From NCBI GenBank assembly GCA_902634695.1, contig CACPLE010000005.1, forward strand, positions 1-45,494: a stretch of 45,494 nt of DNA, given 5' to 3'. Source of the stretch: an uncultured Pelagibacteraceae bacterium (lineage in GTDB: Bacteria > Pseudomonadota > Alphaproteobacteria > Pelagibacterales > Pelagibacteraceae). Position numbers and translations under genes: made by a program. The notes under the pieces are model-generated. The model was not told the DNA's origin and searched no databases. It worked only from the letters and a program-made list of their open reading frames with translations. How positions within the stretch are numbered: the stretch's first letter is position 1; every line of letters starts with the position of its first letter. Of the stretch, positions 1-45,494 are shown one piece after another.

Positions 1-136
1 CAAGTAATGCTGAGTGTGAAAGTGTATCTCCAAAATAAGACAATCTTCTCCAAACAACAAAACAACCAAGAGGTCCCGTTACTAAAGCAACACCAATTCC
101 TGCAAATAATGCTCTTATAAAAAAATCATCAAACAT
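1..136 (-). CDS. znuB: Zinc ABC transporter permease ZnuB, N-terminal fragment (runs off window start)
   Basis: Reverse-strand ATG at 136; translation [43 protein letters not shown] is typical of metal ABC permeases; 1 nt downstream of znuC stop. Confidence 0.85.
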
Positions 137-137
137 T

Positions 138-884
138 TTAATTTTTCTTTATTTCTCCTTCGTGAGAGTGAACATGATCATGTTTATGCTCATAAACTGA
201 AAGTATTTGAGAAGCTTGTTCGCCGAATAAAGCCTTGTATTCAATGTTCTTTGCAACATCTATCGGTGAACCTGAGCAGCACACATGACCATTTAAACAA
301 ACAACATGGTCAGTTGCACTCATTACTGTGTGTAGGTCATGAGATATTAATAAAATTCCACAGTTTAGTTCATCAGATATTTTTTTAATTAATTCATACA
401 ATGCTATCTCCCCAGTAAAATCTACTCCTTGGACAGGTTCATCAAGTACTAATAATTCTGGTTTTTTTGAAATAGCTCTCGCGAGCAAAACTCTTTGAAA
501 TTCACCACCAGATAAATTACCTAGGTTCTTATTTTTAAGATGCCCAACACCAGTTAATGATAAAGCTTCATCTATAGCATCATCTTTAAGGCTTTCAGTT
601 AAGACCATAAAATCACTAACTCTAAGTGGTAATGTCCAATCTATTGAAACTTTTTGAGGAACATATCCAACTTTTTTAGTGTGTTTTTCAACGTTACCCT
701 CTATTTTTTTATAAATACCTAACGCGATTTTTGCAGTTGTGCTTTTTCCAGAGCCATTAGGACCAATAAGAGTTACAATTTTTCCTTTTTCAACCTCCAG
801 AGATACTCCTCTGACAAGCCACTTATTATTTTGACTATACCCAGCATTCTCTAATTTAACTAAAATATTTTTTTCTGTACCCAT
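138..884 (-). CDS. znuC: Zinc ABC transporter ATP-binding protein ZnuC (ORF can extend to 905 with a TTG start)
   Basis: Walker [10 protein letters not shown], signature LSGGEFQR, Walker B LLVLDEP; neighbours znuA/znuB. Confidence 0.92.
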
Positions 885-923
885 TTTATCACTTGACTTT
901 ATCAAATGTTACATTATTACACA

Positions 924-940
924 TTGTTATAATATAACAA
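924..940. promoter_or_regulatory. Putative Zur box TTGTTATAATATAACAA in the divergent znuC/znuA intergenic region; contains a TATAAT -10-like hexamer
   Basis: Perfect 8-1-8 inverted repeat; core TGTTATA-A-TATAACA matches the known gammaproteobacterial Zur core TGTTATANTATAACA; lies between zinc uptake genes. Confidence 0.8.
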
Positions 941-957
941 CAATTTAAATTTAAACT

Positions 958-1929
958 ATGAAAAATCTAAACAAATTACCATTTATCTTATCAATACTAT
1001 CATTCTTAACTCTTTTTACATCAGCAAATGCTGAAATTAAGGTTGTAGCATCAATTAAACCTATACATTCATTAGCCAGCTATTTAATGGAAGGAGCTGG
1101 ATCACCAGATTTAATAGTTGATGGATATGCTTCACCTCACGGTTTTGCACTAAAACCATCTCATGCAAAAATGTTGCAAGAGGCAGATATAATTTTTTAT
1201 GTAGGTGAAGGTTTGGAAAATTTTTTAGAAAAACCATTAAAATCAATTGCTAAAAAAGCTGAAAAAATTGAATTGATGGAAATAAAAGGTTTAAAAAAAT
1301 TAAAATTTAGAGAAAGAAACATTTTTGACGATCACGATGACCACGGACACGATGAAGATGGTCATAAAGAAGATGATCACGATGACCACGGACACGATGA
1401 AGACAGTCATGAAGGCCATGCACATGGAGAGTACGACCCTCATATTTGGTTAGATCCAGAGAACGCAAAATTTATTTTAAACGAAATGGTTGAACATTTA
1501 ATAGAAAACGATGAAAAAAATGCTTCTATTTATAAAAGCAATTTAAACAAAGCTTTAAAAGACATTGATAAATTATTAAAAAATGTGAAGTCTGAACTAA
1601 ATAAAGATTTCAAATCAATTGTTTTCCATGATGCTTATCAATATTTTGAAGAGAGATTTAATGTTACTGTATTAGGTGCATTTACAGTCAATACAGATGT
1701 TATGCCTGGTGCGGAACAATTATCAGAAATTAGAGAAATAATTGAGCATGATAAAGTAAGTTGTATATTTTCAGAACCTCAATTTAATCCAGATATAATA
1801 AAAGCAGTTGCTAAAGATATGAATATTAGCACCGGTGTATTAGATCCATTAGGAGCTACTCTCGATTCAGGAAAAGGTTTATATTTTGATTTGATTAGAA
1901 ATATGTCTAAATCATTCAAAGGCTGCTAA
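958..1929 (+). CDS. znuA: Zinc ABC transporter substrate-binding protein ZnuA with His/Asp-rich loop
   Basis: Signal peptide, KPIHSL, His-rich loop, YDPHIWLDP motif; adjacent znuC/znuB. Confidence 0.93.
   Translation: MKNLNKLPFILSILSFLTLFTSANAEIKVVASIKPIHSLASYLMEGAGSPDLIVDGYASPHGFALKPSHAKMLQEADIIFYVGEGLENFLEKPLKSIAKKAEKIELMEIKGLKKLKFRERNIFDDHDDHGHDEDGHKEDDHDDHGHDEDSHEGHAHGEYDPHIWLDPENAKFILNEMVEHLIENDEKNASIYKSNLNKALKDIDKLLKNVKSELNKDFKSIVFHDAYQYFEERFNVTVLGAFTVNTDVMPGAEQLSEIREIIEHDKVSCIFSEPQFNPDIIKAVAKDMNISTGVLDPLGATLDSGKGLYFDLIRNMSKSFKGC
1331..1403 (+). repeat. In-frame tandem duplication (28-nt identical units at 1331-1358 and 1376-1403, period 45 nt) in the znuA His-rich loop
   Basis: ATCACGATGACCACGGACACGATGAAGA present twice, 45 nt apart. 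Confidence 0.9.
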
Positions 1930-2664
1930 TTTTAAACCCATTCTAATAGCTACAAAAATAACTAATACAGCAGTTAACAAAGCTAATATTTTTGTAGAAA
2001 AAAGTTTGAGATTTAAAAAGTTACCTAATTGACCACCAATTATAACAGCTAAGAGTAGCACCCAATAATTGCTAATTTCGTTGAAAACTGCATTCTTTGT
2101 TAATTGACCTATTATTCCAGAAACTGAATTAATCAAAATAAATATTGAAGCAGTTGTAACTATTTGCTGAGGTTTACCAGCCTTTAATAAGAAAAGAATA
2201 GGGCTTAAAAATATACCTCCACCTATACCTACAACTCCAGAAATAAAACCTAATAAGGATCCTATAAATAAAGAAACTATAAAAGGAATTTTTTTGTAGT
2301 TACTTTCAGTATCGTCATATGATTTAAATTTAAATAATAACAAAATACCTGCTGTAGATAGAACAAAAAACAATAATACTTCAAATAAACTTTTGTCAAT
2401 TTCTAATGATCCACCAATAAAAGCTAAAGGAACAGATCCAATTAAGTATGGTGCTAATAATTTTAAATTTAAATTACCTGCTCTGATGTAATTAAAACAA
2501 TTTCCGGATACTACAAAAATATTACATAATAGTGCAATAGCAGGAAATATATAATAGGGAACACCCCATATTAAAAGCAATGCTAAATATGTTGAGCCGC
2601 CACCAAATCCAACACTTGAATATAATGTAGCAGTTACAAAGAATAAAATTGATAATATAAGCAT
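1912..2664 (-). CDS. TauE/SafE family (DUF81) membrane permease
   Basis: Multi-TM protein with two GxGGG-type motifs (VGFGGGSTYLALL, VGIGGGIFLSPILF). Confidence 0.85.
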   Translation of the reverse strand: MLILSILFFVTATLYSSVGFGGGSTYLALLLIWGVPYYIFPAIALLCNIFVVSGNCFNYIRAGNLNLKLLAPYLIGSVPLAFIGGSLEIDKSLFEVLLFFVLSTAGILLLFKFKSYDDTESNYKKIPFIVSLFIGSLLGFISGVVGIGGGIFLSPILFLLKAGKPQQIVTTASIFILINSVSGIIGQLTKNAVFNEISNYWVLLLAVIIGGQLGNFLNLKLFSTKILALLTAVLVIFVAIRMGLKLAAFE

Positions 2665-2683
2665 TTTCTAATAATTTAATTAT

Positions 2684-3682
2684 ATGAATACCGTTTCCTT
2701 GTCACTAGATGAAATTTATCAGTTAGCCAATAAAACATTACTTGCAAATGGTTGTGATGAAGAAAATGCAAATATTTTATCAGAAACTATAATGAAAGCT
2801 GAAAGAGACGGATCTTTGTCTCACGGTTTATTTAGACTTCCTGCTTATGTTGCTGGTTTAAAAAGCAAAAAAATAAATGGTAAAGCAAGACCTGAAATTA
2901 AAAAAATTTCTCCAAGTATAATTAAAGTTTTAGGAAAACATGCATTAGCACCAATGGTTTTAAAAGTTGGCATACCAGAATTGGTAAAAGCTGCCAAAGA
3001 AACAGGAGTTGCGATATTAGCAATTACAAATTCACATCACATGGCTGCTATGTGGCCTGAAACAGAAGCTATTGCCGAAGAAGGTTTAGTAGCATTTGCA
3101 TGCACATCCTATAAACCAATGGTGGCCCCAGCTGGAGCAAAGAAAGCTTTATTTGGAACAAACCCAATTTCTTTTGCTTGGCCTAGACCAGGAAATACCC
3201 CAGTTGTTTATGATATGGCTACAGCTTCAATGGCTATGGGTGAAGTTCAAGTTGCTGCAAGAGAAGGACATAAAGTTCCTATTGGAACTGGTTTAAATAA
3301 AGATGGAAAAGAAACAACAGATCCAAATGAAATAGCTAAAGGAGGAGTAATACTTCCATTTGGTGGTTATAAAGGATCAGGAATTGCAATGATGGTAGAA
3401 TTACTAGCAGGAGCTTTGTTAGGTGAGGCATTCAGTTATGAAACTGCCGCCAAAGACAGTAACGATGGTGGGCCACCTGCCGGAGGGGAGTTTATTTTAG
3501 CAATGTCACCTGATAAAATTTCTGGTGGTGATTGGAACAAACATTCAGCTGAATTTTTTAACAAAATGAAATCAATGGAAGGAGTTAGACTTCCAGGAGA
3601 AAGACGTCATAAAAATAGACTAGATAAAGGTCCAAGAAATATAAATGAGGAATTGGTAAATAAAATTAAATCTTTAAGCTAA
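2684..3682 (+). CDS. Ldh family (malate/L-lactate dehydrogenase type) oxidoreductase
   Basis: GLFRLPAYVAGL, NSHHMAAMWPETE, GTNPISFAWP motifs of the MDH2/LDH2 family. Confidence 0.85.
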   Translation: MNTVSLSLDEIYQLANKTLLANGCDEENANILSETIMKAERDGSLSHGLFRLPAYVAGLKSKKINGKARPEIKKISPSIIKVLGKHALAPMVLKVGIPELVKAAKETGVAILAITNSHHMAAMWPETEAIAEEGLVAFACTSYKPMVAPAGAKKALFGTNPISFAWPRPGNTPVVYDMATASMAMGEVQVAAREGHKVPIGTGLNKDGKETTDPNEIAKGGVILPFGGYKGSGIAMMVELLAGALLGEAFSYETAAKDSNDGGPPAGGEFILAMSPDKISGGDWNKHSAEFFNKMKSMEGVRLPGERRHKNRLDKGPRNINEELVNKIKSLS

Positions 3683-4450
3683 TTCTAATTCAATAGGTGT
3701 ATGATCAGATGGTTTTTGCCTTCCACGTGGAAATTTATTTATTTTAACATCTTTAACAATGTCAATTAAAGAGCTAGAAACTAAAAAATGATCAATTCTC
3801 ATACCATTATTTTTTTGCCAAGCACCACTTGTATAATCCCAAAAAGTGTATCCTTCTTTTTCAGGATAAATATGTCTATAGGCGTCATGAAATCCTAAGT
3901 TAATTAATTCTCTTAATTTTTTTCTTATTTCCAATCTAAATAGAGCATCATTTTCGTAGTTTTTCGGATTATGAACATCTTCAGCTGATGGAATAATATT
4001 AAAATCACCCCCAATAATTATATTTTCATTTTTTTCAGATAAAGATTTTAATTTTTTAATCAAACTATCTAACCAATAAATTTTATAAGTATATTTATCC
4101 GTATCAACAGGATTTCCGTTTGGTGTATAAATATTTATTAAAACTATATCTTTTTTTTTATGTTTAATTAACGCTGATATTATTCTTGACTGTTTATTTT
4201 TATCTTTAAAAATATCATTTTGAATATTACTTAATTTTTTTTTGGATACTATTGCTACTCCATTGTAACTTTTTTGACCAAATACATAATTTTCATATTT
4301 TAACAAACTAAAATCATCATAAGGATAAGTTTCATCTGGAGTTTTAATTTCCTGCATCATCATTATGTCTGGAGAAAATTTTTTTAAATATTCCTTGATA
4401 TTTTCAATCCTAGCTCTTACTGAGTTGACATTCCAGGAGCTAATAATCAT
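3674..4450 (-). CDS. xthA: Exodeoxyribonuclease III (likely start MIISSWNVNS at 4450, not 4480)
   Basis: SWNVNSVRARI, MMQEIKT, GGDFNI, SDHTPIELEL; TAATG overlap with the upstream HesB gene. Confidence 0.9.
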   Translation of the reverse strand: MIISSWNVNSVRARIENIKEYLKKFSPDIMMMQEIKTPDETYPYDDFSLLKYENYVFGQKSYNGVAIVSKKKLSNIQNDIFKDKNKQSRIISALIKHKKKDIVLINIYTPNGNPVDTDKYTYKIYWLDSLIKKLKSLSEKNENIIIGGDFNIIPSAEDVHNPKNYENDALFRLEIRKKLRELINLGFHDAYRHIYPEKEGYTFWDYTSGAWQKNNGMRIDHFLVSSSLIDIVKDVKINKFPRGRQKPSDHTPIELELA

Positions 4451-4767
4451 TAAAGTGAGAAAGATACACCACAACCGCAAGAAGATTTGCTTTGTGGATT
4501 TGAAATCTTAAATGAGTCCCCAATTAAATCTGTCGCATAATCTACTTCAGATCCTTTTAAAAGATCAGCCGAAGCTTTGTCGATAATAATATTATTAAAT
4601 TTTAAATCTTCTTCACTAGGTTTTTTTTCAAAAGAAAAATCATATTGAAAGCCTGAACATCCACCACCTTTTATTGCGATTCTAAAAAAAACACCTTTAT
4701 CTTTTTGAGACAACAGGTAGTTGATCTGTTTTATTGCGTTATCTGTAAATTTAATTTCTTTATTCAT
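4450..4767 (-). CDS. erpA: Iron-sulfur cluster insertion protein (ErpA/IscA, HesB family)
   Basis: GGCSGFQYDF and C-terminal CGCGVSF motif. Confidence 0.88.
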   Translation of the reverse strand: MNKEIKFTDNAIKQINYLLSQKDKGVFFRIAIKGGGCSGFQYDFSFEKKPSEEDLKFNNIIIDKASADLLKGSEVDYATDLIGDSFKISNPQSKSSCGCGVSFSL

Positions 4768-4817
4768 ATTTCAACACTGATAATACTAATATAATATTAT
4801 TTTATTCAAATTAAAGT

Positions 4818-5936
4818 ATGAAAAAGTTCTCAAAATTAGGTTTATTTAAAAGCAAAGGACGTATTTTTAGAGAATCTAACAATAAATATCGAACACCTTT
4901 TCAAAGAGATAAAGATAGAATTGTGCACAGTGCTTCATTTAGAAGACTAAAGCATAAAACACAGGTATTTGTTAATACTGATGGGGATCATTATAGAACT
5001 AGAATAACCCACTCTATAGAGGTTGCTCAAATAGCAAGATCAATTGCTAGATATTTAGGTTTAAATGAAGATCTAGCCGAAACATTGAGCCTTGCTCATG
5101 ATCTTGGTCACACTCCATTTGGACATGCAGGCGAAGACGCTTTAAATGAATGTATGTTGAGGCATGGTGGATTTGATCATAATCTTCAAACTTTAAGAAT
5201 TGTTATGTTTTTAGAGAATAAATATTTAAAATTTAAAGGATTAAATTTAACATTAGAAACATTAGATGGCTTGTTAAAACATAATGGTCCTATAAACAAT
5301 ACTTCTAAAATTGATAAAATAATTGGATTAAATAACTTAAATAGAAAAATAATTTTTAATAAATCTGCATCACTTGAAGCGCAAATTTCTTCAATTTCAG
5401 ACGATATAGCATACAACAATCATGATATACAAGATGGCATAAAGGCTAATTTGTTTAAACTAAAAGATTTAGTTGAGATTAATTTTTTTAAAGAAATCTA
5501 CAAATCTCATTACAAAAATAAAATTACCTCCAATAATAATATATTAGTTTATCAGATTATAAGAGATTCGATTGATCTTATGGTTAAAGATTTAATAACC
5601 AATACAATTAAAAATTTAAAAAAAAATAAGATAAATAAAATTCAAAAAATTTATAATTTATCAAAACCAATAGTGTGTTTTTCTAATAAATTTAACAATA
5701 TAGAAACAGAAATTAAGCACTTTCTTAAAGAAAAAATGTATAAAAATAAAAATGTTTTAAACAAAAACAATAAAGGTAAAAAAATAGTTAAAAAATTGTA
5801 TGGTGTAATATCAAAAAATCCATATAAGTTTTTAAGTAGGTCTCAGTTAAATAATAACAAGACGAGAGCTATTGCTGATTTTATATCTGGAATGACAGAT
5901 AGATATGCGATTAATTTGTATAGCAGTAAAAAATGA
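4818..5936 (+). CDS. dgt: dGTPase-like HD-domain triphosphohydrolase
   Basis: FRRLKHKTQVF, RTRITHSIEVAQIARSIAR, LAHDLGHTPFGHAGE motifs. Confidence 0.9.
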   Translation: MKKFSKLGLFKSKGRIFRESNNKYRTPFQRDKDRIVHSASFRRLKHKTQVFVNTDGDHYRTRITHSIEVAQIARSIARYLGLNEDLAETLSLAHDLGHTPFGHAGEDALNECMLRHGGFDHNLQTLRIVMFLENKYLKFKGLNLTLETLDGLLKHNGPINNTSKIDKIIGLNNLNRKIIFNKSASLEAQISSISDDIAYNNHDIQDGIKANLFKLKDLVEINFFKEIYKSHYKNKITSNNNILVYQIIRDSIDLMVKDLITNTIKNLKKNKINKIQKIYNLSKPIVCFSNKFNNIETEIKHFLKEKMYKNKNVLNKNNKGKKIVKKLYGVISKNPYKFLSRSQLNNNKTRAIADFISGMTDRYAINLYSSKK

Positions 5937-7666
5937 ACATATTTGATATTTATTTAGAAAAAATTACTAAAATTATTAAAAGCGAAAGTAAAAATAACAC
6001 ACTAAAATTACCTGATAAACTTGATTCAGTAAATGTAGAAATACCACCTAAACATTTTGATTGCGATGTTTCAACAAACGTTTCAATGGTATTGGCAAAA
6101 CCTAATTCTATAAATCCAAATGATCTTGCTAAAAAAATTTCTGAATTGATTAAAAAAAATGATGATTATATTTCGAATATAGATGTTGTTAAACCAGGTT
6201 TCATTAATATTAAATTTAATCAAAAATTTTGGAATGAATTTATTAAAAACGTGATCAATTGTGCAGATGATTATGGAAAAGTAAAAAAATTAAAAAAAAA
6301 TAAATATCTAGTTGAATTTGTTTCTGCTAATCCCACCGGGCCGCTTCATGTTGGTCATTGTAGAGGTGCAATTTTAGGCGATGTAATATCTAATATTTTA
6401 AAATTTAATAATCAAGAAGTTGTTAAAGAGTATTATGTAAATGATTATGGAAATCAAATTATTAGTTTTACTAGATCAGTTTATTTTAGAATAAGAGAAA
6501 TTATTTATAAAGAAAGTTTTCCTAAAGATAAACCAGATTTATATCCTGGTGATTATTTAATTGATATTGCTAAAAACATTGTTAATGAGAACAAAGATAT
6601 AGATTTCTCAAAATTTGAACCAATATCCGATAAACTTACCAAATTATCTGTTGATCAATCCCTAAAATTTGTAAAATCAAATCTTTCTAATCTTGGCATT
6701 AAACATGATAATTTTATTAGTGAAACAAATATAATTAACAACAAAGAGGTAGAAAAATCCGTAGAACTTTTGAAAAAAAAGAATTTTATTTATGAAGGAA
6801 AAATAGAAGCACCAGAATCAGAAAAAAATTCTAACTGGGTAAAAAGAAATCAATTATTATTTAAATCAACTGACTTTGGTGATGATAAAGACAGAGCCTT
6901 ACAAAAAACAGATAAAACTTGGACATATTTTGCAGGTGATGTTGCTTATCATAATAACAAACTTAATAGAGGTTTTGATAAACTTATTAACATTCTTGGT
7001 GCCGATCATGCTGGATACATAAAGAGGATCACAGCTGTTGTTGAAGCAATATCAGGAAATAAAACTAAAATTAAATGCAAAGTTAGTCAACTTGTTAAAC
7101 TAATAAAAGATGGCAAGCCTTTCAAAATGTCAAAAAGAAAAGGAGACTATATAACTGTAGAAGACTTAATAAATGAAGTTGGAAAAGATGCTGCAAGATT
7201 TATTATGCTAAACAGAAGCAGTGATGTCGAACTAGATTTTGATTTTTCAAAAGTTAAAGAAAAATCTAAAGATAATCCACTTTATTACGTTCAATACTGT
7301 TATGCTAGAATATGTTCTGTGTTCAGAAATGTTAATATAAATATTAATGATAAAATTGATGTAAAAAATTTTAACTTTAAATACTCATCTGATGAAATAA
7401 GAATTTTAAAGAAAGTTTCCGAATGGCCAAAATGTATAGAAATATCTTTAAATAAATTAGAACCACATAGAATACCAGTATATTTGTATGAATTATCTTC
7501 AGAATTCCATTCATATTGGAACATGGGAAAAGATAGAGAAGAATTAAGATTTATCAATAAAGATAATAAATTGTCCGAAGATAAATTAGTTTTTTTAAAA
7601 ATTATATCTCAAGTTATAAAAAACGGAATGAATATAGTTGGTGTTGACACACCAGAAAAAATGTAA
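5933..7666 (+). CDS. argS: Arginyl-tRNA synthetase
   Basis: VEFVSANPTGPLHVGHCRGA; FKMSKRKGDY; ATGA overlap with dgt. Confidence 0.95.
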   Translation: MNIFDIYLEKITKIIKSESKNNTLKLPDKLDSVNVEIPPKHFDCDVSTNVSMVLAKPNSINPNDLAKKISELIKKNDDYISNIDVVKPGFINIKFNQKFWNEFIKNVINCADDYGKVKKLKKNKYLVEFVSANPTGPLHVGHCRGAILGDVISNILKFNNQEVVKEYYVNDYGNQIISFTRSVYFRIREIIYKESFPKDKPDLYPGDYLIDIAKNIVNENKDIDFSKFEPISDKLTKLSVDQSLKFVKSNLSNLGIKHDNFISETNIINNKEVEKSVELLKKKNFIYEGKIEAPESEKNSNWVKRNQLLFKSTDFGDDKDRALQKTDKTWTYFAGDVAYHNNKLNRGFDKLINILGADHAGYIKRITAVVEAISGNKTKIKCKVSQLVKLIKDGKPFKMSKRKGDYITVEDLINEVGKDAARFIMLNRSSDVELDFDFSKVKEKSKDNPLYYVQYCYARICSVFRNVNININDKIDVKNFNFKYSSDEIRILKKVSEWPKCIEISLNKLEPHRIPVYLYELSSEFHSYWNMGKDREELRFINKDNKLSEDKLVFLKIISQVIKNGMNIVGVDTPEKM

Positions 7667-7926
7667 TGAAAAAGGAAATTAAGTATTTTTTTTATGTCGT
7701 AACAATATTTTCTTTTCTAATATTTGTTGGGTCATATTATTTTTCTGATAAAAATATTAAGAATTCTTATAGAGCAAATAAATCTTTTGAAAATAAAGTT
7801 ATTAAATACGATTTTAATCTAAATCTTCTCGAAAGTGATACTGTAAATATTATTGAATATCCTGAAAATAATGAAAAAATAAATAAAAAAAAATATAAGT
7901 TTTGGGAACTACTAGATAATGATTAA
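7666..7926 (+). CDS. Small single-TM protein of unknown function in the argS-nagZ position usually occupied by a SPOR-domain protein
   Basis: 86-aa ORF, TAATG coupling with argS and overlap with nagZ; N-terminal TM segment; no SPOR-like domain visible. Confidence 0.65.
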   Translation: MKKEIKYFFYVVTIFSFLIFVGSYYFSDKNIKNSYRANKSFENKVIKYDFNLNLLESDTVNIIEYPENNEKINKKKYKFWELLDND

Positions 7927-8869
7927 AAAAAGAAGAGCTTTTATTATTGGGTTAAAATCTAAAGCTTTAACAAAAAAAGAAAAATTATTTTTACGAAAGT
8001 ATAAGCCGTGGGGTGTAATTTTGTTTTCTAGAAACATTCAAAATTTTCAGCAAGTTAAAAAATTAATTTTTGAAATAAAATCTATTTTTCGTGATAAAAA
8101 CTACCCTGTTCTTATTGATCAGGAGGGTGGAAGAGTAAACAGGCTTAATAAGTTTATAGAATCATCTATTTTTTCAGGAGAATACTTTGGCAATCTTTAT
8201 AGACATAATAAAAATAAATTTTCTACTTATTTCAAAATTTATATTAATCAAACTGCTTATCTTCTTAATGAATTAGGAATTAATATTAATACAGTTCCAG
8301 TTTTGGATTTAAGAAGAAATAAAACAAGTTCTATAATTGGTGACAGATCTTATTCATCATCAAAAAAAAATGTATCAAAAATTGGCGACATTTGTATAGA
8401 AGAATTTAACAAATCAAAAATAGGTACAGTTATAAAACACATCCCAGGACATGGTTTAGCAAAAGTTGATAGTCATAAAAAAACACCAATAGTTAAAAAT
8501 AAACTTTCGTATTTATTAAAAAATGATTTTTCTGCTTTTAAAAAGAAAAAATCTTTTTTCGCAATGACAGCACATGTAATTTATAAAAATATTGACGATA
8601 AATATACAGCCACTCATTCATCAAAAATCATTAAATTGATTAGAAAAAAAATAGGTTTTAAAAACATCATCATGTCTGATGATATTTCAATGAAAGCACT
8701 AAAATATTCATTAAAAGTAAATATTCTTAAAGCCTTATCCGCAGGTTGTAATTTAATTTTACACTGTAATGCTAATTATTCAGAAATGAGAATTGTTGCT
8801 GAAAATAGTCCATTACTAGACAAATTCATTATTAAAAAAACATCACAATTTTATAACTTTTTAAGCTAA
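7919..8869 (+). CDS. nagZ: Glycoside hydrolase family 3 beta-N-acetylhexosaminidase
   Basis: DQEGGRVNRL, KHIPGHGLAKVDSH, MSDDISMKAL motifs. Confidence 0.9.
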   Translation: MIKKRRAFIIGLKSKALTKKEKLFLRKYKPWGVILFSRNIQNFQQVKKLIFEIKSIFRDKNYPVLIDQEGGRVNRLNKFIESSIFSGEYFGNLYRHNKNKFSTYFKIYINQTAYLLNELGININTVPVLDLRRNKTSSIIGDRSYSSSKKNVSKIGDICIEEFNKSKIGTVIKHIPGHGLAKVDSHKKTPIVKNKLSYLLKNDFSAFKKKKSFFAMTAHVIYKNIDDKYTATHSSKIIKLIRKKIGFKNIIMSDDISMKALKYSLKVNILKALSAGCNLILHCNANYSEMRIVAENSPLLDKFIIKKTSQFYNFLS

Positions 8870-8880
8870 TATTTACATTT

Positions 8881-9615
8881 ATGACAAGTGATTCAAATCT
8901 TTTCGAAGTTGATTTAAATAATTATTCTGGTCCATTAGATGTGCTTTTGGATTTAGCTAAATCTCAAAAAGTTAATTTGGAAAATATATCTGTAACTAAC
9001 TTAGCCGATCAATTTCATGAATTTATTACAAAAGCAAAAAATTTAAATTTAGAATTAGCTTCTGAATATTTGCTTATGGCAACTTGGTTAACATATTTAA
9101 AATCAAAACTATTATTACCTGAATCAGATGAAGAAGAATTTAAAGCTTTAGAAGTGGCAGAAAAATTAAAATTACAACTTAAAAAATTAGAATTAATTCG
9201 TCTTTTATCTGACCAAATGCTTAAAAGAAAAAGGCTAGGTAGAGAAATATTTCTAAGAGGAATGAAAGGAAAGATTAAATCTATTTATAGCTCAACATAT
9301 TCTTTAACTCTTTATGAGCTTATAAAATCTTATTCCTCAACTATTATGAAAAGAGATTTTCAGAGAATAAATATACCTAAACTTCCTGTCCTTACCACTG
9401 AAGATGGAATTAAACGAATTAAGGAATTTTTTGGTAAACTTGTAGAATGGAAAAACCTTAATGATTTGTTGCCTAAAAATTTTTCATACGAAAAAAACCA
9501 AAGACGAACAGGAACAGCAGGTTTGTTTGCTGGATCTTTAGAATTGGCAAAAGAAGGAAATTTATTAATCAAACAAAATAAATTATTTGATGATATTTTT
9601 ATAAAAGAAAATTAA
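8881..9615 (+). CDS. scpA: Segregation and condensation protein A
   Basis: YSGPLDVLLDLAKSQKVNLENISV; ATWLTYLKSKLLLP; neighbour scpB. Confidence 0.93.
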   Translation: MTSDSNLFEVDLNNYSGPLDVLLDLAKSQKVNLENISVTNLADQFHEFITKAKNLNLELASEYLLMATWLTYLKSKLLLPESDEEEFKALEVAEKLKLQLKKLELIRLLSDQMLKRKRLGREIFLRGMKGKIKSIYSSTYSLTLYELIKSYSSTIMKRDFQRINIPKLPVLTTEDGIKRIKEFFGKLVEWKNLNDLLPKNFSYEKNQRRTGTAGLFAGSLELAKEGNLLIKQNKLFDDIFIKEN

Positions 9616-10304
9616 TGAACAAAATAAAAAAAAATAATATAGTTAACTTTCCATCTAATCTTAGCGAAGTTGAAAAAGAAGTCGAGGCTATTATTTTTGC
9701 AGCAGCCGAACCTTTAGATATTGAAACAATTGAATCTAAGATTTCTAAGAAGGGCAATGTATTAAAGATCTTAGAGAAATTAGAAGAGACGTATTCAAAA
9801 CGTGGTATAAATTTAGTGTGTATATCTAATAAATGGTCGTTTAGAACTTCACCTTCATTATCAAAATTAATGTCTCAACAAAGAACTGTTGAAAAAAAAT
9901 TATCTCAAGCTGCAATAGAAACATTAGCTATAATTGTTTACCACCAACCTGTTACCAGATCTGAGATTGAAGAAATAAGAGGTGTTGCGTTTGGAACAAA
10001 TACTTTAGACATACTGATGGAGCAAAATTGGGTTAAACCACATGGAAGAAAAGATGTTCCTGGACGTCCTATTCAATATGTTACAACTGATAACTTTCTA
10101 AGTCATTTTAATTTACAAAAACTGTCAGACCTTCCAACAGTAGATGAATTAGGATCGGCAGGATTAATTGATAGTGCTAATATAGATGCATCTATATTTG
10201 GAACTGGAAAGTTTTATAAAGAAAAGCAAGACGATAAAAAGGAAAACATATATTCAAATATAGATGAAATGTTAAATAGCACCTTAAAATCTGAAGACGA
10301 ATAG
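9615..10304 (+). CDS. scpB: Segregation and condensation protein B
   Basis: EVEAIIFAAAEPL, LSQAAIETLAIIVYHQPVTRSEIEEIRGV. Confidence 0.93.
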   Translation: MNKIKKNNIVNFPSNLSEVEKEVEAIIFAAAEPLDIETIESKISKKGNVLKILEKLEETYSKRGINLVCISNKWSFRTSPSLSKLMSQQRTVEKKLSQAAIETLAIIVYHQPVTRSEIEEIRGVAFGTNTLDILMEQNWVKPHGRKDVPGRPIQYVTTDNFLSHFNLQKLSDLPTVDELGSAGLIDSANIDASIFGTGKFYKEKQDDKKENIYSNIDEMLNSTLKSEDE

Positions 10305-10350
10305 CAAAAAGACACTTCCAAATAAATCATAAACAATGTATAAAGTTTGA

Positions 10351-10554
10351 ATGAGTATAGGTTTTTGGCAAATCGCAATAGTAGTAATTCTAGTCGTTCT
10401 CCTATTTGGAAGAGGAAAAATTTCAAGTTTGATGGGCGATGTCGCTAAAGGAATTAAAAGTTTTAAAAAAGGTATGGCTTCCGACGCTACAGAAGATTCT
10501 GAAACAAAAAATATTTCAGAAAACAATCAAGACTCTAACAATAATAAAGAATAA
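10351..10554 (+). CDS. tatA: Sec-independent protein translocase TatA
   Basis: [37 protein letters not shown]. Confidence 0.92.
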
Positions 10555-10559
10555 TTCAA

Positions 10560-10787
10560 ATGCCACAGATTGGCTGGTTTGAGATATTAATAATAGTATC
10601 TATTTCAATTTTGGTTATTGGGCCAAAAGATTTTCCTTTAGTTTTAAAAAAAATAGGTTCATGGATTGGATCATTTAAAAGATATATTTCCAATATTCAA
10701 AAAGAAGTAACAGATATTACTGATAATGATTTGGAAATAGATCCAGTAGATAAAAATAAAAATGATAAAAAAGATGCCAAAGAATGA
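10560..10787 (+). CDS. tatB: Sec-independent protein translocase TatB
   Basis: MPQIGWFEILIIVSISILVIGPKDFPLVLKKIG. Confidence 0.9.
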   Translation: MPQIGWFEILIIVSISILVIGPKDFPLVLKKIGSWIGSFKRYISNIQKEVTDITDNDLEIDPVDKNKNDKKDAKE

Positions 10788-11538
10788 TAAAGAAGGTGGC
10801 TTTATTAGCCACTTAACAGAATTAAGAACTAGATTAATTCATTCATTAATATTTCTTTCTATATTTTTTATAATTTGTTATTTTTTTTCTGAATATATTT
10901 ATGGTTTTCTAGTAAACCCATATGCAGAGGCTGTAAAAGAAAGTAATTTAGACAGAAGATTAATTTTTACTGCCTTACAGGAAACTTTTTTAACATATCT
11001 AAAGGTTGCTTTTTTTGCATCTTTTTTTGTCACTAGTCCTTTTATACTAATTCAAGTATGGAAATTTATTGCGCCGGGTTTGTATGATCATGAAAAATCT
11101 GCAATCATGCCATATTTAGTTCTTACACCAATTTTATTTTTTTTGGGTGGTGCTTTAGTTTATTATTTAGTCATGCCACTTGCTATTAAGTTTTTCTTAT
11201 CTTTTGAAAGCAGTGGTATTGTTACAAATTTGCCAATTCAACTAGAAGCTAAAGTAAATGAATATCTTTCTCTTATTATGAAATTAATTTTTGCTTTTGG
11301 TCTAAGTTTTCAATTACCAGTAGTACTTAGTTTGTTAGCTAGAATTGGTGCTGTAGACTCAGAATTCTTAAAAACTAGAAGAAAATATGTGGTTGTTATA
11401 ATTTTTGCAGCAGCAGCAATATTAACGCCTCCTGACCCTATTACCCAAATAGGTTTAGCAATTCCTCTTTTAATTTTATATGAATTATCTATTTTATCAG
11501 TAAGTATAATTGAAAAAAAATCTAAAGAAAATGCATAA
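10774..11538 (+). CDS. tatC: Sec-independent protein translocase TatC (ORF extends to 10762)
   Basis: FISHLTELRTRLIHS, multi-TM; after tatAB. Confidence 0.94.
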   Translation: MPKNDKEGGFISHLTELRTRLIHSLIFLSIFFIICYFFSEYIYGFLVNPYAEAVKESNLDRRLIFTALQETFLTYLKVAFFASFFVTSPFILIQVWKFIAPGLYDHEKSAIMPYLVLTPILFFLGGALVYYLVMPLAIKFFLSFESSGIVTNLPIQLEAKVNEYLSLIMKLIFAFGLSFQLPVVLSLLARIGAVDSEFLKTRRKYVVVIIFAAAAILTPPDPITQIGLAIPLLILYELSILSVSIIEKKSKENA

Positions 11539-12790
11539 TATTAAAGATATTAGAGAAAACCCTCAAGAATTCAAAAAGAATTTGGAAGATAGATTTGTTG
11601 ATATTAAATTAGAAAAAATACTTTCTCTAGATGAAACTAATAGAAAGTTTATTCTTTCAAAAGAAACTCTGGAAAAACAAAAAAAAGATATATCAAAATC
11701 AAAAGATCCAAAGTTATTTTCTAAATCAAAAGAAATTTCTGAACAAATATCCAAACTAGCGGCTGATCAATTAAAAATTAAAAACGAATTAGACGATATA
11801 TTAAAATCTTTACCCAATGTAGCTTTGAAGGATGTTCCTATCGGAAAAGATGAAAAATTTAATAAAGAAATATCTAAAACAGGTGAAATAAAAAAATTTT
11901 CATTTAAACCAAAATCTCACTATGAAATTGGTGAAAAACTTAAAATGTTTGATTTTGATTTAGCAACTAAAACTACTGGTTCCAGATTTGTTTTTGTTAA
12001 AGGTAAACTAGCTCAATTAGAAAGAGCTATATCTAATTTTATGATAGATAGTCATATTACTAACAATGGTTATGAAGAAATATCACCACCATTGATGGCT
12101 TCTGATGATACAATGTATGGAACAGGTCAACTGCCAAAATTCGAAAACGATCAATTTGAAATCAAACTTGATGAAGACAGTGGTAGAAAATTTTTGATAC
12201 CGACAGCAGAAGTTATTTTAACCAATATGGTAAAAAATCAAATCTTAAATTATAAAAATTTACCAATTCGATTAGTAGCATCAACTCCATGTTTTAGAAA
12301 AGAAGCGGGTAGTTATGGTAAAGATACTAGGGGAATGATTAGACAACATCAATTTTACAAAGTTGAGCTTGTTAGTATAGTAGATCCAATAAATTGTTTA
12401 AATGAATTGGAAAGAATGACAAATTGTGCAACCAAAATACTTGATGATTTAAAATTGCCTTATAGAAAAATAATTTTATCTACTGGTGATATGGGTTTTA
12501 GTGCAGAAAAAACCTATGATATAGAAGTATGGATACCTTCTGAAAATAAATACAGAGAAATTTCTAGTTGCTCATCATGCGGAACCTTTCAAGCAAAAAG
12601 AATGAAATCAAGATTTAAAAATGAAGCTAATGAAACAAAATTTGTTGGAACTTTAAATGGAAGCGGATTAGCAGTAGGTCGTACTTTAATTGCTATTTTA
12701 GAAAATTATCAAAATGAAGATGGTTCTATTGACGTACCAGAAGTTCTTAAACCTTACATGAATAATCTTAATAAAATTACATCGAATTAA
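11531..12790 (+). CDS. serS: Seryl-tRNA synthetase (likely start MHNIKDIRENP at 11531)
   Basis: Coiled-coil N-terminus, TAEVILTNM, CFRKEAGSYGKDTRGMIRQHQFYKVEL, GSGLAVGRTL. Confidence 0.95.
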   Translation: MHNIKDIRENPQEFKKNLEDRFVDIKLEKILSLDETNRKFILSKETLEKQKKDISKSKDPKLFSKSKEISEQISKLAADQLKIKNELDDILKSLPNVALKDVPIGKDEKFNKEISKTGEIKKFSFKPKSHYEIGEKLKMFDFDLATKTTGSRFVFVKGKLAQLERAISNFMIDSHITNNGYEEISPPLMASDDTMYGTGQLPKFENDQFEIKLDEDSGRKFLIPTAEVILTNMVKNQILNYKNLPIRLVASTPCFRKEAGSYGKDTRGMIRQHQFYKVELVSIVDPINCLNELERMTNCATKILDDLKLPYRKIILSTGDMGFSAEKTYDIEVWIPSENKYREISSCSSCGTFQAKRMKSRFKNEANETKFVGTLNGSGLAVGRTLIAILENYQNEDGSIDVPEVLKPYMNNLNKITSN

Positions 12791-12844
12791 AGATTGTCTT
12801 AATTAAACATATAGTATAAATAAAAGAAAAACTTAAGGAGCAGA

Positions 12845-13132
12845 ATGTCAGCATCAGGAATTGGTCAATTTATACCATTAATACTTATTTTTATAATTTT
12901 TTACTTTTTCTTAATTAGGCCACAGCAAAAAAAAGTTAAAGAGCATAAGTTGATGGTCGAAAATTTAAAAAGAGGAGATGAAGTAATAACATCAGGTGGA
13001 ATTATTGGTACTGTTGAAAGAATAATTGATAATGATAAAGCAGAAATATTAATTGGTGATGATACTAAAGTCGAAATTATTAAATCAACTGGTATACAGA
13101 GTTTATTAAAACCAGAGGCAACAAAAAAATAG
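12845..13132 (+). CDS. yajC: Preprotein translocase subunit YajC
   Basis: [40 protein letters not shown] ribosome binding site upstream. Confidence 0.93.
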
Positions 13133-13144
13133 CATTAATTTTCA

Positions 13145-14707
13145 GTGTTATACTTTTCTAGAATTAAAATAATAACAGTAGTAATTTTTACTTCAATTTT
13201 TATATGTCTTACCTTAACAAATTTTGTAAAAATTGATGATAATTTATTTAAAAAAAAAATTAATCTTGGATTAGATTTACAAGGAGGCTCATATTTACTT
13301 TTAGAAATTGACAACCAACCTGTAATCACACAAAAACTACAAAATAAACTATCTTCATTAAGAAAATATTTTAAAGAGAATAATATTACTTATAAAAATC
13401 TTAAAATTGTAGGGGACAATTTGATTTCTTTTGAATTAAAAAATGATCAAGTTGAATCTTTTAATACATTATTAGAAAGCAAAGATAATGATAACCTTAT
13501 TAATCCATATTATCAAAGATATAAAAGTCATGAATATGATGTAAATATTTCTGAAAATATATTTAATTTAAAATTTTCAAAATACGGTTTAGTAGAATTA
13601 AAAAAATCTTCTCTTAATCAAGCCTTAGAAATTGTAAGAAGACGTATAGATGAAGTTGGTACTAATGAACCAAATATACTAAGAAGAGGCAGCGATAGAA
13701 TATTGGTGGAATTACCTGGTCTTGATGATCCTGAAAGAATAAAATCTTTACTTGGTAAAACTGCAAACTTAACTTTTAGATTTGTTTCACAAGATAATGA
13801 ATCAGGTTTTGGTTCAGAAAAATTATTTTCCGTCGATGATGATGAAGAATTAATTGTAAGCAAAAGAATTATTCTTAGTGGTGAAAATTTAGTAGACGCA
13901 CAACCACGAATGGACAACCAATCAAATGAAACTGTTGTATCTTTTACACTTGACAGAGTAGGAGCCAAAAGATTTGGAAAAGCAACAACCTCTGGTATTG
14001 GTAAAAGACTAGCCATTGTTCTAGATGGTGAAATTATTAGCGCACCAGTAGTTAGAGACGCAATTGTAAGTGGATCAGGTCAAATCAGTGGTGATTTTAC
14101 TTTTCAATCAGCAACTGACCTTTCTTTATTATTAAGATCTGGAGCTTTACCAGCACCCATGAACATTATTGAGGAAAGAACTGTAGGACCTGACTTAGGA
14201 AAAGATTCTATTAATGCAGGTATTATAGCTTTGATAATTGGATTTTCATTAGTAATAATTTTTATGTTTTACAAATATAGATTCTTTGGTTTGATAGCTA
14301 ATATTGCTTTAATAATAAATTTATTTTTATTAATAGGTGTTCTGACATTATTTGAGGCAACACTAACTTTACCTGGTATAGCGGGAATAATATTAACAGT
14401 CGGTATGGCGGTTGATGCAAATGTACTAATTTTTGAAAGAATTAAAGAAGAAACAAAAATTGAAAAAAATCATATTATAGCTTTTGATAGTGGTTACACT
14501 AGATCTAGAACTGCAGTAATTGATGCAAACATTACAACACTTATTTCAGCAGTAATTTTATTTTTTCTTGGGTCAGGACCTGTTAAAGGTTTTTCGGTTA
14601 CTTTAGGAGTTGGCATATTTACAACAATGTTTTCTGTTTATTACATAGCAAGATTATTAACATCGTTTTATGTAAACAAAAATAAAAATAAAGAAAGCTT
14701 GATATAA
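13145..14707 (+). CDS. secD: Protein translocase subunit SecD (GTG start)
   Basis: LGLDLQGGSYLLLEI, RRRIDEVGTNEPNILRRG, GMAVDANVLIFERIKEE. Confidence 0.94.
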   Translation: MLYFSRIKIITVVIFTSIFICLTLTNFVKIDDNLFKKKINLGLDLQGGSYLLLEIDNQPVITQKLQNKLSSLRKYFKENNITYKNLKIVGDNLISFELKNDQVESFNTLLESKDNDNLINPYYQRYKSHEYDVNISENIFNLKFSKYGLVELKKSSLNQALEIVRRRIDEVGTNEPNILRRGSDRILVELPGLDDPERIKSLLGKTANLTFRFVSQDNESGFGSEKLFSVDDDEELIVSKRIILSGENLVDAQPRMDNQSNETVVSFTLDRVGAKRFGKATTSGIGKRLAIVLDGEIISAPVVRDAIVSGSGQISGDFTFQSATDLSLLLRSGALPAPMNIIEERTVGPDLGKDSINAGIIALIIGFSLVIIFMFYKYRFFGLIANIALIINLFLLIGVLTLFEATLTLPGIAGIILTVGMAVDANVLIFERIKEETKIEKNHIIAFDSGYTRSRTAVIDANITTLISAVILFFLGSGPVKGFSVTLGVGIFTTMFSVYYIARLLTSFYVNKNKNKESLI

Positions 14708-15651
14708 TGGAAGATTATAAAATAAATTTAAAAAACTACAATTTAGAAAAGAAATCAAAATATAATTTTAATAAATATTTAAATTTTTTTAATCTTATTT
14801 CAATAACTTTGGTTATAATTTCGTTAATACTTTTATTTTTCAAAGGTCTAAATTTTGGTGTAGATTTTAAGGGTGGAACTTTAATTGAATTAAGAGCAAC
14901 AGATAAACAAATTACCATTTCTCAATTAAGGCAGTCATTTTTGAACATGAATCTTGGAGATGTTAACATTAAAGAATTTGGTAAAAATGATGATTATTTA
15001 ATTAAGTTTGAAAAAAAAGAAGATAATAACCCAAATTTAATTAATGAAATCAAAAAAGATTTAATTAAATCTATTGGGGAAGGTTTCAATTTTAGAAGAG
15101 TTGAAAATGTTGGTCCTAAAGTTAGTGCAGAACTTTTAAAATCAGGAATTATTGCTATTGCTCTTTCTTTAACAGCTATGCTTATATATATTTGGATACG
15201 TTTTGAATGGCAATTTAGTATTGGAGCTATCTTAGCACTTTTTCATGATGTTTTTTTAACTTTAGGAATTTTTTCATTATTTAATCTTGAAATTAATTTA
15301 TCTATAGTTGCAGCAATTTTAACTATTGTTGGTTATTCGATGAATGATACTGTTGTTATATACGACCGTGTACGAGAAAATTTAAAAAAATTTTCTGATA
15401 TTAAAATTTTTGACTTAACAAATCTTTCAATAAATGAAACTTTATCAAGAACAATAATAACGTCCGTTACAACTTTATTAGCATTAGTTTCTATTTATAT
15501 ATTTGGTGGTGAAATTCTTAGAGGTTTTTCTCTTGCAATGATATTAGGCGTGATATTTGGTACCTATTCTTCAATGTATATTGCAAACTCAGTTTTGATT
15601 AAACTAAATGTTAGTCAAAAAACAATTTTAAAAGAAGAAGATAAAAATTAA
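14707..15651 (+). CDS. secF: Protein translocase subunit SecF
   Basis: GVDFKGGTLIELR, GYSMNDTVVIYDRVREN. Confidence 0.94.
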   Translation: MEDYKINLKNYNLEKKSKYNFNKYLNFFNLISITLVIISLILLFFKGLNFGVDFKGGTLIELRATDKQITISQLRQSFLNMNLGDVNIKEFGKNDDYLIKFEKKEDNNPNLINEIKKDLIKSIGEGFNFRRVENVGPKVSAELLKSGIIAIALSLTAMLIYIWIRFEWQFSIGAILALFHDVFLTLGIFSLFNLEINLSIVAAILTIVGYSMNDTVVIYDRVRENLKKFSDIKIFDLTNLSINETLSRTIITSVTTLLALVSIYIFGGEILRGFSLAMILGVIFGTYSSMYIANSVLIKLNVSQKTILKEEDKN

Positions 15652-16250
15652 TATAAATTTTGAGCTGCAACCATCGATAACAACATTGGCAGAGATAATA
15701 AAGTATTTGTTCTAGAAAATAACATTGCAGTTTTTGCAGATTTAGCTTTTAAATCAGGATCACATTCCACTATTCCAAGAGCTCTTTTTTGATTAGGCCA
15801 AATAACAAACCAAACATTAAAAGCCATAATTAAACCTAACCACATTCCTATACCTATTGCAGTATTTTTTCCGCCACCGCTTCCTATACCTAAAGCCATA
15901 GCTTGATGAACATAACCATTTAAATAAGCAACTATTAAACCTGTAACAATAGTTGCTAGAGCAGCCCATCTAAACCAAAATAGAGCAGCTGGAGCTATTA
16001 CTTTTCCAATTGCTGGTTTTTGTTCGTCAGGGATTTTGCCCATATTTGGAATTTGAACAAAATTAAAATACCATAATAATCCTATCCACATTACTCCTGA
16101 GATTACATGCAAATATCTAAATAACCAGCTCCAAAAAAGCATATCAAAATCAAAACCATCATTTCCAAAAAATAAACCTAAAAATAAAATTAACGATAAT
16201 GCTAATGAAACATGTATAGTTTTAGATAGCGATTTAAGAATTTCTCCCAT
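15648..16250 (-). CDS. PuuD/DUF989-like membrane protein, membrane domain only (track start 16268 is a TTG)
   Basis: RYLHVISGVMWIGLLWYFNFVQIP, VWFVIWPNQKRALGIV resemble the membrane domain of urate hydroxylase PuuD-family proteins. Confidence 0.65.
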   Translation of the reverse strand: MGEILKSLSKTIHVSLALSLILFLGLFFGNDGFDFDMLFWSWLFRYLHVISGVMWIGLLWYFNFVQIPNMGKIPDEQKPAIGKVIAPAALFWFRWAALATIVTGLIVAYLNGYVHQAMALGIGSGGGKNTAIGIGMWLGLIMAFNVWFVIWPNQKRALGIVECDPDLKAKSAKTAMLFSRTNTLLSLPMLLSMVAAQNLY

Positions 16251-16280
16251 TCCAATATTATATATCAATATAGGTAAATT

Positions 16281-19160
16281 TTAAGCAGTTTTTTTATAAT
16301 TTTTTTCTAATATATTTTTAAGATATTTGGCCGTATAGCTTGTTTTGTTATTGCATATATCCTCAGGTTTACCCTCAGCTATGATATTTCCACCCTTAAC
16401 ACCACCATCTGGACCCATATCAATTATATGATCAGCTGTTTTTATTACATCTAGGTTATGTTCTATTACTACCACTGTGTTTCCTAGAGAAACAAATGTA
16501 TGAAGAATTTCTAGTAATTTTTTTATATCATGTTGATGAAGCCCAGTTGTTGGTTCATCTAAAATATACATAGTTCTACCAGTTGATCTTTTAGATAATT
16601 CTTTTGCTAATTTAATACGTTGAGCTTCACCACCAGATAAAGTTGTCGCTTGTTGTCCAATCTTTATGTAGCCTAAACCTACCTTCTTAAGAGTTAGAAG
16701 TTTAGATCTAATATTTGATATATTTTCAAAAAATTCACATCCTTCATCAACAGTCATATTTAGAACGTCTGCAATACTTTTTTCTTTAAACTTTATTTCC
16801 AAAGTTTCTCTATTATATCTACTACCCTTGCACTCATCGCATGTTATATAAACATCTGGTAAGAAGTGCATTTCATAAGTTATTACTCCATCTCCTTCGC
16901 ATGCTTCACAACGACCTCCTTTTACATTAAAGGAAAATCTACCTGGTTTATACCCTCTACTTTTTGATTCTGGTAATCCTGTAAACCAATCTCTTATAGG
17001 GCCAAATGCTCCTGTATAAGTGGCTGGATTTGATCTTGGAGTTCTGCCTATAGGTGATTGATCTATATCTATAACTTTATCTATAAATTCTGTACCCTTG
17101 AATCCTTTGAAAGGTTTTGGAATCTTTCTAGATTTGTTTTTATTTAGAGTTAAATTTAAAGCATTATATAAAGTTTGAAGTATCAGTGTTGACTTACCAC
17201 TACCAGAAACACCTGTTACACAAGAAAATGTACCTAAAGGTATTTTTAGATTAACATTTTTTAAATTATTTCCTGAAGCTCCAGAAATTTCTAAAAATCT
17301 TCCGTTTTTAGCAATCCTTCTTTTTTGAGGAATAGATATAAATTTTTTGTAAGAAAGATATTTTCCTGTAATACTTTTTTCATTTTTTGAAATTTCATCA
17401 TAGCTACCTTGAACTACCACTTCACCACCATTGTTACCAGCCTCCGGTCCCAAGTCAATTATATGATCAGCATTTTCCATAGTTTCAGTATCATGCTCAA
17501 CAACAATTACAGTGTTTCCTAAATCTCTTAATCTTTTTAAAGCGTTAATTAATTTAATATTATCTTTTTGATGCAAACCTATTGATGGTTCATCTAACAC
17601 ATACAAAACTCCTGTAAGTCCTGAACCAATTTGTGATGCCAATCTTATTCTTTGAGACTCTCCACCTGATAAAGTTCCTGACTCTCTTGATAATGTTAAA
17701 TAATCTAATCCGACATTTAATAAAAAATTCAATCTTTCATTTATTTCTTTTAATATATGTTCGGCAATTTTAAACTGCCTATCATTTAATTGAGATTCTA
17801 AATTTTTGAACCATTTATTTGCTTCATATATTGACTTTTCAGTGATTTCGCTAATATGTAGATTATCAATTTTTACGCATAGTGCTTCTTCTTTTAATCT
17901 ATAACCCTTACAGCTCTCACATTTTTTATCAGATTGATATTGAGATATTTCTTCTCTTGCCCAATCACTATCAGTTTCTAAAAACCTTCTTTCTAAATTA
18001 TTAATAACTCCCTCGAAAGTTTTTTTTGCTGTAGTATATTTTTCATATCCATCGTCATATGTAAATTTAATTTCATCCTCACCAGATCCATATAAAATAA
18101 TATCTTGTATATTTTTAGGTATTTTTTTCCATGGATCATTAATTGAAAATTTATAATATTTTGCAAGTGATGTTAATGTTTGTATGTAGTATAAAGAAGT
18201 TGACTTTGCCCAAGGTTCAATCGCTCCATCAGCTATACTTTTTTTTGTATCTGGAATTACTAAATTAGGATCAATATTTAATTTAATTCCAATACCTTCA
18301 CATTCTTCGCAAGCACCATATGGACTATTAAAAGAAAATAATCTTGGTTCTATTTCTTCTATCGTGAAACCACTTTCCGGACATGCAAATTTTGTAGAAA
18401 ATATTAGTTTTTCAATTTTTCTATATTTTTTTGGTAATGTTTCATTTTCATATTCTGCGTGCACTAAACCATTAGAAAGATTCACTGACGTTTCAATAGC
18501 TTCAGCTAGTCTATTTCCTAAATCTGAATTTAAAATAATTCTATCAACTAAAATGGATATGTCGTGTTTTACCTTTTTATTTATCTCAGGAATTTTATCT
18601 ATATCATATAATTGTTCGTCAATTTTTATTTTTCTAAATCCTCTTTTTTTATAATTTAAAATATCTTTTTTATATTCACCTTTTCTGCCTCTTACTACGG
18701 GCGAGTATATAAATATTGTTGATTTTTTTGGCAAATCTTTAATTTTATCTACAATTTGTGAAATAGTTTGAGACACAATAGGTTTACCAGTGAAAGGTGA
18801 ATAAGGAGTTCCTGCTCTTGAAAATAATACTCTCATGTAATCATATATTTCTGTTACTGTAGCAACAGTTGATCTTGGATTTTTAGATGTATTTTTTTGT
18901 TCAATTGAGATAGCAGGACTTAAACCTTCAATTAAATCAACTTTTGGTTTTTTCATTTTATCTAAAAACTGTCTTGCATAAGCTGATAAGCTTTCAACGT
19001 ATCTTCGTTGCCCTTCAGCGTATATTGTGTCAAAGGCTAAAGATGATTTTCCTGATCCTGATAGACCAGTAATCACTACAAATTGATCTTTTGGTATCTC
19101 AAGAGAAATATTCTTAAGATTGTGTTCTTTTGCGCCCTTTATAACTATCTTTTTAAGCAT
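16281..19160 (-). CDS. uvrA: Excinuclease ABC subunit A
   Basis: Two ABC domains, zinc-finger CxxC sets, [54 protein letters not shown]. Confidence 0.97.
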
Positions 19161-19249
19161 ATTTTTTGTTGCATTAACTTAATAAAATTAATATTCAAAT
19201 CAAATTGTGATATAAATATATATTATTAAAATTAAAATCTAAAAATATT

Positions 19250-19708
19250 ATGGCAGGAAGTTTAAATAAAGTATTATTAATAGGCCGTTTAGGCGCAGAT
19301 CCAGAAATCAAGCAAATGGTGAATGGCAAAAACGTTGCAAGGTTAAGCTTAGCAACTAGTCAAACCTGGAAAGATAAAAATACTGGTGAAAAAAAGGAAA
19401 AAACTGAATGGCACCGTATAGTTGTATTTAATGAAGGCTTGGTTAATGTTGTTCAACAATATTTAAAAAAAGGTGCACAGATATATATCGAAGGACAATT
19501 GTCAACCAGGAAATGGAAAGATGAACAATCTGGCCAAGACAAATATTCGACTGAAATCATAATTCAAGGTTTTAATTCTTCTTTAACTATGCTTGGTGGT
19601 AGTGGTGGAGGAGGAGGCATTTCTAACAATGCACCTCAACAATCATCTAACAATGAACAGTCGCCACAAACAACCCAAAACGATTTGGATGACGATATTC
19701 CATTTTAG
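19250..19708 (+). CDS. ssb: Single-stranded DNA-binding protein
   Basis: [16 protein letters not shown]; acidic DDDIPF C-terminus. Confidence 0.96.
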
Positions 19709-19713
19709 TTTTT

Positions 19714-22302
19714 ATGCAAATTATTGAAAATTCAAAAGAGTCTAATTTAAAAAACATCAAACCTATCTCCATGTATGATGAGATGAGTTCATCATATCTA
19801 TCATATGCTATGAGTGTAATCGTAAGTAGAGCTCTACCAGATATTAGAGATGGGTTAAAACCTGTACATAGAAGAATACTTTTTGCTATGTACAAGGGTG
19901 GTTATGATTGGTCGAAACAATTTAGAAAATCTGCAAGAATTGTTGGTGATGTCATAGGTAAATATCACCCCCATGGAGATCAATCTGTTTATGATGCTCT
20001 TGTGAGAATGGTACAAGATTTTTCTATGAGTTTACCATTGATTGAAGGTCAAGGTAATTTCGGATCGGTTGATGGAGACCCACCTGCCGCAATGAGATAT
20101 ACTGAAACAAGACTATCTAAAGTTTCACAGTTTTTGATTGATGATATAGATAAAAAAACTATAGAATTTAAAAGTAATTACGATGAAACTGAAAGAGAAC
20201 CTACTGTATTACCAGCCCAATATCCAAATTTATTAGTTAATGGAGCTGGAGGTATTGCTGTTGGTATGGCCACAAGTATTCCACCACATAATTTAGGAGA
20301 AGTAATCGATGCAACATTAGCATTAATTAAAAACAAAGAAATTAAAATTTCTGAATTAATGAAACATATTCCTGGACCAGATTTCCCAACAGGAGGTGTT
20401 ATAATTGGAAAAAAAATAATTAAGGAAGGATATAAAACTGGAAGAGGGTCTTTTAAAATAAGAGGAGAAATTAATATAGAACAAACAAAAAATGGCAGAG
20501 AAAGATTGATTATTAATTCAATTCCATATCAAGTTAACAAATCTGTTTTGAACGAAAAAATTGCCGATCTAGTAAGAGAAAAAAAAATTGAAGGTATTAG
20601 AGATATAAGAGATGAGTCTAATAGAGAAGGTATTAGAGTTGCAATTGACCTCAGATCCAATGTTGAACCAGAAACTATCAAAAGACAACTTTACAAATAT
20701 ACTTCAATTGAAAGTTCATTTGGTTTTAATACTTTAGCAATAGTAGATAGCAAACCTAAGACATGCAATTTAAAAGAATTTTTAGAAAGTTTTTTAAAGT
20801 TTAGAGAAGATACAGTTATAAAGAGAACTAAATTTGATTTAGCTAAAGCTGAAGAAAGAGCACATATATTAATTGGTCTTTCAGTATCTGTTGAAAATTT
20901 AGACAAAGTCATAAAAATTATTAGAGGATCAAAAAATCCTGATATTGCAAAAAAAACATTATTATCTACGAAATGGAAAATTAACAAATCTATGAAATTA
21001 ATAAATTTAGTAGAAAATAAAAAAAATAAGAATTTATACTCTTTTACTGAAAAACAAGTTTTATCTATATTAGAACTAAGACTACAAAAACTTACTGCTT
21101 TAGGAATAAACGAGATTGAGATAGAAATTAAAAAACTTGCTGATTTAATTTTAAACTATAAAAAAATAATTAATTCTAAAAAAGAACTTTTAAATGTTAT
21201 TAGTGATGAGTTAAAAAATGTTAAGGATAAATTTTCTATACCAAGAAGAACTAAAATTATCGATGCAATATTAAATTATGATATTGAAGAAACTATACAA
21301 AAAGAGTCTGTAATTATTACTGTAACTCATCAAGGGTATATAAAAAGAGGAGCTCTAAGTGGTGTTAAAATGCAAAAAAGAGGAGGAAAGGGAAAAGCCG
21401 GTATTAAAACCAGAGAAGAAGATTCAGTAGTACAAACACTATCAGTAAATACACATACACCTTTGCTTTTTTTTTCTACACAAGGTTTGGCATATAAACT
21501 TAAGGCATGGAAGATCCCTGAGGGATCATTATCATCTAAAGGAAAATCTCTTTTTAATATATTGCCTCTAAAAAACCATCAATCTATTACATCAATCATG
21601 CCTTATCCAGATACTGATAAAGAATCTAAAAATTTAAATATTGTTTTTGCTACCACCAAAGGAAAAATAAGAAAAAATAATTTAGAGGATTTTTCTTCAA
21701 TTAATGTATCTGGAAAAATTGCCATGAAGCTTGATACTGATGATAAAATTATTGGAGTAAAGATATGCAAAGATGACCAAGATATAATTCTCAGTACTAA
21801 ATTTGGGAAATGTATAAGATTTGAATCAAAAAAATTACGTGTCTTTAAAGGTCGATCTTCTAAAGGTATTAAAGGAATTAATTTATCTGAAGGTGATGCA
21901 ATAATGTCTTTATCTATAATTGATCATGATGATAATAAAAAAAAGAAGAATGGAAAAGATGAAAAATCTGAAATTAAAGCCAAAGAAAAATTTATTTTAT
22001 CTATTACAGAAAATGGTTTTGGCAAAAGAACATCACATTATGATTTTAGAGTGACAGGTCGTGGTGGAAAAGGAATTATAGGTATAGTAAATTCTGCTCG
22101 TAACGGTAACGTCTCATCATCATTTCCTGTTAATGAAGGGGATGAAGTGCTTATTTCCACTAATAAAGGAAGAGTAATTAGATGTGCAGTTAGAGAAATT
22201 AGAGTTGCCGGAAGAAACACACAAGGAGTAAGAATTATTAAATTATCGGGAGAAGAAAAAGTTGTTTCGGCAATAAAAATTGATGATAATTTAATAGAAT
22301 GA
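19714..22302 (+). CDS. gyrA: DNA gyrase subunit A
   Basis: [42 protein letters not shown]; GyrA-box-like QKRGGKG. Confidence 0.97.
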
Positions 22303-22793
22303 AAAAAAAAGCTATCTATCCGGGAACATTTGATCCAATAACATATGGACATATAGATGTTGTAAAAAAAGCATTGAAAATCGTTGACCACATAGTTGTT
22401 GCTGTATCAAATGGAGATAACAAAAATTATTTGTTTGATATTGATGAAAGAATAGAAATTGTAAAAAAAGCATTATTTTTTGATTCAAAATTAAATAAAA
22501 AAAAAATTTCTGTAACTAGTTTTAAATCCTTAACAACATCTCTATGTAAAAATTTTAAATCCAATATTATATTAAGAGGTTTAAGAGCTGTTTCAGACTT
22601 TGAATATGAATTTCAATTAGCTGGAATGAATAGAAAATTAAATAAAAATATAGAAACTATATTTGTAATGTCGGATGTAGAAAATCAAATTATATCTTCT
22701 AAACTTGTTAAGGAAATAGCTACATTAAATGGTGATATTAAAAAATTTACAACAAAAAGTACAATTAAAGCTTTAAAAAATAAATTAATATGA
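22299..22793 (+). CDS. coaD: Phosphopantetheine adenylyltransferase
   Basis: [42 protein letters not shown]. Confidence 0.95.
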
Positions 22794-23344
22794 AAATTAT
22801 ATCGAAAATATTAATTTTTATATTTTTAACAAACCAAACAATTGCAAAGGAGAATATTATGATTTTAAAATTAAAAGATGGTGATGTTAAAATTGAACTA
22901 TTTCAAGATGTTGCCCCAAAACACGTTGAAAGAATTAAAACTTTAGCTAATGAAGGCAAATATGACAATGTAGTTTTTCATAGAGTTATTGATGGATTTA
23001 TGGCTCAAACAGGTGATGTTCAATTTGGAAATTCAGGTTCTGAGAAATATGATTTAGTAAGATCCGGAACTGGTGGATCTGAACTACCAGACTTAAAACA
23101 AGAATTTAGTAATCTTCCACATGAAAGGGGAACACTTTCTATGGCTAGATCTGCAGATCCAAATAGTGCAAATAGTCAATTTTTTATTTGTTTTAAAGAA
23201 GCTCCATTTTTAGATAGACAATACACAGTATTTGGTAAAGTTATTGAAGGTATGGAGTTTGTTGATAAAATTAAAAGAGGTGATGAAAGTCAAAATGGAT
23301 CTGTTGAAAATCCTGATAAGATTATAAGCTTTAAGTCTTTGTAA
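22790..23344 (+). CDS. Peptidylprolyl isomerase (cyclophilin), predicted exported
   Basis: FHRVIDGFMAQTGD, NSQFFICF, signal-peptide-like N-terminus. Confidence 0.9.
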   Translation: MKIISKILIFIFLTNQTIAKENIMILKLKDGDVKIELFQDVAPKHVERIKTLANEGKYDNVVFHRVIDGFMAQTGDVQFGNSGSEKYDLVRSGTGGSELPDLKQEFSNLPHERGTLSMARSADPNSANSQFFICFKEAPFLDRQYTVFGKVIEGMEFVDKIKRGDESQNGSVENPDKIISFKSL

Positions 23345-23353
23345 TACTCACAT

Positions 23354-23385
23354 ATGACATTAAAAAAGTTTAATTTTAATGTCAT
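23354..23385 (+). promoter_or_regulatory. Perfect 12-bp stem/8-nt loop inverted repeat beginning at the tgt start codon
   Basis: ATGACATTAAAA (23354-23365) / TTTTAATGTCAT (23374-23385). Confidence 0.5.
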
Positions 23386-24466
23386 TAAAAAAAATCTATA
23401 TTCAAGATTAGGTTTAATTGAAACTAAAAGAGGTAAAATTGATACTCCAGCTTTTATGCCTGTCGGAACACAAGGTACTGTTAAAGCTACATTTATTGAT
23501 GATATTAAAAAAACTGGGTCTCAAATAATTTTAGGAAACACTTATCACTTAATGTTAAGACCTGGAACTGAAAGAATAAAATCTGTTGGTGGTTTACATG
23601 AATTCATGAATTGCGATTTACCAATATTAACTGATTCAGGTGGTTTTCAAGTAATGTCTTTATCAAAATTAAATAAAATAGATCGTGAAAAAGGAGCTAT
23701 CTTCAGTTCTCATATAGATGGAAAAAAAATAATATTAAGTCCAGAAAAAAGTATCCAAATTCAGAAAGATTTAAACTCTGACATAGTGATGGTAATGGAT
23801 GAATGTCCAAAAAAAACAACTGATTATAAAACTATAAAAAAATCATTAGAATTATCAACATATTGGGCAGAAAGATCAAAAAAGGAATTTGGCTCTAACC
23901 CCCAAAAAGCTTTATTTGGTATTACACAAGGTGGTTTATTTAGTGATTTAAGAATTAAATCAATAAATGATTTAATAAAAATCGATTTTGATGGATATGC
24001 AATTGGAGGTCTTGCTGTTGGCGAAACTCAAAAAGAAATGTTCGAAGTATTAGATAACATAAAAGAGCATATGCCAGACAATAAACCAAGATATTTAATG
24101 GGTGTAGGAACACCATCAGATATATTGGGATCTGTTAAAAGAGGAATTGATATGTTTGATTGTGTTATGCCAACCAGATCTGGAAGAACAGGATTAGCTT
24201 TTACATGGAATGGACGAATTAATATTAGAAACTCTAAATATAAAAATGATAATACGCCTTTAGACGTGAAAATTTCTAATTTTAACTTAAATAAATATAG
24301 TAAAAACTATATTAATCATTTGTTTAATTCTAATGAAATTTTAGGATCAATGATACTTACTTTACATAATATAAATTTTTATCAAGAGTTAATGTTTGCT
24401 ATTAGAGAAAACATTAAAAAAGGTACCTTTAATGCTTTTCATGATAAATATATAGGTAAGTTATAA
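23354..24466 (+). CDS. tgt: tRNA-guanine transglycosylase
   Basis: TPAFMPVGTQGTVKA, GNTYHLMLRPG, LTDSGGFQVMSL, GGLAVGE. Confidence 0.95.
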   Translation: MTLKKFNFNVIKKNLYSRLGLIETKRGKIDTPAFMPVGTQGTVKATFIDDIKKTGSQIILGNTYHLMLRPGTERIKSVGGLHEFMNCDLPILTDSGGFQVMSLSKLNKIDREKGAIFSSHIDGKKIILSPEKSIQIQKDLNSDIVMVMDECPKKTTDYKTIKKSLELSTYWAERSKKEFGSNPQKALFGITQGGLFSDLRIKSINDLIKIDFDGYAIGGLAVGETQKEMFEVLDNIKEHMPDNKPRYLMGVGTPSDILGSVKRGIDMFDCVMPTRSGRTGLAFTWNGRINIRNSKYKNDNTPLDVKISNFNLNKYSKNYINHLFNSNEILGSMILTLHNINFYQELMFAIRENIKKGTFNAFHDKYIGKL

Positions 24467-24516
24467 TTTTTTTTGAAGTTGATTATTTTAAAAAAAACAT
24501 TATAAGCAATTCTTTT

Positions 24517-24592
<76 letters not shown>

Positions 24593-24597
24593 AAAAA

Positions 24598-25425
24598 TTA
24601 ACTATTAGTAATAGGTGGATATTTAAAAGTAATTTCATTAATCCATGCTTCTATCTTTTTTTTTCTATTTTCTGGAGAAGGGTGAGTGCTCATAAATTCT
24701 GGTGGTATTTTACCTTTATTAGCTTCTCCCATTCTTTCCCAAACTTTTATAGTTTCACGAATATCGTAACCTGATAATGAAGCAAATATTAAACCTAGAT
24801 AGTCAGCTTCAGTTTCTTGTTTTCTGTTAAATGGATTTAAAATTCCCATTTGTGTTAATAAACCAACAGTATTCATGCCGGTTGTTCTGTTAACGGTTGA
24901 AAGTTTTCCACCAGACAATATATCTGTGACTTGAGTAACTACATTTATTGCAACATTTCTACTTGCTCTTTCTATTGAATGTTTTGCTACTGCATGAGCT
25001 ATTTCATGTCCCATTACTGCCGCCAATCCATTTTCATTTTTAGTGACCTCTAACATACCAGTGTAAACAGCGATTTTTCCACCTGGCATGCACCAGGCAT
25101 TTTTAACTTTTTTATTTTCAATTAATATATATTCCCAATCAAAACTAGCTGTTGGATCAGGAAGATTTTCCCTTAAAAAATATTCGTAAATTGAGTCCTC
25201 CATTTTGTTACCTATTTTTTTGATCTGATTTAGTGTTTTTTCATCGTCACTCAATTTTTCTTTTTTTTTGACTTTTTCATATATAGCAGCAGCTTGAGCA
25301 TTTAATTTTGATTCAGGAATTAATTTTAGTTGCTTTCTATCTGTTATTGGCGCGGTTGTACAAGAATGCAATCCAACTGATATACATCCGCAGCTAAAAA
25401 CCTGTAAAAATTTTCTTCGATTCAT
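24598..25425 (-). CDS. M48 family metalloprotease, putative lipoprotein with Tat-like signal
   Basis: HEIAHAVAKH zinc motif; N-terminus MNRRKFLQVFSCGCISVGLHSC. Confidence 0.85.
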   Translation of the reverse strand: MNRRKFLQVFSCGCISVGLHSCTTAPITDRKQLKLIPESKLNAQAAAIYEKVKKKEKLSDDEKTLNQIKKIGNKMEDSIYEYFLRENLPDPTASFDWEYILIENKKVKNAWCMPGGKIAVYTGMLEVTKNENGLAAVMGHEIAHAVAKHSIERASRNVAINVVTQVTDILSGGKLSTVNRTTGMNTVGLLTQMGILNPFNRKQETEADYLGLIFASLSGYDIRETIKVWERMGEANKGKIPPEFMSTHPSPENRKKKIEAWINEITFKYPPITNS

Positions 25426-25461
25426 TCTTCAATTAATATAATATAATTTAGTTGATTCAAT

Positions 25462-26082
25462 ATGGCTACATTTAAAAAAAAAAAAGCTTCATTTGTTGCT
25501 AAATTAAGAAACTATTTTATTACCGGAATTGTAGTTCTTGTTCCAATAGGCATTACTCTTTACTTAACAAAATTTTTTATATCCATTTCTTCAAAATTAA
25601 TACCTGAAGAAATTAACCCTAATAGCTATTTGCCATATGCAATTCCAGGTTTGGAAATTTTTATATCGATAATTTTTATAACTATTATAGGGGGCTTATC
25701 TCTTTCCTTCATAGGGAAAAAATTTTTACAGCTTTTTAATGATTTGCTAAAAAAAATACCAATTTTAAGAACAATTTATTCTGCAATTGGTCAAATGGCA
25801 GAAACTCTAGCTCCACAAAAAACAAATAAAAAAAGTGTAGTTTTGATTGAGTATCCGAGAAAAGGATCTTGGGCTGTTGGATTTGCCACCAAAGATAACA
25901 AAGGTGAAATTTCAAAAAAAACAAACTCAAATCTTGTAAATGTATTTGTTCCAACAACTCCTAATCCAACAAGTGGTTTTTTACTAATGTTTCCTAAAGA
26001 TGAAATTATTTATTTAGATATGACTTTTGAAGAAGCTTCTAAATTTATTGTTTCAGCAGGAACCTCTAATCCTAAAAATTAA
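25462..26082 (+). CDS. DUF502 family membrane protein
   Basis: NYFITGIVVLVPIGITLYL, IPILRTIYSAIGQ, FVPTTPNPTSGFLLM typical of DUF502. Confidence 0.88.
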   Translation: MATFKKKKASFVAKLRNYFITGIVVLVPIGITLYLTKFFISISSKLIPEEINPNSYLPYAIPGLEIFISIIFITIIGGLSLSFIGKKFLQLFNDLLKKIPILRTIYSAIGQMAETLAPQKTNKKSVVLIEYPRKGSWAVGFATKDNKGEISKKTNSNLVNVFVPTTPNPTSGFLLMFPKDEIIYLDMTFEEASKFIVSAGTSNPKN

Positions 26083-28118
26083 ACTAATTCATTTATTATC
26101 TCTGCTCGATCGTATAATTTTATTAAGTTATAATATTTAAAAGTTTTTTCTTCTCTCTCAATTCTTTTTATTTCCTTTTCAGCCAAAATAAACAAATCTT
26201 GATTATGAATCGGATCTGCTAAACGAAAAATTTTCTCACCACTTTGCTTATATCCAAGTAAATCACCAAAACCTCTTAATTTCATATCTTCTTCTGAAAT
26301 AAAAAAACCATCATTTATTTTTTTTAAAATATTAATTCTTTTTTTTGCATTTTCACTTAGGTTTGATTTAAACATTAAAATACAATAGCCTTGTTTATCA
26401 CCTCTTCCGACCCTACCTCTTAATTGATGTAGTTGTGATAAACCAAATTTATTTGCATTTTCAATAATTATTACATTAGCATTTGGAAAATCTATACCAA
26501 CTTCAATAATTGTTGTCGAAACAAGAATTTTATATTTGTTTTTTAAAAAATCTTTTAAAATTTTTTCTCTTTCTTTGCTTTCAATGTTTCCATGTAGCAT
26601 TGTAACTTGGTTAGGAAAAATTTTTTTTAAAAATTCATATTTTTTAATTGCGGATGCATGATCAATTTTTGCAGATTCTTTTATAAGAGGGCATACCCAA
26701 AAAATTTGATTTCCTCCTTTAATTTCTTTTTTTACAAACTTAACCACTTCATCAATTTTGTTTTCAATTTTGCTATATGTTATTATTTCTTTTCTAAATT
26801 TTGGTTTTTCTTTTATTATAGATAAATCCATATCACCATAAATAGTCATAGTTAAGGTCCTAGGTATTGGGGTTGCTGACATTAACAACACATCACAATT
26901 TACACCACCTTTATCAGATAGTGCTTTTCTTTGCTTAACACCAAATTTATGTTGTTCATCAATAACGATGTACCCAAGTTTGTAAAAATTAATTTTTTTT
27001 TGAAATAATGAATGAGTGCCAAATATCATATTTAATTTTCCATTAGCAAGCTTTGCTTGGATCTCTTTTTTATTTTTAGCCATTGTATTGCTAGTAATTA
27101 AATCTATACAAATTTCTTTTGGAAAAATCTTCTTAGCTAAAGAATAATGTTGATTTGCTAAAATTTCAGTTGGTGCCATGAACGCTACTTGATAACCAGA
27201 TTTGATTACATTAATAGCAGAAATTAATGCAACTATTGTTTTTCCACTACCAACATCACCTTGTAATATTCTAAACATTTTATTTTGAGACGCTAAATCT
27301 AAATTGATATCATTCAAAACTGACTTTTGATCATTAGTAAGTTTAAAATTTAGTATTTTTTCGAATTTTACTAATACATTTGGATTAAATTTTTTATTTT
27401 CTTTTTTAATTTTTTTTATAGATTTTCTAATTTCAGAAAATACAAGTAGTGTAGCCAATATTTCATCAAATACTAATCTTTGATAAAAATTTTCCTTAAA
27501 TTTACCTATATTTTTTGGATCATGAAGTTTTAAAATGCTATCTTTCCATGACAAGTTATCAAATTTATTTAGTATATTTGAACTTAACCATTCATCAATA
27601 TTTGGAAGTTTATTTAAAACTTGGTTTATAATATTGTTATAAGTTTTTTCTGTTATACCATCTGTTAAGCTATATTTGTTATGTATTTTATCTATTAAAT
27701 TACTTTCTTGTGATACATATAAAGGGTTAGTTATTTGATATCTTTTTTTATAATAATTTATTTTTCCGCTTATTGTTACTTCTTCATTTAATGGGAGTAT
27801 TTTTCTTATATAACCTTCGTAGCTATTAAAAAAAACACAATCGATCGTTCCAGTTTCATCTTCACAAATGACTTTTTTTGGTAAATTTCTTATACGTGGA
27901 AATTGATATTTTTTTACCTTCACTTTAATTGTTGAAATTTTTCCAACCTGCAGGTTTACTATTTTCATTTTTATTCTCCTATCAGTATAAGAATGAGGAA
28001 GCCTATATAGTAAATCAAAAATATTATTAATTTTCTTTTTTTTTAAAATCTCAGATGTTTTTTTCCCGACACCTTTTATCTCATTTATGCTTGATAGTAG
28101 AAAATTTATATTATTCAT
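26079..28118 (-). CDS. recG: ATP-dependent DNA helicase RecG
   Basis: GDVGSGKTIVAL, DEQHKFGVKQR, SATPIPRTL, QLHQLRGRVGRG. Confidence 0.96.
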   Translation of the reverse strand: MNNINFLLSSINEIKGVGKKTSEILKKKKINNIFDLLYRLPHSYTDRRIKMKIVNLQVGKISTIKVKVKKYQFPRIRNLPKKVICEDETGTIDCVFFNSYEGYIRKILPLNEEVTISGKINYYKKRYQITNPLYVSQESNLIDKIHNKYSLTDGITEKTYNNIINQVLNKLPNIDEWLSSNILNKFDNLSWKDSILKLHDPKNIGKFKENFYQRLVFDEILATLLVFSEIRKSIKKIKKENKKFNPNVLVKFEKILNFKLTNDQKSVLNDINLDLASQNKMFRILQGDVGSGKTIVALISAINVIKSGYQVAFMAPTEILANQHYSLAKKIFPKEICIDLITSNTMAKNKKEIQAKLANGKLNMIFGTHSLFQKKINFYKLGYIVIDEQHKFGVKQRKALSDKGGVNCDVLLMSATPIPRTLTMTIYGDMDLSIIKEKPKFRKEIITYSKIENKIDEVVKFVKKEIKGGNQIFWVCPLIKESAKIDHASAIKKYEFLKKIFPNQVTMLHGNIESKEREKILKDFLKNKYKILVSTTIIEVGIDFPNANVIIIENANKFGLSQLHQLRGRVGRGDKQGYCILMFKSNLSENAKKRINILKKINDGFFISEEDMKLRGFGDLLGYKQSGEKIFRLADPIHNQDLFILAEKEIKRIEREEKTFKYYNLIKLYDRAEIINELV

Positions 28119-28151
28119 ATTTATTTCTTATATTATAATATATTAATAATC

Positions 28152-28415
28152 ATGACTTTAAATATAGAAGAATTAAAAAGAAAAATTCTTTATAGATCTA
28201 GTTATAGAGGGACAAAAGAAATGGATATACTTTTATTATCATTCGTGAAAAGTATATTTGATAAATTAAACAAAGATGAATTAAATGATTTATTAAATCT
28301 TGTTAATATTGATGACGACAACCTTTATAAATTTAAAAATGGATTAAAAACAAATATTGAAATAGATAACAACGATATATCAAAGTTATTTAGAAATTAC
28401 ATTTTAAAGCAATGA
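28152..28415 (+). CDS. sdhE: FAD assembly factor SdhE (succinate dehydrogenase assembly factor 2)
   Basis: YRSSYRGTKEMDILL matches the RGxxExD motif; divergent from recG. Confidence 0.88.
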   Translation: MTLNIEELKRKILYRSSYRGTKEMDILLLSFVKSIFDKLNKDELNDLLNLVNIDDDNLYKFKNGLKTNIEIDNNDISKLFRNYILKQ

Positions 28416-28416
28416 A

Positions 28417-28506
28417 TGGCGGAGAGACTGGGATTCGAACCCAGGAAAGAGTTGCCCCTTTGCCGGTTTTCAAGACCGGTGCTTTCAACCGCTCAGCCAT
28501 CTCTCC
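28417..28506 (-). tRNA. tRNA-Ser (TGA), CCA encoded
   Basis: Reverse complement GGAGAGATGGCTGAGCGG...CCGGTCTTGAAAACCGG...long variable arm...TCTCTCCGCCA. Confidence 0.95.
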
Positions 28507-28617
28507 GTTTGGAACCTTTTATAAGTATAATAAATAAATTCAACTAAAAAAGACCATTGAAATAATCATGTAAGTTTTTATCAATACAATATAAATGTTT
28601 TGTAATTATTTTTATCT

Positions 28618-29496
28618 ATGAAAATATCAAATTTTAGCAAAGGTATAATATCTTCATCAAGTGGATCATTTTGGTGGGGTTTTTTAGGAACTTATTACTT
28701 CCAATTTATTTCATTTATTGGAACATTAGAAGTTGTTGCTCATAGATCTTTTTGGACATGTATAATTCTTTTAACAACAACTACTTTTTTTAAAAAATGG
28801 AATCTATTAAAAAAAGTTTTTTTAGATAGAAAAAAAATATTATTTTTATTAATAACAAGCATATTAATATTTGGAAACTGGACAATATGGATTTATGCAG
28901 TTTCTACAAATAAAATTATAGATGCTAGTTTTGGTTACTTTATTTTTCCAATTTTAAGTGTTTTTTTTGGTTATCTTTTTTTAAAAGAAAATTTAAATAA
29001 AAAAAGAATTGTCTCAATATCATTGGTTATATTTTCAACTATATATTTACTGTTTGATTTATCTACTCTACCGTGGGTAGGTCTAAGTGTAGCATTACTA
29101 TGGAGTACTTATAATTTATTAAGAAAAAAAATAAATGTAGATACGGATATAGGTTTATTAATTGAAAGTTTATTTATGCTACCAATTACTATAATTTTTT
29201 TTTATTATATAATTCAGTCAAATCAAAACGATTTTTCAATAGATAATTTTACATTGATGTTTTTAATTTTTTTAGCAGGTCCAATGACTGTAATTCCATT
29301 ATTTTTATATGTTAAAGGAGTTGAATTATCAGGCCTAGGTCCATCGGGATTGATTTTTTTTATTACCCCTACGGGCCAGTTTATTTTAGGTTATTTTTAC
29401 TATAACGAAGAATTTTCTTTGAATAAGCTAATAAGTTTTATTATTATTTGGATAGCAGTAGGAATTTATTTGAAAGATCTTTATGAAAATAATTAA
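28618..29496 (+). CDS. rarD: EamA/RarD family transporter
   Basis: Multi-TM; GxxxFxxWGxxxxYF-type N-terminus, EVVAHRSFWT, NWTIWIYAVSTNKIIDASFGYFIFPI. Confidence 0.88.
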   Translation: MKISNFSKGIISSSSGSFWWGFLGTYYFQFISFIGTLEVVAHRSFWTCIILLTTTTFFKKWNLLKKVFLDRKKILFLLITSILIFGNWTIWIYAVSTNKIIDASFGYFIFPILSVFFGYLFLKENLNKKRIVSISLVIFSTIYLLFDLSTLPWVGLSVALLWSTYNLLRKKINVDTDIGLLIESLFMLPITIIFFYYIIQSNQNDFSIDNFTLMFLIFLAGPMTVIPLFLYVKGVELSGLGPSGLIFFITPTGQFILGYFYYNEEFSLNKLISFIIIWIAVGIYLKDLYENN

Positions 29497-30475
29497 ATTT
29501 TTTTTAATATTTTTAATAACAAATGTTCATTTTTCATCTTTTGCTGATGATAAAGACTTTAATATTTGGTTAGTCGATTTTAAAAAAAGAGCTATAAAAA
29601 AAGGTATTTCTTCTAAAACAGTAAATTCAGTTATGGACAAAGCTATTTTTCTTCCAAAAGTTATTGAGTATGACAGATATCAACCCGAATTTTATGAAGA
29701 CACATTTACTTATATATCAAAGAGGTCAAACGATTCAAAAATTAATAAAGGTTTAAATTTATATAATAAGAATAAAAAATTAATATTAGACGTTGAAAGG
29801 AAATTTTCCGTAGAAAAAGAATTACTTTTAGCTTTAATGGGAATTGAAACTAATTTTGGAAAATATTTAGGTAAAATGGATATTGTTTCATCTTTATCAA
29901 CATTAAGCTATGATAAAAGAAGAAGTGAATTCTTTACTAAAGAATTGTTAATACTGTTAACATTAATTGATAATAATATTATTGATCAAAATACTCTTTA
30001 TGGATCTTGGGCTGGTGCTTTTGGAAATTTTCAATTTATGCCTAGGACAATAAAAAATTATGCAATAGACTATAATTCAAACTCTGTAATTGAATTAAAA
30101 AGTATCGAAGATTCTTTTGCATCTGCAGCGAACTATATAAATAAAATAGGGTGGGATATGCACAAACCATGTTTTATTAAAATTGAATTAAATGAAAATA
30201 TTCCAAAAAAATATTTAAATACATCGGCTAAAAAAATTAAAAATAAAAAAAAAATTTCATATTTTAAAAAATATATCAAAAATGATATTAATTTAGATGA
30301 TAGATTTATGGTTGGAATTATAACTCCAGATAAAGATATAATACCAGACTCAGAAAAATTATCTCCTGCATATATTGTATTTAAAAATTATGAACTTGTA
30401 TTAAAATGGAATAGATCATTAAGATTTGCTTTGGCTGTTTGTACACTTAAGGATAGATTTAAAAATGCCTTTTAA
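29483..30475 (+). CDS. Lytic murein transglycosylase (MltB family)
   Basis: ALMGIETNFGKYLGK, YGSWAGAFGNFQFMPRTIKNYAIDY. Confidence 0.9.
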   Translation: MKIIKFFLIFLITNVHFSSFADDKDFNIWLVDFKKRAIKKGISSKTVNSVMDKAIFLPKVIEYDRYQPEFYEDTFTYISKRSNDSKINKGLNLYNKNKKLILDVERKFSVEKELLLALMGIETNFGKYLGKMDIVSSLSTLSYDKRRSEFFTKELLILLTLIDNNIIDQNTLYGSWAGAFGNFQFMPRTIKNYAIDYNSNSVIELKSIEDSFASAANYINKIGWDMHKPCFIKIELNENIPKKYLNTSAKKIKNKKKISYFKKYIKNDINLDDRFMVGIITPDKDIIPDSEKLSPAYIVFKNYELVLKWNRSLRFALAVCTLKDRFKNAF

Positions 30476-31217
30476 AATATTAAATTTTTTATTTTTTTTA
30501 TTATTGTTATCTTGTTCAACAAAACAAGTTGATCAGCAAACTGAAATCATTAATACAAAAAATTTCTTTATAAATAAGGGTTTCACTATAGTTTACGATG
30601 AGCAATTATATAAAGAAAAGCTAGTAAACAGAAAGATTGAAGAACGTAGTCTAATAATATTTCAAAGAAATCTAAAAACAAATACTTCTGTAAAAATAAC
30701 AAATTTATTAAATTCTAAATATTTAATAGCTACAGTTGGTAAAAAAACTAAATATCCTTTTTTTTATAACTCTGTTATTTCGAAGAGAATAAAAAAAAAT
30801 CTTGAAATTGATGAAAATGAACCATACATCGAAATTAAAGAAATTATCCCAACCAATTCATTCGTTGCAAAAAAAGCTAAAACTTTTGATGAAGAAAAAA
30901 ATGTAGCAGATAAAGCTCCTGTTGATGAAATTAGTATTAAAATTATTGGAGAATCAAAAAAAATTAAAAAAACTATTATGAAAAAAGATTTCAAGTATAT
31001 ATTAAAAATTGCTGACTTTTATTTCCTTGAATCTGCCAAACAAATGCAAAAAAGAATTTCCGACGAAATAAATGTTAAAAATGTTAGTATAAAAAAACTA
31101 TCATCTACAAAATTTAGAGTTTTTATTGGCCCTTTTTCTGATTTAAATTCTTTAAAAAAATCCTTTAATGCTATAAACGTTCTAGGATTTGAAAGTATAG
31201 AAATTATTAAAAATTAG
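30465..31217 (+). CDS. RlpA-like lipoprotein with C-terminal SPOR domain; degenerate double-psi beta-barrel
   Basis: Lipobox LLLLSC, VKITNLLNSKYLIATV barrel segment, C-terminal SPOR-like repeat; rlpA position upstream of dac-tmk-holB. Confidence 0.7.
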   Translation: MPFKILNFLFFLLLLSCSTKQVDQQTEIINTKNFFINKGFTIVYDEQLYKEKLVNRKIEERSLIIFQRNLKTNTSVKITNLLNSKYLIATVGKKTKYPFFYNSVISKRIKKNLEIDENEPYIEIKEIIPTNSFVAKKAKTFDEEKNVADKAPVDEISIKIIGESKKIKKTIMKKDFKYILKIADFYFLESAKQMQKRISDEINVKNVSIKKLSSTKFRVFIGPFSDLNSLKKSFNAINVLGFESIEIIKN

Positions 31218-31218
31218 C

Positions 31219-32376
31219 ATGTATTATAAATTTAAATTTATTAAAATATATTTTTTATTAGTATTATTAATATCACCAGCTAAAGCTGAATTCGATGTTA
31301 AAGCTAGAACCGCAATTCTTCAAGACTATTTGTCTGGAGAAATTCTTTACGAAAAAGATGCCGATCTTCCAATTTTTCCAGCTTCTATGACCAAAATAAT
31401 GACTACTATTATTGCATTCGATTTATTGCAAAGAGGTGATTTAAATTTAGAGGATAAATTTTTTGTTTCAGAAAATGCATGGAGACTTTCCGAAGCGGGA
31501 TATTCATCAATGTTTATAATGGTTGGCGATCAAATTAGTGTTGAAAATTTACTTAAAGGAATAATAGTATCCTCAGGTAATGATGCATGTATAGCTTTAG
31601 CCGAAGGTATCGCAGGAACAGAAGATGAATTTGCTATAATGATGACTTCAAAAGCAAATGAAATTGGAATGACGAATACAAATTTTGCTAACTCTTCAGG
31701 TATAAACCATCCAAAAAATCTTTCAACTGTAAGAGATATTATGATTATGTCAGAATATTTAATTAGAAATTATCCTGACTATTATGAATTTTTTAAAGAA
31801 AAAAAATTTACTTGGGATAGAACTGGTGGAGATCCTATTACTCAGGGGAACAGAAACCCACTTCTATACAAAAATATGGGTGTTGATGGAATTAAAACAG
31901 GTTTCCTTGCTTATGAAAAATACTCTCTAGCATCATCAATAAATAGAAATGGAAGAAGGTTAATTGCAGTTGGAAGTGGTTTTGAAACTAAAAATTTAAG
32001 ATCCAAAGAGTCAGCTAAACTTTTAACTTATGGAATTACTAATTTTGACACAATCAAAATATCTAAAAAAAAAGTTGACATAGATAGCTTAAATGTTTGG
32101 CTTGGAAAAAAAGATAAAGTTAATGTTCATACCAATGTAGATATTTACAAAACGATACCTAAAGCAAGAAAAAGATATTTAAAAGGCGTTATAGATTACA
32201 ATGGTCCAATTTTAGCACCTATAAAAACAAATGATATCGTCGGTAAGTTGAAAATTTACTATAAAGACGATTTAATAAATGAATACGATTTATTCGCTTC
32301 AGAAGATGTTAAAAAAGTTAATATATTTTCTAGAATAATAAAATCTATTAACTACTTAATATGGGGCGATGTATAA
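31219..32376 (+). CDS. D-alanyl-D-alanine carboxypeptidase (PBP5/6 type)
   Basis: PASMTKIMT (SxxK), SSGND (SxN), GIKTGF (KTG). Confidence 0.94.
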   Translation: MYYKFKFIKIYFLLVLLISPAKAEFDVKARTAILQDYLSGEILYEKDADLPIFPASMTKIMTTIIAFDLLQRGDLNLEDKFFVSENAWRLSEAGYSSMFIMVGDQISVENLLKGIIVSSGNDACIALAEGIAGTEDEFAIMMTSKANEIGMTNTNFANSSGINHPKNLSTVRDIMIMSEYLIRNYPDYYEFFKEKKFTWDRTGGDPITQGNRNPLLYKNMGVDGIKTGFLAYEKYSLASSINRNGRRLIAVGSGFETKNLRSKESAKLLTYGITNFDTIKISKKKVDIDSLNVWLGKKDKVNVHTNVDIYKTIPKARKRYLKGVIDYNGPILAPIKTNDIVGKLKIYYKDDLINEYDLFASEDVKKVNIFSRIIKSINYLIWGDV

Positions 32377-32989
32377 AAAATTGATTATTTCTTTTGAAGG
32401 AATAGAAGGTTCGGGAAAAAGTTTACATATAAAAAATGTGGCAACATTCTTAAAAAAAAAAAGAATTTCTTTTTTAAAAATAAGAGAACCTGGTGGATCT
32501 AAAAATTCTGAGAAAATAAGAAAATTAATTCTAAATAACAGGTCTAATTTTAATAATAAAACTGATTTATTGTTATATCTAGCTTCTAGAAATGAAAACT
32601 TAGAAAATATTATTAAAAAAAACTATAAAAAAAAAGTAATTTTAATTGATCGATTTACCGATTCTACGATTGCATACCAACACTATGGAATGAAAATTAA
32701 TAAGAAAATTATAGAAATTTTAAATAGTTTTATTTTGAAAAACATTAAAGTTAATTTTACATTTTTGCATACTGTAAATAACAACAATCTAAAATTGAGA
32801 TTGTCTCAAAGAAAAACACTCAATAGATATGATAAATTTAATATATCATTTTATAATAGAGTTCAAAGTGGATATTTGAAACAATCACGAATCAATAAAA
32901 AAAAATATTTGATTATTAATTCAAATAAAAAAATTAATGAAAACAAAATAATAATAATTTCTAAAATTACAAAATTGTTAAATATATAA
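32369..32989 (+). CDS. tmk: Thymidylate kinase
   Basis: EGIEGSGKSLH P-loop, REPGGS, DRFTDSTIAYQHYG. Confidence 0.92.
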   Translation: MYKKLIISFEGIEGSGKSLHIKNVATFLKKKRISFLKIREPGGSKNSEKIRKLILNNRSNFNNKTDLLLYLASRNENLENIIKKNYKKKVILIDRFTDSTIAYQHYGMKINKKIIEILNSFILKNIKVNFTFLHTVNNNNLKLRLSQRKTLNRYDKFNISFYNRVQSGYLKQSRINKKKYLIINSNKKINENKIIIISKITKLLNI

Positions 32990-33937
32990 ATGAATTTATT
33001 AAACCTTAAATCGAACAATCAAACTACCTTGTTAGGATATAACGATCTTTTTTTAAAAATTGTAAAATTATTTGATAATAACAAATTACCAAATAAAATT
33101 TTGTTATCTGGTTCTAAAGGAATAGGTAAATCAACTTTTGCGTATCACTTAGCAAACTATATTTTGTCTAAATATGAAGAATTTCCTTATGATTTAAATA
33201 GTTTTAATATTAATAGTTTTAATAAATCTTTTAATCTTGTTAAAAATAATTCTCATCCTAATTTTTTTTTAATAGATCTTGCTGAAGATAAAAAAGTAAT
33301 TGAAATATCTCAAGTTAGAGAAATGATTAATTATTCTAACAAATCAACTTTCAACAATAGAGAAAAAATTATTCTTATTGATAATGCTGAATTTCTTAAT
33401 GCAAATTCATCAAATGCCTTATTAAAAATTATTGAAGAGCCTAACGATAGGACAATCTTTATACTAGTTTTTGATAGTAATAAAAAAATTCTAGATACAA
33501 TTAAATCGAGATGTATATTTTTTAATTTATCACTAAGTTTTGGTGAATCTATAGATATAACAAATAATATAATTAATGATGATATTAATGATTTGATTAA
33601 TTCTGAATTAATCAATTATTATAATACGATTGGTGATTTTATTAATTTAATTAATTTTTCTAAAAATTTTAATTTTGATATTTATAAATTAAATCTAAAA
33701 GATTTTTTGAGCAATATAATAGACAATAAAACCTACAAAAAAGATATTTATATAAAGGATAATGTTAATAAATTTATAGAGCTGTATTTTTTAAAATTAT
33801 TTAAATCAAATAAACCAAATAAGAAAATTTCTTATATATATGAAAATTTTATTAAAAAGAATTTTTACCTTAAAAAATTTAACCTTGATGAAGAGAGTTT
33901 TTTTATTGAATTTAAAGCAAAAATATTAAATGGATAA
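32990..33937 (+). CDS. holB: DNA polymerase III delta' subunit
   Basis: LLSGSKGIGKSTFAYHLA, EFLNANSSNALLKIIEEP, IKSRC; between tmk and metG. Confidence 0.88.
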   Translation: MNLLNLKSNNQTTLLGYNDLFLKIVKLFDNNKLPNKILLSGSKGIGKSTFAYHLANYILSKYEEFPYDLNSFNINSFNKSFNLVKNNSHPNFFLIDLAEDKKVIEISQVREMINYSNKSTFNNREKIILIDNAEFLNANSSNALLKIIEEPNDRTIFILVFDSNKKILDTIKSRCIFFNLSLSFGESIDITNNIINDDINDLINSELINYYNTIGDFINLINFSKNFNFDIYKLNLKDFLSNIIDNKTYKKDIYIKDNVNKFIELYFLKLFKSNKPNKKISYIYENFIKKNFYLKKFNLDEESFFIEFKAKILNG

Positions 33938-35462
33938 ACATTATTATATAACAACACCCATATATTACCCTTCAGCAAAACCTCATATGGGTCATGCATA
34001 TTCAAGTATTATCACAGATGTATTTGCAAGATTTAAAAAAATAGATGGATTTAAAGTTTATTTTTTAACTGGTACTGATGAGCATGGTTTAAAAATACAA
34101 AGAGCATCTGAGGAAAATAATATGAATCCTTCTGATTTTTGCGACAAGATAAGCAAAACATTCAAAGATTTATGTAAAACTTTAAACTTATCTAATTCTG
34201 ATTTTATAAGAACAACTGAAGATAGACATAAAAAATCAGTTCAACATTTATGGACAGAACTTGAAAAATCTGGCGATATATACTTGTCTAAATATTCTGG
34301 CTGGTATTCAGTTTCAGACGAGGCTTTTTATAATGATAATGAAATTGAAACCAAGGATAACTATAAAGTTTCTAAAGTATCAGGTTCTAAAGTTGAATGG
34401 GTTGAAGAAGAGTCGTTTTTTTTTAGACTTTCTAAGTGGCAAGATAAATTACTTGAATATTATGAAAAAAATCCTCAATTTATTCTACCCGAATCTAGAA
34501 AAAATGAAGTTGTAAGTTTTGTAAAAAGTGGATTAAAAGATTTATCTGTTAGTAGAAAATCTTTTTCGTGGGGTATAAAAGTTCCCTCTGATAAAGACCA
34601 TGTAATTTATGTTTGGTTGGATGCGCTAACAAATTACATAAGTGCATTAAAATATCCGGACATATCAAATGATTTGTATAAAAAATTCTGGCCCGCAGAT
34701 GTTCATATTATAGGAAAAGATATATTAAGATTTCATGCAGTTTATTGGCCCGCTTTTCTTTTGGCAGCAAAAATACCTGTGCCAAAAAGAATTTATGGTC
34801 ATGGATGGATTTTGTCTGGAGAAGAGAAAATGTCTAAATCAAAAGGAAATATATTAGATCCAATTGATATTATAGATAATTATGGTCTTGATCCATTAAG
34901 ATATTATTTAATCAAAGAAGTATCTTTTGGAAATGATGGAACTATTTCCAAAGATAAACTAGAGGATTGCATAAATAGTGACCTTGCAAACAATTATGGA
35001 AATTTTTGCCAAAGAGTTACAGCGTTCGCTGAAAAAAATTGTAATTCTAAAATTCCTTCAAAAATTAATTTTACCGAAGTTGACAATAAAATATTGAATA
35101 AATTTTCAGAAAATTTAACTAATTTAAGAAATTATATTAACAATCAAAAATTAAATTCATATGTAGATTTTATCGTAGGTTCTTTATTTGATGCGAATAA
35201 ATATTTTAATGATGAAGAACCATGGGCTAAAAAAAATGATATAGAAAGGTTAAATACAATTATTTATACATCGTTAGAATTGATACGTAAAATTTCTATA
35301 ATGCTTTATCCAATAATACCTGATTCATCTTTAAAATCTTTAAAAATTTTTGACATCAATGAAAAAGATATTACTTTTGATAGTATTAAAGATAATAATT
35401 TTTTAAAAGCAAATAATAAAATTTCTAAAACTGATATTCTTTTTAAGAAAATTTTAAAATAA
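33930..35462 (+). CDS. metG: Methionyl-tRNA synthetase
   Basis: YYITTPIYYPSAKPHMGHAYS, KMSKSKGN. Confidence 0.96.
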   Translation: MDKHYYITTPIYYPSAKPHMGHAYSSIITDVFARFKKIDGFKVYFLTGTDEHGLKIQRASEENNMNPSDFCDKISKTFKDLCKTLNLSNSDFIRTTEDRHKKSVQHLWTELEKSGDIYLSKYSGWYSVSDEAFYNDNEIETKDNYKVSKVSGSKVEWVEEESFFFRLSKWQDKLLEYYEKNPQFILPESRKNEVVSFVKSGLKDLSVSRKSFSWGIKVPSDKDHVIYVWLDALTNYISALKYPDISNDLYKKFWPADVHIIGKDILRFHAVYWPAFLLAAKIPVPKRIYGHGWILSGEEKMSKSKGNILDPIDIIDNYGLDPLRYYLIKEVSFGNDGTISKDKLEDCINSDLANNYGNFCQRVTAFAEKNCNSKIPSKINFTEVDNKILNKFSENLTNLRNYINNQKLNSYVDFIVGSLFDANKYFNDEEPWAKKNDIERLNTIIYTSLELIRKISIMLYPIIPDSSLKSLKIFDINEKDITFDSIKDNNFLKANNKISKTDILFKKILK

Positions 35463-35464
35463 AT

Positions 35465-36235
35465 ATGATAGATTCGCATTGTCATTTAGATCATGAGCCT
35501 CTTTTAAGCAATATATCGGATGTAGTAAAAAGATCTAAAGATATAGGAATCAAAAAGCTTCTAACTATATGCACGACCTTGGAAAGTTTTGATAAAATAC
35601 TTAAAATTGTTTCACAAGATAATATAATTTATGGAACTTTTGGTATTCATCCTCATGAAGTAAACAAATATGATATATCAAAAGATTTAATAATAAAAAA
35701 TATTAACCAAAATAAAAAAATAATAGGCGTAGGCGAAAGTGGATTAGATTTTTATTATAATCACAGTGAAAAAAAAAAACAAATAGATAGTTTTAAAAAA
35801 CATATTGAAGCTTCAATTGAATCAAATGTTCCTATAATTGTTCATTCAAGAAATGCTGAAGAACAAACTTTTGATGTATTGAATTTATACAAAAATCACA
35901 ATCCTAAAATTTTAATGCATTGTTTCACTGGTTCATATTCTTTTTATATAGAACTAGAAAAATTAAATGCTTTTTTTTCTGCTAGTGGCATAATAACATT
36001 TAATAACAGTATTGATTTACAAAGTACTTTTTCTAAAATTCCATTAAATAAAATTTTAATAGAAACAGACAGTCCTTTTCTTGCACCAATTCCTATGAGA
36101 GGTAAAAAAAATGAGCCTAGTTTTATAAAATATACTTTAAAAAAATTAGCTGAATTGAAAAATATAAATTCCAAAGAAATGGAAAAAATTACCACTGATA
36201 ATTTTAATAACTTATTTTTTTCTAATGAGAACTAA
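35465..36235 (+). CDS. TatD family hydrolase
   Basis: MIDSHCHLD, GVGESGLDFYY, VHSRNAEE, HCFTGS, ETDSPFLAP. Confidence 0.94.
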   Translation: MIDSHCHLDHEPLLSNISDVVKRSKDIGIKKLLTICTTLESFDKILKIVSQDNIIYGTFGIHPHEVNKYDISKDLIIKNINQNKKIIGVGESGLDFYYNHSEKKKQIDSFKKHIEASIESNVPIIVHSRNAEEQTFDVLNLYKNHNPKILMHCFTGSYSFYIELEKLNAFFSASGIITFNNSIDLQSTFSKIPLNKILIETDSPFLAPIPMRGKKNEPSFIKYTLKKLAELKNINSKEMEKITTDNFNNLFFSNEN

Positions 36236-36998
36236 ACTTATAATACTTGGATGTGGCTCTTCATTTGGTGTTCCAAGAGCAGATGGTAATTGGGGAAAAT
36301 GCAATCCCAAAGTTAAAAAAAACTACAGAACACGATGTTCAGCATTTATACAATCTGAAATATCGAATATTCTTATTGATACTTCTCCAGATCTTAGACT
36401 TCAATTAATTAGAAATAAAATTAAAAATATAGATAATGTTATTTATACCCACATGCATGCTGATCAGCTTCATGGAATAAACGACCTCAGAGTGTTTTCG
36501 CTTAAAAAAAACAAAAAAATTCCAATTTATGCTGATAATTATACTATGAATTATTTAAAAAAAAACTTTTCATATTGCTTCAAAGATTCATCAAGTTACA
36601 AGGCAATTTTAAAAATTAAAAAATTAAAAAAGAATTTTTTATTTAAGAAAAATAGAAAATTTTTAAACATAAGATCTGTTAAGGTAAAACATGGTACGAT
36701 ATATTCACAATCGTTTATAATAAATAAATCATGTGCATATGTTAGTGATGCAAATAAAATTTTTAAATCTGATTATAAATTTTTTAAAAAACTAAAATAT
36801 CTAATTATTGATTGTTTAAGGATTAAACCGCATCCATCACATTTCAATCTCGATGATGTAATTGAATTAAATAAAATTTTAAAACCTCAAAAAGCTATTC
36901 TTACTAATTTACATTCAGATTTAGATTATAATTTATTGTTGAAGAAATTGCCAAAAAATATAGTTCCTGCTTATGATGGTATGTCATTCAACATTTAA
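36225..36998 (+). CDS. MBL-fold metallohydrolase
   Basis: LGCGSSFGVPRADGNWG, YTHMHADQLHGINDLR, HPSHFNLDDV. Confidence 0.9.
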   Translation: MRTKLIILGCGSSFGVPRADGNWGKCNPKVKKNYRTRCSAFIQSEISNILIDTSPDLRLQLIRNKIKNIDNVIYTHMHADQLHGINDLRVFSLKKNKKIPIYADNYTMNYLKKNFSYCFKDSSSYKAILKIKKLKKNFLFKKNRKFLNIRSVKVKHGTIYSQSFIINKSCAYVSDANKIFKSDYKFFKKLKYLIIDCLRIKPHPSHFNLDDVIELNKILKPQKAILTNLHSDLDYNLLLKKLPKNIVPAYDGMSFNI

Positions 36999-37541
36999 AA
37001 TTTTGTCGATTTGATTGATAATTTTTTTAGAAGTTGGTTTTGTTAACGAAGAAAAAGTATCTTGAACTTTTCCTTCTCTGTTAATTAGTATTTTGTGAAA
37101 GTTCCATTTAGGAATTGCTGAATTGCCAAAGTTTTTCTTGGCCCAAATATAAATAGGATGAGCATTTTCTCCTTTAACATCAACTTTATCAGTCATCGGG
37201 AAGCTTATATTAAAATTCACCTCACAAAATTTTTTTATTTCATCATTTGTGCCGGGCTCTTGTTTGCCGAATTGGTTTGACGGAACACCTAATACAATTA
37301 AACCTTTGTCTTTATATTCGTTCCATAAACTTTGCAAATCAGCATATTGTTTTGTAAAACCACAATTACTTGCAACATTTACTAATAAGACTGCTTTATC
37401 TTCATATTGTGATAAATTTATAATTTCACCATTTAAACTTTTGATATTAAATTCAAAAAATTTCTTTTCATATTTTGCAAATGAATTATTCATTAAAACT
37501 ATTAATATTATACTTATATAAATAAAAAAAAATTTTTTCAT
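36984..37541 (-). CDS. Glutathione peroxidase family protein with signal peptide
   Basis: NVASNCGFTKQYADLQ, LGVPSNQFGKQEPG, KWNFHK; hydrophobic N-terminus. Confidence 0.92.
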   Translation of the reverse strand: MKKFFFIYISIILIVLMNNSFAKYEKKFFEFNIKSLNGEIINLSQYEDKAVLLVNVASNCGFTKQYADLQSLWNEYKDKGLIVLGVPSNQFGKQEPGTNDEIKKFCEVNFNISFPMTDKVDVKGENAHPIYIWAKKNFGNSAIPKWNFHKILINREGKVQDTFSSLTKPTSKKIINQIDKILNVE

Positions 37542-37549
37542 TTAAAAAA

Positions 37550-38722
37550 TTATTTTTTATTAGTTGTCAAAAGTAAGAAGTAACCAAATAACGTAGATAA
37601 TAAAGAACCTGAAAGCACACCAACCTTAACTCCATCCATATATTCTAAATTTTCAGCAAATGCTAGATTTCCAACAAACAAACTCATAGTGAAACCGATT
37701 CCTGTTAATATAGAGACGCCATAAAAACTAACCCAATTAGAATTGTTAGGCATTTGTGCTAATTTTAATTTAATTGATATATATGAAAATAAAACTACAC
37801 CAATTTGTTTTCCAAAAAAAAGTCCTAATAGTATTCCTAGTGGTACAGGATTTAAAAGTGAATTTATTGTCATGCCATCAAACGAAACACCCGCATTTGC
37901 TAAAGCAAATAATGGCATTATACCAAATGCAACATAAGGACTTATTGTATGCTCAATTTTACTTAACAAAGAAAAATCTTTCTCTTTTTTTCTATGAGGT
38001 ATTGTGCAAGCAAGTAGAACACCGGCTATTGTAGCATGAACTCCAGATTCATGAGTAAAATACCACAAAAATAAACCTAGTATTAAATAAGGTAAAAATT
38101 TTTTTACATTAAATTTATTTAAGAAAATAATTAATAAAAAAGTAATTAATAATAATACAATATATTTAATGCTTAAATCTCCTGAATAAAAAAAAGCGAT
38201 AATCACTATAGCCCCTAAATCGTCAATTATAGCAAGTGCAGTTAAAAAAACTTTTAATGAAATTGGAACTCTTGAGCCTAACAGTGAAAGAACGCCTAAT
38301 GAAAAAGCTATATCTGTTGCAGAAGGAATTGCCCAACCATTTAGAGTTATTGTATTTTGATAGTTAAAATATATATAAACTAATGCAGGAACTAGCATAC
38401 CACCAATGGCACCAATAATTGGTAATAAAGCTTGTTTTATATTAGATAATTCACCTTGTAAAAACTCTCTTTTAATTTCTAGGGTTACAAAAAAAAAGAA
38501 AATTGCCATCAAAGCATCATTAATCCAATGCAATAATGATAGTTTAATGCCAAAATTGTTAACACCGATAAAAAAATATTTTTCTAGAGTTGCAAAATAA
38601 ATTAATGAATAAGAACTATTGCTTATTATTAAAGCTATAATTGCGCTTATTAATAACAAAAGACCACTTGCAGCCTCTAATTTAAAAAACCATTTAAATG
38701 GGGAGGTGATATAAGTAATCAT
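37550..38722 (-). CDS. nhaA: Na+/H+ antiporter NhaA
   Basis: LHWINDALMAIFFFFVTLEIKREF, PSATDIAFSLGVL, LAIIDDLGAIVIIA. Confidence 0.95.
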   Translation of the reverse strand: MITYITSPFKWFFKLEAASGLLLLISAIIALIISNSSYSLIYFATLEKYFFIGVNNFGIKLSLLHWINDALMAIFFFFVTLEIKREFLQGELSNIKQALLPIIGAIGGMLVPALVYIYFNYQNTITLNGWAIPSATDIAFSLGVLSLLGSRVPISLKVFLTALAIIDDLGAIVIIAFFYSGDLSIKYIVLLLITFLLIIFLNKFNVKKFLPYLILGLFLWYFTHESGVHATIAGVLLACTIPHRKKEKDFSLLSKIEHTISPYVAFGIMPLFALANAGVSFDGMTINSLLNPVPLGILLGLFFGKQIGVVLFSYISIKLKLAQMPNNSNWVSFYGVSILTGIGFTMSLFVGNLAFAENLEYMDGVKVGVLSGSLLSTLFGYFLLLTTNKK

Positions 38723-39163
38723 TTATTTAATTAAATCTTTAAGAAATAAAAAAATATCTTTTAAGGATTCATATAAGCTTGAAAGATAAAAATCAATATT
38801 TGGGATATAAGACGAAAAGAAAAATTTAAAAGTATCCAATAATATAATTAGTGCAGTCAGCGAAATTATAATAACTATTGAATAGCTTAAAAAACCTACC
38901 TTTTTTCCACTTTTTGTTTCTAATTTTTTTTCTTTTAAAATTTTATCCTTTGGGGTATCGGCTAAATCTTCTTTGTTAGGAGTTTCTTTTAGGTCAGTAT
39001 TTATTTTATCTTGCTTAATCTCATTTAATTTAGAAATAGTTTTTTTTGGTATATAATGCCATTTATGTGAACATGAACCACATTGCAGCATTCTCCCTTT
39101 TACCGGTATTAGATTGTCAGATATTTCAAATTTTTTATAGCATTTTTCGCATGAAATAATCAT
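38723..39163 (-). CDS. MJ0042-type zinc-ribbon membrane protein
   Basis: CEKCYKKFEI...LQCGSCSHKWHY then single TM. Confidence 0.82.
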   Translation of the reverse strand: MIISCEKCYKKFEISDNLIPVKGRMLQCGSCSHKWHYIPKKTISKLNEIKQDKINTDLKETPNKEDLADTPKDKILKEKKLETKSGKKVGFLSYSIVIIISLTALIILLDTFKFFFSSYIPNIDFYLSSLYESLKDIFLFLKDLIK

Positions 39164-39257
39164 ATTTTCTTATACACCAAAATAATTAAAAAATTTAGAT
39201 TTTTATCAAGGTTTATCCTTTTAAAATATCTATATCTACTGTAATAGTTACCATAAT

Positions 39258-39334
<77 letters not shown>

Positions 39335-39338
39335 TTTT

Positions 39339-39620
39339 ATGAAAAAAGCTAAAATTTATAAACCTTCAAAAACGGCAATGCAATCTGGTCTTGCAAAATC
39401 AGATTTTTGGATAGTTGAATACATCACTGATGACCCTGGTGTAAATCCATTAATGGGGTGGGAAAGTTCTACTGACACATTCTCTGAACTTGTACTTAAA
39501 TTTTCTTCTAAAGAAAATGCGATAGATTATGCTAAAAAAAATAAAATAGATTTTGAGGTTATAGAAGAAAAAAAAAGAAAAACTGTTAAAAAATCATATT
39601 CAGATAATTTTACTAATTAA
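39339..39620 (+). CDS. ETC complex I subunit, NDUFS4-like (start corrected from 39291, which reads through tRNA-Pro)
   Basis: [35 protein letters not shown]. Confidence 0.9.
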
Positions 39621-40622
39621 ATGTTTAAATTTTTTACTCAAAAGCAATGGTTTCTGTGGAGTATTTTAGGATCTGCATTAATATTAGTTTCAACTTGGTA
39701 TCAAGTTCAATTAGATGTAAAAATCAATGAATGGTTTGGCGATTTCTATGATACATTGCAAAAAGCATTAACTACTCCTAATTCTGTATCAGAAAATGAA
39801 TTTATAGGATATCTTTTTACCTTTGCAAAAATTGCTGCTCTTTGGATTTTGATTGCTGTATTTACTGGTTTTTTTACAAGTCATTGGGTTTTTAGATGGA
39901 GAACTTCAATGGCAAATTATTATCACGAACAATGGTTAAAAGCTAGATTAACTGAAGGCGCTTCACAAAGAGTACAAGAAGATACTTTGAAATTTGCAAG
40001 AATAATGGAAGGTCTTGGAACGGGTTTGCTTGACAGCTTAATGACCCTTGCAGCATTTACCCCTATACTATGGGAACTTTCCAAAAAGATTGATACTTTA
40101 CCTTGGATAGGTGAAGTTAATCATGCATTAGTGTGGGTAGCTATTATTTCTGCTTTAGGAGGAACTATAATGCTTGCTGCTGTAGGTATTAAATTACCTG
40201 GCATAGAATACGATATACAAAAAGAGGAAGCTGGTTATAGAAAAGAACTAGTGCATGGAGAAGACGATCCGATTAGAGCCGCACCACCAAAAATAGGACA
40301 ATTATACAATAGGGTTAGAGGAATACATTATAAATCTTATTTTCACTATTTATACTTTAATACTGTTAAATGGAGTTACTTTCAAGGAATGGTTATTGTA
40401 CCTTATTTAGCTTTAGCACCAACTATAGTTAAAGGAGCTATAACACTTGGTTTTGTTCAACAAATAACAAGAGCTTTTGGAAGAGTAGAGGGTTCACTAC
40501 AATATTTAGTTAAAAGTTGGTCTACTATAGTAGAACTTATATCTGTTTGGAAAAGATTAAGAGAATTTGAGTCAAAATTAAATGAAAATAAGAGAGACGT
40601 AGTTTCAGATAAAATTATATAA
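39621..40622 (+). CDS. SbmA/BacA-like peptide transporter family protein
   Basis: WRTSMANYYHEQWL, EGASQRVQEDTLKFARIMEGLG, YLVKSWSTIVELISVWKRLREFE. Confidence 0.88.
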   Translation: MFKFFTQKQWFLWSILGSALILVSTWYQVQLDVKINEWFGDFYDTLQKALTTPNSVSENEFIGYLFTFAKIAALWILIAVFTGFFTSHWVFRWRTSMANYYHEQWLKARLTEGASQRVQEDTLKFARIMEGLGTGLLDSLMTLAAFTPILWELSKKIDTLPWIGEVNHALVWVAIISALGGTIMLAAVGIKLPGIEYDIQKEEAGYRKELVHGEDDPIRAAPPKIGQLYNRVRGIHYKSYFHYLYFNTVKWSYFQGMVIVPYLALAPTIVKGAITLGFVQQITRAFGRVEGSLQYLVKSWSTIVELISVWKRLREFESKLNENKRDVVSDKII

Positions 40623-40624
40623 TA

Positions 40625-41575
40625 ATGGCTATAGATAAAAAGTTTATTGATTTATTTGTAAATGTCACTTCTAAAGCTGCTCTAGCTTCATACTATACAG
40701 TAGGAAAAAAAAATAAAATCGATTCAGATAAGGCAGCTACTGACTCTATGAGGTCTGAGCTAAACAAAATTGAAATGAATGGAAAAATTGTAATAGGTGA
40801 GGGTGAGCTTGATGAAGCTCCAATGTTATATATAGGTGAATTAGTAGGAACTAAAAAAGGACCAGATTTTGATATTGCTGTTGATCCGTTGGAAGGTACT
40901 AATTTCGCAGCGAATAATTTACCTGGAGCATTATCTGTTATTGCGGTATCTGAAAAAAATAAATTATTTAATGCTCCTGAAACTTACATGGACAAAATAG
41001 CTGTTGGTAAAAATATATCCAGTGACGTTATAGATTTAGATTTTTCCACTAAAAAAAATATTGAAAATTTAGCTCAATTTAAAAATAAAGAACCCAATAA
41101 ATTAACAGCATGCATACTTGAAAGACCAAGGCATAAAAAAATTATTGACGAATTAAAGGAATTAAAAGTTAATTTAAAATTGATTAACGATGGTGATGTA
41201 TCAGGAGCTTTACTTGTAAGTGATGATAAATATGGTGTTGATATATTTCTTGGTATTGGAGGTGGTCCAGAAGGTGTATTAGCAGCTTCTGCTCTTGATT
41301 CATTTGGCTGTAAATTCCAAGGACGTTTTTTATTTAAAAATAACAATGATATTTTAAGAGCTAAAAAAATGGGTATTGAAGATTTAAATAAAAAATACGC
41401 ATTAAAAGAAATTGTATCAGGTGACTCTATATTTTGTGCGACAGGGATTACTAGTGGTGATTTAGTTAAAGGAATAAGTCTTAATGAGAATAATTATATT
41501 TCAGAGACTCTAGTTACACATAAGGCCAGCAATCTTAAAAAAATAATAAAAAAAGAAAATATTCTTACACCTTGA
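40625..41575 (+). CDS. glpX: Class II fructose-1,6-bisphosphatase
   Basis: VIGEGELDEAPMLYIGE, IAVDPLEGTNFAANN, INDGDVSGALL, GIGGGPEGVLAA. Confidence 0.94.
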   Translation: MAIDKKFIDLFVNVTSKAALASYYTVGKKNKIDSDKAATDSMRSELNKIEMNGKIVIGEGELDEAPMLYIGELVGTKKGPDFDIAVDPLEGTNFAANNLPGALSVIAVSEKNKLFNAPETYMDKIAVGKNISSDVIDLDFSTKKNIENLAQFKNKEPNKLTACILERPRHKKIIDELKELKVNLKLINDGDVSGALLVSDDKYGVDIFLGIGGGPEGVLAASALDSFGCKFQGRFLFKNNNDILRAKKMGIEDLNKKYALKEIVSGDSIFCATGITSGDLVKGISLNENNYISETLVTHKASNLKKIIKKENILTP

Positions 41576-41610
41576 TAAATAATAGTTTATACAATAAAAC
41601 ATTTCATTTT

Positions 41611-41685
41611 GGTCCCTTCGTCTATCGGTTAGGACACGTGGTTTTCATCCTCGAAAGAGGGGTTCGATTCCCCTAGGGACCGCCA
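41611..41685 (+). tRNA. tRNA-Glu (TTC), CCA encoded
   Basis: GGTCCCT/AGGGACC acceptor, TTTTCAT anticodon loop, AGGGG/CCCCT T-stem, GCCA. Confidence 0.93.
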
Positions 41686-41687
41686 AT

Positions 41688-41957
41688 ATGCCATATGTAT
41701 ATCTAATTGTATCAAAAAATAAAAAAAAATTAGTATCATATGTTGGATGGACAATTGATCTAGAAAAAAGATTAAAATTACATAATAGTAATAAAGGCGC
41801 TAAATTTACTAAAGGTAAAAAATGGAAATTAATATATCATGAATCTCTTTTAAGCAAAACTAAAGCAATGAAAAGAGAATATAAATTAAAAAAAGATATT
41901 AAATTTAGAAATTTTATGAAAAAAAAATTTTTAAAAGGTAAAAATATTGAAGAATAA
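41688..41957 (+). CDS. GIY-YIG nuclease family protein
   Basis: YVYLIVSK...VSYVGWTIDLEKRLKLHN...KWKLIYHE...AMKREYKLK. Confidence 0.88.
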   Translation: MPYVYLIVSKNKKKLVSYVGWTIDLEKRLKLHNSNKGAKFTKGKKWKLIYHESLLSKTKAMKREYKLKKDIKFRNFMKKKFLKGKNIEE

Positions 41958-42978
41958 AAATATAATATTTTTTTCTGTAGATAGACTTGGTGATTATATC
42001 ATAAGGTCAAATGTTATCAAAAAAATATCAGATAATTTTGATCATAAAGAAATTGTATGCTCTGAAAAGAATTTTAAATTAGTTAACTCACAAAGTTTTT
42101 TTAATAATGTATATTTTTTTAATTCAAATAAAAAATTTTTAGAAAAGCTTAAATTTTTAAAAAAATTTTTTTTAAAAAAATACGACAGCATTATTGTTTT
42201 TGATGGAAAAAATATTTCTAATATTTTACTATTTATAATAAAAGCAAATTTTAAGTTTACGTTTATTTACAAAAATAAAGGCGTTTTAAATTATATTTAT
42301 AGAAGTTTTTTGATATTTATTTTAGATATATTTAAAATTAATTATGAAATTTTACACTCCAGGCATTTAATCGAGAATGGTAATATAGATAATTATCCTA
42401 GAAAATATAAAAAATTAAATATTTTTTTTAACAATATTGATTCACATACGTATTACCTAGAAAATACTAATATCAATATTTATGATAATTTTTCAAATAA
42501 ATTTATAATTATCCATCTTGATGAAAAACTTAAGGATATTAAAAATATTAATAATAATTTTGAATCAAGTATTCGAAATTTTCAAAAAAGCATAGGGAAA
42601 AAAGTTTTTTTAACTTCTTTTAATAATAATTTTGATTATTATATAAATTTAAATTTCATTAAAATTGATTTTAAAAACTTGGAAAATAAAATAATGAATG
42701 ATTCTAAAATTTTAATCATTGAAAACATGCCATTAAATTATTTTCAAAATTTAATTAAAAATTCTTATTTAAATATAAGTTGTCACTCTGGTTTTTTTGT
42801 TCACACTTCATTATCATTAAACAAAAAAACTATCGATGTAATCAATAAATCTGATGAAATTTGGTTAGATACATGGATTGATGATAATAAAAACTATAGA
42901 AAAGTTTACAAATCAAATATGAAGGAAAGAATAGAAATTAATAATATTTTAGATTCGATTAATGATGAAATTAAATAA
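41947..42978 (+). CDS. GT9 (heptosyltransferase)-like glycosyltransferase, divergent; TTG start
   Basis: SVDRLGDYIIRSNVIKKI (cf. GT9 RxGDxxxTxP) and C-terminal SCHSGFFVHTSLSLNKKTIDV. Confidence 0.6.
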   Translation: MKNKNIIFFSVDRLGDYIIRSNVIKKISDNFDHKEIVCSEKNFKLVNSQSFFNNVYFFNSNKKFLEKLKFLKKFFLKKYDSIIVFDGKNISNILLFIIKANFKFTFIYKNKGVLNYIYRSFLIFILDIFKINYEILHSRHLIENGNIDNYPRKYKKLNIFFNNIDSHTYYLENTNINIYDNFSNKFIIIHLDEKLKDIKNINNNFESSIRNFQKSIGKKVFLTSFNNNFDYYINLNFIKIDFKNLENKIMNDSKILIIENMPLNYFQNLIKNSYLNISCHSGFFVHTSLSLNKKTIDVINKSDEIWLDTWIDDNKNYRKVYKSNMKERIEINNILDSINDEIK

Positions 42979-45076
42979 ATATAAATCAGCAATAATTCTT
43001 CCTTTAAAAGAAAGTTTTACGCATCAAAATTTTGGTGCAGTTTCTATATGGGTAAAAGATTATTTAAGTTTCACTAAAAATAAAAATAATATTTCTATTT
43101 ACTGTAAACAAAAAAAAAGAAATGAAAAATACTTAACTAAAAAGGTTAAAGATATAAAAGTTAAAAATAAACTATTTACTAATATTAACTATATAAAAGA
43201 AATTGGGCATAGCTTAAAAAAAAATAATATCACAAACGTTGAAATTCATAATAGGCCAGAATATGCGAAATATTTAATTAATAATTATCCAAAATTGAAT
43301 ATTGCGTTAATCTTTCATAACGATCCAAACTTCTTACGCGATAGTAGTTCAAATAATTCAAAAGAATTTCTTTTAAATAAATGTAGGAGGATTATTTTTG
43401 TTAGCAAGTGGTTAAAAGCAAAATTTTTTGAAAAATTGTCTATCAATCATAAAAACAATGTTGAAGTTATTTATAATTTTGTCAAACCTATAAAAAATTT
43501 TCCAAATAAAAAAAAAATAATTGTATTTTCAGGTAAACTCAATTCTCAAAAGGGTTATAATATTTTTGGTAATTCAATTATAAAAGTATTAAACATGAAT
43601 CCGAAATGGTCTGCGTTAGTTTTTGGCAATGAACCTAGAGAAAAATTTTCTTTTAAACATAAAAGATTAAAAATAAATGATTGGATTTCTCATTCAAATC
43701 TTTTAAAAATTTATGAAAAATCATCTATATCTGTAGTTAATCCCGTTTGGAATGAGCCTTTTGGTAGAACCGCAATGGAAAGTGCATCGAGAGGATGTGC
43801 TGTAATAACCTCTAGATCTGGCGGTCTACAAGAAACTTTTTTTAATAATCTCATTTTAAAAAAAAATAATGTTATTGAGCTTAGCAAATTAATAAACAAA
43901 TTAATTAATAATAAAAATCTTTTAGTTAAAATACAAAAAATAAATTTTAAGAATGTTAGACACACACCCAATTTAACAGTCAAAAAGTTAGATAAACTTA
44001 AATTTAATAAACCTCTTTTTTTTCCATATATAAAAAAAAAGAAAAGTTTTAAAATTTTACACATTGCTAATTTTGGAGAAAAAAATGATCACAGATTATT
44101 TAATATATCAATCGCTAATAAATTAAGTTTGGGGTTCGTAAGAAATAATCATGATGTAATTAATTTTGACTATCGTAACTATTCTAAAAAAAGTTATTTC
44201 GGAAAATATAATTTAGATGATAAAATAAAGTCAATTTTTAATAATTATAAACCAAATTTGCTTTTATTAGGCCACAACAACGTACTCAAAAGGGACACTT
44301 TAAATTATATAAAAAATAATAATTGTAAAATAGCCTTATGGTATGAAGATCATGTTATTAAAGGAGATCCTTACTACAGAAAAAATTTAAACTTAATTGA
44401 ACAAAATTCTGATTTAATTGATAATTATTTTATCACTACATGTCCAAGTATAATTAAATCTAAAATTAAAAAAAATAAAATTAATTTTTTGCCTATACCA
44501 GTTGACCCCAATATCGAGTGTGGTAATTTTTTTGAAGTACCTAAAGAAAAAGATTTATTTTTTGCTCTAAGTCATGGTGTAAATTACGGTATGCTTAAAA
44601 AAAATGTAACAGACGAAAGGTCATTATTTATAGATAAATTAATAAAATTATCGAAAGAAAGAATAAATTATAATTTTTTAGGCTTATTTGGAGAGCAGCC
44701 TAAATGGAATTACAATTATAACAAAGAATTGATGATATCTAAAACAGCTTTAAATTTAAGTAGAGGAGGTCCAAATAAGTATGCATCAAGCAACAGAGTA
44801 GCTACATTAATTGGTAATGGAGTATTAACATTCATTGACGAGAAAGTTAGATACCAAGATTTTTTTGATAACGATGAAATTATTACATATAAAAATCACA
44901 TTGATTTAACTAATAAATTATTGACGATAAAAGATAATAATAAATTAATTGTTAAAAAATCTAAAAAAGCAAAAAAAAGATATTTTGAAATTTTTCAAAA
45001 CAACATCATTTCTGAATTCATAATTTACAAGATATTTCAAAGTTCTAAGAAATATACATATGTCTGGGATAAATAA
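42962..45076 (+). CDS. Two-module glycosyltransferase: N-terminal GT4-like, C-terminal CgeB/Glyco_trans_1_2-like
   Basis: N-terminal FSGKLNSQKGYNIF, PVWNEPFGRTAMESASRGCAVITSRSGGLQE; C-terminal LSRGGPNKYASSNRVATLIGNGVLTFIDEK. Confidence 0.75.
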   Translation: MMKLNKYKSAIILPLKESFTHQNFGAVSIWVKDYLSFTKNKNNISIYCKQKKRNEKYLTKKVKDIKVKNKLFTNINYIKEIGHSLKKNNITNVEIHNRPEYAKYLINNYPKLNIALIFHNDPNFLRDSSSNNSKEFLLNKCRRIIFVSKWLKAKFFEKLSINHKNNVEVIYNFVKPIKNFPNKKKIIVFSGKLNSQKGYNIFGNSIIKVLNMNPKWSALVFGNEPREKFSFKHKRLKINDWISHSNLLKIYEKSSISVVNPVWNEPFGRTAMESASRGCAVITSRSGGLQETFFNNLILKKNNVIELSKLINKLINNKNLLVKIQKINFKNVRHTPNLTVKKLDKLKFNKPLFFPYIKKKKSFKILHIANFGEKNDHRLFNISIANKLSLGFVRNNHDVINFDYRNYSKKSYFGKYNLDDKIKSIFNNYKPNLLLLGHNNVLKRDTLNYIKNNNCKIALWYEDHVIKGDPYYRKNLNLIEQNSDLIDNYFITTCPSIIKSKIKKNKINFLPIPVDPNIECGNFFEVPKEKDLFFALSHGVNYGMLKKNVTDERSLFIDKLIKLSKERINYNFLGLFGEQPKWNYNYNKELMISKTALNLSRGGPNKYASSNRVATLIGNGVLTFIDEKVRYQDFFDNDEIITYKNHIDLTNKLLTIKDNNKLIVKKSKKAKKRYFEIFQNNIISEFIIYKIFQSSKKYTYVWDK

Positions 45077-45494
45077 TAAAATTATATGTATAGCTGGAAA
45101 AAATGTTTGTGCAATTAAATTTTTAAAATTTATCTCAAAAAAAATTAGAAAAAATAATTTAATTGTTCTTCCAAACAAGTCAGATAATGGTAAAGATTCA
45201 TGGCAACCATCACTTAAAAAATTCGCAAAAAAAAATAAATACAAAATTGTAAATTTGCAAAATATTTATAAAATAAAAAATTTAATTTTTATTTCAATTG
45301 AATATGAAAAAATAATCAATGTAAAAAAATTTAAATCAAGAGAACTCTTTAATTTCCATTTTAGTTTGTTGCCCAAATATAGAGGATGCCATACAAATTT
45401 TTTTCAAATTTATAATGGAGAAACATTTAGTGGTGTAACACTACATAAAATAGATAAAGGTATTGACACAGGTAATATTATTTCATCATTAAAA
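45060..45494 (+). CDS. Formyltransferase family protein (Fmt/sugar N-formyltransferase fold), truncated by window end
   Basis: ATG at 45060 open to the window end; NFHFSLLPKYRG...LHKIDKGIDTGNII with intact N-x-H...D triad. Confidence 0.82.
   Translation, partial: MSGINNKIICIAGKNVCAIKFLKFISKKIRKNNLIVLPNKSDNGKDSWQPSLKKFAKKNKYKIVNLQNIYKIKNLIFISIEYEKIINVKKFKSRELFNFHFSLLPKYRGCHTNFFQIYNGETFSGVTLHKIDKGIDTGNIISSLK

Follow-up and report, generated by a model that had tools for sequence, protein, structure and literature searches.

A candidate nucleotide-sugar 3-N-formyltransferase of Pelagibacteraceae and its predicted place in a three-enzyme set for a 3-formamido surface sugar

We analyzed a window of 45,494 b that makes up an entire contig (C5) of an uncultured Pelagibacteraceae (SAR11) genome, G000 (700,908 bases in 38 contigs, estimated 59% complete). 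Our results suggest, with a probability of roughly 70%, that the open frame cut off at the end of this contig encodes a nucleotide-sugar 3-N-formyltransferase, and that this enzyme would complete a three-step route, specified by a small gene set, to a 3-formamido surface sugar. According to the proposed pathway, a GnnA-like Gfo/Idh enzyme would oxidise C3 of a UDP-hexose, probably UDP-GlcNAc, using NAD(P)+; a PLP-dependent DegT enzyme would then add an amino group at C3; the formyltransferase would move a formyl group from N10-formyl-tetrahydrofolate to the C3 amine via its Asn-His-Asp triad; and a glycosyltransferase (GT) that co-varies with the set would transfer the product, a 3-formamido sugar, onto a surface glycan. 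Homology, preserved catalytic residues, gene order, joint inheritance of the set and a single clade were observed directly; the UDP carrier, the identity of the hexose, the order of the steps and the surface location are inferred.

The frame at the contig end, described earlier as a truncated formyltransferase that the ORF list had missed, is real: it starts with ATG, runs for 145 codons, is still open at the last base and is cut solely by the contig end. Its product matched Formyl_trans_N (E=6.6e-12, 46 bits vs. a cut-off of 26.1). The catalytic triad is intact at Asn98, His100 and Asp136, and its 38-residue Asn-to-Asp spacing is that of E. coli Fmt (N109/H111 when the initiator Met is counted), in agreement with the preliminary description. 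The 17-nt overlap with the upstream gene for a 704-aa GT was also as described there, and an identical overlap recurs in L033 and L034, two single-cell genomes. This exact repetition supports cotranscription and coupled translation of the GT and formyltransferase genes.

Table 1. Features of the predicted formylation set and its island. Positions are those of the window unless a contig is named.
Feature	Position	Strand	Evidence
GlpX-like fructose-1,6-bisphosphatase; conserved left flank, outside the pathway	40625..41575	+	By eye; synteny marker, orthologous flank in relatives
GIY-YIG domain gene; left island border in most related genomes	41688..41957	+	Pfam GIY-YIG, E=6e-17
343-aa ORF, probably another island GT	41947..42978	+	Similar ORF in G307 (L081:4612-5643), N-terminal sequence, by eye
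704-aa two-domain GT	42962..45076	+	Pfam: Glycos_transf_1 in N half, Glyco_trans_1_2 in C half
Predicted nucleotide-sugar 3-N-formyltransferase, residues 1-145	45060..45494	+	Formyl_trans_N; WlaRD, E=3.6e-42; N98/H100/D136; tail on C25
DegT aminotransferase	C25:52-1143	+	Gene order of relatives, homology
Gfo/Idh oxidoreductase	C25:1140-2111	-	Gene order of relatives, homology

The rest of the set was found by searching the source genome for the genes that come next in relatives, which led to contig C25 (6,763 b). Bases 1-57 of C25 hold the end of the formyltransferase gene, 18 codons and a stop, encoding the C-terminal residues KKVKTIKYKKKKIVINYD. This 18-residue tail is identical to the end of the G307 ortholog at 11 of 18 positions, a level reached by none of 30,770 control 18-mers, and about 90 codons between C5 and C25 are unsequenced. 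After the formyltransferase (+), C25 carries the DegT (+) and Gfo/Idh (-) genes, a tyrosine recombinase (-) and flank genes that were named by eye (MGMT, DMT, AEC and homoserine dehydrogenase). The order and strands of the genes from the formyltransferase through this flank are those of L033 and G307; thus, the apparent truncation is a contig break, and the placing of C5 and C25 as neighbours follows from synteny rather than reads. We also rejected a pseudogene, because the frame runs into the contig end and its last codons were recovered on C25. The amino-sugar genes that the preliminary description proposed to look for downstream are therefore present: one for an aminotransferase (DegT) and one for a sugar dehydrogenase (Gfo/Idh).

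To which family the formyltransferase belongs was assessed by sequence search, structure and phylogeny. The closest PDB relatives of the window protein by phmmer were WlaRD (3.6e-42, far beyond chance), HCAN_0200 (9.4e-40), FdtF (1.6e-36) and QdtF (1.7e-32), while ArnA (~1e-8) and Fmt (~1e-4) trailed far behind these 3-N enzymes, WlaRD outscoring by more than 100 bits. As the window copy lacks some 90 codons, the fold of the full-length protein was modelled with the L033 ortholog, whose top PDB matches were the same sugar 3-N-formyltransferases and whose predicted structure (pLDDT 85.5) best matched WlaRD (TM 0.87). A maximum-likelihood tree united the window protein with 11 orthologs from Pelagibacterales and three viral proteins in a clade (support 99/99.9) nested within the sugar 3-N-formyltransferase group (99/99), and E. 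coli Fmt, the source genome's own Fmt and ArnA formed a separate group (99/99); the long PurN and C8 branches of this tree are placed unsurely. This phylogeny and the presence of another fmt in the genome bear out the earlier proposal of a sugar formyltransferase rather than a Met-tRNA enzyme. The family and the catalytic residues strongly support a predicted transfer of formyl from N10-formyl-THF to an amine, and the clade together with the partner genes supports the 3-N position.

It is scarcely credible, by comparison, that the protein is a methionyl-tRNA, GAR or ArnA-type (4-amino-4-deoxy-L-arabinose) formyltransferase. It does share the Formyl_trans_N fold with such enzymes, along with Asn/His/Asp, and the nearest NCBIfam models were ArnA, PRK06988, PurN and Fmt, though none came near its cut-off. 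Fmt was rejected on the tree, the PDB scores and a separate fmt gene on C4, which lies beside an apparent peptide deformylase gene (by eye). PurN was rejected on a separate purN gene on C9, the PDB scores and the NCBIfam score under the cut-off. ArnA was rejected on the tree, its weak PDB score and the architecture of the orthologs, which are ~250 aa long without a second domain and lack ArnA's fused UDP-GlcA decarboxylase domain.

Within the sugar 3-N enzymes, the characterised formyltransferases closest in sequence (WlaRD, QdtF and FdtF) use dTDP-6-deoxy-3-amino sugars, which counts against the proposed pathway. The protein could accordingly be a classical dTDP-Qui3N/Fuc3N N-formyltransferase acting on a dTDP-3-amino-3,6-dideoxyhexose that RmlA/RmlB, FdtA/QdtA and a 3-aminotransferase would supply, and the Gfo/Idh protein would then have some other role. 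The DegT protein is related to QdtB as well, and the formyltransferases of Sulfurovum and Psychrobacter, which lie outside the clade, adjoin homologs of RmlA, RmlB and FdtA (assigned by eye and mutual similarity). However, we consider the dTDP route quite unlikely. FdtA was not found in the source genome, nor was any RmlB homolog above the equivalog cut-off, although at 59% completeness this carries little weight. The complete gene sets of Pelagibacterales relatives likewise have no recognised RmlA, RmlB or FdtA neighbour, and the loci of the clade have Gfo/Idh nearby with no FdtA homolog seen. Moreover, seven columns separate this distinct clade from the dTDP-type enzymes without exception (C16, R107, C109, N112, Q115, N156 and L160 in L033 numbering), four of which (107, 109, 112 and 115) stand shortly after the catalytic Asn/His; these residues came from screening for clade differences and are hence descriptive. 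Of the earlier suggestion of a Qui3NFo/Qui4NFo-type glycan, an N-formylated amino sugar of the 3-N type was retained, but the sugar itself was probably wrong, given a set that resembles a GnnA/GnnB-type route at C3 and neither FdtA nor an RmlB above cut-off in the assembled genome.

The partner enzymes suggest instead C3 chemistry on a UDP-hexose. Among the top PDB matches of the source genome's DegT protein were 7n63, 7b0d, 5u1z, QdtB and WbpE, of which we take 5u1z, QdtB and WbpE to be sugar 3-aminotransferases. The Gfo/Idh protein retains the EKP motif and D167/H171, and its model (pLDDT 87.8) had the UDP-GlcNAc 3-dehydrogenase GnnA as first structural match (TM 0.81/0.83 on the top chain), by a small margin, at ~15% identity in the structural alignment and with many other Gfo/Idh folds scoring nearly equal. 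The UDP-GlcNAc 3-dehydrogenase model NF040723 was the best NCBIfam model of two Gfo/Idh orthologs, both of which stayed below its cut-off (107-114 bits vs. 450). UDP-GlcNAc is a plausible starting sugar, at about even odds, and UDP-Glc or others are possible.

A different product, 3-formamido-3-deoxyglucose (kanosamine type) or a 3-formamido uronic acid in place of UDP-GlcNAc3NFo, is rather unlikely, with perhaps one chance in a handful or slightly better. It would require C3 oxidation of UDP-Glc, of glucose-6-phosphate (NtdC/NtdA-like) or of UDP-GlcNAcA (WlbA/WlbE-like). NtdA and WbpE are indeed among the DegT relatives, and GenD2, KanD2 and KijD10, Gfo/Idh enzymes that act at C3 of sugars, came close behind GnnA in the fold search. 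Nevertheless, GnnA was first in that search and NF040723 was the best model of the two orthologs; against the NtdA-like route in particular, NtdA ranked far below the nucleotide-sugar enzymes in the PDB search with the source genome's DegT protein; and the neighbourhood of the set at these loci revealed no recognisable dehydrogenase that would make a uronic acid.

The glycosyltransferase that overlaps the formyltransferase gene also appears to belong with the set. Of 12 sampled genus genomes that lack the set, 10 carry a homologous GT in this position ahead of the recombinase, with other short cargo after it. A tree of nine of these GTs and the GTs of set-bearing loci placed the ten formyltransferase-adjacent GTs in one clade (100/100), apart from the same-site GTs of set-less genomes; L035 carries two GTs, and only the 701-aa copy beside the formyltransferase joined this clade. 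In a second family of the order, where the set lies elsewhere, beside an HflX-like gene, the GT after it has 355 aa and is a homolog of the window GT's C-terminal half (~34% identity, E ~1e-38). Based on the co-variation with the set and this C-half homolog, the simplest proposal is that the window GT would transfer the formylated sugar, most likely via its C-terminal half.

The gene upstream of this GT, the 343-aa ORF, had no Pfam or NCBIfam match, and a short ORF similar to the GIY-YIG gene follows glpX in related loci (N-terminal sequence). The GIY-YIG gene and the tyrosine recombinase (L052:2116-3033) bracket a variable island in most genomes. The recombinase was considered as an island integrase and rejected: it is single-copy in 53 of 59 genomes of the genus, most of them without the set, and serves as a flank marker. 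The island has a G+C content of 21%, vs. 27% for the remaining window. Its GTs, its low G+C and the variability of the site suggest that the product is a surface glycan.

The known Pelagibacterales O-chain cluster adjoins rRNA genes (PMC11898729). In the source genome the rRNA-side locus is on C8, after a complete 16S-23S operon, and includes a PseI-type synthase above the cut-off. Since the O-chain site is this locus on C8, the window island is a second, smaller glycan locus of the source genome. A distant formyltransferase-like gene (L010:7531-8325, where L010 is G000:C8:8000-24000) was observed in the PseI-containing nonulosonic-acid cluster, which comes directly after the 16S-23S operon. 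One SAR11 genome may formylate sugars at two separate glycan loci.

Close relatives of the formyltransferase gene occur in Pelagibacteraceae genomes with the same flanks. At E<=1e-25, matches were found in 15 of 398 genomes of the order, three of which (G163, G167 and G352) fell outside the clade. All 14 distinct Pelagibacterales loci with a formyltransferase of this type have Gfo/Idh no more than two genes away, and 13 have DegT at that distance, the exception being G183. In the window's family the set occupies one chromosomal site, after glpX and mostly before the tyrosine recombinase; for G311 a short contig is all that shows. The Gfo/Idh gene of the window's group runs in the opposite direction, which, like the missing DegT neighbour of G183, speaks against the proposed pathway.

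Three of these genomes differ in individual features. The G183 locus (L084:7665-9352) has the formyltransferase and Gfo/Idh without an adjoining DegT, which is perhaps elsewhere or lost. The formyltransferase match of G330 (L083:2051-2809) contains an in-frame TAA, so that this copy may be broken or the codon a sequencing error. G163 has, close to a contig end (L085:748-1572), a formyltransferase that belongs to the dTDP-type (QdtF/FdtF) branch; it adjoins a glycosyltransferase-like gene and respiratory-chain-like genes.

The formyltransferase was also present on seven viral contigs (L089-L095). In all five that are long enough, two of which are near-identical, it is followed by Gfo/Idh and DegT in the same order; one example is L090:5983-8674, from a marine viral contig with the SAR11 gene order. 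On one viral contig, the small subunit of a ribonucleotide reductase of phage type is encoded upstream, consistent with a T4-like marine virus. A comparison of the viral formyltransferase with named phage records gave no match, and its annotation as "phosphoribosylglycinamide formyltransferase" came from a PHROG match (phrog_9240).

A literature search for UDP-GlcNAc 3-dehydrogenase together with formyltransferase returned no paper, and the word "formyl" is absent from the main texts of the SAR11 O-chain-cluster paper (PMC11898729) and the pelagimyophage paper (PMC7029224). We put forward, tentatively and at somewhat less than an even chance, a pathway absent from the papers searched, in which a UDP-2-acetamido-3-formamido-hexose would be made via GnnA-type oxidation, DegT amination and a distinct 3-N-formyltransferase clade. 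It would be one interchangeable cargo of a second, short SAR11 surface-glycan island, and marine T4-like viruses would carry the pathway as well. If this is true, such viruses could use the set to remodel the surface of the host they infect.

The formyltransferase belongs to a known class of enzyme; what makes it a new variant is that it is paired with a GnnA-like dehydrogenase, forms a clade of its own, and occurs in SAR11 and in viruses. Sugars with an N-formyl group are familiar mainly from the surface glycans of a few pathogens, and SAR11 is one of the most abundant bacterial groups in the sea. In SAR11 the three-enzyme set sits in a glycan island that is short, replaceable and separate from the O-chain cluster beside the rRNA genes, and it recurs in marine viruses, which would tie a specific sugar chemistry to SAR11 surface variation under phage pressure. 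The set is defined and directly assayable, and sugar formyltransferase genes of this kind are easily mislabelled purN or fmt.

Compared with known systems, the SAR11 formyltransferase is most like WlaRD of Campylobacter jejuni, HCAN_0200, QdtF and FdtF, the dTDP-3-amino-3,6-dideoxyhexose 3-N-formyltransferases, with which it shares Formyl_trans_N, the Asn/His/Asp triad and a deep clade; the L033 ortholog can be aligned with WlaRD over its full length (43% identity in the structural match). It differs from these enzymes in the seven private residues and in its partners, Gfo/Idh and DegT rather than adjoining RmlA/RmlB/FdtA; the orthologs also lack the extra C-terminal length of QdtF and FdtF (~400 aa).

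The partner pair is like GnnA/GnnB of Acidithiobacillus ferrooxidans, a UDP-GlcNAc 3-dehydrogenase and 3-aminotransferase that make UDP-GlcNAc3N for lipid A, in combining DegT with a Gfo/Idh of similar size. However, the SAR11 Gfo/Idh has diverged far from GnnA, and the SAR11 set is joined to a formyltransferase; from GnnAB biology, an N-formyl group would prevent the amide acylation that follows in the lipid A pathway. With the WbpE/WlbE and archaeal UDP-GlcNAc 3-dehydrogenase (NF040723) routes to UDP-GlcNAc3NA-type sugars, the SAR11 set would have in common that a Gfo/Idh enzyme oxidises C3 and a DegT enzyme aminates it; it differs from them in that the group would be N-formyl rather than N-acetyl and that no uronic-acid dehydrogenase was recognised in the set.
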